Source: Bacteroidales bacterium
Lineage (GTDB): Bacteria > Bacteroidota > Bacteroidia > Bacteroidales > UBA10428
Direction of reading: 5' to 3'
DNA length: 64,000 nucleotides
NCBI GenBank assembly: GCA_016935355.1
Contig: JAFGRC010000024.1
Span: 33,050-97,049, forward strand
Below the pieces are notes generated by a model that had not been told where the DNA came from, made no database searches, and worked only from the letters and a program-made list of their open reading frames with translations. Of this stretch, positions 1 to 64,000 are shown piece after piece. How positions within the stretch are numbered: position 1 is the first letter of the stretch; each line of letters starts with the position of its first letter. The translations under genes were made by a program, and so were the position numbers.

Positions 1-221
1 CGTGCTTTCTCATACAGGCGGGTGAATGTCGGGCGGGATATGTGCATTTTTTCAGCAGCTTCTTCCTGGGTAAGATTTTCATAATCTGCAAGCCTTATGG
101 CTTCAAACTCTTCAAACAACAGATTGACCGATTCCAGCTCACGCATGGGAATGCCAAACGGCTTGTACCCTTCCATGGGTGGCATCATGGCAATCCTTCT
201 GCGTCTGATTCGATTCGGCAT
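1..221 (-). CDS. DUF134 (UPF0251) DNA-binding protein, partial
   Basis: The reverse strand opens with ATG at 219-221 and reads MPNRIRRRRIAMMPPMEGY, then a helix-turn-helix-like stretch (LTQEEAAEKMHISRPTFTRL) that runs off the left edge, so the C-terminus is missing. An Arg-rich start, then a PP..GYKPFG segment and an HTH, is the usual N-terminus of the DUF134/UPF0251 family. These small sigma-like regulators are often found near metal-cofactor genes. The gene is divergent from nikR and shares a 195-bp intergenic region with it, so control by the same metal is possible but is inference. The family call is fairly sure; the regulatory target is unknown. Confidence 0.8.
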   Translation of the reverse strand, partial: MPNRIRRRRIAMMPPMEGYKPFGIPMRELESVNLLFEEFEAIRLADYENLTQEEAAEKMHISRPTFTRLYEKA

Positions 222-376
222 TCTTTTTTATTTAAAAGTACAATAAATTTTTTTACAAATTTAACATATCAAACGAACATAAGTTCATTTAAAATGATTT
301 TTATTATGAATTTGAAAAAAACTGTTTTATGTTGTATAAAAAATCGGAAATGATCATTACAATATCAGAAAAAATA

Positions 377-384
377 TATATTTG
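377..384 (+). promoter_or_regulatory. Bacteroidota -7 promoter element of nikR
   Basis: TATATTTG matches the Bacteroidota sigma-A -7 consensus TAnnTTTG exactly and lies 33 bp before the nikR ATG. No convincing -33 TTTG is seen. Transcription would start near 390, inside the palindrome at 388-416. Confidence 0.6.
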
Positions 385-387
385 CAG

Positions 388-416
388 AGTGTTACGAAAT
401 TTAAAATAATAACACT
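388..416. promoter_or_regulatory. Putative NikR operator (inverted repeat)
   Basis: AGTGTTA and TAACACT form a perfect 7-bp inverted repeat with a 15-bp AT-rich spacer, ending at the base before the nikR start codon. The core can be written GTGTTAC-N14-TAACAC. From memory, the motif reported for Geobacter NikR is GTGTTAC-N13/14-GTAACAC, which is very close, whereas the E. coli site (GTATGA-N16-TCATAC) is different. Its position over the predicted transcription start fits repression of nikR and the operon behind it. The symmetry is seen directly; binding by NikR is inferred. Confidence 0.65.
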
Positions 417-818
417 ATGTCAGTAATCCGGTTTGGAGTTTCCCTTGAACAGGAAATGCTTGATACTCTGGATGAATACAGCAATGACAATCAACTTGCA
501 AACAGATCCCAGGCAATACGACATCTGATCAACAACAACCTGGTGGAAAAAAAATGGCAATGCAACCATATTGTAGCAGGTTCCATTACCCTGGTCTACG
601 ATCACCATAAACATGATATGTTGAACCACCTGACTCAAATTCAACACAAATATTTTTCCGTCATACTTTCATCGCTGCACTTTCATTTGAATCATGACAA
701 ATGCATGGAGATCATTGCAATAAAGGGGAAAGCCGTATTGCTGACCAAACTTGCAGATGAACTCATTGCAGTAAAGGGGATACAACACGGAAAACTGACC
801 ATGAGCAGGGCCGATTAA
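417..818 (+). CDS. nikR: Nickel-responsive regulator NikR
   Basis: This 133-residue protein has a ribbon-helix-helix DNA-binding domain (about 1-48: VIRFGVSLEQEMLDTLDEY, then NRSQAIRHLI) and a C-terminal ACT-like nickel-binding domain. All four high-affinity nickel ligands of E. coli NikR (H76, H87, H89, C95) are present with identical spacing as H77, H88, H90 and C96. Length matches the family. It leads an apparent operon running to 7014, with a TonB receptor and FecCD-type ABC transporter behind it, so it probably represses metal uptake when nickel is replete. The inverted repeat abutting its ATG suggests autoregulation. Confidence 0.93.
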   Translation: MSVIRFGVSLEQEMLDTLDEYSNDNQLANRSQAIRHLINNNLVEKKWQCNHIVAGSITLVYDHHKHDMLNHLTQIQHKYFSVILSSLHFHLNHDKCMEIIAIKGKAVLLTKLADELIAVKGIQHGKLTMSRAD

Positions 819-833
819 TTTTTTTCTCAGTGA

Positions 834-860
834 GTAACACGAAAACATAAACAGTGACAC
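834..860. promoter_or_regulatory. Possible NikR half-sites before the receptor gene
   Basis: GTAACAC at 834-840 is an exact right half of the Geobacter-type NikR motif, and GTGACAC at 854-860 is a near copy 20 bp downstream. They form a direct repeat, not the palindrome NikR normally binds, so this is a weak candidate in the short gap between nikR and the receptor gene. Confidence 0.2.
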
Positions 861-883
861 CAATTATTATTTGCATTTTTCAC

Positions 884-2917
884 ATGTATTTCACAAAAAA
901 AATAAAAACTGCATGGCTTTTTGTTGCCGTAATGATCCCGGTGCAAAACCTGTATTCCCAGGAAATGCTTATGGACACCATTATGCTGGATGAGATCGTT
1001 GTTACCGCGACAAAAACACAGCGAAATCTGAAAGATGTGCCGGCAAGGATCTCCGTCATCAGGTCCGGGATCATTGAAAACGCGCCGGTATTGGAGCTGG
1101 ATGACATTTTGAGATTCACCGCGGGGATCAATGTGAACCGTTCCACGGGTATTTACAGCCAGAGACCCATGGTTACCCTTCGCGGGCTTTCGGGTGACGA
1201 ACAATCCAGGACACTGGTATTGATGAATGGCGTGCCCATCAATACTTCCGATGAAGGCGGGGTGAACTGGAACCGTATGAATCCGAATGATATTGACCGC
1301 ATTGAGGTATTTAAGGGTCCTGGCTCCTCACTTTACGGCAACAATGCAATGGGAGGCGTGATCAACCTGATCACCAGAATACCATCAACCCCGCAGGAAG
1401 TATATGCGGCCATCTCCTATGGTACTTTCAATACCATAAGAGAGGACCTGAACATCAGGATCCGTACAGGAAAGGGTTTTTACGGATCGCTATCACAATA
1501 TTATGTACAAAGCGACGGCTACAATAATATTCCTGAAGAAGACCGCACGCCGTATGATGTCGCAAGGTCGCTCGAAGAAATCGGCATTTCCGCGAGGGCG
1601 GGATTCGATAAAAATCGCTGGTTCAATGCTGAAATGCAGTATGATGTTTTCAGGGACAAAAGGGGTGAAGGTTATCAGATTTATACTCCTGATGGCTGTT
1701 ATCGGAATTTCAACACGAATTTATTACGGGGTAACATAAAAGGCAGTGGTGAAAAAACACGCTATGACCTGAACCTTTACTATCAGCTGGAGCATTACTA
1801 TGACGTAAATGAAAAGCTCAGAGGAACGGCTTATACACGATACGATGTGAATTCTTTTCGTGTGGATATGGGGTTACTGTTCAGCATCAGCAGGGAATTG
1901 ACTGAAAACAATACGTTGACCGGAGGATTTGAGTTGAAGCAGGGAAGCATTAAAGGGGGAGATTACTATCAGACAGAACCCTATGATACGGTCTACAATG
2001 CAGGAAAAATCCGTACCCTTGCAGGTTATATCCAGGATGAACATGCATTATTCAAAAATAAAATAAGGCTCATTGCCGGTTTACGCTTTGACCGGGTCAC
2101 ATTTGCCGACGGTGAATTTTATACTACCGACCCATGGAACACAACACCGGAACTGACCGATCACACATGGTCGGAAATATCACCCCGTCTGGGCCTGCGT
2201 TTTAATTTCATCCGGGAAGTCAGTGCCTATGTATCCTACTCTCACGGTTTCAGGGCTTCCATTTTGGATGATCTTACCCGCACAGGCTGGATGTGGGTTG
2301 GTCCGAAATATGCAAATCCCGATCTGGGTCCCGAATCCATTAACAATTATGAAACCGGACTGGATATCACACCCGTCATTAATATGAAAATATCAGCATC
2401 AGCTTATTATGCCAAAGGAGATGACATGCTGTATTATGTTACCACCGGTGACAGCCTTTTCGGCCGTCCCATTTACATCAGGGAGAATGTTACCTCTGTA
2501 ACGATGAAAGGTCTGGAATTTGAAATGAATTACGAACTTCTGAATAATATTAACCTGCTGGCCAGTTATAATTATGCAGATTCTAAAATAGGTACTTTTG
2601 CCGAAAGACCGGAGCTTGTCAATAAACAACTGTCCTATGTGCCCAAACACAGGGCCTCCGTAACAGTACTCTGGAGAAACAAGATTGTCAACTTAAATAT
2701 CAGGGGATTGTATAAAGGTGACCAATTTGGCAATGACTTAAATACTGAAATAATTGACTCTTATGTCACTTTTGACGCACAGTTATCCCGGTCAATTAAG
2801 CAGAACTTTACCGTTTCACTGGATATTCAGAATATCCTTGACAACCGGCACATGGAAACAATTGACTATATCGCACCGGGGAGAATCATGTCCTGCAGAA
2901 TGGCTGTCAAGTTTTAA
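884..2917 (+). CDS. TonB-dependent outer-membrane receptor (probable nickel or metal-chelate)
   Basis: This receptor has 677 residues. A GTG at 854 is in frame, but ATG at 884 gives a clean signal peptide (MYFTKKIKTAWLFVAVMIPV) ending near YSQ. A TonB box-like DEIVVTATKTQ follows, then a plug domain (about 40-150, with TLRGLSGDEQSRTLVLMNGV and GPGSSLYGNNAMGGVINLI) and a 22-strand-type barrel ending in a C-terminal Phe. It sits between nikR and a periplasmic binding protein, so it should carry the operon's substrate across the outer membrane. Nickel or a nickel chelate is inferred from NikR; siderophore or cobalamin receptors have the same fold, so the ligand is not shown by sequence alone. 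Confidence 0.92.
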   Translation: MYFTKKIKTAWLFVAVMIPVQNLYSQEMLMDTIMLDEIVVTATKTQRNLKDVPARISVIRSGIIENAPVLELDDILRFTAGINVNRSTGIYSQRPMVTLRGLSGDEQSRTLVLMNGVPINTSDEGGVNWNRMNPNDIDRIEVFKGPGSSLYGNNAMGGVINLITRIPSTPQEVYAAISYGTFNTIREDLNIRIRTGKGFYGSLSQYYVQSDGYNNIPEEDRTPYDVARSLEEIGISARAGFDKNRWFNAEMQYDVFRDKRGEGYQIYTPDGCYRNFNTNLLRGNIKGSGEKTRYDLNLYYQLEHYYDVNEKLRGTAYTRYDVNSFRVDMGLLFSISRELTENNTLTGGFELKQGSIKGGDYYQTEPYDTVYNAGKIRTLAGYIQDEHALFKNKIRLIAGLRFDRVTFADGEFYTTDPWNTTPELTDHTWSEISPRLGLRFNFIREVSAYVSYSHGFRASILDDLTRTGWMWVGPKYANPDLGPESINNYETGLDITPVINMKISASAYYAKGDDMLYYVTTGDSLFGRPIYIRENVTSVTMKGLEFEMNYELLNNINLLASYNYADSKIGTFAERPELVNKQLSYVPKHRASVTVLWRNKIVNLNIRGLYKGDQFGNDLNTEIIDSYVTFDAQLSRSIKQNFTVSLDIQNILDNRHMETIDYIAPGRIMSCRMAVKF

Positions 2918-2942
2918 AAATCGTGTTCATTCCGAATTCAAT

Positions 2943-4034
2943 ATGAGAACAATACAATATCTGATCCCGTTCATTTTATCCGCCCTCATCATGGGGTGCA
3001 AAAGCAATCCCTTATCAAATCAGGATGGGGAAACAGCTGTCACGGACATGCTGGGAAGGCAGGTCATGATCCCGTCCGCTGTAAATAGAATAGTGGGATT
3101 GCGTGCAGGGGCATTGCGACTTCTGGTTTATATGGATGCAGTTGATATGATTGCAGGAGTTGAAGAATCTGAAACAGATGAAACCAGACCGTATTTGCAG
3201 GCGCATCCGTCATTGAAAGAGTTACCTGTGGTCGGTCCCTCCATGGGCGGTGATGCCGAACTGATCGTAAAAATAAATCCCGATGTCATCTTTATCAGCT
3301 ATACCACAAAAGAGGATGCTGATGCCCTCCGGCATAAAACCGGTATACCGGTAATTGCCGTTGAATGTCCTGAGTTCGGTACGGAACGTGATATCCTTTA
3401 TGCATCTTTATCCCTGATCGGCAAAGTACTGAACAAGGAACAGCGGGCTGATTCACTGATATCTTATATTGACCGGTCGGTTGAAGAACTCCACAACCGT
3501 ACAGCAGAAATCCCCGTGCAAAAAAAACCTTCGGTTTACATCGGAGGTGTTCCATACAGCGGTTCACACGGTATTAACTCAACGCAACCCTGGTTCCCTC
3601 CATTCATGTTTGTCAATGCCATCAATGCGGCTTCAGAAATTGATGAAAGACTTGTTTCTCATGTTAAAGGTACCTATATTGATAAAGAACAACTGCTGAT
3701 GTGGGATCCTGATGTGTTATTCATTGATGAGTCCGGTTTAAGCATGGTCAGACAGGATCTGGCGAAAGGTACAGCCTTGTTCAGCAATTTAAAGGCTGTG
3801 CGAAATGACAGCATATTCATACTGCTACCTTATAACAACTATGCCGTTAATTACGAACTGGTCCTGGCAAATGCCTGGTATGCGGGTAAAATATTATATC
3901 CGGACAATTTTGCAGATGTTGAGATCCAGGAAAAAACGGATGAAATATTGAATGTTTTTCTGGGCCAGGCATTTTATAAAAAACTGATGAACAACTCATC
4001 TGCTTTAAGGCAGCTTAAAAAAGATGAATTCTGA
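2943..4034 (+). CDS. ABC transporter substrate-binding lipoprotein (BtuF/FecB type)
   Basis: The protein has 363 residues. The reading frame is open upstream, but ATG 2943 begins a lipoprotein signal with lipobox LIMGC (Cys19), so that start is chosen; it lies 25 bp after the receptor. The DMLGRQVMIPSAVNRIV opening and the later DVIFISYTTKEDADAL segment are typical of cluster A-II binding proteins for iron-siderophores, cobalamin and some nickel chelates. It would hold ligand in the periplasm for the permease at 4034. Its TGA shares one base with the permease ATG (ATGA-type overlap), implying translational coupling. Substrate assignment to nickel rests on nikR only. Confidence 0.88.
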   Translation: MRTIQYLIPFILSALIMGCKSNPLSNQDGETAVTDMLGRQVMIPSAVNRIVGLRAGALRLLVYMDAVDMIAGVEESETDETRPYLQAHPSLKELPVVGPSMGGDAELIVKINPDVIFISYTTKEDADALRHKTGIPVIAVECPEFGTERDILYASLSLIGKVLNKEQRADSLISYIDRSVEELHNRTAEIPVQKKPSVYIGGVPYSGSHGINSTQPWFPPFMFVNAINAASEIDERLVSHVKGTYIDKEQLLMWDPDVLFIDESGLSMVRQDLAKGTALFSNLKAVRNDSIFILLPYNNYAVNYELVLANAWYAGKILYPDNFADVEIQEKTDEILNVFLGQAFYKKLMNNSSALRQLKKDEF

Positions 4035-5104
4035 TGCCGGAAAGGATTATCGCACAATACCGCAATTCCCTGAAAAGGAGGTCATACTTCATCATAACGG
4101 TGTCTGCCGTTCTGCTGATCACTATCTATATTGCACTGGTTTCGGGTTCGGCTGATATCGGCATCAAAGATCTGATCGACCTGCTGCTGGGTAAAGGAAC
4201 GCCTTTAACATCGCAGATCGTTTTGCAGATCAGGATGCCACGCATTACCGGTGCCATCCTGGGTGGCACCGCGCTTGCAATATCCGGTGCGGTGATCCAG
4301 AGCCTGTTGAGAAACCCCCTGGCTTCACCTTTCACGCTTGGGATCTCCGGAGCATCCGCGTTTGGTGCAGCTTTCGCCATTATTGTTCTCGGAGCGGGCA
4401 GCAGCTATGCCGGCTCAAATGATATTCCTTTAGTCACACAACCCTATCTTGTCACGGGTTCAGCGTTTGTATGGAGCCTCGGCAGTGTTGCCGTTATCCT
4501 GCTGTTGTCGAGATACAGGGGAGCAACGCCTGAAATCATCATCCTTTCCGGTATTATCATCAGCTCACTGTTCGCGGCAGGTATTTCTGCCATGCAATAT
4601 TTTGCTGACAACGTGCAACTGGCATCTATTGTATTCTGGACATTCGGGGATCTGGGAAGAGCGTCCTGGAAGGATACACTCATCCTGGTGTTGATACTCC
4701 TCCCGGTCCTGGTTTATTTCATATACCAGCGCTGGAACTATAAATCCCTGAATTCAGGTGACGATTATGCCAGAAGTCTGGGAGTCAACGTTACAAGGGT
4801 CCGGTTGTCGGGTATGGTCGCGGCATCTCTTGCAACGGCTGTCGTGGTATCCTTTTACGGCATTATAGCCTTTGTCGGACTGGTGGTCCCTCATATTGTA
4901 CGCCGCATCATCGGAAGTGACGAACAGTTCTTAATACCCGCCGCGGCTGTTTTTGGAGGAATGTTTTTATTGCTGGCCGATACACTGGCAAGAACCATCA
5001 TATCTCCGGTGATCCTGCCGGTGGGTATTCTGACATCTTTTATCGGTGCTCCTTTATTCTTATTTTTGCTGATAAGGGGCATGGAAAAAAGTTACTGGAC
5101 ATGA
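4034..5104 (+). CDS. FecCD/BtuC-family ABC transporter permease
   Basis: This 356-residue inner-membrane protein has about ten hydrophobic segments. Family landmarks include RMPRITGAILGGTALAISG, NPLASPFTLGISGASAFGAAF near residues 95-115, and GLVVPHIVRRIIGSDEQFL near 280, the loop that docks the ATPase. It would act as a homodimer with the ATPase at 5121 and the lipoprotein at 2943. It overlaps the preceding gene by one base. The family also moves ferric siderophores, haem and cobalamin; NikR control is the only pointer to nickel. Confidence 0.93.
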   Translation: MPERIIAQYRNSLKRRSYFIITVSAVLLITIYIALVSGSADIGIKDLIDLLLGKGTPLTSQIVLQIRMPRITGAILGGTALAISGAVIQSLLRNPLASPFTLGISGASAFGAAFAIIVLGAGSSYAGSNDIPLVTQPYLVTGSAFVWSLGSVAVILLLSRYRGATPEIIILSGIIISSLFAAGISAMQYFADNVQLASIVFWTFGDLGRASWKDTLILVLILLPVLVYFIYQRWNYKSLNSGDDYARSLGVNVTRVRLSGMVAASLATAVVVSFYGIIAFVGLVVPHIVRRIIGSDEQFLIPAAAVFGGMFLLLADTLARTIISPVILPVGILTSFIGAPLFLFLLIRGMEKSYWT

Positions 5105-5120
5105 CTCATTCTTTGACCGT

Positions 5121-5879
5121 ATGAAAATAACTGTCCACGATATTGAATTCAGCTACAACGGGTCGCCTGCATTGCAAAATGTAAACACGGCAATAGAAAA
5201 AGGTGATTTTGTCGCCCTGGTAGGTCCCAACGGTTCAGGGAAAAGTACTTTAATCAAATGTCTGAACGGCATATTAAAGTACAGAAAAGGAGCCGTGCTC
5301 ATTGATGACAGACCAATGGATGCTTTCACACCCAATGAACTGGCAAAAGAAATGGCTTACGTTCCCCAGAGCGAAAACAAAAAATCGGCATTGCATGTTT
5401 TCGACGTCATACTGTTGGGCCGTAAGCCCTATATATACTGGAAACCTTCTGAGCATGACCTCAGGGTTACCGCCAATATCATGAAAACACTTCATCTGGA
5501 AGATCTGGCCATGCGTGACGTGAATACATTAAGCGGAGGACAGCAGCAAACCGTTTATATTGCAAGGGCACTTGCCCAGGAACCGGACATCCTGCTTCTC
5601 GACGAACCTACGGCCAATCTGGATATAAAACACCAGGTTGAGGTGCTGGAACTTTTAAAAAAACTGGCCAACAACGGAATTACCGTTATTATTGCCCTGC
5701 ATGACATCAATATGGCGATGCGGTATGCCACCAGAATCATGATGTTGAAAAAAGGCAGCATATTTGCGAGCGGTGGCAGAGAAACCATTACAAAAGAGAA
5801 TATTGAAGAGCTTTATGATATTAAAGTGCACATTATCAGGGACAATGGCAATATTTTTATCGTTCCTGACAGATCGTGA
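5121..5879 (+). CDS. ABC transporter ATP-binding protein (FecE/BtuD type)
   Basis: This 252-residue ATPase has Walker A GPNGSGKST (about 36-44), Q-loop PQSENKK, signature LSGGQQQ, Walker B ILLLDEPT and the switch His in ALHDINMA. It is the energising subunit for the permease encoded 16 bp upstream and belongs to the iron-chelate/cobalamin uptake subfamily. Fifth gene of the nikR operon. Function as an importer ATPase is certain; the substrate is shared uncertainty with its partners. Confidence 0.94.
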   Translation: MKITVHDIEFSYNGSPALQNVNTAIEKGDFVALVGPNGSGKSTLIKCLNGILKYRKGAVLIDDRPMDAFTPNELAKEMAYVPQSENKKSALHVFDVILLGRKPYIYWKPSEHDLRVTANIMKTLHLEDLAMRDVNTLSGGQQQTVYIARALAQEPDILLLDEPTANLDIKHQVEVLELLKKLANNGITVIIALHDINMAMRYATRIMMLKKGSIFASGGRETITKENIEELYDIKVHIIRDNGNIFIVPDRS

Positions 5880-5901
5880 AACAAATTGAGATTATTATAG
5901 T

Positions 5902-7014
5902 ATGGACACATATCAAATTAAACCGGTTGGCTTTGTTGTCAATGAATTTAATGATCCCGGCGACCGCCATAAAATAAAGGAACAACCGAGTACAATCATC
6001 ATACATGATATTTTCATTGAAGGACTTCTTAATATCGAAGCATGTGCGTTTCTTGACATTGTTTATTATTTGCACAAATCCGAAGGGGATCAGTTGTCCG
6101 GCACTACACCTTCCGGTGCCTTGCGCGGCGCTTTTGCCTCCCGGAGTCCCTTACGGCCTAATCCGATAGGCATTACAACGGTAAAGCTCCTGGAACATGA
6201 TCATAACAAACTGGTGGTAAAGGGACTTGATGCCATCAACCGGACTCCTGTAATCGATATCAAATGCTGCGACACATCCCTGTTTGCTGCTGAACTGGAT
6301 TCGAACTCCGTTCACAATTCCATTCTGATGGCGGACCCGCGGATTGAGATCAGGAATCATATAATAAATAGCCAGACTGAAATATTGATGTTGAAAGCCG
6401 GGCAAATGCACGGACATTATTGTCCGGGGCTCGCGATGGGTGTTATGGCAGCAACCTATGCCATGCATGAATTGACGACCGACTCCGACGGTATGGAGGA
6501 CCTGCTGGCCATCACCGAAACCAACAATTGTTTTTCCGACGGTGTGCAATTCGTTACAGGATGTTCGTTTGGCAACAATGCGCTGATTTTTAAAGATATA
6601 GGCAAAACAGCTTTTACATTGACAAAACGTGACGGCAAGGGCATCAGGATTTGTTCGAGGCATGAATCAAGAAATGTCATTCAGGAGGCATTCCCCGGTT
6701 ATCAGCAGTTATATGAAAAAGTGATAGCACAACAGGATCATGATCCCGGACTGGTAGCAAAATATAAAAAATCAGCACTGGACCGGGCTTTCGGGACTTT
6801 ATCCCTTCCGTTTGACAAACTTTTTACCGTCAGCCGCATCCGTGCTGACATCCCCCCTTATGCACCCGTTCATGAGAGTATGGTCTGTTCCGTCTGTGGC
6901 GAAAGTGTAATGGCTTCAAGGACCGTCAAACGGAACAAAAAACCGGTGTGTGCGGTTTGTGCCAGGACACCCTGTAATACACTTACCGGGGAAGGGATCA
7001 TAATAAACAAATGA
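5902..7014 (+). CDS. TrmO-like / FmdE-domain fusion protein
   Basis: This 370-residue protein has two recognisable parts. Residues 1-145 are a TrmO/TsaA (UPF0066) domain with the hallmark ASRSPLRPNPIGIT at 79-92; in E. coli TrmO this fold N6-methylates t6A37 of tRNA-Thr using SAM. Residues about 160-280 match the FmdE family (GHYCPGLAMG at 171-180, ETNNCFSDG around 206), and a C-terminal zinc ribbon has C329, C332, C350 and C353. FmdE proteins are linked to molybdenum or other metal enzymes, but their biochemical role is not settled. As last gene of a NikR-led metal-import operon, 22 bp after the ATPase, the fusion more likely handles the imported metal or a metal cofactor than general tRNA modification; that is inference. 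Confidence 0.85.
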   Translation: MDTYQIKPVGFVVNEFNDPGDRHKIKEQPSTIIIHDIFIEGLLNIEACAFLDIVYYLHKSEGDQLSGTTPSGALRGAFASRSPLRPNPIGITTVKLLEHDHNKLVVKGLDAINRTPVIDIKCCDTSLFAAELDSNSVHNSILMADPRIEIRNHIINSQTEILMLKAGQMHGHYCPGLAMGVMAATYAMHELTTDSDGMEDLLAITETNNCFSDGVQFVTGCSFGNNALIFKDIGKTAFTLTKRDGKGIRICSRHESRNVIQEAFPGYQQLYEKVIAQQDHDPGLVAKYKKSALDRAFGTLSLPFDKLFTVSRIRADIPPYAPVHESMVCSVCGESVMASRTVKRNKKPVCAVCARTPCNTLTGEGIIINK

Positions 7015-7213
7015 TTGAAGGTGTTTACTGAAAAACATTATCAACAGTATTTTTCCTGACCTTCCTCAAATACCAGTCCTTTTTGTCCTGAAATTCATGA
7101 AAACCGTCCGGTCTCATATACGCCTGTCCCTGTAACCGTAACAAAATTAGCCAATTTATCCGAACCATCATGAAAGTGACAGATTCAACATAAACGGGTA
7201 TATACAGCCAGTA

Positions 7214-7252
7214 AACAGTATAATATCCTGTTCGATATCGTACAATACTGTT
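7214..7252. repeat. 8-bp inverted repeat AACAGTAT / ATACTGTT
   Basis: AACAGTAT at 7214-7221 is the exact reverse complement of ATACTGTT at 7245-7252. Inside lies a second CTGTTC (7228-7233) and the palindrome CGATATCG (7233-7240). This may be an operator array for the GRAM-domain gene 140 bp downstream. Confidence 0.45.
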
Positions 7253-7302
7253 CAGAATCATAACATTGATACCGAATGCATACACTTGTAAAACACTGTA
7301 AC

Positions 7303-7324
7303 ATATTGAAATTCTGTTCAATAT
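7303..7324. repeat. Inverted repeat ATATTGAA-N6-TTCAATAT
   Basis: A perfect 8-bp inverted repeat with a 6-bp loop lies 69 bp before the gene at 7393. It includes a third CTGTTC copy (7314-7319). It is AT-rich with no T-tract after it, so it resembles an operator more than a terminator. Confidence 0.4.
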
Positions 7325-7392
7325 CTTCTTTGGCATGGTTCATGCATTGATGATATTACACTGAATAACCTGCAGTATCAAATTAAAGCAAT

Positions 7393-7701
7393 ATGAAAAT
7401 TACGCTTCAACCCAATGAAATGATCATCAGAGCAGGAAACTCAAACCTGCTGCTGAATGGACAGAAGATAAACGGAAAACTGATTGCCACGAATCAGCGG
7501 ATATATTTTAAAACCATCCGGGAAGACTACAGACAGAATGACAGGGAAATCATGCCCGGTGAGATCAGTGAGCTGCATTTTTTCAATACCATGTGGGTCT
7601 TACCCAATGGTATGAACATCAAGACCAAAAACGGTGGCGAAATTCACTTTGAAGTAAACAATCGCAGCGAATGGGCCAAAATCATCACGAAAATGTATTG
7701 A
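7393..7701 (+). CDS. Small GRAM/PH-like domain protein
   Basis: The 102-residue protein is a single compact domain with no signal peptide or membrane segment. The pattern GKLIATNQRIYFK (about 27-40), a central ISELHFFNT strand and the C-terminal helix RSEWAKIITKMY resemble the bacterial GRAM/PH-like fold. Proteins of this kind bind lipids or act as scaffolds; no catalytic residues are expected. It is monocistronic, with a convergent gdhA 47 bp downstream. Specific role unknown. Confidence 0.6.
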   Translation: MKITLQPNEMIIRAGNSNLLLNGQKINGKLIATNQRIYFKTIREDYRQNDREIMPGEISELHFFNTMWVLPNGMNIKTKNGGEIHFEVNNRSEWAKIITKMY

Positions 7702-7748
7702 CTTGTCCCGTATCTATCGTCAGGAACCGTTAACATCTCTTAAACAGG

Positions 7749-9209
<1,461 letters not shown>

Positions 9210-9300
9210 TCATGCAATAAAAATATCAACTTTTACACCACCTGATATTCTGTTCCATGCAGATTCAGTAATTCACGTATCAGATTCAGTGTTTTTCGTA

Positions 9301-9954
9301 TTATATGTCTATTATATTGTTCCGGATCGCAAACTTTATCATGTCGACCGATGTTTTCAGGTTGAGCTTCTGCATGATATGATTCTTATGAGTCTCGACG
9401 GTACGGACACTTAGAAACAGTTTGTCCGCTATTTCCTTGTTTGTAAGACTGCTGCCCCACAATCTCAGGATCTCGATTTCACGGACGCTGAGGTTGCTGA
9501 TATCAGCAGAACCATCATCACTTTTCAGTTTGTTTACATATTTGTTCAATAGCAAACTGGTAATGGACTTGCTGAAATAATCATGGCCGTTTCGCAAAGT
9601 ATAAATTGCTTCTATCAGCTCATTCCGTTCCGTCTCTTTGGAGAGAAAACCTTTCGCACCGGCCTTAATGATTTTCAGTACCGTTTCTTCGTCACTGTGG
9701 ACGGAAATGACCAGGATCATAACTTTCGGATGGGATATACCGACTTGCATCATCAGATTCAGCAGCTGAATTGAAAGAATATGCACATTTATGATCAGAA
9801 CATTGATCTTCAAAATCATGAGCTGATCCAAAAGCTTGTTTTTTGAATCAGTCTGGAGCATGATTTCCATATCTTTTACATTGTTCAGCAATGAGCTGAT
9901 GCCCTCCCGAACAAGCCTGTGCTCATCATAAACAGCCAGTGTAATATTCCCCAT
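9301..9954 (-). CDS. LuxR-type regulator with degenerate receiver domain
   Basis: The 217-residue protein has an N-terminal receiver fold (about 1-120) and a C-terminal LuxR/NarL helix-turn-helix (about 150-212: LSVREIEILRLWGSSLTNKEIADKL, then SVRTVETHKNHIMQKL). The position of the phospho-acceptor Asp, in the strand VLIINVHIL, is Asn56. The acidic pair near residues 10-11 (DE) and the conserved Lys (FLSKE) remain. It therefore probably does not accept phosphate in the usual way. It starts 6 bp after the stop of the 1527-residue protein upstream, so the two are almost certainly an operon. The target genes are unknown. Confidence 0.88.
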   Translation of the reverse strand: MGNITLAVYDEHRLVREGISSLLNNVKDMEIMLQTDSKNKLLDQLMILKINVLIINVHILSIQLLNLMMQVGISHPKVMILVISVHSDEETVLKIIKAGAKGFLSKETERNELIEAIYTLRNGHDYFSKSITSLLLNKYVNKLKSDDGSADISNLSVREIEILRLWGSSLTNKEIADKLFLSVRTVETHKNHIMQKLNLKTSVDMIKFAIRNNIIDI

Positions 9955-9960
9955 AACGCT

Positions 9961-12900
9961 TTAATTATAAATGACTGCAGATGTTTTTATTCTTCCGTCC
10001 ATATATACCAGCAGTGGTTTTTCGAAGCGGACATGTTTGAAATACCTGGTCTGGTGCACAATGTATTGTTCGTCCAGTATGTTCCATCTGATAAAGTCGT
10101 TCATGGATGTTTCCTGAATGGAAAAATACCCGATATTCATGGAAGTCAGATTGTGGAAAAAATGCGAACCCAATGACGAATCCAGCGGAAAATTTGCCAG
10201 GCTGACTTCAACGATAACCTTGGCGTTTGAGATCTGCGGCCATATGACGGGTATCCCGAGGAAAGGATCGCGCGTTCCCCATCTTCCGGGACCGATCAGG
10301 ATATATTGCTTGTTTTGCCGGATCATTTTGTTGTTCAGCTTGTCGATCTCAGCAACCATCTCCTGGGTTTTCAGCTTATCAAAATGTTTGATATCGATAA
10401 AGATCACATCCTGAATGTAATTGACTTCACCGTTACCCAAACTTGATCTCGTATACAATAACATTTGTGATCTGTCAAGTTTGTCAAAATCAATACTGAG
10501 ACTATAGTGGCTACCTATCAGCGGTTTGATCTGCAGCAGATAGAACGACGGAAGGTTGTTTTCCGTCCTGTTCAGATCAACCGCATATTCAATCTCAACC
10601 GGGGATCCCAGGGCCTCTTCCATAGTAATAAGCATATTATCAATTGTTTCCGCAAGAGGTATGTAATCATACTTCAATATATCGGCAAAATTCAGTATGC
10701 GCGGACCGGCATCCGATAAACCGGGTTCTATCCTGTCATTATCAGGATTATAGACCGAAACACAATGATTTAATGTCTGCTGTTTTTCTGCTTCACTGAT
10801 ATCAAGCAATAAAAGAGAAGCCAGTTCACCGTTTTTGACGTAGTCAAAATCATTCTTGGAACAATCAAGCGCATAGAACTTTACCTGTGAGGTATTGATC
10901 AGGTCCTTGGTCGTGAACATTTCAACATTCGGGTATTTTGGTGAAAACCTGTAGGAATTCCATCCTTCCATAACATAAGAACCCAAACCGAAAGCCACAA
11001 CCGCAAATCCTTCCTCCGGTTTCATATGGGCGACGGGATAATAATTAAATGATTGTGCAACTCCGCTCAGATGCGGGTAATAATAACTGTCGTATTGTGC
11101 GCCAACCAGTTCCTGCAGGACAATAGCCATTTTTTCTTCCTCAACCTTATGGTTTATGGATCTGAAGAAGTTCTTCGATTTCCCGGAAAAAACCGATGCG
11201 TATACCAGTTTTATGGCATTGACCAGACTTTTTAATACTGATTTTTTATTTCCCCTGTTGTTCGGCAGAATGTAAGTATCAAAAATACCTGCAAATGGCT
11301 GAGTGAGAGAATCTTCAGAAATACTTGATGAACGTACGGCAATCGGTTTCTCAACCTGATCCAGGAAAAACTCAAGCTTTTTAATCAGACTTTCAGAGAG
11401 ATCTGCCCGGATGAAATGATTTTTTAAGTCACCGAATTCCATTTCAGGATTGATAATAAAATCAAACAAATCATTTCTTTCAATAAAATCTTCAAATTCA
11501 TCCGTACCGACGATCGCCGTAACCGGGGCCCTTATGTTGATCCTCCCGTTCAGCGCTGAAAAGTCGAGGTTATTGACCAGTGCATTGATAAAGGCCAGCC
11601 CTCTTCCTTTCCCGCCAAACGATCCCGGGGATAACGACACGATGTTCTTTTCATCCAGCGTAGCCGTCTCATCAAAGTTCAATACCTTACCCTTCTTTTT
11701 TTCGTCTTTGTATTTTTTAATTGTATCAATAAATAATTTCTTTGATTCCACAACCTGCCGGATATCGTCAATTCTTAAAGGATTCAATGTTCTTGCCAGT
11801 TCGATCTCCCCTCTTGCCATGAGCCATAATGAAAACTGGTTTTCCGAAGCGTGCAGATAAAATGTCTCATCAGGGATGGCTTTGAGCAGTGATTCGAATT
11901 CTCTCATTGAGCTGGCAACTGCTATCGGCCTGCCTTCTTTATCCCTGAAAATAAAGTCGCCAAAGCCCAGATAAGCATTCAGGAAATTCTTCAGATCATT
12001 TAAAAGGGTTTCTGAATTTTTATTGATGAAACTGACATTCAGCTTCCCGGCCAGCTGCTCATTGCTTTTTTCGGATGACTGAAGAATAATGGGCAGGTTA
12101 AGAATATGAGATTTCATGTATTTGATAAACCGGATCCCCGCTTTTTTATCAGGCCTGCCATCTCTTTCAAATTCCACATCCGATATCACACAAAGCAAGA
12201 AATCCTTATACTTTTCAAAGATGCTCATCGCATCCTCATAATTCGTGGCATGTAATATTTTTGGCCTCGACCTCATTTTGCAAATCTTGTCAAGTTCATT
12301 TTTTTCCACTTCAGGCAATACCTGCTGTACCTGACCAAATACTATGGAATATAAAATGGGAAGGTATTTGGAATAGTACTGGGCAGAATCTTCGATCAGG
12401 AGAATAATCCTCACCAGACCTATTTTGGTGTCATTTTCAACATTTACCTGATCCTCTATCGATTTGACCATCGCAAAGAAGATCTGTGAATCGCCGGTCC
12501 ACATAAAAAGCTTATTAACCGAGCTGATGGTGGGAACCAGCTCTTCAAAATACTGTATGTTACTCTTCTGGTTCAGCAAAAGATATATCAGGAGATCCGG
12601 GCACTTTTCCCTGATCTGATCGCTCAACCTGACCGGAGTCTCCCGGTCCATTCCCACCATAATGATCACAAGATCAAAACGTGTATTGTCAAGCAGACCC
12701 ATAGCTTCCTCGGTTGTGGTAACACCCGTGATCCTCGGCAGGGAAAAAAGACTGTACTGGTATATGATTCCCATGAACTGCTCAAAGAAACTGCTTTCAT
12801 TTTCGAGCGTGAAGGCATCGTATAGGGTAGCGACAAAAAGTATCTCTTTCACCTTATACTTCATCATGTCAAGATATATATATTTCTCAATGGTTTGCTG

Positions 12901-14544
12901 ATTGAAGAAAAGCTGCAGGGGTCGTTTATTCCTGATCAGGGATTGCCGGTATTCGTCAGGTTTAAAGACCGGTACCGCGCTGAACTTTATCTTGTTGATA
13001 ATTTCCCTTCCCTTGTAATTATTCAGATAGCCGCTTATCAGTTTACCCAGATTGAATATCAGATTCCGTTCTTCTTTCATAAACGGACCTTCGTATGAAT
13101 CCGGAAATTCCTTCTGGTAGAATACTTCAATGATCCCCTTTTTGTTGTCAACAGTGATGAAATTCTCTTTCTGTACCCACATGGTTTCGGAAAAATTCCT
13201 GCTGACATAGGTTTTTCCTTCAAAGCGGATCCTTGCAGCGGTATATCCGGGATACTGCCATGATCCTGGTATAATTGAGACGATTTTTTGTAATGTTTCA
13301 TCGACGGGCCTGCTCATGGAAATGATCCGGGTGGTCTGATTAATAAGCTTCAGTTCCTTTAACCGTTCCCGGTTTTCATACAACAGGTTGTTAAAGACAT
13401 TCCTGATTGCCGAACCGGCAATCAGGCTTGCAATATTGATCAGCAGATCCCGCTCCTCCTTTAAAAATGGACCTTCATCAGCTTCAGGAAATTCCTTCAG
13501 ATAGAAAACCTCAATAATGCCTTTAAGCTTTTTGGGACTTTCAAAACTCTGACGCTGAACCCATAATGTTTCAATAAAATTTTTACTGGTAAAGATCCGG
13601 GAATCATATGTGATCCTGACAGCTGTATATTCGGGATATTGATAGGCTTCCGGCAGAATGGCACAAATGGTCTGCAATGATTCATCCACAGTCCTGCTCT
13701 CCCTGAGGATCAGTGAAGTCTGATTAAGTCCCCTTAATTCCTTTAATCTTTCAGCGTTCTTCTGGATCAGCTGCTCCAGTTCAATCTGGGAACCTGAATT
13801 TGAAATCAAAGAGGACAAGGTGTTGATGAGCATCAGTTCTTCCTTCAGGAAAGGACCTTCAAAGGCCACCGGGAATTCCTTCAGATAATAGATTTCAATA
13901 GTCCCGGTTTTCAACTTTGGTGTTTCGAATGTCTTGTTCAGCACCCAAGGTGTTTCCTTAAACTTTCTGCTTGTGAAGACCATGTCCCCGAATGTAATTC
14001 TGGCGGCTGTATACGCCGGATACTGAAAAGCTTCGGGAAGCAGCAGACAGATCTCCTGCAACGACTCTTCAAATGAAATGCCACGTTTCAGTATCTCTGC
14101 CGTTCTGTGTATGCTTGTCAATTCTTTGATCCTCTCGGTGTTTTCATGCAATATGCCGGCCAGTAAATAATTGGATATTTTACCCGAGATCAGGTCACCA
14201 ATATTTGCTATAAAACTGTTATCCTGTTTCAGCAACTCTTTGGCCGATATTTCATTTAATTTTCCCGAATGGTGGATTTCGATAATGCCCTTGATCTTAT
14301 CCGTTATGTCAAACAAATGCCTTTCAAGCCAGCGTGATGTCTTGAAATCTGCACTTCTGAATTCATGATGATCATATGAAATATAAACTGACAGTTTGTC
14401 GGGTTCAACATATGCCTCCCGGATGATATCACAAATCTGCTGTAAAGCCAGCTCTATCGATCCTGTTTCATTCAGCAGCTTCGCAGTCTTTGTTATGGCT
14501 GATAACCTTCGACCGGCAACCTCATAATCCAAATGTTCCGCCAT
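9961..14544 (-). CDS. Tandem sensor-repeat / receiver / PEP-synthase ATP-grasp fusion protein
   Basis: This protein has 1527 residues and several distinct regions. (1) Four tandem GAF-like repeats of about 130 residues lie at roughly 1-135, 136-265, 266-395 and 396-510. Each has ERLKEL, L..IC.ILPEA.QYP.YTA.RI, an IE(V/I).Y..EFP segment and EGPF(L/M)KEE; the first is the most divergent. (2) Two receiver-like regions follow. The one at about 565-690 is poor; the one at about 712-858 has LLIEDS (715-720), Asp789 and Lys842. (3) A PPDK/PEP-synthase N-terminal ATP-grasp domain begins about 970, with GGKGRG (977-982) and IAVRSSSISEDS (1068-1079). The phosphohistidine swivel and PEP-binding barrel of true PEP synthase are not visible, so normal PEP synthesis is unlikely. 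No histidine-kinase domain or membrane segment is present. It is operonic with the LuxR-type regulator behind it. Confidence 0.8.
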   Translation of the reverse strand: MAEHLDYEVAGRRLSAITKTAKLLNETGSIELALQQICDIIREAYVEPDKLSVYISYDHHEFRSADFKTSRWLERHLFDITDKIKGIIEIHHSGKLNEISAKELLKQDNSFIANIGDLISGKISNYLLAGILHENTERIKELTSIHRTAEILKRGISFEESLQEICLLLPEAFQYPAYTAARITFGDMVFTSRKFKETPWVLNKTFETPKLKTGTIEIYYLKEFPVAFEGPFLKEELMLINTLSSLISNSGSQIELEQLIQKNAERLKELRGLNQTSLILRESRTVDESLQTICAILPEAYQYPEYTAVRITYDSRIFTSKNFIETLWVQRQSFESPKKLKGIIEVFYLKEFPEADEGPFLKEERDLLINIASLIAGSAIRNVFNNLLYENRERLKELKLINQTTRIISMSRPVDETLQKIVSIIPGSWQYPGYTAARIRFEGKTYVSRNFSETMWVQKENFITVDNKKGIIEVFYQKEFPDSYEGPFMKEERNLIFNLGKLISGYLNNYKGREIINKIKFSAVPVFKPDEYRQSLIRNKRPLQLFFNQQTIEKYIYLDMMKYKVKEILFVATLYDAFTLENESSFFEQFMGIIYQYSLFSLPRITGVTTTEEAMGLLDNTRFDLVIIMVGMDRETPVRLSDQIREKCPDLLIYLLLNQKSNIQYFEELVPTISSVNKLFMWTGDSQIFFAMVKSIEDQVNVENDTKIGLVRIILLIEDSAQYYSKYLPILYSIVFGQVQQVLPEVEKNELDKICKMRSRPKILHATNYEDAMSIFEKYKDFLLCVISDVEFERDGRPDKKAGIRFIKYMKSHILNLPIILQSSEKSNEQLAGKLNVSFINKNSETLLNDLKNFLNAYLGFGDFIFRDKEGRPIAVASSMREFESLLKAIPDETFYLHASENQFSLWLMARGEIELARTLNPLRIDDIRQVVESKKLFIDTIKKYKDEKKKGKVLNFDETATLDEKNIVSLSPGSFGGKGRGLAFINALVNNLDFSALNGRINIRAPVTAIVGTDEFEDFIERNDLFDFIINPEMEFGDLKNHFIRADLSESLIKKLEFFLDQVEKPIAVRSSSISEDSLTQPFAGIFDTYILPNNRGNKKSVLKSLVNAIKLVYASVFSGKSKNFFRSINHKVEEEKMAIVLQELVGAQYDSYYYPHLSGVAQSFNYYPVAHMKPEEGFAVVAFGLGSYVMEGWNSYRFSPKYPNVEMFTTKDLINTSQVKFYALDCSKNDFDYVKNGELASLLLLDISEAEKQQTLNHCVSVYNPDNDRIEPGLSDAGPRILNFADILKYDYIPLAETIDNMLITMEEALGSPVEIEYAVDLNRTENNLPSFYLLQIKPLIGSHYSLSIDFDKLDRSQMLLYTRSSLGNGEVNYIQDVIFIDIKHFDKLKTQEMVAEIDKLNNKMIRQNKQYILIGPGRWGTRDPFLGIPVIWPQISNAKVIVEVSLANFPLDSSLGSHFFHNLTSMNIGYFSIQETSMNDFIRWNILDEQYIVHQTRYFKHVRFEKPLLVYMDGRIKTSAVIYN

Positions 14545-14567
14545 TGATATGTTTTTTAATCAATATC

Positions 14568-14575
14568 CAAAATTA
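14568..14575 (-). promoter_or_regulatory. -7 promoter element for the 1527-residue protein
   Basis: On the reverse strand this reads TAATTTTG, an exact match to TAnnTTTG, 24 bp before the ATG at 14544. The position suits a short leader. Confidence 0.5.
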
Positions 14576-14730
14576 CAAAACTGTCGGATATATTTTGTCA
14601 TCCAGAGGATCAGAGAAACATCTCTTAAAGCAAAAAATGGGATGAGTGCACTCCGGGGTAAGGTTTAGTGCTGATGAAATGCAACGAGCAGCTTATGAAA
14701 CCGAAAATTTCAAAAAGGATGTTGATTCCG

Positions 14731-16203
14731 TCAGATCCCGGATAAGTACCTGTGTATTGCAAATGCGGCCTTTCTTCCATCTCCCATGGCAGCAATAACA
14801 GTGGCACCACCCCTTACGATATCACCTCCTGCATAAAATCCTTCAACATTTGCTTTCATCAGTTCTCCGCAAACTTCAATAGTACCGGAAGGAGTGACCT
14901 TAAGTTCGGGCATGTGCATTGATATTAAAGGATTGGGGGAAACCCCGATGCTGACAATTACCATATCTGCCTGGAGAGAATATTCCGAATCTTTGAGCGG
15001 TACCGGTCTGCACCGTCCCGATGCATCGGGCTCACCCAATTCCATTCTGCGAAGTTTAATCCTGTTCACCCTTCCGTTTTCATCTGCAAGATATTCAACC
15101 GGTTCATTCAGGTTTAAAAATTCGACTCCCTCTTCCATGGCGTGCTTGATCTCTTCTTTTCTTGCAGGCATTTCATTAAAAGACCTCCGGTAGATGATCA
15201 TTGCCCGTTCAGCACCCAGCCTTTTTGCCGTTCGAACGGAATCCATGGCTGTATTTCCTCCGCCGATCACGGCTACATTTCTTCCATAAAACACAGGAGT
15301 GTCATAATCCTGTTTTGCTGCGCCCATCAGATTGATCCTTGTGAGATATTCATTGGCAGACATGATGCCAACGTGATTTTCTCCGGGAATGTTCATAAAC
15401 TTTGGTAATCCGGCACCACTGCCGATAAAGAAAGCTTTATAACCCGACTCTTTCAGATCATCATGCGACAATGTTTTACCGATGATGATATTTGTGTAGA
15501 ACTTAACGCCTATCTTTTTCAGGTTGTCGATCTCAAATTCTATGATATGATTCGGCAGCCTGAATTCAGGTATGCCATAACGCAACACTCCTCCCAGTTC
15601 GTGCAATGCTTCATAGACCGATACCTGATACCCGTAACGGGCAAGGTCACCTGCTGCTGCAATACCTGCGGGGCCCGATCCGACCACAGCCACTTTTACC
15701 TGTGATATTTTCCCGATTTCAGGAATATAAGTTGTACCGGATTCTCTTTCGTAATCTGCAACAAACCTTTCGAGATAACCGATTGCAACAGGTTCTTTAT
15801 TCAGCTTATCAAAATAAATGCAATTCTTCTCACACTGAACCTCCTGCGGACAAACACGGCCGCAAATTGCAGGGAAAAGATTGCTTTGTTTGATGACCTG
15901 TGCAGATTTTAAAAAATCACCGGCCTCAATGTACTTTATGAATGTTGGTATATCAACACCGACCGGACAACCCTGTATGCAGGGCGGATTGGCACAATCC
16001 AGGCAACGCTGCGCCTCCTTTACGGCCTCAAAGACTGACAAACCCTTATTCACCTCGGTATTGCCCTTCAATCTTTCAATAGGATCTTCCATGGGCATCA
16101 CGACCCTTTTGATCGCCATTCTTTCCTTTGCTGTCATCGATTTGCGCAGTTCTTTGCGCCACTCATCTCTTATCATAACAGGCTCAATGCTTAATTCCTT
16201 CAT
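14731..16203 (-). CDS. nfnB: NADPH-binding subunit of NfnAB / GltA-like oxidoreductase
   Basis: The protein has 490 residues from ATG 16203. A TTG at 16221 would overlap the upstream gene by 11 bp and is less likely. The N-terminal iron-sulfur region has CLDCANPPCIQGCP and CGRVCPQEVQCEKNC, the two [4Fe-4S] sites. Then come an FAD motif (VGSGPAGIAAAGDLARYG) and an NADP motif (VIGGGNTAMDSVRTAKRLGA). Alone, this family is annotated as the small subunit of glutamate synthase. Its partner 7 bp upstream is the FAD/[2Fe-2S] protein NfnA, and the pair defines NADH-dependent ferredoxin:NADP oxidoreductase, which bifurcates electrons in anaerobes. A SudAB-type sulfide reductase is an alternative reading. 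Confidence 0.88.
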   Translation of the reverse strand: MKELSIEPVMIRDEWRKELRKSMTAKERMAIKRVVMPMEDPIERLKGNTEVNKGLSVFEAVKEAQRCLDCANPPCIQGCPVGVDIPTFIKYIEAGDFLKSAQVIKQSNLFPAICGRVCPQEVQCEKNCIYFDKLNKEPVAIGYLERFVADYERESGTTYIPEIGKISQVKVAVVGSGPAGIAAAGDLARYGYQVSVYEALHELGGVLRYGIPEFRLPNHIIEFEIDNLKKIGVKFYTNIIIGKTLSHDDLKESGYKAFFIGSGAGLPKFMNIPGENHVGIMSANEYLTRINLMGAAKQDYDTPVFYGRNVAVIGGGNTAMDSVRTAKRLGAERAMIIYRRSFNEMPARKEEIKHAMEEGVEFLNLNEPVEYLADENGRVNRIKLRRMELGEPDASGRCRPVPLKDSEYSLQADMVIVSIGVSPNPLISMHMPELKVTPSGTIEVCGELMKANVEGFYAGGDIVRGGATVIAAMGDGRKAAFAIHRYLSGI

Positions 16204-16210
16204 ATTGATA

Positions 16211-17044
16211 TCAATTGGCAACCTTTCCTTTCAGAAACTCCCCGTAATTATATTTCTCTTCTTTTTTGTATCCGGCGAGCCGGATAAGCAATTCATCAAA
16301 ATCGACTTCATGAGCATTGAACTCAGGTCCGTCAATACATGCGAATTTTCTTTGTCCTGCCACGGTAACCCTGCATGCCCCGCACATCCCCGTCCCATCT
16401 ATCATAATTGTATTCAGACTGGCAATTGTGGGAATGTTGTACTTTTTCGTAAGCAAGCTGGTGTATTTCATCATAATGGCCGGACCAATGGTAACCGCCT
16501 TATGAATTGTTTCTCGCCGGATGATTTGCTCCATCCCTTCCGTGATCAGTCCTTTCATGCCCTGACTGCCATCATCCGTCATCACCAGTAATTCATCGGA
16601 AAAAGCACGCATCTCTTTTTCGAGTATAACCAGCTCTTTTGTCCGGGCAGCCAATACCGTTACAATACGGTTGCCTGCTTCGTGAAATGCCTCAGCGATG
16701 GGTAAAAGCGGTGCTATTCCAACCCCGCCACCGGCACACAGTACGGTCCCGACTTTTTCAATGTGTGTGGGACGGCCCAGGGGACCGACAACATCGGTTA
16801 CCGTTTCTCCGACTTTCAGACTCGCAATTTTATGACTGCTGACACCAACAATCTGTACAATCAGCGAAATGGTTCCCTTCTCTGCATCCGATCCGGTTAT
16901 TGTCAGCGGAATCCGTTCACCCTTCCGTCCTATTTTCACAATCACAAAATTTCCGGGTTGTCTTTTTCTGGAAATCAGTGGCGCTTCAATTTCAAACCTG
17001 ACAACATTCTTTCCAAGGTTTTCTTTTGCAATAACCTTATTCAT
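16211..17044 (-). CDS. nfnA: NfnA-type FAD/NAD-binding, [2Fe-2S] subunit
   Basis: The protein has 277 residues from ATG 17044, which matches the usual family start (MNKVIAKENLGKNVVRFEIE). A GTG at 17077 adds 11 residues and is not preferred. A ferredoxin-reductase FAD domain (about 1-95) is followed by an NAD domain with CAGGGVGIAPLLPIAEA. A C-terminal [2Fe-2S] site has DGTGMCGACRVTV and, later, FACIDGPEF. It pairs with the gene downstream to form NfnAB, interconverting NADH, NADPH and reduced ferredoxin. Three ACGTAA-type boxes upstream suggest specific transcriptional control. Confidence 0.88.
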   Translation of the reverse strand: MNKVIAKENLGKNVVRFEIEAPLISRKRQPGNFVIVKIGRKGERIPLTITGSDAEKGTISLIVQIVGVSSHKIASLKVGETVTDVVGPLGRPTHIEKVGTVLCAGGGVGIAPLLPIAEAFHEAGNRIVTVLAARTKELVILEKEMRAFSDELLVMTDDGSQGMKGLITEGMEQIIRRETIHKAVTIGPAIMMKYTSLLTKKYNIPTIASLNTIMIDGTGMCGACRVTVAGQRKFACIDGPEFNAHEVDFDELLIRLAGYKKEEKYNYGEFLKGKVAN

Positions 17045-17102
17045 GCCCTTTTTCGTATGAAAATAATGTATCTTCACTAAACAAATAAAAGACTAATAAA
17101 TA

Positions 17103-17132
17103 TTACGTATTTCCTCTACGTAAATGACGTAA
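17103..17132. promoter_or_regulatory. Triple ACGTAA box upstream of nfnAB
   Basis: TTACGTA (17103-17109) and TACGTAA (17117-17123) form a perfect 7-bp inverted repeat with a 7-bp spacer, and GACGTAA (17126-17132) adds a third box 9 bp on. It lies 59-88 bp before the nfnA ATG and faces the mla operon on the other side. It looks like a regulator site; which regulator is unknown. Confidence 0.5.
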
Positions 17133-17216
17133 CGGATTTTCTCACGCGTTTTCCGTTTTCAGGTACTGACCGTGTATTAATTCCGCCCTTTAATCTTTTA
17201 TTCACCAAATTGAATT

Positions 17217-17250
17217 TGTAAATTTACATGAGATGCAAACTGCAAAGGTA
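17217..17250. promoter_or_regulatory. Palindrome and possible reverse-strand promoter between nfnA and mlaE
   Basis: TGTAAATTTACA at 17217-17228 is a perfect 12-bp palindrome. CAAAGGTA at 17243-17250 reads TACCTTTG on the reverse strand, matching TAnnTTTG, and could drive nfnAB with a leader of about 190 bases. Both lie just before mlaE, so either divergent gene could be served. Confidence 0.35.
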
Positions 17251-17276
17251 ATCAAATATACTATTTGCATATTGCT

Positions 17277-18101
17277 ATGATGTTGCTGAAACAAAACATG
17301 CGACAAATGAATGGCACCAGTCATAAAGGTTTTCTGCCATATCAGCCGGTCCGTGAAATTTTTAAAGAAATTGGGGCTATTGCATCGTTTTCTACAACAG
17401 TAACCAGGCAACTCTTTAAAAGGCCTCTGGAACTCCCGGAATTATTAAGGCAGTCCTATTACCTGGGATACAAAGCCCTGCCGCTGGTACTGATCACGGG
17501 ATTCATCCTGGGTATGGTATTGACTATACAGATGAGACCCCTGCTGGTGGATTTTGGGGCTGAATCAGAATTGCCCGGATTGGTTACCATTTCTATTGTC
17601 CGTGAGATCGGACCCGTTATAATCGCCCTGATCTGTGCGGGGAAAATTGCCTCGGGAATAGGCGCGGAACTGGGTTCCATGCGCGTCACAGAGCAAATTG
17701 ACGCCATGGAAGTATCAGGGACAAATCCTTTGAAGTTCCTTGTGGCAACACGTGTTTTATCAACCACATTCATGGTTCCCCTGCTTGTTATTGTTGCCGA
17801 CTTTATTTCCCTGATCGGATCTTACACTGCCATGAACATTCACAGCAATATATCCCTCTCACTGTACCTGTCACTTTCCTTTGATGATCTTACCTTTCTG
17901 GACGTGATCCCGGCTACGGTAAAAACTGTTGTGTTTGGTTTTATCATAGGTATTGTGGGCAGTTATAAAGGCTATCATGCAGAAATGGGTACCGAATCGG
18001 TCGGAATAGCAGCCAATTCAGCTGTGGTAACCGCCTCCCTGTCTATTTTTGTGATCGACCTGCTTGCTGTACAAATCACGGATCTGATTTCCATTCTGTA
18101 A
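17277..18101 (+). CDS. mlaE: MlaE-family ABC transporter permease
   Basis: This protein has 274 residues from ATG 17277; a TTG at 17265 is also in frame. It has five to six hydrophobic segments and the conserved MlaE signature VREIGPVIIALICAGKIASGIGAELGSM (split across residues about 113-140), then TEQIDAMEVSGTNP. In Gram-negative bacteria MlaE is the inner-membrane permease of a phospholipid transport system that maintains outer-membrane asymmetry. The ATPase and MCE-domain genes follow directly, giving a three-gene mlaEFD operon. No mlaB or mlaC gene lies nearby, as is common in Bacteroidota. Confidence 0.93.
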   Translation: MMLLKQNMRQMNGTSHKGFLPYQPVREIFKEIGAIASFSTTVTRQLFKRPLELPELLRQSYYLGYKALPLVLITGFILGMVLTIQMRPLLVDFGAESELPGLVTISIVREIGPVIIALICAGKIASGIGAELGSMRVTEQIDAMEVSGTNPLKFLVATRVLSTTFMVPLLVIVADFISLIGSYTAMNIHSNISLSLYLSLSFDDLTFLDVIPATVKTVVFGFIIGIVGSYKGYHAEMGTESVGIAANSAVVTASLSIFVIDLLAVQITDLISIL

Positions 18102-18104
18102 CAT

Positions 18105-18836
18105 ATGGAAAAATTAATTGAAATACAGGACTTACGAAAGTCATTTGCGGGCAGAGAAGTATTAAAGGGCATTGACCTTACATTGAAAAGGGGTGAAAAT
18201 GTTGTGTTGCTGGGCAGGTCGGGTATCGGAAAAACGGTGCTGATAAAGTGTATTGTCGGTTTGGTCATACCGGACTCAGGTATCATTAAAGTGTTTGGTG
18301 AAAACATAAAAGGCCTGAACGGCGAAGGATTTAATGAGTTGCGAAAGAAAGTCGGCTTTTTATTCCAGGGTGGTGCTGTGTATGATTCCATGACGGTCCG
18401 TGAGAACCTTGAGTTCCCGGTCCGGAGAAACCTCATGATCAAAAAAAATCAGGGTGAGATCGAAGAAATGGTAAAAAAGGCACTGGGCAATGTCGGTCTG
18501 CTTGATGCGATCGACAAAATGCCCTCCGAGCTGTCAGGCGGTATGCGAAAACGTTTGGGACTGGCCAGGACCTTAATTCTGAATCCGGAGATCATACTCT
18601 ACGATGAACCGACGACGGGACTGGATCCGATTACTTCAAAAGAAATTATTGAGCTGATCCTGAAAATTCAGGAGAAGTACAATACCTCTTCGATTATCAT
18701 CACACATGATATGCATTGTATCAGATCAACAGCAAACCAAATCCTGCTGATCAAAAACGGTATCATTTACGCGGAAGGTACTTTGAGCGACTTTATGAAC
18801 AGTCAGGATAAAGAAATTAAATCGTATTTTTCTTAA
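18105..18836 (+). CDS. mlaF: MlaF-type ABC transporter ATPase
   Basis: This 243-residue ATPase has Walker A GRSGIGKTVLIK (about 37-48), signature LSGGMRKRLGLARTL and Walker B IILYDEPTTGLDP, with switch His in ITHDM. The Walker A Gly-Arg-Ser-Gly-Ile-Gly-Lys form and SGGM signature are typical of MlaF. It begins 3 bp after mlaE and powers lipid movement with MlaE and the MCE protein. Confidence 0.93.
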   Translation: MEKLIEIQDLRKSFAGREVLKGIDLTLKRGENVVLLGRSGIGKTVLIKCIVGLVIPDSGIIKVFGENIKGLNGEGFNELRKKVGFLFQGGAVYDSMTVRENLEFPVRRNLMIKKNQGEIEEMVKKALGNVGLLDAIDKMPSELSGGMRKRLGLARTLILNPEIILYDEPTTGLDPITSKEIIELILKIQEKYNTSSIIITHDMHCIRSTANQILLIKNGIIYAEGTLSDFMNSQDKEIKSYFS

Positions 18837-18847
18837 AAAAACCTGTC

Positions 18848-19786
18848 ATGCAAAACAAAACATCGAATTATGTTAAACTGGGTATTTTCGTTGTATCCGC
18901 AATCCTCATATTCGTGCTCGCCATCTATTACCTTGGTAGCAAACAACACCTTTTCAGAACAAATTTTGTTGTTTATACCGATTTCAGAACTGTAAAGGGA
19001 CTCAAGACAGGGAACAACGTCAGGTTTTTGGGAATAGATGTCGGGACCGTATCCGCCATTACGATCATCAATGAGTCACTGATCAGGGTCAGAATGACCA
19101 TTGACGAGGACGTAAAACAATTTATCAAGAAGGACTCAAAAGTTGAGATCGACAGTGAGGGACTTATGGGAAGCAAAATCATCACAATCATTCCCGGAAC
19201 GATGTCTGCCGGTATTGTTGATGATGACGATACGCTGGAATCCATAGAAACGGTAAATGTTGAGGATATTCTGTCAGAACTGGAAAGAACAACAGGATAC
19301 ACAACCCGCGTAGCTTCCAACCTTGATGAAATTACCCGGAAAATTAACCAGGGCGAAGGCGATCTGGGAATGCTTGTAAACGAAACCTCTCTGAAAAACG
19401 AACTGGACCGGTCCACCCGGGAAATTAATCTGCTGGTGCAGGAACTCAGACAGGTGATCAGTAAGTTCAACTCCACTGATAATGATATGGGCCGGTTGCT
19501 TAACAATAACAGCGTTACGGAAAGGTTTGCCGGCATTGCCGAAAACCTTGACAGTGCCTCTTCTGATGCGCGCAAAATAACGCAGGAACTGAACCGGGCT
19601 GCCGAAGCCATCAATTATGGCAGTGGAACCATACACCGGTTGATATACGACACCATTTTTATCCGGGGAATTGACACTACCTTATTGAATGTAAATGCCG
19701 GGATCGATGAGGTAATCGAGACTGCCGACGCAATTAAGAAAAGCTGGATCATAAACGTGGGCTCAAAAAAAGGGAAGAATAAATAA
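18848..19786 (+). CDS. mlaD: MCE-domain lipid transport protein (MlaD type)
   Basis: The 312-residue protein has one N-terminal membrane helix (about 9-29) and a single MCE domain (about 38-115: DFRTVKGLKTGNNVRFLGID). A long helical tail follows, rich in Ser/Asn/Leu (about 140-290). MCE proteins form hexameric periplasmic rings that carry lipid. The tail is longer than that of E. coli MlaD (183 residues) and may extend a channel through the periplasm, as in other long MCE proteins; that is inference. Third gene of the mla operon, 11 bp after mlaF. Confidence 0.9.
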   Translation: MQNKTSNYVKLGIFVVSAILIFVLAIYYLGSKQHLFRTNFVVYTDFRTVKGLKTGNNVRFLGIDVGTVSAITIINESLIRVRMTIDEDVKQFIKKDSKVEIDSEGLMGSKIITIIPGTMSAGIVDDDDTLESIETVNVEDILSELERTTGYTTRVASNLDEITRKINQGEGDLGMLVNETSLKNELDRSTREINLLVQELRQVISKFNSTDNDMGRLLNNNSVTERFAGIAENLDSASSDARKITQELNRAAEAINYGSGTIHRLIYDTIFIRGIDTTLLNVNAGIDEVIETADAIKKSWIINVGSKKGKNK

Positions 19787-19843
19787 GAACATATTTAAAA
19801 TACCATCATATTTGCATAGATGATTAATAAGTAAAGTTTACCG

Positions 19844-22057
19844 ATGGATCGTATCAGGAAATTTGGCACGGCACCTGTTTTCTTTACAGCGATATCAACC
19901 ATACTGGGGGCCATACTATTCCTAAGGTTCGGATATGCCGTCGGTACCCTGGGTTTCTGGGGTGTTGTTCTGATCATCATGCTCGGTCATGCAATAACCA
20001 TCCCCACTGCCCTTGCCATTTCCGAGATAGCCACCAATAAAAGGGTTGAAGGCGGAGGCGAGTACTTTATCATTTCAAGGTCATTCGGATTGAACATCGG
20101 GGCTACCATCGGTATCGCGCTTTTCCTTTCTCAGGCCATCAGCGTGGCTTTTTACGTTATCGCATTTACCGAAACCTTCGAGTTCTTCTTCAATTTCATG
20201 AAGGACAAGGCTGGTATAAACCTTCCCAGACAGATCATCAGCATACCTGTAATGCTGCTGCTTGCCATGATGATCTTAAAAAAAGGTGCAAACCTGGGTG
20301 TTAAAACACTTTATCTGGTTGTTGCCGTATTGTTCATTTCTCTTTTTTTATTCTTTATCGGAAAAACTGCGCACGCCGACCAGTCTTCCTTTAACCTGGC
20401 AAACGCCCAGTTCCGCAATACTTTCGATTTTTTTAAGGTTTTTGCCATTGTCTTTCCGGCATTTACAGGAATGACGGCGGGAGTGGGACTTTCAGGTGAC
20501 CTTAAAAATCCGTCCAGATCCATTCCGCTCGGCACGACACTTGCGACAATTTCCGGAATGATCATTTACTTCTTTGTGATCTACAAACTTGCCCTGTCTG
20601 CCAGTCCGGATGACCTTGTGAACAAACAACTGATCATGAGTGAAATTGCAGTTGCCGGGATGGTGGTGATACCCCTTGGACTTGCAGCTTCAACAATATC
20701 TTCGGCACTCGGTTCCGTGATGGTGGCACCCCGCACGCTTCAGGCACTTGCATACGATCATTCCTTTCCGATACCCATCGTGAACCGCTGGCTTGCGCGC
20801 TCCAGAAAAACTGATCAGGAGCCCGTCAATGCCTCTTTTGTCACGTGTTGCATTGCATTGTTGTTTGTCGCTCTGGGAAATGTTAATGCTGTCGCCCAGA
20901 TCATCTCCATGTTCTTCATGGTCACTTATGGTTCATTATGTCTGATCTCATTCCTGAATCATTTCGGTTCTTCACCTGCATATCGGCCTTCATTCAAATC
21001 AAAATGGTACCTTTCGCTTACCGGATTTATCGTTTCCGTCTGGATCATGTTTAAGATCAATACCGTTTATGCTGTAGTTGCATTTTCCTTAATGACTGCA
21101 CTATACATTTTTATAAATACTTATCATTCAAAAAGGAAAGGACTGGTTTCCATTTTTGCAAACACCATCTTCCAGATCAACCGCAACCTTCAGGTTTACC
21201 TGCAGAAAAGAGGCAGCCACAAGACCTATACTGAATGGCGCCCGAGTGCCATCTGTATTTCCAGGTGCTCATTCGAACGCAACAATGCGCTGAAACTCCT
21301 CAGCTGGATTTCGTACCGGTATGGATTCGGGACCTACCTTCACCGCATTGAGGGCTATTATTCAAAAAGCACATACCAGCGGGCCCGTGAGGAGCTGCAA
21401 AAATTACTGAAAAATATTAACACTGACAGCTATGTGTACATCGACACCATCATATCACCTTCTTACACAACCGCCGTTGCCCAGGCTATTCAGATACCGG
21501 GCATTGCCGGAATGGAAAACAACATGGTTATTTTTGAATTCGATAAGGAAAAACCGGATGAACTGCCTGCCATTATTGATAATTTCAATCTGGTTAATGC
21601 CGGTAATTTTGACGTGTGTATTCTTGCAGCAAGCCACAAACCCAAGTATTATAAGAACGGTATCCACATATGGATCAAATCGACCGATTCGGAAAATGCC
21701 AATCTCATGATCCTGCTGAGCTTTATCATTCTGGGGCATCCCGACTGGCATCAGGGGAACATCAGAATCTTTGATATTTGTAAGCAGAAAAATTATAATG
21801 AGACCAGTGACCTTATGGATGATCTGATCGAAAGCGGCCGGCTTCCCATTACCTCAAAGAATGTTGAGATCATCGTCCAGAAAGACGATGTATCCTCCAA
21901 AAAGCTGGTCAATACCTATTCCGCCGAAGCCGGATTAACCATCATCGGTTTCCGGGAGGAAACCCTGAACCACGAGGGAGAGAAGCTGTTCACCGGATAT
22001 GATGATCTGGGAGATCTTCTCTTTGTCAATTCCTGCACACAAAAGATCATAGATTGA
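19844..22057 (+). CDS. SLC12/APC-family cation-chloride cotransporter-like protein
   Basis: This 737-residue protein has about 12 transmembrane helices in residues 1-420 and a large soluble C-terminal part. The opening FGTAPVFFTAISTILGAILF, with the next helix GYAVGTLGFWGVV, and the later FPAFTGMTAGVGLSGDL and ISSALGSVMVAPRTLQALA match bacterial relatives of eukaryotic Na-K-Cl cotransporters within the APC superfamily. The C-terminal domain probably regulates transport. It is followed with a 4-bp overlap by a truncated methyltransferase, and the intact relative of that gene at 25941 also precedes an APC transporter. Exact substrate is unknown. Confidence 0.85.
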   Translation: MDRIRKFGTAPVFFTAISTILGAILFLRFGYAVGTLGFWGVVLIIMLGHAITIPTALAISEIATNKRVEGGGEYFIISRSFGLNIGATIGIALFLSQAISVAFYVIAFTETFEFFFNFMKDKAGINLPRQIISIPVMLLLAMMILKKGANLGVKTLYLVVAVLFISLFLFFIGKTAHADQSSFNLANAQFRNTFDFFKVFAIVFPAFTGMTAGVGLSGDLKNPSRSIPLGTTLATISGMIIYFFVIYKLALSASPDDLVNKQLIMSEIAVAGMVVIPLGLAASTISSALGSVMVAPRTLQALAYDHSFPIPIVNRWLARSRKTDQEPVNASFVTCCIALLFVALGNVNAVAQIISMFFMVTYGSLCLISFLNHFGSSPAYRPSFKSKWYLSLTGFIVSVWIMFKINTVYAVVAFSLMTALYIFINTYHSKRKGLVSIFANTIFQINRNLQVYLQKRGSHKTYTEWRPSAICISRCSFERNNALKLLSWISYRYGFGTYLHRIEGYYSKSTYQRAREELQKLLKNINTDSYVYIDTIISPSYTTAVAQAIQIPGIAGMENNMVIFEFDKEKPDELPAIIDNFNLVNAGNFDVCILAASHKPKYYKNGIHIWIKSTDSENANLMILLSFIILGHPDWHQGNIRIFDICKQKNYNETSDLMDDLIESGRLPITSKNVEIIVQKDDVSSKKLVNTYSAEAGLTIIGFREETLNHEGEKLFTGYDDLGDLLFVNSCTQKIID

Positions 22058-22491
22058 AACGCAGATTAAACCGTTTTCTTTACCCTGCAACATTGGTGTT
22101 GTTTCTTACTGCAGGCTGCTTCCGGGATAAGGTCTATACCCGGACAAATGAAAGTCAGTCCGGGCGAAACAAAAACAATCAGGTTGCACAAAACACTGAA
22201 AATACCGCTCTTCAGGTTGTTGAAAACAAAAGTATCGAAAATACCGGAAGCCAGAACCCGGTAAACCCCGACAGAAAAGTGGAAGATTTTCTGAACAGCA
22301 GAATCAGAAGCTGGCGTGACGCAAATGTGCCCTATGCCGATGGTAAATTGCTGCATGATATTATAGTTGATCACAACTATCAGCATGCTGTTGAAATCGG
22401 TACTTCAACGGGCCATTCTGCCATATGGATCGCATGGGCATTGAGTAAAACAGGGGGCAGACTGATCACCGGAATCTGGCTTCCGTTTTAG
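22054..22491 (+). pseudogene. Truncated lipoprotein O-methyltransferase (remnant paralog of 25941)
   Basis: This 145-residue frame starts with TTG, overlapping the transporter stop by 4 bp. It has a lipobox (LFLTAGC), a linker, then the first third of a SAM-dependent methyltransferase: VEIGTSTGHSAIWIAWALSK, the SAM-binding loop. It follows the protein at 25941 closely up to GG(R/K)LIT, where that protein continues IEIDERRHKEAL; here the frame switches to GIWLPF and stops. About 100 residues of fold, including the remaining core strands, are missing, so activity is very unlikely. The break lies about 25 bp before the stop of the convergent gene at 22488, as if a deletion joined the two. Confidence 0.8.
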
Positions 22492-23825
22492 TGGTAATAG
22501 CTTCCTCCGCCTCCTCCAAACCTCGGATTCACAATATTGTTGTAAATCGATCCGAATGTATAGCTGATGCCGACACCGCCATCATACCTGAAATTGGTTT
22601 CCAGCTCCTTCAACCTCAGGTAAATTTCCTGCTCCGACCGGCCACCTTTTGCAAGTTCGATCTGGTTGTGTATGAGCGCTACCCCTCCGTTAACATTCAG
22701 TGAAAGCCCCTTAAAGAGTCTTATTCTGATATAACCGTCAAGCTCAACGCTGTTCTTTCTAAAATCATGCAAATAATTTGATGCTCCCAGGGAAATATTG
22801 ACCGAACCCCATCTTTGCTCAACATCCAGGGAAATATCAAGCACCTGCTCAATCAGCTTTTCCTCCACCTGGTCATAAACCGTTGAGTCGACATAATTGT
22901 TGTATATAAATCCCAGGCTGTACCTGATCACCAGCTGTCTTTGATTGGACTGGGTATACGGGAAAATGTTGTATTCAATCGCCGGTTGCAGTCCTATTTT
23001 CAGATTCAGGTTGCTGTAAGTAGATGATGAAGTACGTGCAATCAAACCAACCGACCAGTGATCCGCTATACTTTTTACCGTCAGACTGTTAAAACTCCAG
23101 GATTTTCTTATCGCTTCGGTCCTGACTTCGACTGTATCCCCCGTTTCCTCATCTTTTTTTTCACGGATGAATATATTCATATTGAAACTGTGGTTAAAAT
23201 TGTTCTGCAGTTTCCATTCGGGCGTTACCCTGTTTGCGGATATCCTGTTGCTCCAGGAATATTCCCGCTCACTTTTTTCCAGACTGAATTCGGGTTCCGT
23301 CTCGAGGTCAAAAACCCAGAAGTTCCATTTATCGGCAACCTGTTCATGTTCCTCCTGTGTCTCTCCTTCATACCTGATCGATACATTCCTGATGATCGGA
23401 GTTTTTGCCACATAGCGCATGAGTCCTGCTGCTATTGTATTGGTGAGTCCCGTGCGGGTAATGTCCTGGGTATCATCCGGACTGCTGCTATAGGTCAGTG
23501 TATCCTTTATGCCTTCAAAATTCTCCTGGCCTGAATAAAACAGTGTATATTCCGAACCTCCGCTTCCGGTCGATTGTCGCGTAACCTGCAAATAGACCTG
23601 AGCCTCACGGACATCCCTGACATAATTGATATAGGGCATTTCTTCCCGCATGTAATTCATGTCACACGACTGGCAATCCATGAATAAACGTATCGCATTT
23701 TTTCGTGTTGTATCCGCATCTGAAACGTCATCCTGCGCAGATACCAATGCAGTAAAAAACAGTGGTAATATCAGCCAGGCAATGATAACCTTCCCGGCAG
23801 CAATCGATAATTTTCTTTTGGTCAT
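22488..23825 (-). CDS. Predicted outer-membrane beta-barrel protein of unknown function
   Basis: The protein has 445 residues from ATG 23825 (a second ATG two codons upstream is possible). A signal peptide (IIAWLILPLFFTALVSAQ) is followed by an acidic N-terminal region holding a CQSC motif (DCQSCDMNYMREEMP) and then alternating aromatic/polar strands to the end, rich in W, Y, N. The last strands (YDGGVGISYTFGSIYNN) and Gly-rich tail suggest a barrel. I do not recognise a named family. It overlaps the truncated methyltransferase by 4 bp at the 3' end. The CxxC near the N-terminus of an exported protein is unusual for a barrel and may be redox-active or metal-binding. Confidence 0.6.
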   Translation of the reverse strand: MTKRKLSIAAGKVIIAWLILPLFFTALVSAQDDVSDADTTRKNAIRLFMDCQSCDMNYMREEMPYINYVRDVREAQVYLQVTRQSTGSGGSEYTLFYSGQENFEGIKDTLTYSSSPDDTQDITRTGLTNTIAAGLMRYVAKTPIIRNVSIRYEGETQEEHEQVADKWNFWVFDLETEPEFSLEKSEREYSWSNRISANRVTPEWKLQNNFNHSFNMNIFIREKKDEETGDTVEVRTEAIRKSWSFNSLTVKSIADHWSVGLIARTSSSTYSNLNLKIGLQPAIEYNIFPYTQSNQRQLVIRYSLGFIYNNYVDSTVYDQVEEKLIEQVLDISLDVEQRWGSVNISLGASNYLHDFRKNSVELDGYIRIRLFKGLSLNVNGGVALIHNQIELAKGGRSEQEIYLRLKELETNFRYDGGVGISYTFGSIYNNIVNPRFGGGGGSYYH

Positions 23826-23986
23826 AACCATTTCATTTAAATTAGTATGGTGTTATGCCTGCTGTAAGAATGGCAGACACCAGAAAATGTTAATATTCCT
23901 GCCGTAAATATTCATAAAATATTGAATATCATAAAAGAATTTGAACCAATTGACTCACTGGGCATACCAATAACCCTACGCCATTA

Positions 23987-24002
23987 ATATTATGCATAAT
24001 AT
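23987..24002. repeat. 16-bp perfect palindrome upstream of LytS-type kinase
   Basis: ATATTATGCATAATAT is a perfect palindrome 64 bp upstream of the -7 element at 24066, about where an activator would bind. It may serve the sensor-kinase operon (24093-25822) or the divergent barrel gene. Confidence 0.45.
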
Positions 24003-24065
24003 GGGTTTACATTATGAGAAACCGGGATTTGGTACATTTTTTTTCAAAATGATTTTTCAAATCAA

Positions 24066-24073
24066 TACTTTTG
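24066..24073 (+). promoter_or_regulatory. -7 promoter element of the LytS/LytTR operon
   Basis: TACTTTTG matches TAnnTTTG and lies 19 bp before the ATG of the kinase gene. Confidence 0.5.
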
Positions 24074-24092
24074 ACGGCATGATGACGAAAGA

Positions 24093-25094
24093 ATGAAAAA
24101 CAAAATTGCACTTCAAACGGTCTTCTGGATCATCGTATTGGCTATAAATATAGCGTTATGGTACCGCTTTGATGATTTCAGATCGGAATGGCTTGATGAA
24201 ACCGCCTATATCATTTGTTACGGTTTCGTATTTTATTTCAATGTTCTGTACCTTTTTCCAAAATACTACAGTACAAAAGGAGAAATTTATTTTCTTTTCA
24301 GTATACTGCTGATCCTGTTTTTTACCATAGCAGGACCAATACTCAACGGTCTGATTTACTACCTGCTGGGGCACCATCGTATTCGCTGGTTCAGAAGTAC
24401 TGAAGTTTTTACTCAGTCCCTCTGGTTAATATTGATCTATCTTGCAGGAACCGTTTATTCCATTCAGGAAATGCTTAACAAGCAAATCAAACGCAATCAG
24501 AAAATTACGGAAGAAAAACTGGAAACGGAATTGCAATTGCTTAAAAACCAGATAAATCCACACTTTCTCTTCAATGCATTGAACAACATCTATTCGCTTT
24601 CCTATACGAAATCGGACCGGGCCCCTGAAAGCATTCTGAAACTGTCCGACATGTTGCGTTATGTAATTGAGGACTGCAGCAAGGATCATGTAACCCTCAA
24701 CGAAGAAATTGCTTACATCATTAATCTCGTTGATTTTTACAAAATGAAGAGCCCTGAAAAAAGAAATATTAAGTTATCCTATAAAGTTGATCACCCCGGC
24801 CTATCCATTGCCCCGATGCTTTTTATCCCCTTTGTCGAGAACAGCTTTAAATACAGTAGGATAGAAGAAGATCCCTCAGGTTTTATTGACATAACACTCA
24901 ATGAAAACAATAACACGGTTATCTTTGCAATTCAGAATTCAATATTTTCAAAAAGAACTATTTTACAGGGTTCCGGACAGGGGATCTCCAATGTAAAACA
25001 AAGACTGGATATTATTTATCCACAGCAGCATTCGTTGACAATTGAGGGTGATGACAAAGCATATTATCTCGAATTGAAAATAGATCTGGTATGA
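24093..25094 (+). CDS. LytS/YehU-type sensor histidine kinase
   Basis: This 333-residue kinase has four membrane helices (about 10-30, 42-60, 67-92, 105-125) and a short coiled linker. The His_kinase domain has QINPHFLFNALNNIYSL (phospho-acceptor His about 155) and an ATPase domain with ENSFKYSR and GSGQGISNVKQRL. No extracellular sensor domain is present, so stimulus detection is probably within the membrane. It overlaps its LytTR response regulator by 4 bp, a standard coupled pair. Stimulus and targets are unknown; the neighbouring transporter/methyltransferase genes are candidates. Confidence 0.93.
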   Translation: MKNKIALQTVFWIIVLAINIALWYRFDDFRSEWLDETAYIICYGFVFYFNVLYLFPKYYSTKGEIYFLFSILLILFFTIAGPILNGLIYYLLGHHRIRWFRSTEVFTQSLWLILIYLAGTVYSIQEMLNKQIKRNQKITEEKLETELQLLKNQINPHFLFNALNNIYSLSYTKSDRAPESILKLSDMLRYVIEDCSKDHVTLNEEIAYIINLVDFYKMKSPEKRNIKLSYKVDHPGLSIAPMLFIPFVENSFKYSRIEEDPSGFIDITLNENNNTVIFAIQNSIFSKRTILQGSGQGISNVKQRLDIIYPQQHSLTIEGDDKAYYLELKIDLV

Positions 25095-25822
25095 AATTGA
25101 ATTGTGCTGTTATTGATGATGAATACCTGGCAAGGCAATATATTATAGACTATATAAAAAAGCTGCCTTTTTTAAATCTTGTTGGTGATTATAATTCACC
25201 TTTGCTTGTCATTGAAGAAATCAAGCATAACAAAATAGATATTCTTTTTCTTGACATCCAGATGCCGGATATAACAGGACTGGATTTTCTGAGATCGCTG
25301 AATCCCCAGCCCTATATAATCTTCACCACTGCGTACAAAGAATATGCTCTTGACGGGTATGAACACAATGTGGTTGATTACCTGCTTAAGCCATTTTCAT
25401 TCGACCGTTTTCTGAAGGCTGTAAATAAGGTTATCGATAAGATACAGCAAGAAACAAAGCAGCCGGCTGGTGATAATAATCATGACATAAATGAGAAACC
25501 CCGGATTGAGGATACTTACATGATCATCAGGGCAGACCGGAAACTCTATAAGATAAATTACGATGATCTGATATACATGGAAGGACAAAAAGCCTATGTT
25601 ACCTTTCATACAAAAGAAAGAAAAATTACCGCACTGATCACTTTAAGGGAACTTGAAGATACTTTGCCTGAAGATCTGTTTGTGAGAATACACAAATCAT
25701 TCATAGTGTCCGTTAAACATATCGATTCACTGGAAGGGAACCTGCTTGAGATCGACGGTAAGAAGCTTTCTGTCGGTACCAGCTACCGTGGTCGTGTTGA
25801 AAAACTGTTCAGAATAAAATGA
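25091..25822 (+). CDS. LytTR-family response regulator
   Basis: This 243-residue regulator has an intact receiver (phospho-acceptor Asp55 in LFLDIQMPD, Lys in LLKPF) and a C-terminal LytTR DNA-binding domain (about 145-243: IRADRKLYKINYDDLIYMEGQKAYV). LytTR domains usually bind two short direct repeats about a helical turn or two apart. It is co-translated with the kinase at 24093. Confidence 0.94.
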   Translation: MKLNCAVIDDEYLARQYIIDYIKKLPFLNLVGDYNSPLLVIEEIKHNKIDILFLDIQMPDITGLDFLRSLNPQPYIIFTTAYKEYALDGYEHNVVDYLLKPFSFDRFLKAVNKVIDKIQQETKQPAGDNNHDINEKPRIEDTYMIIRADRKLYKINYDDLIYMEGQKAYVTFHTKERKITALITLRELEDTLPEDLFVRIHKSFIVSVKHIDSLEGNLLEIDGKKLSVGTSYRGRVEKLFRIK

Positions 25823-25940
25823 ATTCCTCAGGTCAATACCTGTTAAAAGTTGTTAAATCTTTAAACCAAAAAGCAGATACTTATATTTATTTTGAATAAG
25901 AACATTAGATTTACCATAAAATACAAAAAACAACAGTAAA

Positions 25941-26603
25941 ATGAACCTTATTTCCAGTAAAAATATCAGCATCCTGATCATGCTGTTCTTTATTGCTGCC
26001 GGCTGTATGCAGGATAATGCCTATACACAGACCGGACAAAGACCTGCTGTAAATGAAATTGACAGGCAGGTGCAGGATTTTTTAAACAGTAATGCCTACC
26101 GCTGGCGTGATATGAATGTTCCGGCAACTGATGGACAGTTGCTGTACGACATCATTGTGGAAAATAATTATAAAAACGCCGTTGAAATCGGTACTTCAAC
26201 GGGCCATTCGGGAATATGGATCGCCTGGGCCCTGAGTAAGACCGGAGGCAAACTGATCACAATTGAGATCGATGAAAGACGGCACAAAGAAGCTCTTGCC
26301 AATTTCGAAAAAGCAGGCGTAGCCGATTATGTTGATGCCCGGCTCGCCGATGCCCATGAACTTGTGCCACAATTAAAGGGACCTGTGGACTTTGTTTTCA
26401 GTGATGCCGATAAAGACTGGTACATCAATTATTTCAAAGCTCTGGATCCAAAGCTTGTTGTCGGAGGATGTTTTACAACACACAACGTAAGCAGGAGAAG
26501 CAACTTCAATTTTTACAACTATGTCAGCAGTCTGTCCAACTATGAAACCACGCTGGACACCAGGGGTGGTGGTGTGGCAATAAGTTATAAAATAGCAGAT
26601 TAA
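25941..26603 (+). CDS. Lipoprotein with SAM-dependent O-methyltransferase domain
   Basis: The 220-residue protein has a lipoprotein signal (lipobox FIAAGC, Cys22) followed by a complete class I methyltransferase of the COMT/Methyltransf_3 type. VEIGTSTGHSGIWIAWAL is the SAM loop, IEIDERRHKEA the second acidic strand, and DFVFSDADKDWYINYF the metal/substrate region. Export of a SAM-dependent enzyme is unusual because SAM is cytoplasmic; it may be a surface protein with a changed role, or SAM may be supplied. It is followed 8 bp later by an APC transporter. A truncated paralog at 22054 also sits beside a transporter, suggesting a functional pair. Confidence 0.82.
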   Translation: MNLISSKNISILIMLFFIAAGCMQDNAYTQTGQRPAVNEIDRQVQDFLNSNAYRWRDMNVPATDGQLLYDIIVENNYKNAVEIGTSTGHSGIWIAWALSKTGGKLITIEIDERRHKEALANFEKAGVADYVDARLADAHELVPQLKGPVDFVFSDADKDWYINYFKALDPKLVVGGCFTTHNVSRRSNFNFYNYVSSLSNYETTLDTRGGGVAISYKIAD

Positions 26604-26611
26604 AAGGACAG

Positions 26612-27967
26612 ATGGTTGACGGATCGGAAAATCATTTACCGCGTAAGATAGGTTTATTTTCAGCTTCCAACATCGTTATTGCCAACATGATCGGAGCCGG
26701 GATCTTCACAACTTCCGGACTGCTGATGAGTGGACTGAACAATCCGTGGTTACTGATCACACTGTGGGTGGTTGGCGGCGTTGTTGCCCTGTGCGGAGCC
26801 CTTTCCTATGCAGAACTCGGAGCCGCCATGCCTCATGCAGGTGGAGAATATGTCTTCCTTTCGCGGTTGTACCATCCTGCATTCGGTTTTCTGAGCGGAT
26901 GGGTCTCTTTTATCGTGGGGTTTTCCGCACCCATAGCCGCCTCAGCAATCGGATTCAGTGAGTATTTTTTCAGGGCGTTCCCCGGACTTATTGAAGTCGG
27001 TACCTCTGGTGTTTTCCTGTCCACCTACCTGAGCAAGATCCTTGCCATTTTCATTATACTGCTATTTACTTTCATTCATTTACGGGGACTTGAATTCGGT
27101 GCAAAAGTACAGAACTACCTTACGCTGTTAAAAGTCGGTCTTATTGTGGTATTGATTTTCCTGGGTTTGTCATTTGGAAATGGAAATTTCAGCCATTTTT
27201 CCATGGGTACCCCGGTCGCTTTTAATTTCAACGCACTCAAAACCATGGGACTGTCACTCATGTGGATCATGTTTGCATACAGCGGATGGAATGCCTCGAC
27301 TTATATCGGCTCCGAAATCACCAACCCGGTCAGGAACCTGCCTCGCTCACTGTTGTATGGGACCGGTATCGTAATGATCATGTATGTTCTGCTGAACATC
27401 ATTTTTGTATATGCAACACCCCCTGAAGAAATGAAAGATGTCATATCCATCGGGGGACTGACGGTCCGGAATCTGTTTGGAAGCTCAATGGAATTCACTT
27501 TCTCACTGCTCATAGCATTTGCATTGTTCTCATCCTTAAGTGCCTTTATTATAATTGGCCCCAGGGTTTATTATTCCATGGCACTGGACGGATATTTTTT
27601 TAAAGTTATGGCAAAAGTTCATCCGAGATTCAACGTGCCTTCAGCTTCCATCATGTTACAGGCAGGTATTGCGATCATCATGGTCCTCTCAGGAACATTC
27701 GACCAGATCCTTACCTATATGGGTTTTTCACTCGGACTATTTCCGATATTAGCTGTTGCAGGTGTGTTTAAACTGAGGGCATCGGGAAAGAGCAAGCTGA
27801 TGCTTCGTGGTTTCCCCTGGCACCTGGTTGTTTATCTGTTTTTTGGAATCATGATGCTCGTACTTTCATACCTTGAACGCCCCGTCGAGTCTTCCATAGC
27901 ACTGGCTACTGCAATCGTAGGGATACCTTTATTTTATTTCTTCAAAAAGAAAAACCACGGTAATTAA
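26612..27967 (+). CDS. APC-family amino acid permease
   Basis: This 451-residue protein has 12 predicted membrane helices. The first helix carries GLFSASNIVIANMIGAGIF, the substrate-site motif of the APC superfamily, and the third region has GALSYAELGAAMPHAGGEYVF. It belongs to the amino acid/polyamine permease group rather than to the SLC12 group at 19844. It begins 8 bp after the lipoprotein methyltransferase, so the two are co-transcribed. The amino acid carried is unknown. No valine-rich terminal domain is present. Confidence 0.9.
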   Translation: MVDGSENHLPRKIGLFSASNIVIANMIGAGIFTTSGLLMSGLNNPWLLITLWVVGGVVALCGALSYAELGAAMPHAGGEYVFLSRLYHPAFGFLSGWVSFIVGFSAPIAASAIGFSEYFFRAFPGLIEVGTSGVFLSTYLSKILAIFIILLFTFIHLRGLEFGAKVQNYLTLLKVGLIVVLIFLGLSFGNGNFSHFSMGTPVAFNFNALKTMGLSLMWIMFAYSGWNASTYIGSEITNPVRNLPRSLLYGTGIVMIMYVLLNIIFVYATPPEEMKDVISIGGLTVRNLFGSSMEFTFSLLIAFALFSSLSAFIIIGPRVYYSMALDGYFFKVMAKVHPRFNVPSASIMLQAGIAIIMVLSGTFDQILTYMGFSLGLFPILAVAGVFKLRASGKSKLMLRGFPWHLVVYLFFGIMMLVLSYLERPVESSIALATAIVGIPLFYFFKKKNHGN

Positions 27968-27991
27968 TTACATTTCGTTATTTACAAGAAA

Positions 27992-28936
27992 ATGAACCAT
28001 GATCATATACTTGTAAAGATTTTGTTTATTATATTTACACAAATTACAACCGTGACAGGCAGTAAAATCAACCGGGTGATTCAGATTGGAAGTAAAGAAC
28101 TCGGTATTCTGGCAGTCATCAGTCTGGGTGTTTTTCTGTTCGTCCTTTTCTTTCAACCTTTCCCATTTGAATACAGGGATTTTAATGACAGTTTACTGTT
28201 TATTGCAGGACTGGGAGGTATTGTTTTTCTCATCCTCTGGATCACCAGGATCATATTCTCTTTCCCCTGGAATTCAAGGCAGGATCAAAATCCTGATGAC
28301 CTGATGCCATCCTATCTTCATGGATTCCTGATCCTGGTCCTCTGTTCGGTTGCTTTTTTATTCTATCTGCGTTATGTGGGAAAAATACCCGTTACTTTTT
28401 ATAATGCCTTTAAGGTGGTTTTAATTTGTTTTGTTCCTCCGCTGGTACTTAGGCTGTATTATACATACAAGCGTCTTGCGCTTCAAAGCAAAATCCTGGA
28501 ATATGAAAGAGAAAGCCTGCAAGGGCAAATTGAATCTTACAGGGAAAACAACCTGAACAAAAGAATTGAGTTCATTACCGATAACATCAGGGAAAACCTG
28601 ATGCTGCTGCCGAGAGATATCGTATGTATCAGATCAGCAGACAATTATGTGGAAATCATTCATAAGGAAGAAGAACTTTTTAAAAAGAAACTGATCAGAA
28701 ATACACTCAGAAATGTTGAACAAATGCTGAAACCCTGGTCGGTTTTTATCCGTTGTCACCGTACCTGCATTGTAAACATTCTTCATGTACAAAATCTCTA
28801 TAAAAAGTATAACAACCACCACATTAAGATCAAGGGATATGATGAAGAGATTCCTGTCTCGCGGCAGTACCTTTTCCGACTTAAAGAAGCCCTGGATAAG
28901 GGCCAGGGGCAGATAAAATTCGCCCCCGCCGACTGA
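27992..28936 (+). CDS. Membrane-bound LytTR transcriptional regulator
   Basis: The 314-residue protein has four predicted membrane helices in the first 170 residues (about 35-52, 64-86, 106-125, 135-155). After a coiled segment comes a LytTR DNA-binding domain (about 205-305: LMLLPRDIVCIRSADNYVEI, later IRCHRTCIVNI). No receiver or kinase domain is present, so it would act as a one-component membrane-bound regulator. It follows the APC permease by 24 bp and may regulate that operon. This architecture is widespread in Bacteroidota. Confidence 0.85.
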   Translation: MNHDHILVKILFIIFTQITTVTGSKINRVIQIGSKELGILAVISLGVFLFVLFFQPFPFEYRDFNDSLLFIAGLGGIVFLILWITRIIFSFPWNSRQDQNPDDLMPSYLHGFLILVLCSVAFLFYLRYVGKIPVTFYNAFKVVLICFVPPLVLRLYYTYKRLALQSKILEYERESLQGQIESYRENNLNKRIEFITDNIRENLMLLPRDIVCIRSADNYVEIIHKEEELFKKKLIRNTLRNVEQMLKPWSVFIRCHRTCIVNILHVQNLYKKYNNHHIKIKGYDEEIPVSRQYLFRLKEALDKGQGQIKFAPAD

Positions 28937-29067
28937 AACTCGCCTCCCGTAATCGTTTTATGCCACTTATCAGCCGCTGCTGGTCCCTAAAATTTTCCCG
29001 GAACATGTTATGGATATAACTTTATCCCGGATTATGAATTCTTTATTTTATTAATTCTTTATTGATC

Positions 29068-30549
29068 ATGAATATATTACTTGTATATCCCAAATTCCCC
29101 GATACTTACTGGAGTTTCAAACATGCACTGAAATTCATTTCCAAAAAATCCCTGAACATTCCGCTCGGACTGATCACTGTTGCTTCAATGTTGCCGGAAA
29201 CGTGGAATAAGAAACTAACCGATATGAATGTTTCAAAGTTGAAAGAAAAGGATATTGCATGGGCTGACTTTGTATTCATCAGTGCAATGGCTGTGCAGTC
29301 CGCCTCAGTCAGGGAGGTTGTCAGACAATGCATACAATTAAATACCAGAATTGTGGCCGGTGGACCATTGTTTACTGAAGAATTTGAACAGTTCCCTGAT
29401 GTTGATCATCTTGTTCTGAATGAAGCGGAAGTCACACTGCCTTTGTTTATCAGTGATCTGAACAACGGGGTTTTAAAGAGAATTTACCGGACCGATCAGT
29501 TTGCAGATATAACCCAATCACCTGTTCCGGATTATTCACTGCTCAGCCACCGGCATTATGCAATGGCCGGGATCCAATATTCCCGGGGTTGTCCGTTCGA
29601 TTGCGAATTCTGTGACATCACTGCTTTGTTCGGACGGCGTGTCCGGACAAAAACTCCCGCTCAGATCATTGATGAACTCACCTTGATGCATAAATCGGGA
29701 TGGCGTGGAAGTGTGTTCTTTGTTGATGACAATTTTATTGGACATAAAAAGAAAATTAAGACCGAACTTTTACCGGAAATGATCAGATGGATGAAAGCAA
29801 ATAAACAGCCGTTTATTTTTACTACTGAAGCATCCATAAATCTTGCGGACGACAAGGAACTTATGGAGATGATGGTCGCTGCCGGTTTCAACAAAGTCTT
29901 TGTTGGTATTGAAACACCCGAAGAATTATGTCTGACGGAATGTAACAAGTTTCAAAACAACAAGCGGGATATGGTATATAATGTAAAATGCATTCAACAG
30001 TCGGGAATGGAGGTCACCGCAGGTTTTATCGTTGGATTTGACAATGACCCGGACAATATTTTTCAGCGCCAGGTCGATTTTATTCAGCAGAGCGGCATCA
30101 TCACTGCGATGGTAGGATTGCTCAATGCACCACGTCTGTCAAAATTATACCAGCGTTTGCATGGTGAAGGAAGAATCATTTCGTCATTCTCCGGTGACAA
30201 CACCGATTATTCCATGAACTTCATCCCCAAAATGGACAGGGAAACGCTGATGAAAGGTTACCAGAAGATCATTCACGGGATCTATTCCAGTAAATCCTAT
30301 TATGACAGGGTGCTGCTGTTCCTGAAAAACTATGATCCGCCCTTCAAGGCACAACGCAAAATCACATTGAAAAAGCTCTCAGCACTTTTGAAATCCATCC
30401 TGATTCTGGGGATCCTGAAAAAAGATCGGCAATACTACTGGAACCTCTTTTTCTGGGCTCTGTTCAATAAACCGAAATCCTTTCCCCTGGCCGTTACATA
30501 CAGCATCTACGGTTATCATTTCAGAAAGGTATTCCACAGGGACATTTGA
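29068..30549 (+). CDS. B12-binding-domain radical SAM protein
   Basis: The protein has 493 residues from ATG 29068. An N-terminal Rossmann-like cobalamin-binding domain (about 1-140) is followed by a radical SAM domain with C175, C179 and C182 in RGCPFDCEFCD. These bind the [4Fe-4S] cluster that cleaves SAM. A C-terminal DUF4070-type extension ends the chain. The B12 domain lacks the His of the DxHxxG motif, so cobalamin would bind base-off if at all. The class includes methylases of hopanoids and other unactivated carbons; the true substrate is not readable here. It is flanked by LytTR and peptidase genes, so there is no pathway context. Confidence 0.85.
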   Translation: MNILLVYPKFPDTYWSFKHALKFISKKSLNIPLGLITVASMLPETWNKKLTDMNVSKLKEKDIAWADFVFISAMAVQSASVREVVRQCIQLNTRIVAGGPLFTEEFEQFPDVDHLVLNEAEVTLPLFISDLNNGVLKRIYRTDQFADITQSPVPDYSLLSHRHYAMAGIQYSRGCPFDCEFCDITALFGRRVRTKTPAQIIDELTLMHKSGWRGSVFFVDDNFIGHKKKIKTELLPEMIRWMKANKQPFIFTTEASINLADDKELMEMMVAAGFNKVFVGIETPEELCLTECNKFQNNKRDMVYNVKCIQQSGMEVTAGFIVGFDNDPDNIFQRQVDFIQQSGIITAMVGLLNAPRLSKLYQRLHGEGRIISSFSGDNTDYSMNFIPKMDRETLMKGYQKIIHGIYSSKSYYDRVLLFLKNYDPPFKAQRKITLKKLSALLKSILILGILKKDRQYYWNLFFWALFNKPKSFPLAVTYSIYGYHFRKVFHRDI

Positions 30550-30583
30550 TTCAGCCGTTTTTTTAATAATTGGTTGTATCTGG

Positions 30584-30591
30584 TATTTTTG
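30584..30591 (+). promoter_or_regulatory. -7 promoter element of the DPP-IV-like gene
   Basis: TATTTTTG matches TAnnTTTG. Transcription would start near 30598, giving a leader of about 150 bases to the ATG at 30750. This argues against any translation start upstream of 30590. Confidence 0.45.
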
Positions 30592-30749
30592 TATCCGGAA
30601 ATCAATCAGACACTTTGGAACCCATACACAGCTGCTGGGCAAAACAGACTGCCAAAAACGCAATTTTATACAGGAGCGTGGTCTTTGTGAGAACATTGCA
30701 TTATATTCGCTGGCAACAACAATGCATCGTTAACCATTATTATCATAAC

Positions 30750-32897
30750 ATGTCACGGAAAATCATCCTGTTCATCATTGGCATCCTGTTTACAGCCAAT
30801 TTCTTCGTCACAGCTCAAAAAAATCTTTCCATTGAAGATTGCGTAACCGGATACGCATCTTACCTCAGGCCTGCGGACCTGGAAAAGATATCATGGCGGC
30901 CGGCAACCTGCAACTTCACCTATGTCGAAGCGGAAAAACTGGTACAGGTACCGGCAACCGGAAGCAAAGCGGATCAACTGACCGATCTGCAAAAACTCAA
31001 TGCCTGTTTGTCGGAACGGAATATGGGACCGTTTTCCACTTTTCCCGACCATCACTGGATCAATGAACATGAAATATTGTTTAACGACAATGTGCTGTTT
31101 ATCTGGTACAACATTGATGAGCAAAAGATCAATAAAGCAACCCGATTGGCAGACCAGGCAGAAAACATAGATTTCAGTCCATCCTGCGATCATATTGCCT
31201 ATACCGTTGAAAATAATCTGTTTGTTGCTGATCCGGAAGGTAAAATTTACTCAGTCAGCATCAGCCGGGACAGGTCAATTGTCAGCGGACAGACTGTGCA
31301 CAGAAATGAATTCGGGATTTCAAAAGGTACTTTCTGGAGTCCGGGAGGAAATGTTCTCGCTTTCTATGTTAAGGATGAAACAGATGTTAGCGATTATCCC
31401 CTGGTGGATGTTACGGAAAGCGTGGCCGCGCTGCAGCAAATCAAATATCCTATGGCAGGAATGCAAAGTGAAAAAGTAAAAGTGGGGATTTATCATATGG
31501 AAAGCCATACATCTGTATTTCTTGACACGGGAGATCCCGACGATCATTACCTGACCAACATTGCATGGAGTCCCGATGAAAAATACATTTATCTGGCTGA
31601 ACTGAACCGTGACCAGAATCATTTAAGGATGAATCAGTACAGTGCTGAAGACGGTTCTTTTGTTACCACCATTTTTGAAGAAAAAGATCCCATGTATGTT
31701 AATCCCCTGCATCCAATAGTATTCGTGCCAGGCAAACCGGATCAGTTCCTCTGGCAAAGCAGAAAAGACGGATACAATCATCTTTATCTGTATCACCTAA
31801 ACGGTACCATGTTGAAGCAAGTTACGAACGGTAAATGGGAAGTACTGACGTTCTATGGTTTCAGCCAATCGGGTGGTGAGGTATTCTTTATTGCAAATAA
31901 GGACGGAGTGTTGAATGAAATGCTTTACAGGGCAACCCTGTCAGGCGAAGATGTACATGTCGTTACTCCTGAACCGGGAGTGCATGAGGTCATGTTAAAT
32001 ACCACCGGAGATCTCATCATTGACAGGTTTTCCAGTACCACCGTTCCAAACACCATTCAAATCAGAAACGGAAATGGTAAGCTGGTCAACCTTGTCCTGA
32101 AAGCCGGCAATCCATTGAAGGAATATGCCCTGGCAACCATTGAGGATGGAACCATCCGTGCAGCAGACGATACCACAGAGCTGCACTACAGGCTTTTCAT
32201 ACCAAATCAGATGGTCCCGGGACAAAAATACCCGGCTGTTGTTTATGTGTACAACGGACCTCTGAATCAGCTGATCAAAAATACATGGATAAACCGTACG
32301 GAACTCTGGCTGCATTATATGGCAAATCAGGGCTATGCCGGATTTATTCTGGACGGTCGCGGATCGGCCAACAGGGGCAGGGATTTTGAGCAGGTTATTT
32401 TCAGATCGCTGGGAACTCATGAAATGAAAGACCAGATCAAAGGCGTGGAATTCCTCAGATCGCTTGAATTTATTGATCCCGGAAGAATCGGTGTCTACGG
32501 TTGGAGTTACGGCGGTTTTATGACGATTTCCTTAATGACATCATATCCGGAGGTATTCAGGACGGGTGTTGCCGGGGGACCGGTGACGGACTGGAAATAC
32601 TATGAGGTAATGTACGGAGAACGTTATATGGATACACCGGACACCAATCCCGAAGGCTATGCCGGAACGAGCGTATTGAACAAGGTGCAAAACCTTAAAG
32701 GTAATCTGCTTGTCATTCACGGTGCCATGGACCCTGTGGTTGTCTGGCAGCACAGTCTGATGCTGCTCAGGAAATGTGTGGAGGAAAATGTCCTCGTCGA
32801 TTACTTTGTGTACCCCACCCATGAGCACAATGTTACAGGCACCGACCGGGTGCATCTGATGCGGAAAGTGACGGATTATTTTGTAAAAAATCTGTAA
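30750..32897 (+). CDS. Dipeptidyl peptidase IV-like serine peptidase (S9)
   Basis: The protein has 715 residues from ATG 30750, which gives a signal peptide (IILFIIGILFTANFFVTAQ). A long frame open to 30570 lacks one and precedes the predicted transcription start. A beta-propeller (about 80-480) is followed by an alpha/beta-hydrolase domain with catalytic Ser586 in GWSYGG, Asp in HGAMDPVV and His in THEHN. It should release N-terminal X-Pro or X-Ala dipeptides in the periplasm, feeding peptide use. Length matches bacterial DPP-IV (710-750). Confidence 0.93.
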   Translation: MSRKIILFIIGILFTANFFVTAQKNLSIEDCVTGYASYLRPADLEKISWRPATCNFTYVEAEKLVQVPATGSKADQLTDLQKLNACLSERNMGPFSTFPDHHWINEHEILFNDNVLFIWYNIDEQKINKATRLADQAENIDFSPSCDHIAYTVENNLFVADPEGKIYSVSISRDRSIVSGQTVHRNEFGISKGTFWSPGGNVLAFYVKDETDVSDYPLVDVTESVAALQQIKYPMAGMQSEKVKVGIYHMESHTSVFLDTGDPDDHYLTNIAWSPDEKYIYLAELNRDQNHLRMNQYSAEDGSFVTTIFEEKDPMYVNPLHPIVFVPGKPDQFLWQSRKDGYNHLYLYHLNGTMLKQVTNGKWEVLTFYGFSQSGGEVFFIANKDGVLNEMLYRATLSGEDVHVVTPEPGVHEVMLNTTGDLIIDRFSSTTVPNTIQIRNGNGKLVNLVLKAGNPLKEYALATIEDGTIRAADDTTELHYRLFIPNQMVPGQKYPAVVYVYNGPLNQLIKNTWINRTELWLHYMANQGYAGFILDGRGSANRGRDFEQVIFRSLGTHEMKDQIKGVEFLRSLEFIDPGRIGVYGWSYGGFMTISLMTSYPEVFRTGVAGGPVTDWKYYEVMYGERYMDTPDTNPEGYAGTSVLNKVQNLKGNLLVIHGAMDPVVVWQHSLMLLRKCVEENVLVDYFVYPTHEHNVTGTDRVHLMRKVTDYFVKNL

Positions 32898-32906
32898 AAA
32901 TAACGA

Positions 32907-34499
32907 TCAGATTATTATTTCCTCATTTGCAGCATCCCAGAATATTTGCCTGTTGTTCCTGTAAGCCAGTGTTCCCATATGTGCCGTCATGGCTTCCTCA
33001 AAAGCCTCGTCTATATTGCAGCTTGGAACTTTATTCGTGCGTACGCAATCGATCCATTCCTTAAGATGCAGATGCGTGGTATCGACCTCCAATCCATTTC
33101 TTACTGTAGTCAGGAGTCCTCTTGCAGCAAAATAATCAGCTGTTGCAGATGAGATACCATCCACTCCTCCTGCAAGTCCGGGAGTAAAAATGTATATGGG
33201 TTCAGCCGTATCGATTTCTCCGTTCTGGATTTTTTCGGCATATTTTGTCGAATTCTGATCGGCAAATATCTGCAGGGAGCGTCCGATATCCATGTATCCG
33301 TCATGACCCATGATCTTCTTACCCCTGTCCATTGAGCTTGCAAGTGTCGCACTGTACATAAAAGACAGGTTTCGGTTGGGATACTCGAACTGAGTCGTCA
33401 AAACATCAGGAACAGTGCGCCCGTCCTTAAAGAAATAAACCCCTCCTGAAGAAACGGCGGATGACGGGATCCCCAGATCCAGGATCTGGTTCAGGGCATC
33501 ATATTCATGGGTGAGCAGGTCACCTGACAATCCGGTACTGTAATCCCACCAGCACCTCCAGCGGAAGAATCTTTCCAGACTGAAATCATGCCAGGGTGCG
33601 GGACCGATAAACTGTTCCCAGTCAATGGTTTCCTCACTGGCATCTTCGTGTATCGGATAAACCCAGGCCCCGTTGCCAGAATTCCGGTTTGTCGTGACCT
33701 CGATCAGATTCACCCTGCCGACAATTCCTTTCTCATATGCTTCTTTCGCCTTGATATAATTATCGGTCTGCCTTCCCTGGTGTCCAAGCTGGAAAACCAC
33801 ACCGCTTTCCTTGACGACTTTTCTCACTTCATAGGTCTCTTCAACGGTCCATGTCAATGGCTTTTCGCAATAAACATGTTTTCCGTTTCGTGCAGCTTCC
33901 ATGGTCATTGGTCCGTGCCAGTGATCAGGTGCCGCAATGATAACGGCATCAACTTCAGGCGCTGCACACAACTCCTGATAGGTTCTGTAACGAGTAGGTA
34001 ATTCAGCACCCAGGGAACCGTCACTTCCCTCCCTGTTGACATTGGCTCCGGTCTCCCGGGCCATTCTCCCATAGGTGTCGAAAATGTCACAGACGGCAGT
34101 TATCCTGATATTCAGGTTTTCCTGTTTCCGGAACATATCGACGGGAGTGTAGCTAACCCCACTGATCATATCATCAACCATCGTGGGATGCGCAAAACCC
34201 AGGGCCTGGGCCAGTTGCTTGCCACGTATGCCGTAACCGATAAGACCAAGGTTTATGGTTTTACTGTCCGGATCGGTCAACGGAAGACCAACGATCGGAT
34301 CCGTATTCAGGCCAAGTTCGTTGGCCACACTTTTCAACGCTTTCAGTCTGTCCAGCCTGGCCTTTCTTAAAACACCATATGCCAGTGCACCGGCAATAGG
34401 CACTGTCGCCAACCCTTTCAATATATCACGGCGACCAACCTTCAAACCACCCTTATCGCTCCCTTTATTTTCAGTTGTGTTATTTTGATCATCAGCCAT
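32907..34499 (-). CDS. Tat-exported Gfo/Idh/MocA-family oxidoreductase
   Basis: The 530-residue protein starts with a soluble segment and a twin-arginine signal (GRRDILKGLATVPIAGALAYG, in part), so it is predicted to be folded with its nucleotide before export. Then come a Rossmann motif (NLGLIGYGIRGKQLAQALG), the family's catalytic EKP in HVYCEKPLTW, and a C-terminal dehydrogenase domain. Such enzymes act on sugars or cyclitols with NAD(P)-type cofactors. It lies 15 bp behind the DoxX gene and is probably co-transcribed. Long Bacteroidota members of this group are common and mostly uncharacterised. Confidence 0.88.
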   Translation of the reverse strand: MADDQNNTTENKGSDKGGLKVGRRDILKGLATVPIAGALAYGVLRKARLDRLKALKSVANELGLNTDPIVGLPLTDPDSKTINLGLIGYGIRGKQLAQALGFAHPTMVDDMISGVSYTPVDMFRKQENLNIRITAVCDIFDTYGRMARETGANVNREGSDGSLGAELPTRYRTYQELCAAPEVDAVIIAAPDHWHGPMTMEAARNGKHVYCEKPLTWTVEETYEVRKVVKESGVVFQLGHQGRQTDNYIKAKEAYEKGIVGRVNLIEVTTNRNSGNGAWVYPIHEDASEETIDWEQFIGPAPWHDFSLERFFRWRCWWDYSTGLSGDLLTHEYDALNQILDLGIPSSAVSSGGVYFFKDGRTVPDVLTTQFEYPNRNLSFMYSATLASSMDRGKKIMGHDGYMDIGRSLQIFADQNSTKYAEKIQNGEIDTAEPIYIFTPGLAGGVDGISSATADYFAARGLLTTVRNGLEVDTTHLHLKEWIDCVRTNKVPSCNIDEAFEEAMTAHMGTLAYRNNRQIFWDAANEEIII

Positions 34500-34514
34500 T
34501 TTGAATAATTTTAG

Positions 34515-34997
34515 TTATTTATTAATCCGAAAGAACCTGTCCAGTCCAATAATACGGCCTGTCGGAAACACTATCGTCACCGCCAGGGCCAATATTTCCA
34601 CCAGGTTCTTGTCAACGATCAGATAATTTCCTTCCGTTGGAAAAGCAAACTCAATCCCCAGAAAAGGAGGATGCGATAAATAATATAAGGATACCAGCAA
34701 AATACCTGCATAGGCAGATAATTTCGTGAAGATGCCAAGCACAAGACCCAAACCGATCAGGAACAGGCCCCATTCATTACAAAAATCCACAATTTTCAAT
34801 ACACCATCATTTTCGGCAAGTGTCGTGAAAAAACCAGCCATGAATCCTTTTGAATCCATCAGATAGGCCAAAGACGTCCACGATGGATTGATAATTTTGA
34901 TGATTCCCTCATACAGAAAATGCCAGCCTATTGCAACCCTCAACAAAACAAGCCAGGTGAGCTGGCAGCCTGAATAATTCTGCTCCTTTACAGCCAT
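34515..34997 (-). CDS. DoxX-family membrane protein
   Basis: The protein has 160 residues from ATG 34997; an in-frame TTG at 35024 is not preferred. Four membrane helices carry the DoxX features LRVAIGWHFLYEGIIKI and GLVLGIFTKLSAYAGILL. DoxX-type proteins are linked to quinone or redox chemistry, but function varies. It is upstream of the Tat-exported oxidoreductase, a pairing that may move electrons to or from quinone; that is inference. Confidence 0.88.
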   Translation of the reverse strand: MAVKEQNYSGCQLTWLVLLRVAIGWHFLYEGIIKIINPSWTSLAYLMDSKGFMAGFFTTLAENDGVLKIVDFCNEWGLFLIGLGLVLGIFTKLSAYAGILLVSLYYLSHPPFLGIEFAFPTEGNYLIVDKNLVEILALAVTIVFPTGRIIGLDRFFRINK

Positions 34998-35488
34998 TAG
35001 ATTTTTTTTAGTTAGTTGGTTCAATAATAAACATGAAACGTTTAATAAGCACTAAATATAATAATTTAATTTATTCCTCATCATTAACGGAAGATTAATT
35101 TTCTTTGAACCATGTTGTCATTCATCTATTAATAGGGACTTTGAGCAAGGTTAACATGTATCCACTGGTTAAATTCTTCAACCATTTATGATTCATCCGG
35201 GCTCAGCAATGATAAACCTGGATATACTGATTCATGGCATAAACACTGCTGCTCATTGGATATATGCTCATTATGTATCACATCAAATATTATAAACAGA
35301 TGTGGAAAAAAAATACAAAGATATGATTTCCAGAGTTGCAGCAAAATTTTCAGTGCATGCTTAACAATGGTGAACAGCAGGATGAAAAATGTTTTCGTTC
35401 AGGGAATGATAAAATCTGCAAAGCCGACAGCGACAACGGATGAAAAAGTCTGCAGTCCGGTAAAAATCAAAATTCATGTTCAAACCGT
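34998..35488. other. 491-bp intergenic region without genes
   Basis: AT-rich gap between DoxX and RsmI. The reverse complement of 35316-35323 reads TATCTTTG, a match to TAnnTTTG that could start a long leader for DoxX. Nothing else supportable is seen. Confidence 0.5.
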
Positions 35489-36163
35489 TCACTCTTTATT
35501 TGCTGAAATTACAATGACCATTTCACCCCGCGGAGCGTGCTGCGAAAAATGGACCGTCAGTGCTGAAAGATTTCCCCTGATCGTTTCTTCAAATACTTTG
35601 GTAAGTTCACGGGAAACAGTACACATTCTTTCATTGCCAATCACCTGCTGCAGGTCGTGTAACGTTTTCAGCAAACGATGTGGTGATTCATACAGAATTA
35701 TGGTCCGTTTCTCCTGTGCCAGGCCGGATATCCGTGCTTTCCTGCCTTTTTTATGCGGCAGAAATCCCTCAAAGCAGAACCGGTCGCCCGGGAATCCTGA
35801 ACTGACAAGCGCAGGAATCAACGCAGTGGCCCCCGGAAGACATTCCACACCAATGTTCTCTTTGATGCATTCCTTGATCAGCAGATAACCGGGATCGGAA
35901 ATTGCGGGTGTGCCTGCATCAGATACCAGCGCGACTTTCTCCCCTGATTTGATGCGTTGCACAATCTCAGTGACTTTCCGGTATTCATTAAATTTGTGGT
36001 GTGATTCCATCCGGGTTGAAATGCCGTAATGGTTCAGGAGTTTTTTTGTATTGCGAGTGTCCTCGGCCAGTATAACATCAACCTCTTTCAAAATGCGAAC
36101 AGCTCTGTAGGTAATATCCTCAAGGTTACCAATCGGGGTTGGGATCAGGTACAGCTTACTCAT
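35489..36163 (-). CDS. rsmI: 16S rRNA cytidine(1402)-2'-O-methyltransferase
   Basis: This 224-residue enzyme 2'-O-methylates C1402 of 16S rRNA with SAM. It has the tetrapyrrole-methylase fold: LYLIPTPIGNLEDITYRAV at the start, LAEDTRNTKKLLNHYGI, and VSDAGTPAISDPGYLL. The ATG overlaps the stop of the upstream gene by 8 bp, so the two are translationally coupled. Length is slightly short of E. coli RsmI (286), lacking its C-terminal extension, which is usual in this phylum. Confidence 0.95.
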   Translation of the reverse strand: MSKLYLIPTPIGNLEDITYRAVRILKEVDVILAEDTRNTKKLLNHYGISTRMESHHKFNEYRKVTEIVQRIKSGEKVALVSDAGTPAISDPGYLLIKECIKENIGVECLPGATALIPALVSSGFPGDRFCFEGFLPHKKGRKARISGLAQEKRTIILYESPHRLLKTLHDLQQVIGNERMCTVSRELTKVFEETIRGNLSALTVHFSQHAPRGEMVIVISANKE

Positions 36164-36935
36164 GCCTGCCTGTTATATACTTCCTTCTGATAATATTCAG
36201 CAATATCTGAACCGTTTCACAGTCCATATCCCAGTCAAAATTCTGGATCATGTAGTTGTATGCTTCATTGAAATTCAATGCATCATCCAGAATTTTAATG
36301 GTCTCTTCATAACCCGTCAGATCGTTATTGAAAAGTTCCCGGACAAAAGTGAACCGGTCATTGATCCCGATCGCTGATGTAATGCTTGTAACCGGGCTGG
36401 TTTGTCCGATTGGACCACCGTTTTGCTGCACAACAGTCTCGTGAATGCTGTCATATAGCGATGTTCGTCCGCTGAATCGTTCCGACAGAATTCTGGCTTC
36501 CTTTTCCGTCTTTTTCTCCCCGGCTTTCGAAATATCAGAAGCTGAATCTTCCGTGCGTTCTTTTGCGACCGGAACTTCATCCTCTGTTGAACGGGCAGTA
36601 ACCTCTTCCACCTGAATATCCGTTATGGTTTCCGCTTTGATTTCCGGCCTGGTCTCCGGTTTGGATTCCGACCCGGCATCGGGTTTGGTTTCTGGTTTCG
36701 TTTCCACTTTGATTTCCGGCCTGGCATCGGGTTTGGTCTCAGGTCTGTTTTCCGGTTTGGTTTCCTTCTGGTATTGCCTGAGCAGCAGCATAATATCATA
36801 AAGGTTCCTGATCTTCTGAAGTGCAAGATCCAGCTCAATGCCGGGAATTTCACCCTGTTGCGGAAATTTCTTGATCAGCTGTTCAATTTCATACAGGCTC
36901 TCCAGTCCTGCCTGAATTGTGTACCGGTAACTCAT
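36156..36935 (-). CDS. Hypothetical protein with Pro/Glu/Lys repeat linker, coupled to rsmI
   Basis: The 259-residue protein has two folded ends. An N-terminal helical part (1-55) and a C-terminal part (about 180-259: INDRFTFVRELFNNDLTGYEE, later MIRRKYITGRHE-like basic end) flank a low-complexity linker of ETKPE, ARPEIK and similar units (about 60-105). No signal peptide or membrane helix. I recognise no named family, though helical C-terminal domains like this recur in Bacteroidota hypothetical proteins. Its stop overlaps the rsmI start by 8 bp, which argues for a cytoplasmic role tied to ribosomes or cell growth; that is inference only. Confidence 0.65.
   Translation of the reverse strand: MSYRYTIQAGLESLYEIEQLIKKFPQQGEIPGIELDLALQKIRNLYDIMLLLRQYQKETKPENRPETKPDARPEIKVETKPETKPDAGSESKPETRPEIKAETITDIQVEEVTARSTEDEVPVAKERTEDSASDISKAGEKKTEKEARILSERFSGRTSLYDSIHETVVQQNGGPIGQTSPVTSITSAIGINDRFTFVRELFNNDLTGYEETIKILDDALNFNEAYNYMIQNFDWDMDCETVQILLNIIRRKYITGRHE
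36625..36756 (-). repeat. Tandem degenerate repeat coding for ETKPE-type units
   Basis: A minisatellite-like stretch inside the hypothetical gene. Short units encoding (E/A)(T/R/I)KPE-type pentads to decads recur with small differences, so length change between strains is likely. Confidence 0.6.
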
Positions 36936-37044
36936 AATAATCTTGTATTATCAAGTAAAATTACAAATAATCAACATTTATTTATTGTAATTATTGCCTG
37001 ATGATTCACAAAAAGGTCAACCTTTTTCAGGGATTGTTACACGT

Positions 37045-37069
37045 TTCAGAATCGTTTCGTGTTTCTGAA
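37045..37069. repeat. TTCAGAA / TTCTGAA inverted repeat before murF-alr
   Basis: A perfect 7-bp inverted repeat with an 11-bp spacer lies in a run of repeated GTTTC motifs (37042-37076), 33 bp upstream of the -7 element. It may be an operator or a relic of duplication. Confidence 0.35.
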
Positions 37070-37101
37070 CCGTTTCAAGCTCACTATTCATGTTCGTTCA
37101 C

Positions 37102-37109
37102 TATATTTG
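37102..37109 (+). promoter_or_regulatory. -7 promoter element of murF-alr
   Basis: TATATTTG is an exact TAnnTTTG match only 6 bp before the ATG at 37115. If it is used, the mRNA would start at or next to the start codon and be almost leaderless. Confidence 0.5.
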
Positions 37110-37114
37110 CAATC

Positions 37115-39580
37115 ATGGTTTCGTACGACATTGAAAATATATCCCGGATTCTCGGTGGCAGGACCGAAGGGAAAACCAACATAACCATCCGGAACATTCT
37201 GACCGACAGCCGCACCGTTACCGTGCCGGAAGTTACCCTGTTCTTTGCCCTTAAAGGCCACAACCACAATGGGCATGATTTCATTTCCGGTCTCTATCAG
37301 CGGGGTGTTCGTGCATATGTTGTATCAGAAGGAAATGAACTTCATGATGATTATCCTGACGCAGGTTTTATTATGGTGGAAGACACCCTCCAGTCCTTGC
37401 AACAGCTTGCCGCCCATCACCGGGAAACGTATACCTGTCCGGTTACAGCCATTACCGGAAGCAACGGGAAGACGATCATTAAAGAATGGCTGTATCATTG
37501 TCTGGCGGATATTCTTCCGGTCACCCGCAGTCCGAAAAGCTATAACTCACAGATTGGGGTACCTCTCTCGCTTTGGCTCCTGGATGATCAGACCCGACTG
37601 GGTATCTTTGAGGCCGGTATTTCACTTCCCGGTGAAATGAACAGGCTCCGGCAGATGATCAAACCCGACATTGGTATCTTCACAAACATTGGAGAAGCAC
37701 ACCAGGAAAACTTCCTGAACATTGAGCAAAAAATTGAGGAAAAACTGAAGCTTTTTTATGGCTGCCGGTATCTTGTTTTTTGCCTGGACCACCATAACAT
37801 CAGAAGTTGCATTGAACGCAGTCCGGAACTTGCAGGAGTGGAACTGTTCCGCTGGTCTTTCACAAGCAAGGCCGATTTACAGATAACCGGGACGATCAGG
37901 AAAAAAGGCACTACCAATATCAAAGGGATTTATGATCATAAGTCCATTGATGTAACCATACCGTTTACCGACAGCGCATCCATTGAAAATGCCATTCATT
38001 GTCTTGCATTTCTGCTGTTGCAGAAAATTGATCCAGATGCGATCATGTCGCACATGTCTTCACTTCCACCCGTTGCCATGCGTCTTGAACAGAAGAGCGG
38101 CATCAACGGATGCACGATCATCAATGACAGCTACAATTCCGATATTACATCACTCTCCATTGCGCTCGATGTGCTGGAAAGACAACTCCAGCACAAAAGG
38201 AAAACCCTCATCCTGTCCGATATCTTTCAAAGCGGGAAAAAACAGGTTGAACTTTACAAAACAGTGGCCGGTCTTTCTGCTGAAAAGAGTATCACACGGA
38301 TTATCGGTATTGGCGATGCCATATGTGAATACAGACAGTTCTTTACCATACCCGGAAGGTTTTACCATACCACGGATGAATTCCTGTATCAGTTCAATCC
38401 TGATGACTTTCAGGATGAATGTGTTTTGATCAAAGGTTCAAGGCATTTCAGGTTTGAAGGAATTTCGGCTTTGCTTGAGCTGAAAAAAAATACGACAAGG
38501 CTTGAGATCAATCTGAGTGCCCTGGTTCACAATCTGAACCATTTTCGTTCCCTGCTGAATCCCGGCACTAAAATTATGGTTATGGTAAAGGCGCTTTCCT
38601 ACGGAAGCGGCAGGCATGAGATAGCCGGTGTATTGCAGCACCAGCGTGTTGATTACCTGGGGGTGGCCTTTGCAGATGAAGGTATCGTGCTGCGAAAAGC
38701 CGGGATAACCCTTCCCGTCATGGTCATGAATCCCGAACCCGAGTCCTTTGACCTGATCATACAGTACAAACTGGAGCCGGAGATTTACAACATTAAAAGT
38801 CTGCTTTCATTCAATGATGCCGTGATCCGCAACCAGGAAACAGATTTTCCCGTCCACATTAAAATTGATACAGGTATGCACCGGCTCGGATTTGTCGAGT
38901 CTGAAATCAGTGTGCTGAGCGATACGCTGAAAAAATGCAGAAACATCAGGATAAGGTCAGTATTCTCTCATCTTGCCGGCAGCGATGAAGAAATTTTTGA
39001 CAATTTCACACAACAACAAATCCGGAGTTTCGGGCAACTTTCAGAAAGAATTTCGGATGCCCTCGGATATCCTGTTATCAGACATATTCTTAATACGTCG
39101 GGCATAGCGCGTTTTCCTGAAGCACAATATGAAATGGTCAGACTGGGAATCGGCCTGTATGGCTTCATCAATGTCAATTCTGACAAACTCAGAAATGTCA
39201 GTACCTTAAAAAGTACCATACTGCAGATCAAATCCGTTAAAAAGGGTGATACGGTAGGATACAGCCGTATGGGTAAACCCAAAAAAGACTCCAGGATTGC
39301 TGTAATACCTGTCGGATATGCCGACGGACTGAACCGGAAACTGAGCAACGGAAAAGGAAAATTTCTGGTAAACGGAAAACTGGCGCCCGTCGTGGGCAAT
39401 ATATGTATGGATATGACCATGATCGATGTTACCAACATCCCGGTCGAGGAAGGCGACGAGGTCATCATTTTCGGTGATGACATTCCGCTGATACAAATGG
39501 CCGATGAACTCGGAACCATACCGTATGAAATTCTTACAGGCATTTCCGAACGGGTAAAGCGGGTTTACTTCCATGAATAA
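37115..39580 (+). CDS. Bifunctional MurF / alanine racemase
   Basis: This 821-residue fusion makes a cell-wall precursor. Residues 1-455 are MurF, which adds D-Ala-D-Ala to the UDP-MurNAc tripeptide; the ATP loop ITGSNGKT is at 113-120. Residues about 456-821 are alanine racemase; its PLP Lys is K492 in MVKALSYGSG and the second base Tyr is in GYSRMG. MurF-Alr fusions are usual in Bacteroidota, so this is a lineage marker. ATG 37115 follows a good -7 element; an upstream frame open to 37001 is not used. Confidence 0.95.
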   Translation: MVSYDIENISRILGGRTEGKTNITIRNILTDSRTVTVPEVTLFFALKGHNHNGHDFISGLYQRGVRAYVVSEGNELHDDYPDAGFIMVEDTLQSLQQLAAHHRETYTCPVTAITGSNGKTIIKEWLYHCLADILPVTRSPKSYNSQIGVPLSLWLLDDQTRLGIFEAGISLPGEMNRLRQMIKPDIGIFTNIGEAHQENFLNIEQKIEEKLKLFYGCRYLVFCLDHHNIRSCIERSPELAGVELFRWSFTSKADLQITGTIRKKGTTNIKGIYDHKSIDVTIPFTDSASIENAIHCLAFLLLQKIDPDAIMSHMSSLPPVAMRLEQKSGINGCTIINDSYNSDITSLSIALDVLERQLQHKRKTLILSDIFQSGKKQVELYKTVAGLSAEKSITRIIGIGDAICEYRQFFTIPGRFYHTTDEFLYQFNPDDFQDECVLIKGSRHFRFEGISALLELKKNTTRLEINLSALVHNLNHFRSLLNPGTKIMVMVKALSYGSGRHEIAGVLQHQRVDYLGVAFADEGIVLRKAGITLPVMVMNPEPESFDLIIQYKLEPEIYNIKSLLSFNDAVIRNQETDFPVHIKIDTGMHRLGFVESEISVLSDTLKKCRNIRIRSVFSHLAGSDEEIFDNFTQQQIRSFGQLSERISDALGYPVIRHILNTSGIARFPEAQYEMVRLGIGLYGFINVNSDKLRNVSTLKSTILQIKSVKKGDTVGYSRMGKPKKDSRIAVIPVGYADGLNRKLSNGKGKFLVNGKLAPVVGNICMDMTMIDVTNIPVEEGDEVIIFGDDIPLIQMADELGTIPYEILTGISERVKRVYFHE

Positions 39581-39592
39581 AGCTGTCTGCTC

Positions 39593-40678
39593 ATGAATAT
39601 ATGTTTTTTTAACAGCAAAAGGGCATGGGGCGGCGGTGAAAAATGGCATTTTGATATGGCATCAGCATTGCTGGGCAAAGGATATCGTGTTGTGCTGATT
39701 GCCGGCATTCAATCGGATTTGATGATGAAGGCCCGGACCGCGAATATTCCCTGTTATCCGGTCAAAGTAACCAACATAAGCTTTCTGAACATTATCAAAG
39801 TTTTGAAACTGGTCCGTTTTTTCAGGCAGCAGAAGTATGAAACCATCATCATCAATCTTTCAGCCGACCTGAAGCTGGCAGGCATCAGTGCCAAAATGGC
39901 CGGGATCAGAAACATAATCTACCGGAGGGGCAGCGCAATACCCGTCAGAAATACCCTGTTCAACCGCTTTTTATTTCACCGGATCATTACAGGAATCATT
40001 GCCAATTCAGATGAAACAAAGCGCACCATTCTTCAGAATAACAGCAAGTTGTTCCCCCGGGAAAACATGATCACATTATACAACGGGGTCAATCTTGAAG
40101 CGCTTGACAGTCAGCCTGTGATCAAAATGTTTGACAGGAAAGAGAATGAAGTGGTGATTGGGAATGCTGGAAGACTGGTCCATCAAAAAGGGCAGCGATA
40201 CCTGGTCGAACTGGCTTCGATATTGAACAGGGAAGGTATTGATTTCAGGATTGTTGTGGCAGGAAACGGACCGCTTGAACCGCAACTTAAACAAATGGCC
40301 CTGCAAGCCGGAGTTCAGAACAGGATCACGTTCCTGGGTTTTGTCGTGAACATCAAAGCATTTATGGAGTATGTCGATATTTTCGTTCTCACCTCTTTGT
40401 GGGAAGGATTTGGTTATGTTCTTATCGAGGCCATGGCATGCCGGAAACCTGTCGTTGCATTCAATACCAGCAGCAATCCCGAAATCATCGTACAGAATGA
40501 AACCGGATATCTGGTCGGGTTGAAAAATATGGAGGAAATGGCAGCAATGGTCGACAAGCTGATAAAAGACCGTCCGTTACGGGAAGCAATGGGTCAAAAG
40601 GGTCGAAAACGCGTTGAAGAAGCCTTCGATATAAAAGTAAGCCAGTCCCGGTTCGAATCATTTCTCAGGAACTTATAG
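39593..40678 (+). CDS. Family 4-type glycosyltransferase
   Basis: The 361-residue GT-B enzyme has N-terminal RAWGGGEKWHFDMASALLGKG and a C-terminal nucleotide-sugar site with the EX7E motif in LWEGFGYVLIEAMACRKPVV. It would transfer a hexose from a nucleotide sugar onto a lipid or polysaccharide. It follows murF-alr by 12 bp and may be co-transcribed, which hints at envelope glycan. Exact donor and acceptor are not readable. Confidence 0.92.
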   Translation: MNICFFNSKRAWGGGEKWHFDMASALLGKGYRVVLIAGIQSDLMMKARTANIPCYPVKVTNISFLNIIKVLKLVRFFRQQKYETIIINLSADLKLAGISAKMAGIRNIIYRRGSAIPVRNTLFNRFLFHRIITGIIANSDETKRTILQNNSKLFPRENMITLYNGVNLEALDSQPVIKMFDRKENEVVIGNAGRLVHQKGQRYLVELASILNREGIDFRIVVAGNGPLEPQLKQMALQAGVQNRITFLGFVVNIKAFMEYVDIFVLTSLWEGFGYVLIEAMACRKPVVAFNTSSNPEIIVQNETGYLVGLKNMEEMAAMVDKLIKDRPLREAMGQKGRKRVEEAFDIKVSQSRFESFLRNL

Positions 40679-40754
40679 TATATCGTATCCCGTTATCCAC
40701 AACGCATTCCTTGCACATCATTACACCATTACACTGAAAACAATTATTTGATTT

Positions 40755-41474
40755 TCAGTTCTTCATGAAATTCATGAACAGGATTCTGCCAAGCAGATGG
40801 AGACGTTTATTGTGTATGCTGGAGTCTATTTTCTTTATCAGGCAATATATCCGGATTACGGGATACAATGGAATAAAATAAATCAGGGATGTGTTCTGCA
40901 ACTTATCAATTGAAATGTCGGCCAGTTTCAAACCATTCCTGAGCCCCAGGTTTTCATACTGGTTTATGGTCAGGGAGGATACGTGCTGAAGTCCATCATT
41001 CCTTTGATGGTCAAGTGCCTTGAAAGTATAAAAAAATCCGGAGAACAAAAATCTTATTCTCGATTTAAGCGATAATATATTGGGTGTGGAGAAAATCAGC
41101 CTCCCGCCTTTTTTAAGGATCCTGCCACACTCCCTGAAGAACATCTCATGATCGTGCACATGTTCCATGACCTCAACGGCAATAACCATATCAAATGAAG
41201 CGGCATCAAAAGGCATGTCTTCCCTCAGATCGACCTTATGGCAACTGAGCTGATCAAAAAAAAAGTTTTCCGGATACAAATCTGACGCGGTCACATCATA
41301 TCCGTCCTCCCACAGTCTTTGCGTGAATGCTCCGTGACCCGAACCGATTTCAAGGATCTTGGGATTGTCAAATGCTTTCAGCTCTTTCACCAGATAGGGA
41401 TAAAATGTTTCATGTATTCCGGGCATGGTAATGGGGACTACTTTCTTTTCCATAAGTTCTAACAATGGTTTCAT
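40755..41474 (-). CDS. Class I SAM-dependent methyltransferase
   Basis: The protein has 239 residues from ATG 41474 (MKPLLELMEKKVV). Farther upstream starts (ATG 41504, TTG 41519) would lie above the promoter at 41494-41501. Motif I is ILEIGSGHGAFTQRLWEDGYDVTASDL, present in part as EIGSGHGAF; a later RILKKGGRLIFSTPNILSL is typical of Methyltransf_11/23. It resembles glycan- or lipid-linked methyltransferases such as those for ubiquinone-like or polysaccharide methylation. Substrate unknown; it lies next to a glycosyltransferase but on the opposite strand. Confidence 0.85.
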   Translation of the reverse strand: MKPLLELMEKKVVPITMPGIHETFYPYLVKELKAFDNPKILEIGSGHGAFTQRLWEDGYDVTASDLYPENFFFDQLSCHKVDLREDMPFDAASFDMVIAVEVMEHVHDHEMFFRECGRILKKGGRLIFSTPNILSLKSRIRFLFSGFFYTFKALDHQRNDGLQHVSSLTINQYENLGLRNGLKLADISIDKLQNTSLIYFIPLYPVIRIYCLIKKIDSSIHNKRLHLLGRILFMNFMKN

Positions 41475-41493
41475 AAGGTTCCGGCCTGACCTC

Positions 41494-41501
41494 CAAATAT
41501 A
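41494..41501 (-). promoter_or_regulatory. -7 promoter element of the methyltransferase gene
   Basis: Reverse complement reads TATATTTG, an exact TAnnTTTG match, 20 bp upstream of the chosen ATG at 41474. It decides that start. Confidence 0.55.
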
Positions 41502-41526
41502 CATATTTAAGTTCGACAAGATTTGT

Positions 41527-41534
41527 TATTTTTG
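41527..41534 (+). promoter_or_regulatory. -7 promoter element of the purine permease gene
   Basis: TATTTTTG matches TAnnTTTG. A good Shine-Dalgarno-like AGGAAGG (41538-41544) follows, 9 bp before the ATG at 41554; such sites are rare in this window. Confidence 0.5.
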
Positions 41535-41553
41535 TTCAGGAAGGATTGCAATC

Positions 41554-42849
41554 ATGATCGAGAAAATCTTTCACCTCCGGGATAAGAATACCACCATAAG
41601 GACGGAAACAGTTGCGGGTATCACAACTTTCATGACCATGGCTTATATTCTGGCCGTTAATCCACAAATACTCAGTGAAACCGGTATGGATCGCGGTGCC
41701 GTCTTTACTGCCACGGTCCTTGCTTCGGTAATTGCCATTTTCCTTATGGCTTTTTATGCCAATCTGCCTATTGCACTGGCACCCGGTATGGGCTTAAATG
41801 CTTTTTTTGCTTATACCGTTGTGATCAATATGGGTTACAGCTGGGAAATGGCATTAACCGCGGTATTTATTGAAGGTATTATTTTTATTTTACTCTCATT
41901 TTTTAAAGTCCGGGAAGCAATCGTAAACAGCATCCCGATAAATCTGAAACATGCCATTTCAGTCGGTATCGGTCTTTTTATTGCGCTGATCGGCCTGAGC
42001 AATGCTGGCATTATAACGGGCAATCCGTCCACACTGGTTTCCCTCGGAAATCTGTCTGATCCTGCAGTTTTGATGGCGCTTTCAGGTATTGTCTTAATCG
42101 GCGTTCTGCTCGTTTTAAAAATAAGAGGTGCCCTGATCATCGGGATCATCATCGTCACACTGGCCGGAATTCCTTTGGGGATTACACAAATACCGGAACA
42201 GGGAATCGTGGCCGCACCTCCTTCCCTCAGTCCGGTCTTCTTTCAATTCGATTTCCATAAAATTTTTGAGCCGGAGATGCTGATCGTAGTGTTTACATTT
42301 CTTTTTGTAGATATTTTTGATACCGTAGGGACACTCGTTGGTGTATGTTCCAAAGCAGGGCTGCTCGACAGTGGCGGAAACGTGCCAAGGGTAAGACGTG
42401 CATTGCTGGCTGATGCGGTAGGCACAACATGCGGAGCCATTTTCGGAACCAGTACCATCACATCTTATATCGAAAGTGCAGCAGGCATATCAGCAGGAGG
42501 CAAAACGGGACTGACGGCACTTGTCGTTGCCCTGTTGTTCATTGCTGCCCTGTTCCTGTCACCGGTTTTCCTGATGATTCCTTCATCAGCCACAACACCT
42601 GCACTCATCATCGTGGGATTGTTCATGATCAGTCCGGTTAAAAACATAAACCTCGGGGATTATTCCGAATCTATACCGGTTTTCCTGACCATAATCATGA
42701 TGCCTCTGGCATACAGTATTTCAGAAGGTATTGTCTTCGGCATATTTAGTTTTGTTTTATTAAAGCTTTTTACCGGCCACCGGAAAGAAATTTCTGTTGT
42801 AATGTATATTCTGTGTATTTTATTCATACTGCGACACCTGCTGCTGTAA
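41554..42849 (+). CDS. NCS2-family purine permease (AzgA-like)
   Basis: This 431-residue protein has about 14 membrane segments. The opening IRTETVAGITTFMTMAYILAVNPQIL and the ALAPGMGLNAFFAYTVV motif are diagnostic for adenine/guanine/hypoxanthine transporters of the AzgA/PbuG branch. The substrate-site region FTFLFVDIFDTVGTLVGVC is intact. It is preceded by its own promoter and ribosome site, so it is probably transcribed alone. Imports purine bases by proton symport. Confidence 0.93.
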   Translation: MIEKIFHLRDKNTTIRTETVAGITTFMTMAYILAVNPQILSETGMDRGAVFTATVLASVIAIFLMAFYANLPIALAPGMGLNAFFAYTVVINMGYSWEMALTAVFIEGIIFILLSFFKVREAIVNSIPINLKHAISVGIGLFIALIGLSNAGIITGNPSTLVSLGNLSDPAVLMALSGIVLIGVLLVLKIRGALIIGIIIVTLAGIPLGITQIPEQGIVAAPPSLSPVFFQFDFHKIFEPEMLIVVFTFLFVDIFDTVGTLVGVCSKAGLLDSGGNVPRVRRALLADAVGTTCGAIFGTSTITSYIESAAGISAGGKTGLTALVVALLFIAALFLSPVFLMIPSSATTPALIIVGLFMISPVKNINLGDYSESIPVFLTIIMMPLAYSISEGIVFGIFSFVLLKLFTGHRKEISVVMYILCILFILRHLLL

Positions 42850-42881
42850 ATTGTCCCCGAAAAATTATGATGATATAATTT

Positions 42882-42889
42882 TATCTTTG
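42882..42889 (+). promoter_or_regulatory. -7 promoter element of the PASTA-protein operon
   Basis: TATCTTTG matches TAnnTTTG and lies 30 bp before the ATG at 42920. Confidence 0.5.
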
Positions 42890-42919
42890 CCTGATCGTTA
42901 ATATTTAATATCACTAATT

Positions 42920-43768
42920 ATGGTTTTCAATACAGTCAGACATTACATCAAAAGTATCATACAGTATATTTCTGAAAGAATAGTCCTCAGGAATTTAATA
43001 TTTGCCTTTCTGATCTTGATTGCGGGTGTATTTCTGATTCTGCAGATCCTCAAAATATACACCCGGCACAAACAGAACCTTTCAGTTCCCGATTTTACCG
43101 GTCTGACCCTGGAGGAAGCGAGTGATGCAGCTCTGAACCGGGATCTGAGAATCGAGGTATTTGATTCGGTTTATCTTTCCGATTTCGAACGCGGCACTGT
43201 TGTCGATCAACATCCGGCACCTGCTTTCAAGGTGAAAAAAAACCGGAAAATATTTCTTACCATGAATGCCGTCAATCCCGAGAAAATTGTCATGCCCGAT
43301 CTTGTTGCTCTCACATTCAGGCAGGCAAGGTCAAGACTTGAATCATTCGGACTGAAAACCGGAGATATCACATACGAACCCAATATCGGCGTTAACGTTG
43401 TGCTCGCCCAAAAAGTAAACGGCGTGAATGTCATTCCGGGAGATTCCATCATCAAAGGTGCATCTATAGACCTGGTGCTGGGTCAGGGCTTAAGTGAACA
43501 ACAAACAGGCGTTCCGAAACTGGTCGGACTTACCCTTGAAGAAGCAAAAATTATGGCATCTGACCGGTTTCTGACTATTGGTGCCGTTGTGCCGGATGCC
43601 ACCATTGTCACGGAAGAAGATGAAGCTGTGGCTAAAGTATTCAGGCAGGTACCGGGACCCGGACCGGAATCGACACTTGCACTGGGCTCTTCCATTGATA
43701 TCTGGCTTACACTTGACAGCATTAAAGTTCAGGAATCCATTCAAATCATTGATTCACTATTGAACTGA
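42920..43768 (+). CDS. Membrane-anchored PASTA-domain protein
   Basis: The 282-residue protein has one N-terminal membrane helix (about 24-45) and three PASTA domains. They start near SVPDFTGLTLEEASDAAL, MPDLVALTFRQARSRL and VPKLVGLTLEEAKIMA. PASTA domains bind peptidoglycan fragments or beta-lactam-like ligands, usually outside a Ser/Thr kinase or penicillin-binding protein; here there is no catalytic domain. It probably senses or anchors to the wall. Its stop shares a base with the start of the T9SS cargo gene downstream, so the two are coupled. Confidence 0.92.
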   Translation: MVFNTVRHYIKSIIQYISERIVLRNLIFAFLILIAGVFLILQILKIYTRHKQNLSVPDFTGLTLEEASDAALNRDLRIEVFDSVYLSDFERGTVVDQHPAPAFKVKKNRKIFLTMNAVNPEKIVMPDLVALTFRQARSRLESFGLKTGDITYEPNIGVNVVLAQKVNGVNVIPGDSIIKGASIDLVLGQGLSEQQTGVPKLVGLTLEEAKIMASDRFLTIGAVVPDATIVTEEDEAVAKVFRQVPGPGPESTLALGSSIDIWLTLDSIKVQESIQIIDSLLN

Positions 43769-45648
43769 TGTTACGGTGCAGGCATATGGGTTTAGTATTA
43801 TGCATCACACTGATTCATTTCAGTGCATCGGGACAGTCTCTGAAAGGTCTATCTGAAAACCAGGTGATCAAAAAATTCAGGTCTTCCGAATTTGGCTTTA
43901 AAAAATCAACAGCTGCTGCTGTTGAAAATACCCTGCCTTTTTTTGAAGACTTTTCAACATCATACGTTTACCCTGATCCCCTGAAGTGGGAGGACAGTCT
44001 GGCATTTATCAATACATCATTTCCTGTCGATCCTATGTCTGTCGGTGTGGCCACAATGGATGCCGTTGATTCGGACGGTAATATCTATGCAATTAACGAT
44101 TTCCCCGTATCATCCGATAAGCTCACTTCAAAACCTTTTAATCTTCAGGCATATGCCAATTCAGAGGACACTGTCATACTGAGTTTTTTTTATCAGTCGG
44201 GCGGCTTTGGTGAAGCTCCCGAAATCAATGACTCCCTGCTGCTTGAATTGTATTCACCCGCAGACGACCAATGGTATGGCATCTGGTTTGCAGTAAAAGA
44301 TACATTTACTGCCTTCGAACAGGTCATTTATTCCATTCCCGATACATTCTGTCAGGAAGGATTCAGGTTCAGATTCCGTAATTATACGAGCATGTCTGCA
44401 AACGATGTAATTGGTGGGAAAGGAGCGCTCAGCAATGTTGATTTCTGGAACATTGATTATATAATGATGAACACCGAATCCATCTCAAAGCACCAGTCCA
44501 TAAATGATATCTCCCTCGCTGACCCTCCAAAATACCTGCTTGATTTTTACGAGATCATACCCTGGAGCCACCTTAACGATGCCCAGAGCATCACGCGAAA
44601 CATGCTTCATTACACAATACGGAACCTTGAAAAAACAGGAGATTCAGTGAATATCGGAAGAAGTTATTATGTAAAGGACCTGCAATCAGGTTTTACTGAA
44701 TTTGCGGAACAATCATACGGCAAATTCGGACCGAACACACTGGAAAGAAGAAATGATCCGTTTTTTACACCTTTTGTCAATTCCGGCGATCATGATGAAG
44801 GTATACTGGAGGTGAGCGCATATCTGATTACACCGGCCAGTCAGTTCAAAGCAAATGATACGGCCAGGACATACCTGAATTTTAAAGACTATTATGCTTA
44901 TGATGACGGCATACCGGAATATGGTTTTGGCATTTCAGGAGAATCAACAAACGGAGCCATGCTTGCATACCGTTTCAGGGTTTATAAGCAGGATACCCTG
45001 AGCGCCATTGACATCTTTTTTAATAACACCCGCGATCAATATACTGCAGGTGAAAAATTTCATTTATGTGTCTGGGAAGATGAAAATGGGAAACCGGGAG
45101 AAATGATTTATATTTCACCTGAAACATTCACGCCTGAGCACAAAGGATTCCTCGATCCGGTGAGATATCCGGTTAACAGTGATGTGGATATGATCATTGA
45201 GGATTCGGTTCTGTACGTCGGATGGATGCAGCTTACAGAAGAGTTTCTCAATGTTGGATATGATGTAAACCGCAACAGCAGGGATAAGATATTTGTCAAC
45301 ATTACGGGTGAATGGTTCAATCCGGGTACAAGTATACTTCCGGGTTCACTGATGATCCGTCCGGTTTTTGGCAGTAAGGCAGTCGTGACACACACGGCTG
45401 AATATGATGAAAGTGATGCGGATATTATCATCTTCCCGAATCCTGCAAAGGACCTGTTGCATATCCTTGGGGAAAATCCCCTGATCAACCGGGCAATACT
45501 TTATGACGGACTCGGCAGACCTGTTTACTCGGCAGATGACGCATCGTTTCCCATCGATGTTTCTGTGTTTCCCTCCGGTATATATTATTTAAGGATCCGA
45601 TGGACAGACGGCAGCAGCATCAGTAAAAAGATCATCATCAGTCATTAA
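43768..45648 (+). CDS. Secreted protein with type IX secretion C-terminal signal
   Basis: The 626-residue protein has an N-terminal signal (MGLVLCITLIHFSASGQS) and an extracellular body of mostly beta structure without a recognised catalytic motif. The end is a type A T9SS sorting domain: IIIFPNPAKDLLHI, then LYDGLGRPV, and finally SGIYYLRI and KKIIISH. This directs passage through the outer membrane and attachment to the cell surface. It overlaps the preceding PASTA gene by one base. Role is unknown, but the pairing with a wall-binding protein suggests a surface structure. The T9SS machinery itself is elsewhere. Confidence 0.9.
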   Translation: MLRCRHMGLVLCITLIHFSASGQSLKGLSENQVIKKFRSSEFGFKKSTAAAVENTLPFFEDFSTSYVYPDPLKWEDSLAFINTSFPVDPMSVGVATMDAVDSDGNIYAINDFPVSSDKLTSKPFNLQAYANSEDTVILSFFYQSGGFGEAPEINDSLLLELYSPADDQWYGIWFAVKDTFTAFEQVIYSIPDTFCQEGFRFRFRNYTSMSANDVIGGKGALSNVDFWNIDYIMMNTESISKHQSINDISLADPPKYLLDFYEIIPWSHLNDAQSITRNMLHYTIRNLEKTGDSVNIGRSYYVKDLQSGFTEFAEQSYGKFGPNTLERRNDPFFTPFVNSGDHDEGILEVSAYLITPASQFKANDTARTYLNFKDYYAYDDGIPEYGFGISGESTNGAMLAYRFRVYKQDTLSAIDIFFNNTRDQYTAGEKFHLCVWEDENGKPGEMIYISPETFTPEHKGFLDPVRYPVNSDVDMIIEDSVLYVGWMQLTEEFLNVGYDVNRNSRDKIFVNITGEWFNPGTSILPGSLMIRPVFGSKAVVTHTAEYDESDADIIIFPNPAKDLLHILGENPLINRAILYDGLGRPVYSADDASFPIDVSVFPSGIYYLRIRWTDGSSISKKIIISH

Positions 45649-45657
45649 TACGGCAGC

Positions 45658-46683
45658 ATGCAGGAAGAAACAAACGACCAGGCAGAACTTTATGAACATT
45701 ACAATTTCATTGCCGATAAGGGTCAGGGATTGCTGCGGCTGGACAAATTCCTTTCCAACAGACTGGAGCATGTGTCACGCAACAAGATCCAGAATGCAGC
45801 AAAAGCCGGCAATATACTTGTAAACAATCATGCCGCCAAACCAAGCTATAAAGTAAAACCCCTTGATGAAATAGCTGTTTTGCTTCCCTATCCGCACCGG
45901 GAATTCGAGCTCATACCTGAAAACATACCTGTTAATATATTGTATGAAGATGATTCCCTGATCGTGGTAAACAAAGACGCAGGAATGGTTGTCCATCCCG
46001 GTCACGGCAACTACACCGGTACTCTTGTAAACGCCCTGGCCTGGCATTTAAAAGACCTGCCCCTGTTTCAGAAAGGTGAAATCCGTCCGGGACTGGTCCA
46101 CCGCATAGACAAGGATACTTCGGGAGTCCTGGTAATTGCAAAAACCGAGCTGGCACTCAATAAACTGGCAAGGCAGTTTTACGAAAAAACTGTAGACCGC
46201 AGCTATCACGCTTTGGTTTGGGGCCGCTTCAGACAGGCTGAAGGGACCGTAACCGGAAACATTGGCCGGAGCATCAGGGACCGTCTGAAAATGCAGGTCT
46301 TTACCGATGCAGAATCCGGTAAACCCGCTGTTACACATTATAAAGTGATCGAGGACCTCGGTTATGTCAGTCTGGTTGAATGCAGGCTGGAGACCGGAAG
46401 AACCCATCAGATCAGGGTACATATGGCCCATATCAACCACCCTGTTTTCAATGATGAACGTTACGGAGGAAACAAGATCCTCAGGGGCACTACATTCAGT
46501 AAGTATAAGCAATTTGTTGACGACTGTTTTGCTTTGTTGCCCACACATGCACTCCACGCCAGATCACTGGGATTTCAACATCCTGAAACCGGACAGGACA
46601 TGTTCTTTGATTCGGAACTTCCCGGAAATATGCAACAGATAATTGAAAAATGGCGAAATTATTCAGGAAAGGTCATTGACTGA
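45658..46683 (+). CDS. RluA/RluD-family pseudouridine synthase
   Basis: The 341-residue enzyme has an N-terminal S4 RNA-binding domain (LRLDKFLSNRLEHVSRNKIQ) and a catalytic domain with the active Asp in HRIDKDTSG. The layout is that of RluD, which makes pseudouridines 1911, 1915 and 1917 in 23S rRNA. It begins 9 bp after the T9SS cargo and is probably in the same operon as the PASTA protein. Confidence 0.92.
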   Translation: MQEETNDQAELYEHYNFIADKGQGLLRLDKFLSNRLEHVSRNKIQNAAKAGNILVNNHAAKPSYKVKPLDEIAVLLPYPHREFELIPENIPVNILYEDDSLIVVNKDAGMVVHPGHGNYTGTLVNALAWHLKDLPLFQKGEIRPGLVHRIDKDTSGVLVIAKTELALNKLARQFYEKTVDRSYHALVWGRFRQAEGTVTGNIGRSIRDRLKMQVFTDAESGKPAVTHYKVIEDLGYVSLVECRLETGRTHQIRVHMAHINHPVFNDERYGGNKILRGTTFSKYKQFVDDCFALLPTHALHARSLGFQHPETGQDMFFDSELPGNMQQIIEKWRNYSGKVID

Positions 46684-46782
46684 TATTGCTGATCATACCG
46701 GATTCAGTTTATTCATAGTACCTCCGGACAAAAGAATTTATTCCATGTATATTGTTATATAAAGAAATCTGCTGCAAGGAAT

Positions 46783-46986
46783 TTAATGATACTTCTCACC
46801 AAGTTCCTTAAGTTTCCTCCGCAAATCATGCAACTCATGATCCCTGATGCTTTCCCTCACTTCGGTGTACAATTTCAGAAGATCAGCCAGTTCCTCATCC
46901 TTACCCAGCTTTTGCTCAAACTCTCTTTTCTCCTCATCGCTGAGCGATCCATCCAGGTAATCTTCAACCATCCTCGATTTTTTCAT
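46783..46986 (-). CDS. Small anti-sigma-like protein (67 residues)
   Basis: This short acidic/basic helical protein has YLDGSLSDEEKREFEQKL, the usual opening of the anti-sigma or zinc-finger-like N-terminal helix domain, but no HxxxCxxC motif and no membrane helix. It overlaps the sigma gene by 23 bp and is in a different frame. A minimal cytoplasmic anti-sigma is the likely role, but it could also be the broken front end of a longer membrane anti-sigma. Confidence 0.65.
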   Translation of the reverse strand: MKKSRMVEDYLDGSLSDEEKREFEQKLGKDEELADLLKLYTEVRESIRDHELHDLRRKLKELGEKYH

Positions 46987-47560
46987 TTCTCAATTCTTGA
47001 TAACCATAAGTAGCTTGTATTTTTTTCATTAAGGTTAATCTGCAGCGGTAACACCGGTTTTTTGTGTGTTGTTCATTCTTAAATCCCATGATGCGCGTAA
47101 TCTCCCGGATCGACCTGCCTTCGTGGAACAGTGTCAGGATCTTCTGACAGTTCTGGCTCATTTTTTCAAATATGCTCCTGTACAGAAAAAGTCGTTCATT
47201 GTGATCGTATATTTCTGCGACATCCGATCCATGATCAATGCATTCTTCTTCAAGGATGAATTGATCAACTTGTTTTTGCCTTTTTTTCAGTTCCCTGAGC
47301 CATAATATCCTGGAAACAGAATGAATATAGGTTTTTATGGAACAGGTTAACCTGAAACCGTCATCCCTGAATTTCTGAAACAGGATCATAATGGCATTCT
47401 GGAAAATATCCTTCGCGTCATCATCCGAGCCGTTGTTTTTAATGACAAAGAATCTGACAGACTGATAATACAGTGCATATAAACGACTGATGACTTTTTC
47501 ATCGCGTGAAATGAGTCCGTTGATCAGATCGCTTTCTGTAAAATTATGAGAATGTTTCAA
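46964..47560 (-). CDS. ECF-type sigma-70 factor
   Basis: The 198-residue protein has region 2 (ALYYQSVRFFVIKNNGSDDDAKDIFQNAIMIL) and region 4 with an HTH (MSQNCQKILTLFHEGRSIREITRIMGF). It lacks regions 1 and 3, so it is an extracytoplasmic-function sigma. It directs polymerase to a small regulon, probably under the control of the overlapping small protein. In Bacteroidota such pairs often serve TonB systems or stress; none is adjacent here. Confidence 0.92.
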   Translation of the reverse strand: MKHSHNFTESDLINGLISRDEKVISRLYALYYQSVRFFVIKNNGSDDDAKDIFQNAIMILFQKFRDDGFRLTCSIKTYIHSVSRILWLRELKKRQKQVDQFILEEECIDHGSDVAEIYDHNERLFLYRSIFEKMSQNCQKILTLFHEGRSIREITRIMGFKNEQHTKNRCYRCRLTLMKKIQATYGYQELRNEKIEDG

Positions 47561-48015
47561 TGCTTTATGCTGTTAACGGGTAAAAAGTAACCCTTTCAAT
47601 TAAAAAAATAAAAATTGCTGATTACATTATAAAATAATGTACCATTTTTAAAATGGAACTGCATATCAATACATTTGCATTTATTAATATTTCAAATATA
47701 CAATTGAATTATAATTTAATACAAATATTTACATTGTTTTCTTTACATATTTATGATTTTTTCATCTGTTTTAGACAGGAAGGTTCACCATTTGCCGACC
47801 TGATCTGATGCATCCAGGAAAAATTTTCATCTGATGTACACCTGCCGGCATCAAAAGTTATATCCTCAAAAGAGAAAAACAATATTGAAAAATTGATTAT
47901 TTTTATAAATGTGTCCGCATTCAGGATTGTTCACTTTCCGCAGGAATTGCATTATAATTTCTTCGTAAACCCTGAAACGTGACCATATTCACAGGAATGA
48001 TCAAACGATTGCATC
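47561..48015. other. 455-bp AT-rich intergenic region
   Basis: Very AT-rich gap between the sigma factor and the SLOG kinase, transcribed in opposite directions. TACATTTG at 47670-47677 matches TAnnTTTG on the plus strand but would leave a leader over 300 bases. A perfect 7-bp palindrome CCATTTT-T-AAAATGG lies at 47642-47656. No coding frame or RNA gene is seen. Confidence 0.5.
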
Positions 48016-50589
48016 ATGAATGAAGCAATGAATCATAAAACAGCGTTCATTCCCCTTTACCTCGGGATTTCCGGTCACCATGACATATGTAACGCGGACA
48101 AACCGCAGCTTAAACAAATGATAAAGGACATCATTGAAGAAAAGAAAGTTCAATATCCGGATACCCCTGTCATAATGCTGACTCCTCTGGCAGAAGGGGC
48201 TGACAGGCTGGCCGCATTTGCATCTCTTGAATGCGGCATATCATTTATCGCACCGCTTCCCATGCCGGTTGACGAATACCGGAAAGACTTTACAACCTCG
48301 GAATCCCTGCATGAATTCAATGAACTGCTTGATAAGGCAGATTCCTGGTTTGAATTGCCTCTACCACACGGAACAAGAACTGAAGAATTGCAGCAAAACA
48401 AAGAAAAACGGGATGAACAGTATTATCAAAACGGATTGTTTATTGCGAGGCAATCGCAATTGCTGATTGCACTCTGGGATGGCATTGATAATGAAAAACA
48501 GGGGGGTACCGCTCACATTGTGAAACTGAGAAAAACCGGCCTGCCGTCATCACACCCGCAATTGCAGCAAAGATTGCAGAATCTCCAGTCAGGTCCTATC
48601 TGCCATATCCTCACGCCGCGCAAAGACTCACCTAAGCCTGCCGGAGCTTTCAAAAAAAAATTGATCTGTTCGGACTATCGGGGCAGTGACGAAAACGCGT
48701 TAGTGGAAATGGACCAGCAGTTGCTCGGTCATGTAGATGCCTATAATCGCGATGTGCAAATGCTTGCCCCAAAACTGAAGGAGAAGATCCGGCAGAGTGA
48801 AGAGAACCTGGTACATGATCAAAGTATTTTAACGTCAAGCCCTGAACTTCAAAGGATCGCACAATACCATGCCATTACAGATTCCCTTGCCACTCATTTT
48901 AAACACAAACGTTTTATCGCTTTAATAATATTGCTGGTGCTTGCAGTGGTTGCATTTATATTTTTTCTGATCCAGCTGGAGTTTTGGCAAAAACCTGTCA
49001 TACTTCTTCTGTATCCCCTGATCATGGGATTGGGTACCTTATGGTTTCTGAATTCAAACAGAAAACGTTACAGAAAAAAACATGACGATTACCGCGCCCT
49101 TTCTGAAGCATTCAGGATTCAGTATTTTCTCTCCATTGCGCAAAGAAGGATCAATGTGTCGGAATATTATCTTCAAAAGTACAAGAGCGAACTTGAGTGG
49201 AGGATCTATGCGCTTCGTGCAGCAATGCTGAAATGCAGCACAGAAGGAATTAAGGGTGCTGTTAATACTGTTGAAAGCAACCTGAGTGATTGCAATTACA
49301 TTAAAGATTACTGGGTGTCAGATCAGCATGAATATTTCAGAAGATCAAGCCTGAAATACAAGCATCTGCATAAAATGCTCCGGTACTCCGGCAATATCCT
49401 GTTTTTTGCATCGTTGGGCGCAGCATTATTCTTATTCTTTATAAGCTTACGAGCGGACCACATACTTACATTCATGAATAACCATGAGGATGTGGCACAT
49501 TCTGTTCTGGTGGTTTGCTCGCTTGGATTTCTCGTTGTTTCAGGAGCAGTCCATGGATACAATGAAAAGATGGCCTTTTCCAGACAATCCAGAACCTTTG
49601 AACAGATGTGCCAGCTTTTCAGAATGGCCGGTGAAAAACTAAGAATTGCAATTGAATCAGATAACCGTAGTGAAGCAGTTGAGATCATCCGGGAACTGGC
49701 ACAGGAATCATTAATGGAAAACCTTGAAGCACATCAACAAGAACTGCAGGTAATCAATACCCTGCTCGAAGAACAAAAAGAGGAACTGTTCCGGCAAAGG
49801 GAAGAACTGAAATCCACCCTTGAAAACCTTCATAAGACACAGCAGCAACTTATTGAATCCGAGAAAATGGCGGCTTTAGGCGGACTTGTTGCCGGAGTAG
49901 CCCATGAGATCAATACACCGGTAGGGATTGGCATTACAGCCATCACCACTTTGATGGATGATTTTGAAAAAATAGCCGGGCTGTTTAATAGAAATGAAAT
50001 CACCCGGGAGGACTTCAGGAAATTCTTAGAATCAACGAAGGATGCAGGAGCACTCATCCAGAAAAATCTTGAACGCACTGCTTCACTTATCCAGAGTTTC
50101 AAACAGGTTTCCGTGGACCAGGTCTCGGAACAGCAACGAATATTTGTTTTCAGGGATTACCTCAATGATATCCTTTCCAGCCTTCAACCGAAATTCAGCG
50201 GAAAGCATATTGATTTTAACATTGAATGCGATGAAAAGCTGGAACTGGACTCTTTCCCCGGTGTCTATGCGCAGATCTTCACCAATTTTTTATTGAACAG
50301 CCTGCAACATGGATTTGCTGACAAGGAGGCAGGTACTATTGGAATTAAAGCTGATATAAACAAAGATTTACTGGAAATCCAGTATCGTGATGATGGGGCA
50401 GGTATCAGCAGGAAAGACCTTCCGCATATCTTCGAACCCTTTTATACCTCGGATCAACGCAAAGGTACAGGACTGGGGCTGAATATTATCTACAACCTTA
50501 TCAAACAAAAACTGCACGGAAACATAACCTGTGAAAGCGAACCGGGGCAAGGGGTGTTGATTAAGATCGAAGTGCCGGTGAATCGATGA
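48016..50589 (+). CDS. SLOG-domain, four-TM sensor fused to histidine kinase
   Basis: This 857-residue protein has a remarkable layout. Residues about 14-245 are a SLOG-type nucleotide/ligand-binding domain (GISGHHDI at 18-25, LTPLAEGADRLAA at 55-67, LIALWDGIDNEKQGGTAHIV at 150-169). Two membrane hairpins follow, at about 299-345 and 456-514, each trailed by SLATT-like segments (DDYRALSEAFRIQYFLSIA; FEQMCQLFRMAGEKLRIA). A coiled coil (565-612) leads into a HisKA domain with His630 in VAGVAHEINTPVG and a HATPase_c domain (NSLQHGF, DDGAGIS, GTGLGLNI). Normal SLOG-4TM proteins end near residue 570; here a kinase is added. No response regulator gene is adjacent. Confidence 0.85.
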   Translation: MNEAMNHKTAFIPLYLGISGHHDICNADKPQLKQMIKDIIEEKKVQYPDTPVIMLTPLAEGADRLAAFASLECGISFIAPLPMPVDEYRKDFTTSESLHEFNELLDKADSWFELPLPHGTRTEELQQNKEKRDEQYYQNGLFIARQSQLLIALWDGIDNEKQGGTAHIVKLRKTGLPSSHPQLQQRLQNLQSGPICHILTPRKDSPKPAGAFKKKLICSDYRGSDENALVEMDQQLLGHVDAYNRDVQMLAPKLKEKIRQSEENLVHDQSILTSSPELQRIAQYHAITDSLATHFKHKRFIALIILLVLAVVAFIFFLIQLEFWQKPVILLLYPLIMGLGTLWFLNSNRKRYRKKHDDYRALSEAFRIQYFLSIAQRRINVSEYYLQKYKSELEWRIYALRAAMLKCSTEGIKGAVNTVESNLSDCNYIKDYWVSDQHEYFRRSSLKYKHLHKMLRYSGNILFFASLGAALFLFFISLRADHILTFMNNHEDVAHSVLVVCSLGFLVVSGAVHGYNEKMAFSRQSRTFEQMCQLFRMAGEKLRIAIESDNRSEAVEIIRELAQESLMENLEAHQQELQVINTLLEEQKEELFRQREELKSTLENLHKTQQQLIESEKMAALGGLVAGVAHEINTPVGIGITAITTLMDDFEKIAGLFNRNEITREDFRKFLESTKDAGALIQKNLERTASLIQSFKQVSVDQVSEQQRIFVFRDYLNDILSSLQPKFSGKHIDFNIECDEKLELDSFPGVYAQIFTNFLLNSLQHGFADKEAGTIGIKADINKDLLEIQYRDDGAGISRKDLPHIFEPFYTSDQRKGTGLGLNIIYNLIKQKLHGNITCESEPGQGVLIKIEVPVNR

Positions 50590-50691
50590 AGGTATTGTAC
50601 TTCAATACTTTCAGGTTCTGTTGTGGAATCCTTTCATGTGTAAATAATTTAATTTTAATGGTCACATGTAACTCGCGATGAACCCCGAAGG

Positions 50692-50765
50692 ACTCAGCGA
50701 AGCTAATTTAAGCATGCTTTTTTGTGAACCGAGCTTGCGAACTCAGCGAAGCTAATTTAAGCATG
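50692..50765 (+). repeat. Two identical 25-bp direct repeats
   Basis: Positions 50692-50716 and 50741-50765 are identical (ACTCAGCGAAGCTAATTTAA and five more bases), spaced 49 bp. Related GAACC..GAAG/GCTTGCGAAC text precedes both. They lie between the SLOG kinase and a decayed gene and may be a dispersed repeat or junction scar. Confidence 0.7.
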
Positions 50766-50776
50766 TTAAATTATTT

Positions 50777-51085
50777 CATGAGATGATCCTGAACAACCTT
50801 TAAAAGATCAAAGATCTCAGGGTGATATCGCACACATCGGTTGAGCAGTAAAGAAATCAGCGCAAACCCATCGCTGAAATTGCAGAAGAACTTAATGTAA
50901 ACTATATTGTGGAAGGCAGCGGACAAAAATACGGTAATGCTTTCCGACTGAGGGCACAATTAATTATGGCAGAGCATGAGACCCATCTCTGGGATGAATT
51001 TTACCAACAGGAAATAAACAACGCAGCAAAAATTTTCAATATACAGATCCGGATTGCTGCAATCATTGTCTCAGAACCTTTACTT
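50777..51085 (+). pseudogene. Remnant of a TolB/FlgO-domain TPR protein
   Basis: In one frame from 50780 the translation reads EMILNNL*KIKDLRVISHTSVEQ, *RNQRKPIAEIAEELNVN, then YIVEGSGQKYGNAFRLRAQL and HLWDEFYQQEI..IFNIQ. This is the conserved N-terminal domain found in many Bacteroidota adenylate-cyclase/TPR proteins (LSKI.DLRVISRTSV, IA.ELNV.YI.EGSVQ, R..AQL, HLW.E.Y). Two in-frame TAA codons (50801-50803 and 50849-50851) and a lost front and back show it is dead. The 5' end abuts the 25-bp repeat. Confidence 0.7.
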
Positions 51086-51143
51086 TCAGGTCCTATGCTT
51101 CATGATGCCAAAACAGGTTGCATATTATCTTATGTTTCAAGTT

Positions 51144-54044
51144 TCAAGTTTCAGGTTCAGGCGGTGTACAGCTACAGACCAGGTTCCGATCACCGTAGGC
51201 TTCATCCACACGGCTTACCGAAGGCCAAAACTTGTGTTCTTCCAGCCATTTCAGCGGAAATGCAGCCTTTGTTCTTGTATAGGAGTGTTTCCATTCATCG
51301 CTTGCTATCATGGTCTCGGTATGGGGCGCATTCTTCAGAACGTTATTATCTGTGTTGCCGGATTCAATCACCTCCTGAATCTCCTGCCAGATTGCCTTCA
51401 TTGCTTCAATGAACCTGTTGAGCTCCTGAAGGGACTCACTTTCGGTGGGTTCCACCATCAGGGTGCCGTGTACCGGAAATGAGAGTGTAGGTGCGTGAAA
51501 ACCATAATCCATAAGTCTTTTGGCAATATCGGCCTCGGTTATGCCCGCGAGATTTTTAAATGCACGGCAGTCGAGGATCATTTCATGCCCGACAAATCCG
51601 TTTGCACCTTTATACAGAACATTATAGTAATCATTCAGGCATGATGCAAGATAGTTCGCATTCAGAATGGCGATCCTGCTGGCATGTGTTAAACCTTCCC
51701 CTCCCATCAGACTGCAATAAGCATGTGAAATGACCAGAATGCTTGCACTTCCGAAGGGTGCGGATGAAACAGCCGAAATACCGCCACTTGTTCCCGTATC
51801 AACCACAGGATGTGCGGGCAGGAACTTTTCCAGATGATTTGCCGCAAGTATGGGTCCCATACCCGGGCCCCCACCCCCATGCGGTATGGCAAAAGTCTTA
51901 TGCAGGTTCAGGTGACAAATATCTGCGCCGATAAAGGCAGGACTGGTCAGTCCGATCTGCGCATTCATATTGGCACCGTCCATATAAACCTGACCACCGT
52001 GCTGGTGAATGATATCGACCATCTCCCGGATTGCCTCTTCAAACACCCCGTGCGTTGAAGGATAGGTGACCATAAAAGCGGCCAGACAGTCGCGGTGTAA
52101 CTCAGCTTTTGCCTTGAGGTCACTTACATCAATATTCCCATGATCATCACAATTGACAACGACAACATTCAGTCCGGCCATTGCAGCGCTTGCCGGATTG
52201 GTACCGTGTGCCGATGCCGGTATCAGCACTACATCGCGGTGCGACTGACCCAGGCTGGCCAGATATTTTTTTATGACCAGCAGTCCGGTATACTCCCCTG
52301 CCGCACCGGAATTGGGCTGAAACGACACCCCATTGAATCCGGTTATGGCCTTTAAAAAATCTCCGAGTTCACGAATGATCTGCTGGTATCCTTCAGCCTG
52401 ATCAACGGGCACAAAAGGATGGATGTTGCCGAATTCCGGCCAGCTTAGCGGCAGCATTTCCACTGCTCCGGTCAGTTTCATGGTACAGGAACCGAGTGAA
52501 ATCATACCGTCTGTCAATGCAAAATCCTTTCGTTCCAGTTGTTTCATATACCGCATCATCCCGGTTTCGCTTCTGTAATTTTTAAATAGCGGCAGGTCCA
52601 TGTACCGGTCCGTACGAAGGAATTGTTCATCGATTTTTACAGTCTGATCTGATCTTGTAATATCCTGCACAGATTGAAAAGCATCTTTGATCTTCCGGAC
52701 ATCCTGACCTGATGCCTGTGCAAAAACTTCAATGATACCGTTCAGGTCAGCGATGGTTGTGGTTTCATCCAGACTGATGCCCACACTTCTGTCGTTGAAA
52801 TACCGGAAGTTAATCCCGTGATCCAGTGCCAGTGAGCGTATCATGTCCTGCGGAACATACCCGGGCAGAGGTACCCTCAGCGTATCAAAAAATACTTTGT
52901 TATCCTGTTGATATCCCAGTTTCGTCAGCATGTCCGACAAGGTTACTGCATATGTATGGATGCGCCGGGCAATGGACTGCAAACCCTCGTATCCGTGGTA
53001 TACCGCATACATTCCGGCCATAATGGCCAGCAAAGCCTGGGATGTACAAATATTGGATGTGGCCTTTTCACGTTTGATATGCTGTTCCCTGGTCTGCAGC
53101 GCCATGCGGTATGCACGCCGGTTCTCCCGGTCAATGGTAACCCCGATGATGCGTCCTGGAATGAAGCGCCTGTATTCACTCTTTGCTGAAAAATAAGCGG
53201 CATGAGGTCCCCCATAGCCCATGGGAATGCCAAACCGTTGTGTTGACCCGACAACCACATCAGCACCCCAGTTTCCCGGGGGTTTCAGCATAACCAGACT
53301 CATAACATCTGCTATCACCGCCAGGGCGATACCGCGGGCATGCAACCGTTCTGCAAATTTAACGTAGTCAACTATTTTTCCATCGCCGGCCGGATACTGT
53401 ACCAATGCGCCAAAGTAGTTTTCCTCAGGATTCATGGTTGTGAAATCACCCGTAACAATTTCAATTTTCAATGCTTCAGCACGGGTTTTTATTACAGCCA
53501 GAGTCTGGGGAAAAATATTAAGATCGATAAAAAAACTTTTGGAACCTTTTGCCAACTTTTCCTTTGAACGTGCATTGTACAGCATGATCATTGCTTCAGC
53601 GGCGGCCGTTCCCTCGTCCAGCAACGAAGCATTGGCCAGCTCCATGCCGGTCAGCCCGGTGATGACCGTCTGAAAATTGAGAAGCGCTTCCAGTCTTCCC
53701 TGTGAAATCTCAGCCTGGTAAGGTGTATAGGAAGTGTACCAGCCCGGATTTTCCAGAATGTTCCGCTGTATTACCGGAGGCATGAAAGTACCATAATACC
53801 CCATGCCGGTATATGTTTTGAATATTTTGTTTCGCTTTGCAATTTTGCGGATCCTGTCAAGGTACTCCTGCTCACTGATGCCTTCCGGAATGACAGGGAA
53901 AGCATTCAGACGAATGGAGGCAGGTATGGTTTTTTCGATCAGTTCATCCAGACTTTCAACCCCGATCTTTTTCAGCATACCCTGCAAATCTGTTGTCCGG
54001 GGACCTGTATGCCGGTATGCAAAATGGTCACTGTTCATGTTCAT
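51144..54044 (-). CDS. gcvP: Glycine dehydrogenase (decarboxylating), P-protein
   Basis: This 966-residue PLP enzyme decarboxylates glycine and passes the aminomethyl group to the lipoyl H-protein. Both halves are present: the N-terminal half (FKTYTGMGYYGTFMPPVIQR, later GNWGADVVVGSTQRFGIP) and the C-terminal half with PLP Lys in HLNLHKTFAIPHGGGGPG. Length is normal for the homodimeric form. Other gcv genes are not next to it, which is common. It ends 58 bp from the decayed TPR fragment, convergent with it. Confidence 0.97.
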   Translation of the reverse strand: MNMNSDHFAYRHTGPRTTDLQGMLKKIGVESLDELIEKTIPASIRLNAFPVIPEGISEQEYLDRIRKIAKRNKIFKTYTGMGYYGTFMPPVIQRNILENPGWYTSYTPYQAEISQGRLEALLNFQTVITGLTGMELANASLLDEGTAAAEAMIMLYNARSKEKLAKGSKSFFIDLNIFPQTLAVIKTRAEALKIEIVTGDFTTMNPEENYFGALVQYPAGDGKIVDYVKFAERLHARGIALAVIADVMSLVMLKPPGNWGADVVVGSTQRFGIPMGYGGPHAAYFSAKSEYRRFIPGRIIGVTIDRENRRAYRMALQTREQHIKREKATSNICTSQALLAIMAGMYAVYHGYEGLQSIARRIHTYAVTLSDMLTKLGYQQDNKVFFDTLRVPLPGYVPQDMIRSLALDHGINFRYFNDRSVGISLDETTTIADLNGIIEVFAQASGQDVRKIKDAFQSVQDITRSDQTVKIDEQFLRTDRYMDLPLFKNYRSETGMMRYMKQLERKDFALTDGMISLGSCTMKLTGAVEMLPLSWPEFGNIHPFVPVDQAEGYQQIIRELGDFLKAITGFNGVSFQPNSGAAGEYTGLLVIKKYLASLGQSHRDVVLIPASAHGTNPASAAMAGLNVVVVNCDDHGNIDVSDLKAKAELHRDCLAAFMVTYPSTHGVFEEAIREMVDIIHQHGGQVYMDGANMNAQIGLTSPAFIGADICHLNLHKTFAIPHGGGGPGMGPILAANHLEKFLPAHPVVDTGTSGGISAVSSAPFGSASILVISHAYCSLMGGEGLTHASRIAILNANYLASCLNDYYNVLYKGANGFVGHEMILDCRAFKNLAGITEADIAKRLMDYGFHAPTLSFPVHGTLMVEPTESESLQELNRFIEAMKAIWQEIQEVIESGNTDNNVLKNAPHTETMIASDEWKHSYTRTKAAFPLKWLEEHKFWPSVSRVDEAYGDRNLVCSCTPPEPET

Positions 54045-54081
54045 GGCTCAGGCTTAAAAATTGTAAAAATGCATGACTTCA

Positions 54082-54720
54082 CTATTTCAAAAAAGGATTT
54101 GTATCATATTCGTGTCCGATTGTGGTTGCGGGACCGTGCCCGGGATACACGACCGTATCACGTGGCAGGACCAGCAACTTGTCCCGTATTCCACTGATCA
54201 GCATTCCATAATTTCCACCGAACAAGTCCGTTCTTCCAATGCCGCCATTAAAAAGCACATCCCCGCAAATCAGCAGCTTGTCGGATTCCGAGTACAGACA
54301 AATGCTGCCGGGTGAATGACCCGGCACAAGAATGGTTAGTAAAACCGAATCGCCAAATTCAATTTTTTCATTTTCTTGCAGGAACCTGTCCGGATGCGGA
54401 GGCGTTTCAATTTGAAATCCGAACATGCCGGCAATTTCCCCTGCTTTTTCAAGCAGAAAAAGTTCGTCTCTATGGATCCAGACCGGACAGCCAAATTCCC
54501 TTTTGAAAAAAGCATTTCCTGCAATATGGTCAAAATGGCCATGGGTATTAATGATGCATACAGGACTCAGGGATTCGCCGGCAATAAAGCTTTTCAGTTC
54601 ATTGCACTTGCCATTGTCCCAGCAACCCGGATCAACTATGATGCATTGCCGGGTATCGTCGTGCAGTACCAGGGCATTCACGCCCATATCATTACACACA
54701 AATATTTTAATACCGATCAT
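54082..54720 (-). CDS. Metallo-beta-lactamase-fold hydrolase (glyoxalase II-like)
   Basis: This 212-residue protein has the HGHFDH metal site at 60-65, later H in VPGHSPGS, D in LLICGDVLF and H in VVYPGHGP. These bind two metal ions. Small single-domain members like this hydrolyse hydroxyacylglutathione-like thioesters or related esters; the substrate is unknown. It is followed downstream by gcvP and preceded by pcm in the same direction. Confidence 0.9.
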   Translation of the reverse strand: MIGIKIFVCNDMGVNALVLHDDTRQCIIVDPGCWDNGKCNELKSFIAGESLSPVCIINTHGHFDHIAGNAFFKREFGCPVWIHRDELFLLEKAGEIAGMFGFQIETPPHPDRFLQENEKIEFGDSVLLTILVPGHSPGSICLYSESDKLLICGDVLFNGGIGRTDLFGGNYGMLISGIRDKLLVLPRDTVVYPGHGPATTIGHEYDTNPFLK

Positions 54721-54751
54721 TACATGACATGTAATACGTTTTATTATACTT

Positions 54752-55402
54752 TCATTCCTTGCCCTTCAGCATGGGAACGAAAACGAACAATCCGTGCTCA
54801 GACTTTTCTGTTTTGTTATCCCCCGTTTTTTCAATTAAGGTCATTACCTGTGAGGAACCCTTCCCAAAAGGTAAAACCATCCGTCCTCCAACCTTTAGTT
54901 GCTCAAGCAGGTTTTCGGGAATTTCAGGTGCTGCGGCGGTAATGAGTATTCGATCAAAGGGTCCGTAAGTGGGCAATCCCAGATTGCCGTCACCGTAAAA
55001 AAAATTTACCCGGTAATTCAGTCTGGTGAGCAATGTTTGTGATTTGAGATACAGGTCCTTTTGACGCTCTACGGTATAAACCTTGGCTCCCATTTCAGCC
55101 AGTATTGCCGCCTGATAACCGGAACCTGTTCCGATTTCCAGCACCCTGTTCAAAGGATCCACCGAAAGCAGCTGTGTCTGAAATGCAACCGTATAAGGTT
55201 GTGAAATGGTCTGTCCCGAACCGATCGGAAATGCCTGATCCTTATATGCAAAATTTATGAATCCGGAGTCCATAAATGCATGCCGGGGAACCATATTCAT
55301 GGCCGATAATACACGTTCATCGGTGATCCCTTTTTGCCTAATCTCATCAATGAGCTTCTTTCTTAATCCTTTATGTCGATACCCATCCTCAACTTTTACC
55401 AT
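54752..55402 (-). CDS. pcm: Protein-L-isoaspartate O-methyltransferase
   Basis: The enzyme has 216 residues from ATG 55402; a TTG at 55426 is inside the promoter and not used. It has VPRHAFMD, the GSGQTISQPYTVAFQTQLL loop, and SAM motif VLEIGTGSGYQAAILAEMG. It methylates isoaspartyl sites in aged proteins to start repair. Length and motifs match the family fully. Confidence 0.96.
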   Translation of the reverse strand: MVKVEDGYRHKGLRKKLIDEIRQKGITDERVLSAMNMVPRHAFMDSGFINFAYKDQAFPIGSGQTISQPYTVAFQTQLLSVDPLNRVLEIGTGSGYQAAILAEMGAKVYTVERQKDLYLKSQTLLTRLNYRVNFFYGDGNLGLPTYGPFDRILITAAAPEIPENLLEQLKVGGRMVLPFGKGSSQVMTLIEKTGDNKTEKSEHGLFVFVPMLKGKE

Positions 55403-55423
55403 AGGGCGGTCCGGCTTTATCAA

Positions 55424-55431
55424 CAAATTTA
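55424..55431 (-). promoter_or_regulatory. -7 promoter element of pcm
   Basis: Reverse complement reads TAAATTTG, an exact TAnnTTTG match, 22 bp upstream of ATG 55402. It decides the pcm start. Confidence 0.5.
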
Positions 55432-55478
55432 GTTGATAAGTCGAATCTAAAAAAAAAATCCCCTGTTTCTAAAAAATT

Positions 55479-55486
55479 TATGTTTG
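55479..55486 (+). promoter_or_regulatory. -7 promoter element of the oxidoreductase-like gene
   Basis: TATGTTTG matches TAnnTTTG, 16 bp before the ATG at 55502. Confidence 0.5.
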
Positions 55487-55501
55487 TGTCTAATCCGGGT
55501 T

Positions 55502-56443
55502 ATGATGAATGTAGGAATAATCGGGTCGGGCATCAACCTGAACAGGCATGTCAGGATATTGAGGAAAATTCAGGATGTCAGAATTGTCGGACACTGTTCT
55601 TCATGTGTTTCGCAAAAAAATCTTCCCGGTTCAAATGATCTTGATCACTATCCTGACCCTGATTCGCTGATTGATGATTCCGATGTCATGATCGTAGCGG
55701 ATTCAGGTTATTTGAATTATAAACTGGTTGTAAAAACACTCAGGAAGGCGAAACACGTTTTTCTGTATCCCACTGTTGTGCGGTCGGCAAATGATGCCAT
55801 GCAACTTGTCAAACTGGCCCGTGAGGCAAATGCGTTGCTTAAAGCGGGCAATGTCGGCAGTATAAACCTGAAGGGACTCCACGGTATGATAACGGACGTT
55901 TCAGGGATCAAGTTCATTGAACTTCATTATTATAAAAGTATACGACAGTCATCATCAGCAGATTCAATTCCTGAAGCCCTGCTGATCAATACACAGGTTG
56001 TTCACAGCCTTGTAAAAAGTCCGGTCCTTTCCGTTAAGGCAAAGGGACTGAGCATGCTGTCCGTCAAACCTGAGATCGTCAACGCGCGTCTGGATTACAA
56101 CAATGGATGCGCCGTAAATCTTACCTGCAATACTGTTGCTGCCAGGGATGACTTTGAGTCCACTATAGTTTTAAAAGACAAATGCATTAAATATGATTTC
56201 ATTTCTCACACACTAACCACCTGGAAAATTCAACATAAAATAAGTCATAAAGATTCGCCACTGATTATTGACAATGTTGAAATCGAGCATACTGATCCAC
56301 TTTTTGATGAACTTTCCGGCTTCATTTTATCCGCAGGCTCAGGATCCAGACATCAGACCGATAACGAATGCGGATTTGAACCTTTTATGCTTGCGGAAAG
56401 AATCCTGGAAAAAGTAAGAAAAAGCGTCATTCAATTTACCTGA
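55502..56443 (+). CDS. Gfo/Idh/MocA-like protein lacking the EKP motif
   Basis: The protein has 313 residues from ATG 55502 (MMNVGIIGSGINLNRHV, a Rossmann opening). The place of the usual catalytic EKP is HVFLYPTVVRS, with no Glu-Lys, so normal dehydrogenase activity is doubtful. A C-terminal mixed alpha/beta domain follows. It sits upstream of a sugar transferase, so it may serve exopolysaccharide synthesis as a binding or structural protein. A 54-codon frame from 56437 to 56598, without a start codon, follows. Confidence 0.7.
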   Translation: MMNVGIIGSGINLNRHVRILRKIQDVRIVGHCSSCVSQKNLPGSNDLDHYPDPDSLIDDSDVMIVADSGYLNYKLVVKTLRKAKHVFLYPTVVRSANDAMQLVKLAREANALLKAGNVGSINLKGLHGMITDVSGIKFIELHYYKSIRQSSSADSIPEALLINTQVVHSLVKSPVLSVKAKGLSMLSVKPEIVNARLDYNNGCAVNLTCNTVAARDDFESTIVLKDKCIKYDFISHTLTTWKIQHKISHKDSPLIIDNVEIEHTDPLFDELSGFILSAGSGSRHQTDNECGFEPFMLAERILEKVRKSVIQFT

Positions 56444-56609
56444 AAATTCACACGCCAAGCGATGTACCTCTTGTGATCCAAAGTCTCTGCAACAAAAAGG
56501 ATCCGGATGTATTTATCGAATTCTGTATTGTGATTAATTCAATAATTGATGCCATATTTGCTTTTCCTGAAAAAACCAGATCTTATAGGACAGCTTAAAT
56601 AAGTTCATT

Positions 56610-58037
56610 ATGAACGGTTCCCCGGTTATGAACAAAAGGGTTCAGACACTGAAATATTTCATTGCCGATTTTCTGTCAGCATTTATAAGCTGGAACGTTG
56701 CTGCGTATCATTTCAAACAGTATCTGATAACTTATCCCCGGAACGAAGGAATTTCCGCTTCGCCTTACCAGGTATACTACTGCGGCCTGATCCTGGTGCC
56801 TGTTTTCTGGCTTCTGCTTTACAGCCTTTCAGGATATTACAAAGATGTATACCGGAAATCAAGATTGTCTGAACTTCTGCAAACAATCGGCAATACATTT
56901 ATTGGCGTGGTTGTTCTTTTTCTGATACTGGATGGAAAGCTGAACCTATACCTATATAATGATTCCCTGTACGCGTTGTATTTCTTTTCCCATTTTCTGA
57001 TAACCTATATACCCCGGTTCATCATCACAACCATTACCGCAAAGCAGATCCGGCGTGGTAAAATCGGTTTTAACACCCTGATCATCGGCAGCAATGCAAA
57101 AGCTGTCGATACATATCTTGAAATAAAGGACCAGGCAAGAAGAAACGGGAACATATTCGTGGGTTTCATCGATGTGGATGATAAGACAAAAAACCTGCTT
57201 TCTGAATATATGAAACACCTGGGCAGCATCGACAACATCCGGAATGTTATATCAGGCCATAAAATTGAGGAAGTAATCATTGCCATTGAGTCATCTGAGC
57301 ATCATCTGATCAACCGGATTATCAACAAGCTGATTGAATCTGATGTGGTCATCAAAGCCATTCCGAGCATCCATGATATACTGACCGGTAAGGTGAAAAT
57401 GAATTCGATACTCAGTATGCCTTTGATATTGGTATCACATCAATTGATGCCGGCCTGGCAGGAAAATGTAAAAAACATACTGGACTTTACCATTGCATTC
57501 CTGGCACTGTTGATCACCCTGCCGCTTACGCTCTTTTTGATCGTTGGAATCAGCATCACTTCACCGGGACCGGTATTCTACAGCCATGAACGCATTGGCA
57601 GGTATGGCAAACCTTTTACCATATATAAATTCCGTTCCATGCACACGGGAGCCGAAAAAAACGGTCCCGAACTCTCTTCAAAAAACGATGACAGAATTAC
57701 CAGATTCGGCAGGTTTATGCGCAGAACCCGGTTTGATGAAATCCCCAATTTTTATAATGTATTGAAAGGTGACATGTCTCTTGTCGGTCCCCGTCCCGAA
57801 CGCAAGTATTTCATTGACAAGATTGTGGAAAAAGAACCGCATTACATGCACCTGCTTAAGGTGAAACCGGGCATAACCTCGTGGGGACAGGTTCAGTATG
57901 GATATGCGGAAAACGTTGAGCAAATGGTGGCGCGACTGAAATATGACCTGATCTATCTGGATAACATGTCGCTTTATGTGGATCTCAAGATCATAATATA
58001 TACCATATTAACCATTCTGAAGAGAAAGGGTGTCTGA
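56610..58037 (+). CDS. Exopolysaccharide polyprenyl glycosylphosphotransferase
   Basis: The 475-residue protein has five membrane helices, a CoA-binding-like Rossmann region (TLIIGSNAKAVDTYLEI) and a C-terminal sugar-1-phosphate transferase domain: VFYSHERIGRYGKPFTIYKF, RTRFDEIPNFYNVLKGDMSL and VGPRPERKYF. It belongs to the WcaJ/WbaP group, which loads the first sugar phosphate onto undecaprenyl phosphate for polysaccharide synthesis. It overlaps the 3' end of thpR by 30 bp (convergent). Confidence 0.93.
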   Translation: MNGSPVMNKRVQTLKYFIADFLSAFISWNVAAYHFKQYLITYPRNEGISASPYQVYYCGLILVPVFWLLLYSLSGYYKDVYRKSRLSELLQTIGNTFIGVVVLFLILDGKLNLYLYNDSLYALYFFSHFLITYIPRFIITTITAKQIRRGKIGFNTLIIGSNAKAVDTYLEIKDQARRNGNIFVGFIDVDDKTKNLLSEYMKHLGSIDNIRNVISGHKIEEVIIAIESSEHHLINRIINKLIESDVVIKAIPSIHDILTGKVKMNSILSMPLILVSHQLMPAWQENVKNILDFTIAFLALLITLPLTLFLIVGISITSPGPVFYSHERIGRYGKPFTIYKFRSMHTGAEKNGPELSSKNDDRITRFGRFMRRTRFDEIPNFYNVLKGDMSLVGPRPERKYFIDKIVEKEPHYMHLLKVKPGITSWGQVQYGYAENVEQMVARLKYDLIYLDNMSLYVDLKIIIYTILTILKRKGV

Positions 58038-58607
58038 GTTTCCTTTTATTCCTTCCAGTGTAAACACCTTCAGTTGTATATATTCCGGCCCTTCTTTTCT
58101 GAGTATGCTTTCATACAAAACGATCTGCGGAATAAACTGCTGGTAAAATGTAAAGTCCCGATAGTGTTCCAACAGTTCTGCAAGCCTGTTTTGTGCAGAT
58201 AATGACTTGATCCTGCCCAGTGTCAGGTGTGGTGAAAATGCTTTGTCCTCCGGATGAAAACCCTGCCGGGTAAGTTCATCATCGACCTTTTTTTTCAGAT
58301 CCTTTAACCCGGCCGGATGATCGCTTCCGATCCAGATCACCCGTGGTTGCCGGAAGTTTTTAAAAACACCCAGCGAGTTTAATGTAAGCTGAAACGGATG
58401 AATTTCAGCTGTGACTTTTAATACTGCATCAGATATCAATGCAAGATCGTGCTCGTCCGTATCGCCAAAAAATCTGAGTGTAAGATGAAGCAGGTCCGGA
58501 TCAACCCATTTAATTTGTCCGCCATGCAATGCACGACGTATTGCCTCAATATCCTTCCTGAAGTGCTCATCAGGATAAATATCAAGTGCCAGAAATGTTC
58601 TTTTCAT
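58008..58607 (-). CDS. thpR: RNA 2',3'-cyclic phosphodiesterase (LigT/ThpR family)
   Basis: The enzyme has 199 residues from ATG 58607 (MKRTFLALDIYPDE); upstream in-frame Met codons lack family similarity. Two HxTx motifs, LHLTLRFFG and SPHLTLGRIK, form the 2H phosphoesterase active site. It opens 2',3'-cyclic phosphates on RNA ends. Overlaps the convergent sugar transferase by 30 bp. Confidence 0.9.
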   Translation of the reverse strand: MKRTFLALDIYPDEHFRKDIEAIRRALHGGQIKWVDPDLLHLTLRFFGDTDEHDLALISDAVLKVTAEIHPFQLTLNSLGVFKNFRQPRVIWIGSDHPAGLKDLKKKVDDELTRQGFHPEDKAFSPHLTLGRIKSLSAQNRLAELLEHYRDFTFYQQFIPQIVLYESILRKEGPEYIQLKVFTLEGIKGNSDTLSLQNG

Positions 58608-58686
58608 TTTGTCCGGGTTTATAATACCATGATTGCATTCAAAAAAAACAGTTTGAATTGTGCACATATAAACGATGCCCATCATT

Positions 58687-58694
58687 CAAAAATA
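58687..58694 (-). promoter_or_regulatory. -7 promoter element of thpR
   Basis: Reverse complement reads TATTTTTG, matching TAnnTTTG, about 80 bp before ATG 58607. Confidence 0.4.
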
Positions 58695-58762
58695 CACCAT
58701 TAATATAGGTTCTTCATAAAAAAATCAATAAATTACCTTTTTATCAAAACACTGTGACAGCT

Positions 58763-59422
58763 ATGGAAAAATCAAGAAAATTCGCAGTTGTATTATCGGG
58801 TTGCGGAGTCTTTGACGGTTCTGAGATCCATGAGGCCGTCATGACACTCTATGCAATTGTCAAAAATGGCGGCAGCTATGATATTTTTGCACCTGACATC
58901 AGACAACATCATGTAATTGATCATTTTAAGCACCAGGAAAGCAATGAAATCCGGAATGTTCTGGCTGAGTCAGCACGCATTGCACGCGGGAAAACAAAGC
59001 CCCTGAGTCAGTTTGATGCCGGAAAATACGACGGGCTGATTTTCCCCGGCGGGATGGGTGCAGTGAAAAACCTGTCTGATTTTGCTTTTAAGAAAAGCAA
59101 TTGTTCTGTAAATAAGGATGTTGAGCATGCGATCAATGAGATGGTACGCATGAAAAAGCCCATTGGAGCATGTTGCATCGCACCAGTCATCATTGCAAGG
59201 GTCCTGGGGAACGTCAAAGTTACCGTCGGAAACGATATGTCGACGGCAAAAGCTTTGGAAGAAATGGGAGCCACGCACCAGATAACCTCATTCGGACAGG
59301 TCGCCGTTGATGAAAGGTTAAAAATTGTCACGACTTCAGCCTATATGCTCGATGCTGATATAGCACAGATTGCCTGTGGAATCGAGAACGTAATAACGGG
59401 TATGATGCAAATGATGGACTGA
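58763..59422 (+). CDS. elbB: ElbB-type glyoxalase (DJ-1/PfpI superfamily)
   Basis: The protein has 219 residues from ATG 58763; a GTG at 58754 is also in frame. LSGCGVFDGSEIHEAVM at the start and the Cys in KPIGACCIAPVIIARVLG are the ElbB landmarks. It is the isoprenoid-linked glyoxalase family; E. coli ElbB acts on glyoxal. Monocistronic, convergent with DUF4294. Confidence 0.93.
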   Translation: MEKSRKFAVVLSGCGVFDGSEIHEAVMTLYAIVKNGGSYDIFAPDIRQHHVIDHFKHQESNEIRNVLAESARIARGKTKPLSQFDAGKYDGLIFPGGMGAVKNLSDFAFKKSNCSVNKDVEHAINEMVRMKKPIGACCIAPVIIARVLGNVKVTVGNDMSTAKALEEMGATHQITSFGQVAVDERLKIVTTSAYMLDADIAQIACGIENVITGMMQMMD

Positions 59423-59424
59423 AT

Positions 59425-60051
59425 TCAGATGATGCCGTAATCGATCATCATAATGATCTCTTCAATAAGGTAATCTTCACCCATCGGATCATATCTCGAT
59501 TTCAGATTTGAACCGAATATTCTTGCAACAGCCTGCCAGAAAAAAGCCTGAAAAGATCCTCTGAGTTCTTTTACAAGGTCATATGAAGTATGCCGGGTTT
59601 CACGGTCAATGAGTTTTATCAGAATACGCCCCTGTGTGATGGTCAGTTTGGTCAGTTCACCTTCAAACCGGTCTTTTAAATCCTTTTCCACCTGCTTGAT
59701 GTATTCCTTCTGTTCCTTCTCCGTTTTCATTCCGGACAGGTTTATTTCAACTTCCCTGAACATTTCTCCTGCTATGAGCGCATATGGATAAGCCTTTTTC
59801 ACATTATAGATCAGGCGTTCATATTGACGGAGGTCACGTTTGGAATCGAATTCCTGACGCGGATAAATGTTTGCCTCACGTATATTTGAAATCAGAATCG
59901 TATCTCCGTCAACAATGCGTCCATAGACAGGATAGCCCTCATACTGCATCCTCACTGTATCCTGTGACCATACAGCCACCTCCGGAATGTATAAAAGTCC
60001 GGCAATAATCAGGAACCTGAATCTTTCTTTAAGCATATCCAGAGATATCAT
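59425..60051 (-). CDS. DUF4294-family protein
   Basis: The 208-residue protein has a signal peptide (FLIIAGLLYIPEVAVWSQ) and a conserved central part (YPRQEFDSKRDLRQYERLIYN, later YPYALIAGEMFREVE). It is a Bacteroidota-specific periplasmic or envelope family of unknown function. Convergent with elbB (2-bp gap). The end is Ile/Met-rich. Confidence 0.9.
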   Translation of the reverse strand: MISLDMLKERFRFLIIAGLLYIPEVAVWSQDTVRMQYEGYPVYGRIVDGDTILISNIREANIYPRQEFDSKRDLRQYERLIYNVKKAYPYALIAGEMFREVEINLSGMKTEKEQKEYIKQVEKDLKDRFEGELTKLTITQGRILIKLIDRETRHTSYDLVKELRGSFQAFFWQAVARIFGSNLKSRYDPMGEDYLIEEIIMMIDYGII

Positions 60052-60194
60052 CCAATCATAAAACGATATTTGGCTTCAAATGTTATGGTATCGAATGTTC
60101 CGCACATCAGATCCATTTTTCATTCCGGTTTCAAATTGAATCCGCAATCACGTTACTCCTGGTCAATTGAACAAATTACACCATTTCAGAAATA

Positions 60195-60202
60195 CAAAGT
60201 TA
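60195..60202 (-). promoter_or_regulatory. Possible -7 element for the DUF4294 gene
   Basis: Reverse complement reads TAACTTTG, matching TAnnTTTG, but about 144 bp before the start, so confidence is low. Confidence 0.3.
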
Positions 60203-60239
60203 ACAAAATGCTGCTGTTCATACAGCCGGTAAAATGTTA

Positions 60240-60247
60240 TATATTTG
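60240..60247 (+). promoter_or_regulatory. -7 promoter element of the CDGSH operon
   Basis: TATATTTG is an exact TAnnTTTG match 38 bp before ATG 60286. It rules out a frame open back to 60070. Confidence 0.55.
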
Positions 60248-60285
60248 CAGATATCGTTATGTACGTTTCCATAAATTGTTTATCT

Positions 60286-60735
60286 ATGTATCAAGGCAAC
60301 AAAAAATATACCAACGGGGAAATCACAGTTTTCTGGTATCCTAAAAAATGCATCCACGCAACGCATTGTTACCGTGAACTGATAGAAGTTTTCAATCCCG
60401 GGAGAAGGCCCTGGATCAATATGAATGGTGCTCCGACAAAGGAGATCATCCGGGTGGTAAAGCTTTGCCCGACACAGGCCCTTGACTATAAATATAACAA
60501 TGAGGATGCCAATATACAGAAGAGCGGGGATCAATCCGTTGCCGAAAAAATGGTGGCTGAGGCGAGGATCATGAAAAACGGCCCGCTGGTATTGAAAGGA
60601 GATTTCACGATCATTGATGCTGACGGGAAAGAGATCAAGCATCATAAGACATCTTTGCTATGCAGGTGCGGAGCTTCAAAAAATCCGCCTTTTTGCGACG
60701 GTACGCACAGTAAGACAGGTTATCTGGGCAACTGA
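60286..60735 (+). CDS. YjdI-type mono-cluster / CDGSH iron-sulfur fusion
   Basis: The protein has 149 residues from ATG 60286 (MYQGNKKYTNGEI). An N-terminal YjdI-like domain (about 1-75: WYPKKCIHATHCYRELIEVF, later KLCPTQAL) binds a [4Fe-4S] or similar cluster. A C-terminal CDGSH domain has CRCGASKNPPFCDGTH (C-X-C-X2-S-X3-P-X-C-D-G-X-H), a [2Fe-2S] site of mitoNEET type. Role in electron or cluster transfer is inferred. It is followed 16 bp later by a second CDGSH protein. Confidence 0.88.
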   Translation: MYQGNKKYTNGEITVFWYPKKCIHATHCYRELIEVFNPGRRPWINMNGAPTKEIIRVVKLCPTQALDYKYNNEDANIQKSGDQSVAEKMVAEARIMKNGPLVLKGDFTIIDADGKEIKHHKTSLLCRCGASKNPPFCDGTHSKTGYLGN

Positions 60736-60751
60736 ACAAAAAAATGTTTTT

Positions 60752-60961
60752 ATGGAAATTGAAAATAAATCCGGTGTAAAAACACCTGAAGTAAAAATTC
60801 TAAAAGATGGCCCGATCATACTGAAGGGATTTTTCAGGTTTAGAACCTCATCCGGTGAAGAAACGGAAAAAGAACATGAGATTTTACTCTGCGGTTGTGG
60901 TAAATCAGGCAACAAACCGTATTGTGACGAAACGCATAAAAAAAACGTCATTAAAAGCTGA
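60752..60961 (+). CDS. Stand-alone CDGSH iron-sulfur protein
   Basis: The 69-residue protein is one CDGSH domain: GPIILKGFFRF, then LLCGCGKSGNKPYCDETH. The canonical CDG is CDE here, but the C-X-C-X-n-C-H ligands are intact. It is a short second domain like the C-terminus of the preceding protein, probably derived from it by duplication. It overlaps nothing; sucC converges 6 bp away. Confidence 0.82.
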   Translation: MEIENKSGVKTPEVKILKDGPIILKGFFRFRTSSGEETEKEHEILLCGCGKSGNKPYCDETHKKNVIKS

Positions 60962-60967
60962 ACCGTA

Positions 60968-62155
60968 TCAGAAAAATTCTTTTATCAGATCACCTGCATC
61001 CTGAAGTGATAATGCCGGGTGAACATCCAGTCCCGATTGTTTAATAATTTCCATGGCCTCTTCGGCATTTGTTCCCTGTAACCGCACGACAACAGGTACC
61101 CTCACTTTTTTCAACGATCTGAACGCATCCACCACGCCCTGTGCCACCCTGTCACACCTGACAATACCCCCGAAAATATTGATCAGAATGATTTTAACGT
61201 CAGGATCTCTGAGAATGATCCGGAACCCGGATTCTACGGTCCGGGCATTGGCTGTTCCCCCCACATCCAGGAAATTGGCCGGTTCCCCTCCGGAAAGTTT
61301 GATGATATCCATGGTGGCCATTGCGAGCCCCGCACCATTAACCATACAACCCACATTGCCCCGAAGTTTGATGAAATTCAGATTGCTTTTCAAAGCTTCA
61401 GTCTCGGCATCATCTTCCTCATCCGGATCACGCAACTGCTCATAATCAGGGTGTCTGATCAATGCATTATCATCCAGGATAATTTTAGCGTCAAGTGCCA
61501 GAATGCGCTCGTCTGAAGTTCTCACTAAAGGGTTTATTTCAATCAACGATGCATCAAGATCTACATACGCTTTATACAGGTTTAAAAGAAACCGGATCAT
61601 TTCTTTAAATGCATTCCCGTTTAAACCCAGATCAAAGGCAATCTTTCTTGCCTGGAACTGCTGCAACCCCAGACCCGGATGGATTTCTTCCCGGTGAATA
61701 AGATACGGTGTCCGTTCAGCAACAACTTCAATATCCATTCCCCCCTCTGTGGAATACATGAAATTAAGCCTGGCCGTTGCCCGGTTCAACACGATGCTGA
61801 TATAAAATTCATTTACAGAATTTTTGCTCGCATGATATACATTTTCCTCAATTAATAATCTCCGCACTTTTTTCCCTTCCGGGCCGGTCTGGTGCGTGAC
61901 CAGCTGCATACCCAGCATATCGGTGACGTGTTTCCGGAGTTGCGGCAGACTTTCAGCTATTCTGACACCACCCCCCTTACTCCGGCCGCCGGCGTGTATT
62001 TGTGCCTTGATCACCCAGCTGTTTTTTCCGGTCTTTTTCTGCAGCATACCGGCCAAAGTTTCCGCCTGTTCCGCACAGTCAATCATGCCACCCTCAGGTA
62101 CATTTACGGCAGCAGCTTTCAGAAGCTTCTTGCCCTGGTATTCGTGAATGTTCAT
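60968..62155 (-). CDS. sucC: Succinyl-CoA synthetase beta subunit (ADP-forming)
   Basis: This 395-residue subunit has the ATP-grasp N-terminus (NIHEYQGKKLLKAAAVNVPEGG) and the ligase domain with GGIVRCDRVAQGVVDA. It makes the succinyl-CoA/ADP link of the TCA cycle together with SucD. sucD is not next to it; in many Bacteroidota they lie together, so check elsewhere. All length and motifs are normal. Confidence 0.95.
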   Translation of the reverse strand: MNIHEYQGKKLLKAAAVNVPEGGMIDCAEQAETLAGMLQKKTGKNSWVIKAQIHAGGRSKGGGVRIAESLPQLRKHVTDMLGMQLVTHQTGPEGKKVRRLLIEENVYHASKNSVNEFYISIVLNRATARLNFMYSTEGGMDIEVVAERTPYLIHREEIHPGLGLQQFQARKIAFDLGLNGNAFKEMIRFLLNLYKAYVDLDASLIEINPLVRTSDERILALDAKIILDDNALIRHPDYEQLRDPDEEDDAETEALKSNLNFIKLRGNVGCMVNGAGLAMATMDIIKLSGGEPANFLDVGGTANARTVESGFRIILRDPDVKIILINIFGGIVRCDRVAQGVVDAFRSLKKVRVPVVVRLQGTNAEEAMEIIKQSGLDVHPALSLQDAGDLIKEFF

Positions 62156-62236
62156 TTGCCAAAGATTGTAAGTACGAAAATATCTATTTTTTAATCTACT
62201 TTTATCCTTGTTAACAAATCGATAACATAATCTCCC

Positions 62237-62776
62237 ATGAAGAAACTGCTGAATGTGGAATTAAACCGCCTGACCGTCGTGGAATTCAGAAAAGCCAGGA
62301 AATATCCCGTAGTGGTGGTCCTGGATAATGTCCGCAGTCTGAACAATATCGGATCCATATTTCGTACATGTGATGCTTTTCTTATTGAAGCAATATACCT
62401 GTGCGGAATAACCGCCACACCTCCCCACCGGGAGATTCACAAAACTGCCCTGGGAGCGACTGATTCTGTTCCCTGGCAGTATTTTGAAAATACCGTTGAA
62501 GCTGTTCAGACACTTAAAAACAAGCAATACAGGATCATTGCGGTAGAACAAACCGAGAACAGTACACCGCTGAACGAATTGAATATCATGAAAAATCTGA
62601 AATATGCCCTGGTTTTCGGTCATGAGATAAAAGGAGTTGAACAGCCGGTTGTCGACATATGTGATGAAAGTATAGAGATACCGCAAATGGGGACCAAACA
62701 TTCGATCAATATTGCTGTAAGTGCCGGTATCGTATTGTGGGAGTTCTTCAGGTCCTATCAGAAGAAGCGATCATGA
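62237..62776 (+). CDS. TrmH-family (SpoU) RNA 2'-O-methyltransferase
   Basis: The 179-residue protein has motif 1 NNIGSIFRTCDAF, motif 2 LVFGHEIKGVEQPVVD and motif 3 IPQMGTKHSINIAVSAG. This is the SPOUT trefoil knot of the TrmH type. It methylates a ribose in tRNA or rRNA; the target is not readable. No extra RNA-binding N-terminal domain is present. It ends 57 bp before a strong terminator. Confidence 0.92.
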   Translation: MKKLLNVELNRLTVVEFRKARKYPVVVVLDNVRSLNNIGSIFRTCDAFLIEAIYLCGITATPPHREIHKTALGATDSVPWQYFENTVEAVQTLKNKQYRIIAVEQTENSTPLNELNIMKNLKYALVFGHEIKGVEQPVVDICDESIEIPQMGTKHSINIAVSAGIVLWEFFRSYQKKRS

Positions 62777-62832
62777 ACTTTGTCACTTTCTTTCAGCAGC
62801 ACTGAATGTGAGCTTTCCAGAGGTCATGGTAT

Positions 62833-62867
62833 AAAAAAGAGCGGTTCCGGCGGAACCGCTCTTTTTT
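62833..62867. terminator. Strong bidirectional intrinsic terminator
   Basis: A perfect 16-bp stem (AAAAAAGAGCGGTTCC, loop GGC, GGAACCGCTCTTTTTT) has a GC-rich core and A/T tracts on both sides. It lies between convergent trmH-type and TPR genes and should end transcription both ways. Confidence 0.9.
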
Positions 62868-62888
62868 ATTTTATTGGTCAAACAGCGC

Positions 62889-64000
62889 TTACTGAACGAT
62901 CTGCATAAAAGTTGCATCGCTTGCCAGTTTCAGCAATTCAGCATCTTTCAGGGCATATTCCTTAATGGAACTGTCCAGACTGATTGCACTGCGTAAGTTG
63001 CTATAAACGGCCGAATTATTTCCACCTCTTGCAGCGGCGATGGCCTTAAGATAGTATACCCATGCATCCTTCACATCACCGAGCTGATTCAGCGTCGTCA
63101 TGGCGCGGTCATAATTTCCATTTAACAACTGGGCCAGTGCAGCATTGAATGAGGGCTCGTTACCAAAATAATTTGCAGCGGCTGCATAATCACCCTGCAT
63201 GATCTTGATGATACCCAGGTTATAGCTTACTTCACTGCCTGCACTCATGACTGAGGTCAGCAGTTGCTCGGCCGTTGCGATATCACCTTCAGCAAGGGCA
63301 ACAGCTCCAAGATTGGCTTTTATCGCGACAGCATCTTCGATGTCCTGAGCTGATTCAAGGGAAGCTTTCGCTTCATCCAGCCTGTCGAGTTGCAGGTATA
63401 CATTACCCAGATTGTTGTGTGCCCTGAAGCAACCGGGATAAACTCTTGCTGCAGCCTCATAAATTGCAGCCTTTTCATTAAGGTTATTGGTCAGCGTTGC
63501 TGCATAGAGGATTTCTTCAACATTCAATGAACCGGGATCCGTACGAGCCAGGTTCATGATCTCACTGTCTGATTTGCCAATTACATCAACGTTTATGGTC
63601 ATTACGGAACGGCGCAACTGGGGCAGAATTTTCTCTGCAATTTCTTCATATGCCTGTGAAATGTTCTTGATTTCCCTTTCCCTTACGACAGGATCAGAAT
63701 ACATTGACAATACACGCAGGATCAGATCTTTATCCTGAATATCCGAAGCTTCCATCAACTCCCTGAAACCGTTCCAGTCCTCCGGTGTACTCATCAGATT
63801 CAGGAATCCAGCAGCTTCAGCCTCAGTAATCTTGTTGTCCCCCAGTGCTCTTGCAAGGTATTGCTGGGCAGTACTTTCACGATTTTCTGAAAGTCTGGTG
63901 TTCAGATCAAGCGGGCCGTCGGGAGAGGCGTATGCAGAGATTTCAGCACCTTTAATTTCTATGTTCTCCGCAGCCTTAGCGGCAACCATGCTTTCTTCCA
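62889..64000 (-). CDS. OmpA-like/TPR repeat protein, partial
   Basis: The frame stays open to the right edge (codons before the Met at 63989 read Glu-Glu-Ser), so the N-terminus is missing. At least 370 residues are seen. An early segment (AYASPDGPLDLNTRLSENR) resembles the OmpA peptidoglycan-binding motif. Then come helical TPR-like repeats (about 170-366: YPGCFRAHNNLGNVYLQLDRLDEAKASL, in part; LEGDIATAEQLL-type units). This mix of OmpA-like and TPR regions is seen in Bacteroidota envelope proteins. Function unknown. Its 3' end faces the strong terminator. Confidence 0.8.
   Translation of the reverse strand, partial: EESMVAAKAAENIEIKGAEISAYASPDGPLDLNTRLSENRESTAQQYLARALGDNKITEAEAAGFLNLMSTPEDWNGFRELMEASDIQDKDLILRVLSMYSDPVVREREIKNISQAYEEIAEKILPQLRRSVMTINVDVIGKSDSEIMNLARTDPGSLNVEEILYAATLTNNLNEKAAIYEAAARVYPGCFRAHNNLGNVYLQLDRLDEAKASLESAQDIEDAVAIKANLGAVALAEGDIATAEQLLTSVMSAGSEVSYNLGIIKIMQGDYAAAANYFGNEPSFNAALAQLLNGNYDRAMTTLNQLGDVKDAWVYYLKAIAAARGGNNSAVYSNLRSAISLDSSIKEYALKDAELLKLASDATFMQIVQ

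Follow-up and report, generated by a model that had tools for sequence, protein, structure and literature searches.

The 64,000-nucleotide window carries on its forward strand an open reading frame at 48016–50589 that runs from ATG to stop without an internal stop and encodes a single protein of 857 amino acids. Residues 1–569 comprise a SLOG domain and two transmembrane hairpins (the head), and residues 570–857 consist of a coiled coil followed by HisKA and HATPase_c. The gene lies between an ECF-sigma-like gene and gcvP in an apparently lineage-specific insert of about 3.4 kb (47762–51149), which also holds debris downstream of it and was delimited by DNA comparison with the genomes G698, G701, G546 and G703. 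In the closest genome, G698 (protein identity of 86% for gcvP and 89% for rluD), the DNA is collinear with the window up to 47761 and again from 51150, with about 140 bp between, and the fused gene is absent from the gcvP/ECF-sigma place in all four genomes. This distribution points to either a lineage-specific insert or repeated loss of the stretch in relatives. A repeated intergenic element at 50633–50785 contains a 25-nt direct repeat at 50692 and 50741, and partial copies of it occur on several other contigs. The initial annotation had placed a decayed signalling gene just downstream of the fused gene; a short decayed fragment does lie there, outside the protein (about 50861–51090, forward strand), recognized by frame reading and by a 70% match to DNA at another place in the genome. 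We take it to be TolB-like from a motif, although a Pfam search of the fragment gave no match.

The C-terminal half is a HisKA histidine kinase. Pfam profiles match HATPase_c at residues 752–856 (50269–50583; PF02518, E 5e-21) and HisKA at residues 621–686 (PF00512, E 2e-4, narrowly missing the curated cut-off), the latter being the HisKA/DHp segment at 49876–50073. The catalytic boxes NSLQH, DDGAGI and GTGLGL are all kept, as is the phospho-acceptor His630 (49903–49905) in the H-box GVAHEINTP. Upstream of them, residues 570–620 (49723–49875) form a coiled-coil signalling helix like the coiled coil in resident kinases of the genome, and this segment falls in a helix predicted by AlphaFold2 (AF2) at residues 551–658 with moderate confidence. 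Motifs and profiles therefore agree with the earlier description of a chain that continues through a coiled coil into a complete HisKA/HATPase kinase with His630. The same description listed no adjacent partner regulator, and reading of the locus bears this out: no response regulator adjoins the fused gene, there is no operon, and the nearest receiver domain on the contig is about 23 kb away. Elsewhere in the genome, 34 receiver-domain matches represent possible partners. A DUF3369-type regulator, suggested as a partner by regulators beside related kinases in other genomes, was rejected because the genome has no PF11849 match. Kinases of this type in related genomes (L165, L168, L169 and L170) have as neighbours receiver-like proteins that share a recurring VDDE(E/Q)DIHS motif and may be their cognate regulators.

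The identity of the head emerges from its family and its predicted fold. The N-terminal part of the protein gave no significant SLOG or SLATT match in Pfam, NCBIfam or PADLOC, no SLOG family in Pfam even at E ≤ 10, and only a weak match to DUF4231 (E 0.016–0.2). Direct search of the PDB with the head found no sequence relatives. A scan of the genome collection with a head alignment returned 129 relatives. The best 80 of these were retained, and a final alignment of 69 rows (the fused protein and 68 relatives) was examined with profile matches counted at E ≤ 0.01. Among these 69 members, six matched the YAcAr SLOG profile in Pfam (best 1.3e-6), two matched DprA, 15 matched SLATT_1 (best 2.8e-7) and 25 matched DUF4231, and NCBIfam SLATT_3 was found in 41. 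The SLOG and SLATT profile search proposed in the initial annotation thus failed on the protein itself and succeeded on its family (YAcAr at about 1e-6, SLATT_1 at about 3e-7).

AF2 on the same alignment (pLDDT 91.8, pTM 0.91) predicts a Rossmannoid domain followed by long hydrophobic helices in two hairpins. With Foldseek, the first domain matched ShosA (8zva), DprA and LOG TM1055 at probability 1.00 (best PDB E 3e-3, none at ≤ 1e-3), as well as YspA/DprA-like viral proteins, in agreement with a Rossmannoid SLOG fold. The top ten PDB matches were the SLOG proteins ShosA and DprA with one exception, a molybdenum cofactor carrier, which we take to have a LOG-like fold. ShosA is the best structural match to the domain, but its alignment is confined to the SLOG part, leaving the transmembrane hairpins and the kinase unmatched. 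The SLOG domain, YspA/cYpsA-like, spans residues ~13–217 (48052–48666) and carries the motifs GISGHHD, PLAEGADRL and ALWDG...GGTA in conserved columns. The first hydrophobic hairpin (residues 276–350, 48841–49065; AF2 helices 276–322 and 327–350) corresponds to the DUF4231, SLATT_1 and SLATT_3 matches of the relatives and precedes a conserved DYRALSEAFR helix. The second occupies residues 423–519 (49282–49572; AF2 helices 423–478 and 491–519). Both hairpins and the DYRAL(A/S)E helix appear in the model and in the alignment, giving the arrangement of a SLATT-type two-TM hairpin with a cytoplasmic helix. The final head helices, residues 521–569 (49576–49722), end in ...QESLMEN, the last residues that align with the 68 stand-alone relatives. 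The four predicted transmembrane segments, with topology taken from the model and hydrophobicity, would place the SLOG domain and the kinase together on the cytoplasmic side. The claim that the first 570 residues are a SLOG domain plus two SLATT-like hairpins accordingly holds through family profiles and the modelled fold, but not through any profile match in the protein itself.

The predicted ligand pocket is partly altered. Near-invariant residues of the SLOG loop are replaced in the fused protein (S19 for T and H22 for R), which places it among the more deviant members, a contrast inflated by the fact that the relatives were partly found through a pattern that includes these same residues. 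With S19 and H22 in their place, the specificity of the pocket may be changed or gone. The fused protein retains the GADR and GGTA motifs of the pocket.

The homologues of the head form a widespread family whose other members stand alone; they occur in Bacteroidota, Acidobacteriota, Nitrospirota, Planctomycetota, Verrucomicrobiota, Pseudomonadota, Bacillota and other phyla. Phage or plasmid carriage was rejected, since no phage matched the family, viral contigs gave two distant loci and plasmids gave only distant SLOG-domain matches on four. A TIR, RyR or STING gene lies within ~6 kb in 35 of 87 family loci (a raw count, without a background rate), with TIR-WD40, NACHT-WD40 and TrkA-RyR genes among the neighbours and a TIR-STING and RyR pair in Pelotomaculum (L049). 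In this last genome, the RyR, TIR-STING and stand-alone SLOG-4TM genes are consecutive (L049:1015–4372), possibly a STING-linked conflict operon. Genes that we named by reading their sequences also place nucleotide-cleaning functions beside some stand-alone members, which directly follow dut-fbp-like genes (L010, L055) or adjoin mazG-like genes (L011/L053, L052). Two further members (L125:5875–8487 and L093:5983–8499) have a tandem duplicated SLOG ahead of the hairpins. The defence link proposed earlier holds for the wider family, but the two closest relatives (G546 and L047) have no TIR, RyR or STING neighbour and no visible defence operon, and no such partner gene lies next to the fused gene either.

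Known systems built from similar modules suggest what the head could sense. SLATT has been predicted to be a nucleotide-responsive pore-forming effector (PMC7159879; PMC9503650), and ThsA, a SIR2-SLOG protein, is reported to be activated by cADPR isomers (PMC11204291). Thoeris ThsA and the TIR-SLATT conflict systems share with the fused protein SLOG or two-TM SLATT modules, which in those systems work with TIR-derived nucleotide signals (PMC11204291; PMC9503650; PMC7159879). In contrast, their outputs are NADase activity or predicted membrane pores, and the fused protein has neither a TIR partner nor an NADase domain. The genome, which is 94% complete, yielded no TIR_2 gene, so a TIR-made ligand would have to come from elsewhere. 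The head might instead respond to a non-nucleotide cue (a peptide, a protein partner or the state of the membrane), in which case the SLOG domain would be a structural scaffold and the kinase would report the cue. We consider this improbable: the missing TIR and RyR neighbours of the closest relatives and the missing TIR_2 gene are compatible with it, whereas the retained GADR and GGTA motifs and the frequency of nucleotide-signal genes near the wider family speak against it. SLOG proteins are not all nucleotide sensors, and DprA, for example, binds ssDNA.

The two parts of the protein meet between codons 569 and 570 (49722–49723), where homology to the head family stops and DNA homology to resident kinases starts. 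Stand-alone relatives end soon past the position of residue 569, in a conserved tail, (D/E)W and often ..HRERP, that contains a tryptophan in 67 of 68 and is missing from the fused protein. The best relatives come from the same genus (G546; 585 amino acids, 52% identical) and from an uncultured Bacteroidia (L047; 44%); the former ends ESLMENADWLLLHRSRPMEIPKG, and the fused protein reads ESLMENLEAHQQELQVINTLL... at that place. The SLOG domain, both hairpins and the final helices of these stand-alone SLATT/DUF4231-like proteins match residues 1–569, but they have their own tail and no kinase, and the fused protein has 288 kinase residues instead. From 49723, the first base of codon 570, DNA identity to kinases of the same genome is 73% (C101) or 75% (C119, C50 and C99). 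The resident kinases C119 and C101 share the coiled coil, HisKA and HATPase_c at ~70% amino-acid identity and differ in their input heads, which are a TPR head and a large sensor region, respectively, rather than SLOG and four transmembrane segments. Phylogenies of the two parts agree in indicating two parents. In the head tree, the fused protein is sister to the same-genus protein (support 100/97) and then to the uncultured Bacteroidia protein (100/100). In the kinase tree, it groups with paralogs of its own genome; bootstrap values there are modest, and a long branch (86/100) disturbs the grouping. The paralogs form an expanded kinase-cassette family on contigs C101, C50, C99, C119 and C154 (L039–L042 and L044; 70–78% identity to the fused kinase); several of them are located at the ends of contigs, and a stop interrupts the matched stretch of the C101 copy.

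An assembly chimera, in which the assembler joined a stand-alone SLOG-4TM gene to a separate kinase gene, is very unlikely and was rejected. The genome is a MAG of 173 contigs, several of which end inside kinase paralogs, and such an error would be conceivable in that setting. However, the longest exact word shared by the junction and any paralog found is 18 bp, GC content is equal on the two sides (43.4% and 43.7%), and the left half runs on into the ECF-sigma side and the right half into gcvP. As these two flanks adjoin in genus mates, an accidental join would have needed to unite two fragments of one locus.

The fusion appears to be confined to a single lineage. No kinase was fused to the head in any of the ~90 relatives whose ORFs were read, including the same-genus gene, and no fused relative was found in family, class and phylum genome samples. 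The literature text searched contained no SLOG/SLATT-histidine kinase fusion; the founding SLOG/SLATT paper (Burroughs et al. 2015) lay outside that search. The initial annotation had named, as grounds against itself, a fusion absent from relatives and caused by a misread stop. The absence was found in every relative inspected, but a misread stop is rejected as the cause, since no stop breaks the frame and homology switches with codon precision at the junction, as expected of recombination with a resident kinase type. Judging from these comparisons, the output domain was exchanged recently, in a lineage-specific event, and the fused gene was seen in one MAG only.

Such an exchange could also have arisen as a chance in-frame joining in a gene that is decaying or drifting neutrally, leaving the head as a vestigial membrane anchor and the kinase constitutive or inactive. 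Uniqueness to one genome, loss of the conserved tail, the S19 and H22 substitutions and the position in an insert with decayed debris downstream would all suit this explanation, which we nevertheless regard as unlikely because every kinase motif is kept, the 857 codons contain no stop and the codon-precise junction runs helix to helix. Third codon positions are the most divergent on both sides of the junction, which also argues against decay; as read from the DNA, this bias, averaged over pre-fusion time, shows that each half was constrained in the past, which need not hold for the time since the fusion.

We lean, with confidence slightly better than even, towards a genuine recent fusion in which a SLOG plus four-TM protein lost its tail, gained a resident kinase cassette and would now pass a nucleotide-type signal into a phosphorelay. 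A SLATT/DUF4231-like membrane protein would have exchanged its conserved tail for the coiled coil, HisKA and HATPase_c of the resident expanded kinase family. Its cytoplasmic SLOG domain would bind a nucleotide-type ligand, upon which the hairpins would rearrange in the membrane, and the terminal head helix, which now runs directly into the coiled coil, would relay the change to the DHp helix. His630 would then be autophosphorylated, and the phosphate would be passed to an unlinked response regulator. In the full-length AF2 model, a single helix (residues 551–658) joins the final head helix to the coiled coil and extends beyond His630 with pLDDT of ~60–87, which fits signal passage by helix movement. 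The kinase half of this model has low confidence and its catalytic domain cannot be relied on, as kinase relatives were absent from the alignment. Nucleotide sensing that feeds a phosphorelay is therefore a plausible, putative function, and the ligand, the direction of signalling, the kinase activity and the partner regulator are all predicted. The ancestral output, probably membrane effector action, would have been replaced or supplemented by the phosphorelay. As to a physiological role, we tentatively raise the possibility that a nucleotide sensor and membrane effector of conflict systems was rewired as a two-component sensor, so that a nucleotide signal of infection or damage would lead to phosphorelay and not to direct membrane action.

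SLATT and SLOG proteins have been predicted to act as effectors that respond to nucleotides, and few of them have a measured ligand or conformational output. In this natural fusion to a kinase, autophosphorylation offers an enzymatic signal by which ligands could be screened for the whole family. If functional, the fusion shows that the signal is carried by the last helix of the head, and it represents a clean example of kinase-cassette shuffling inside one genome.
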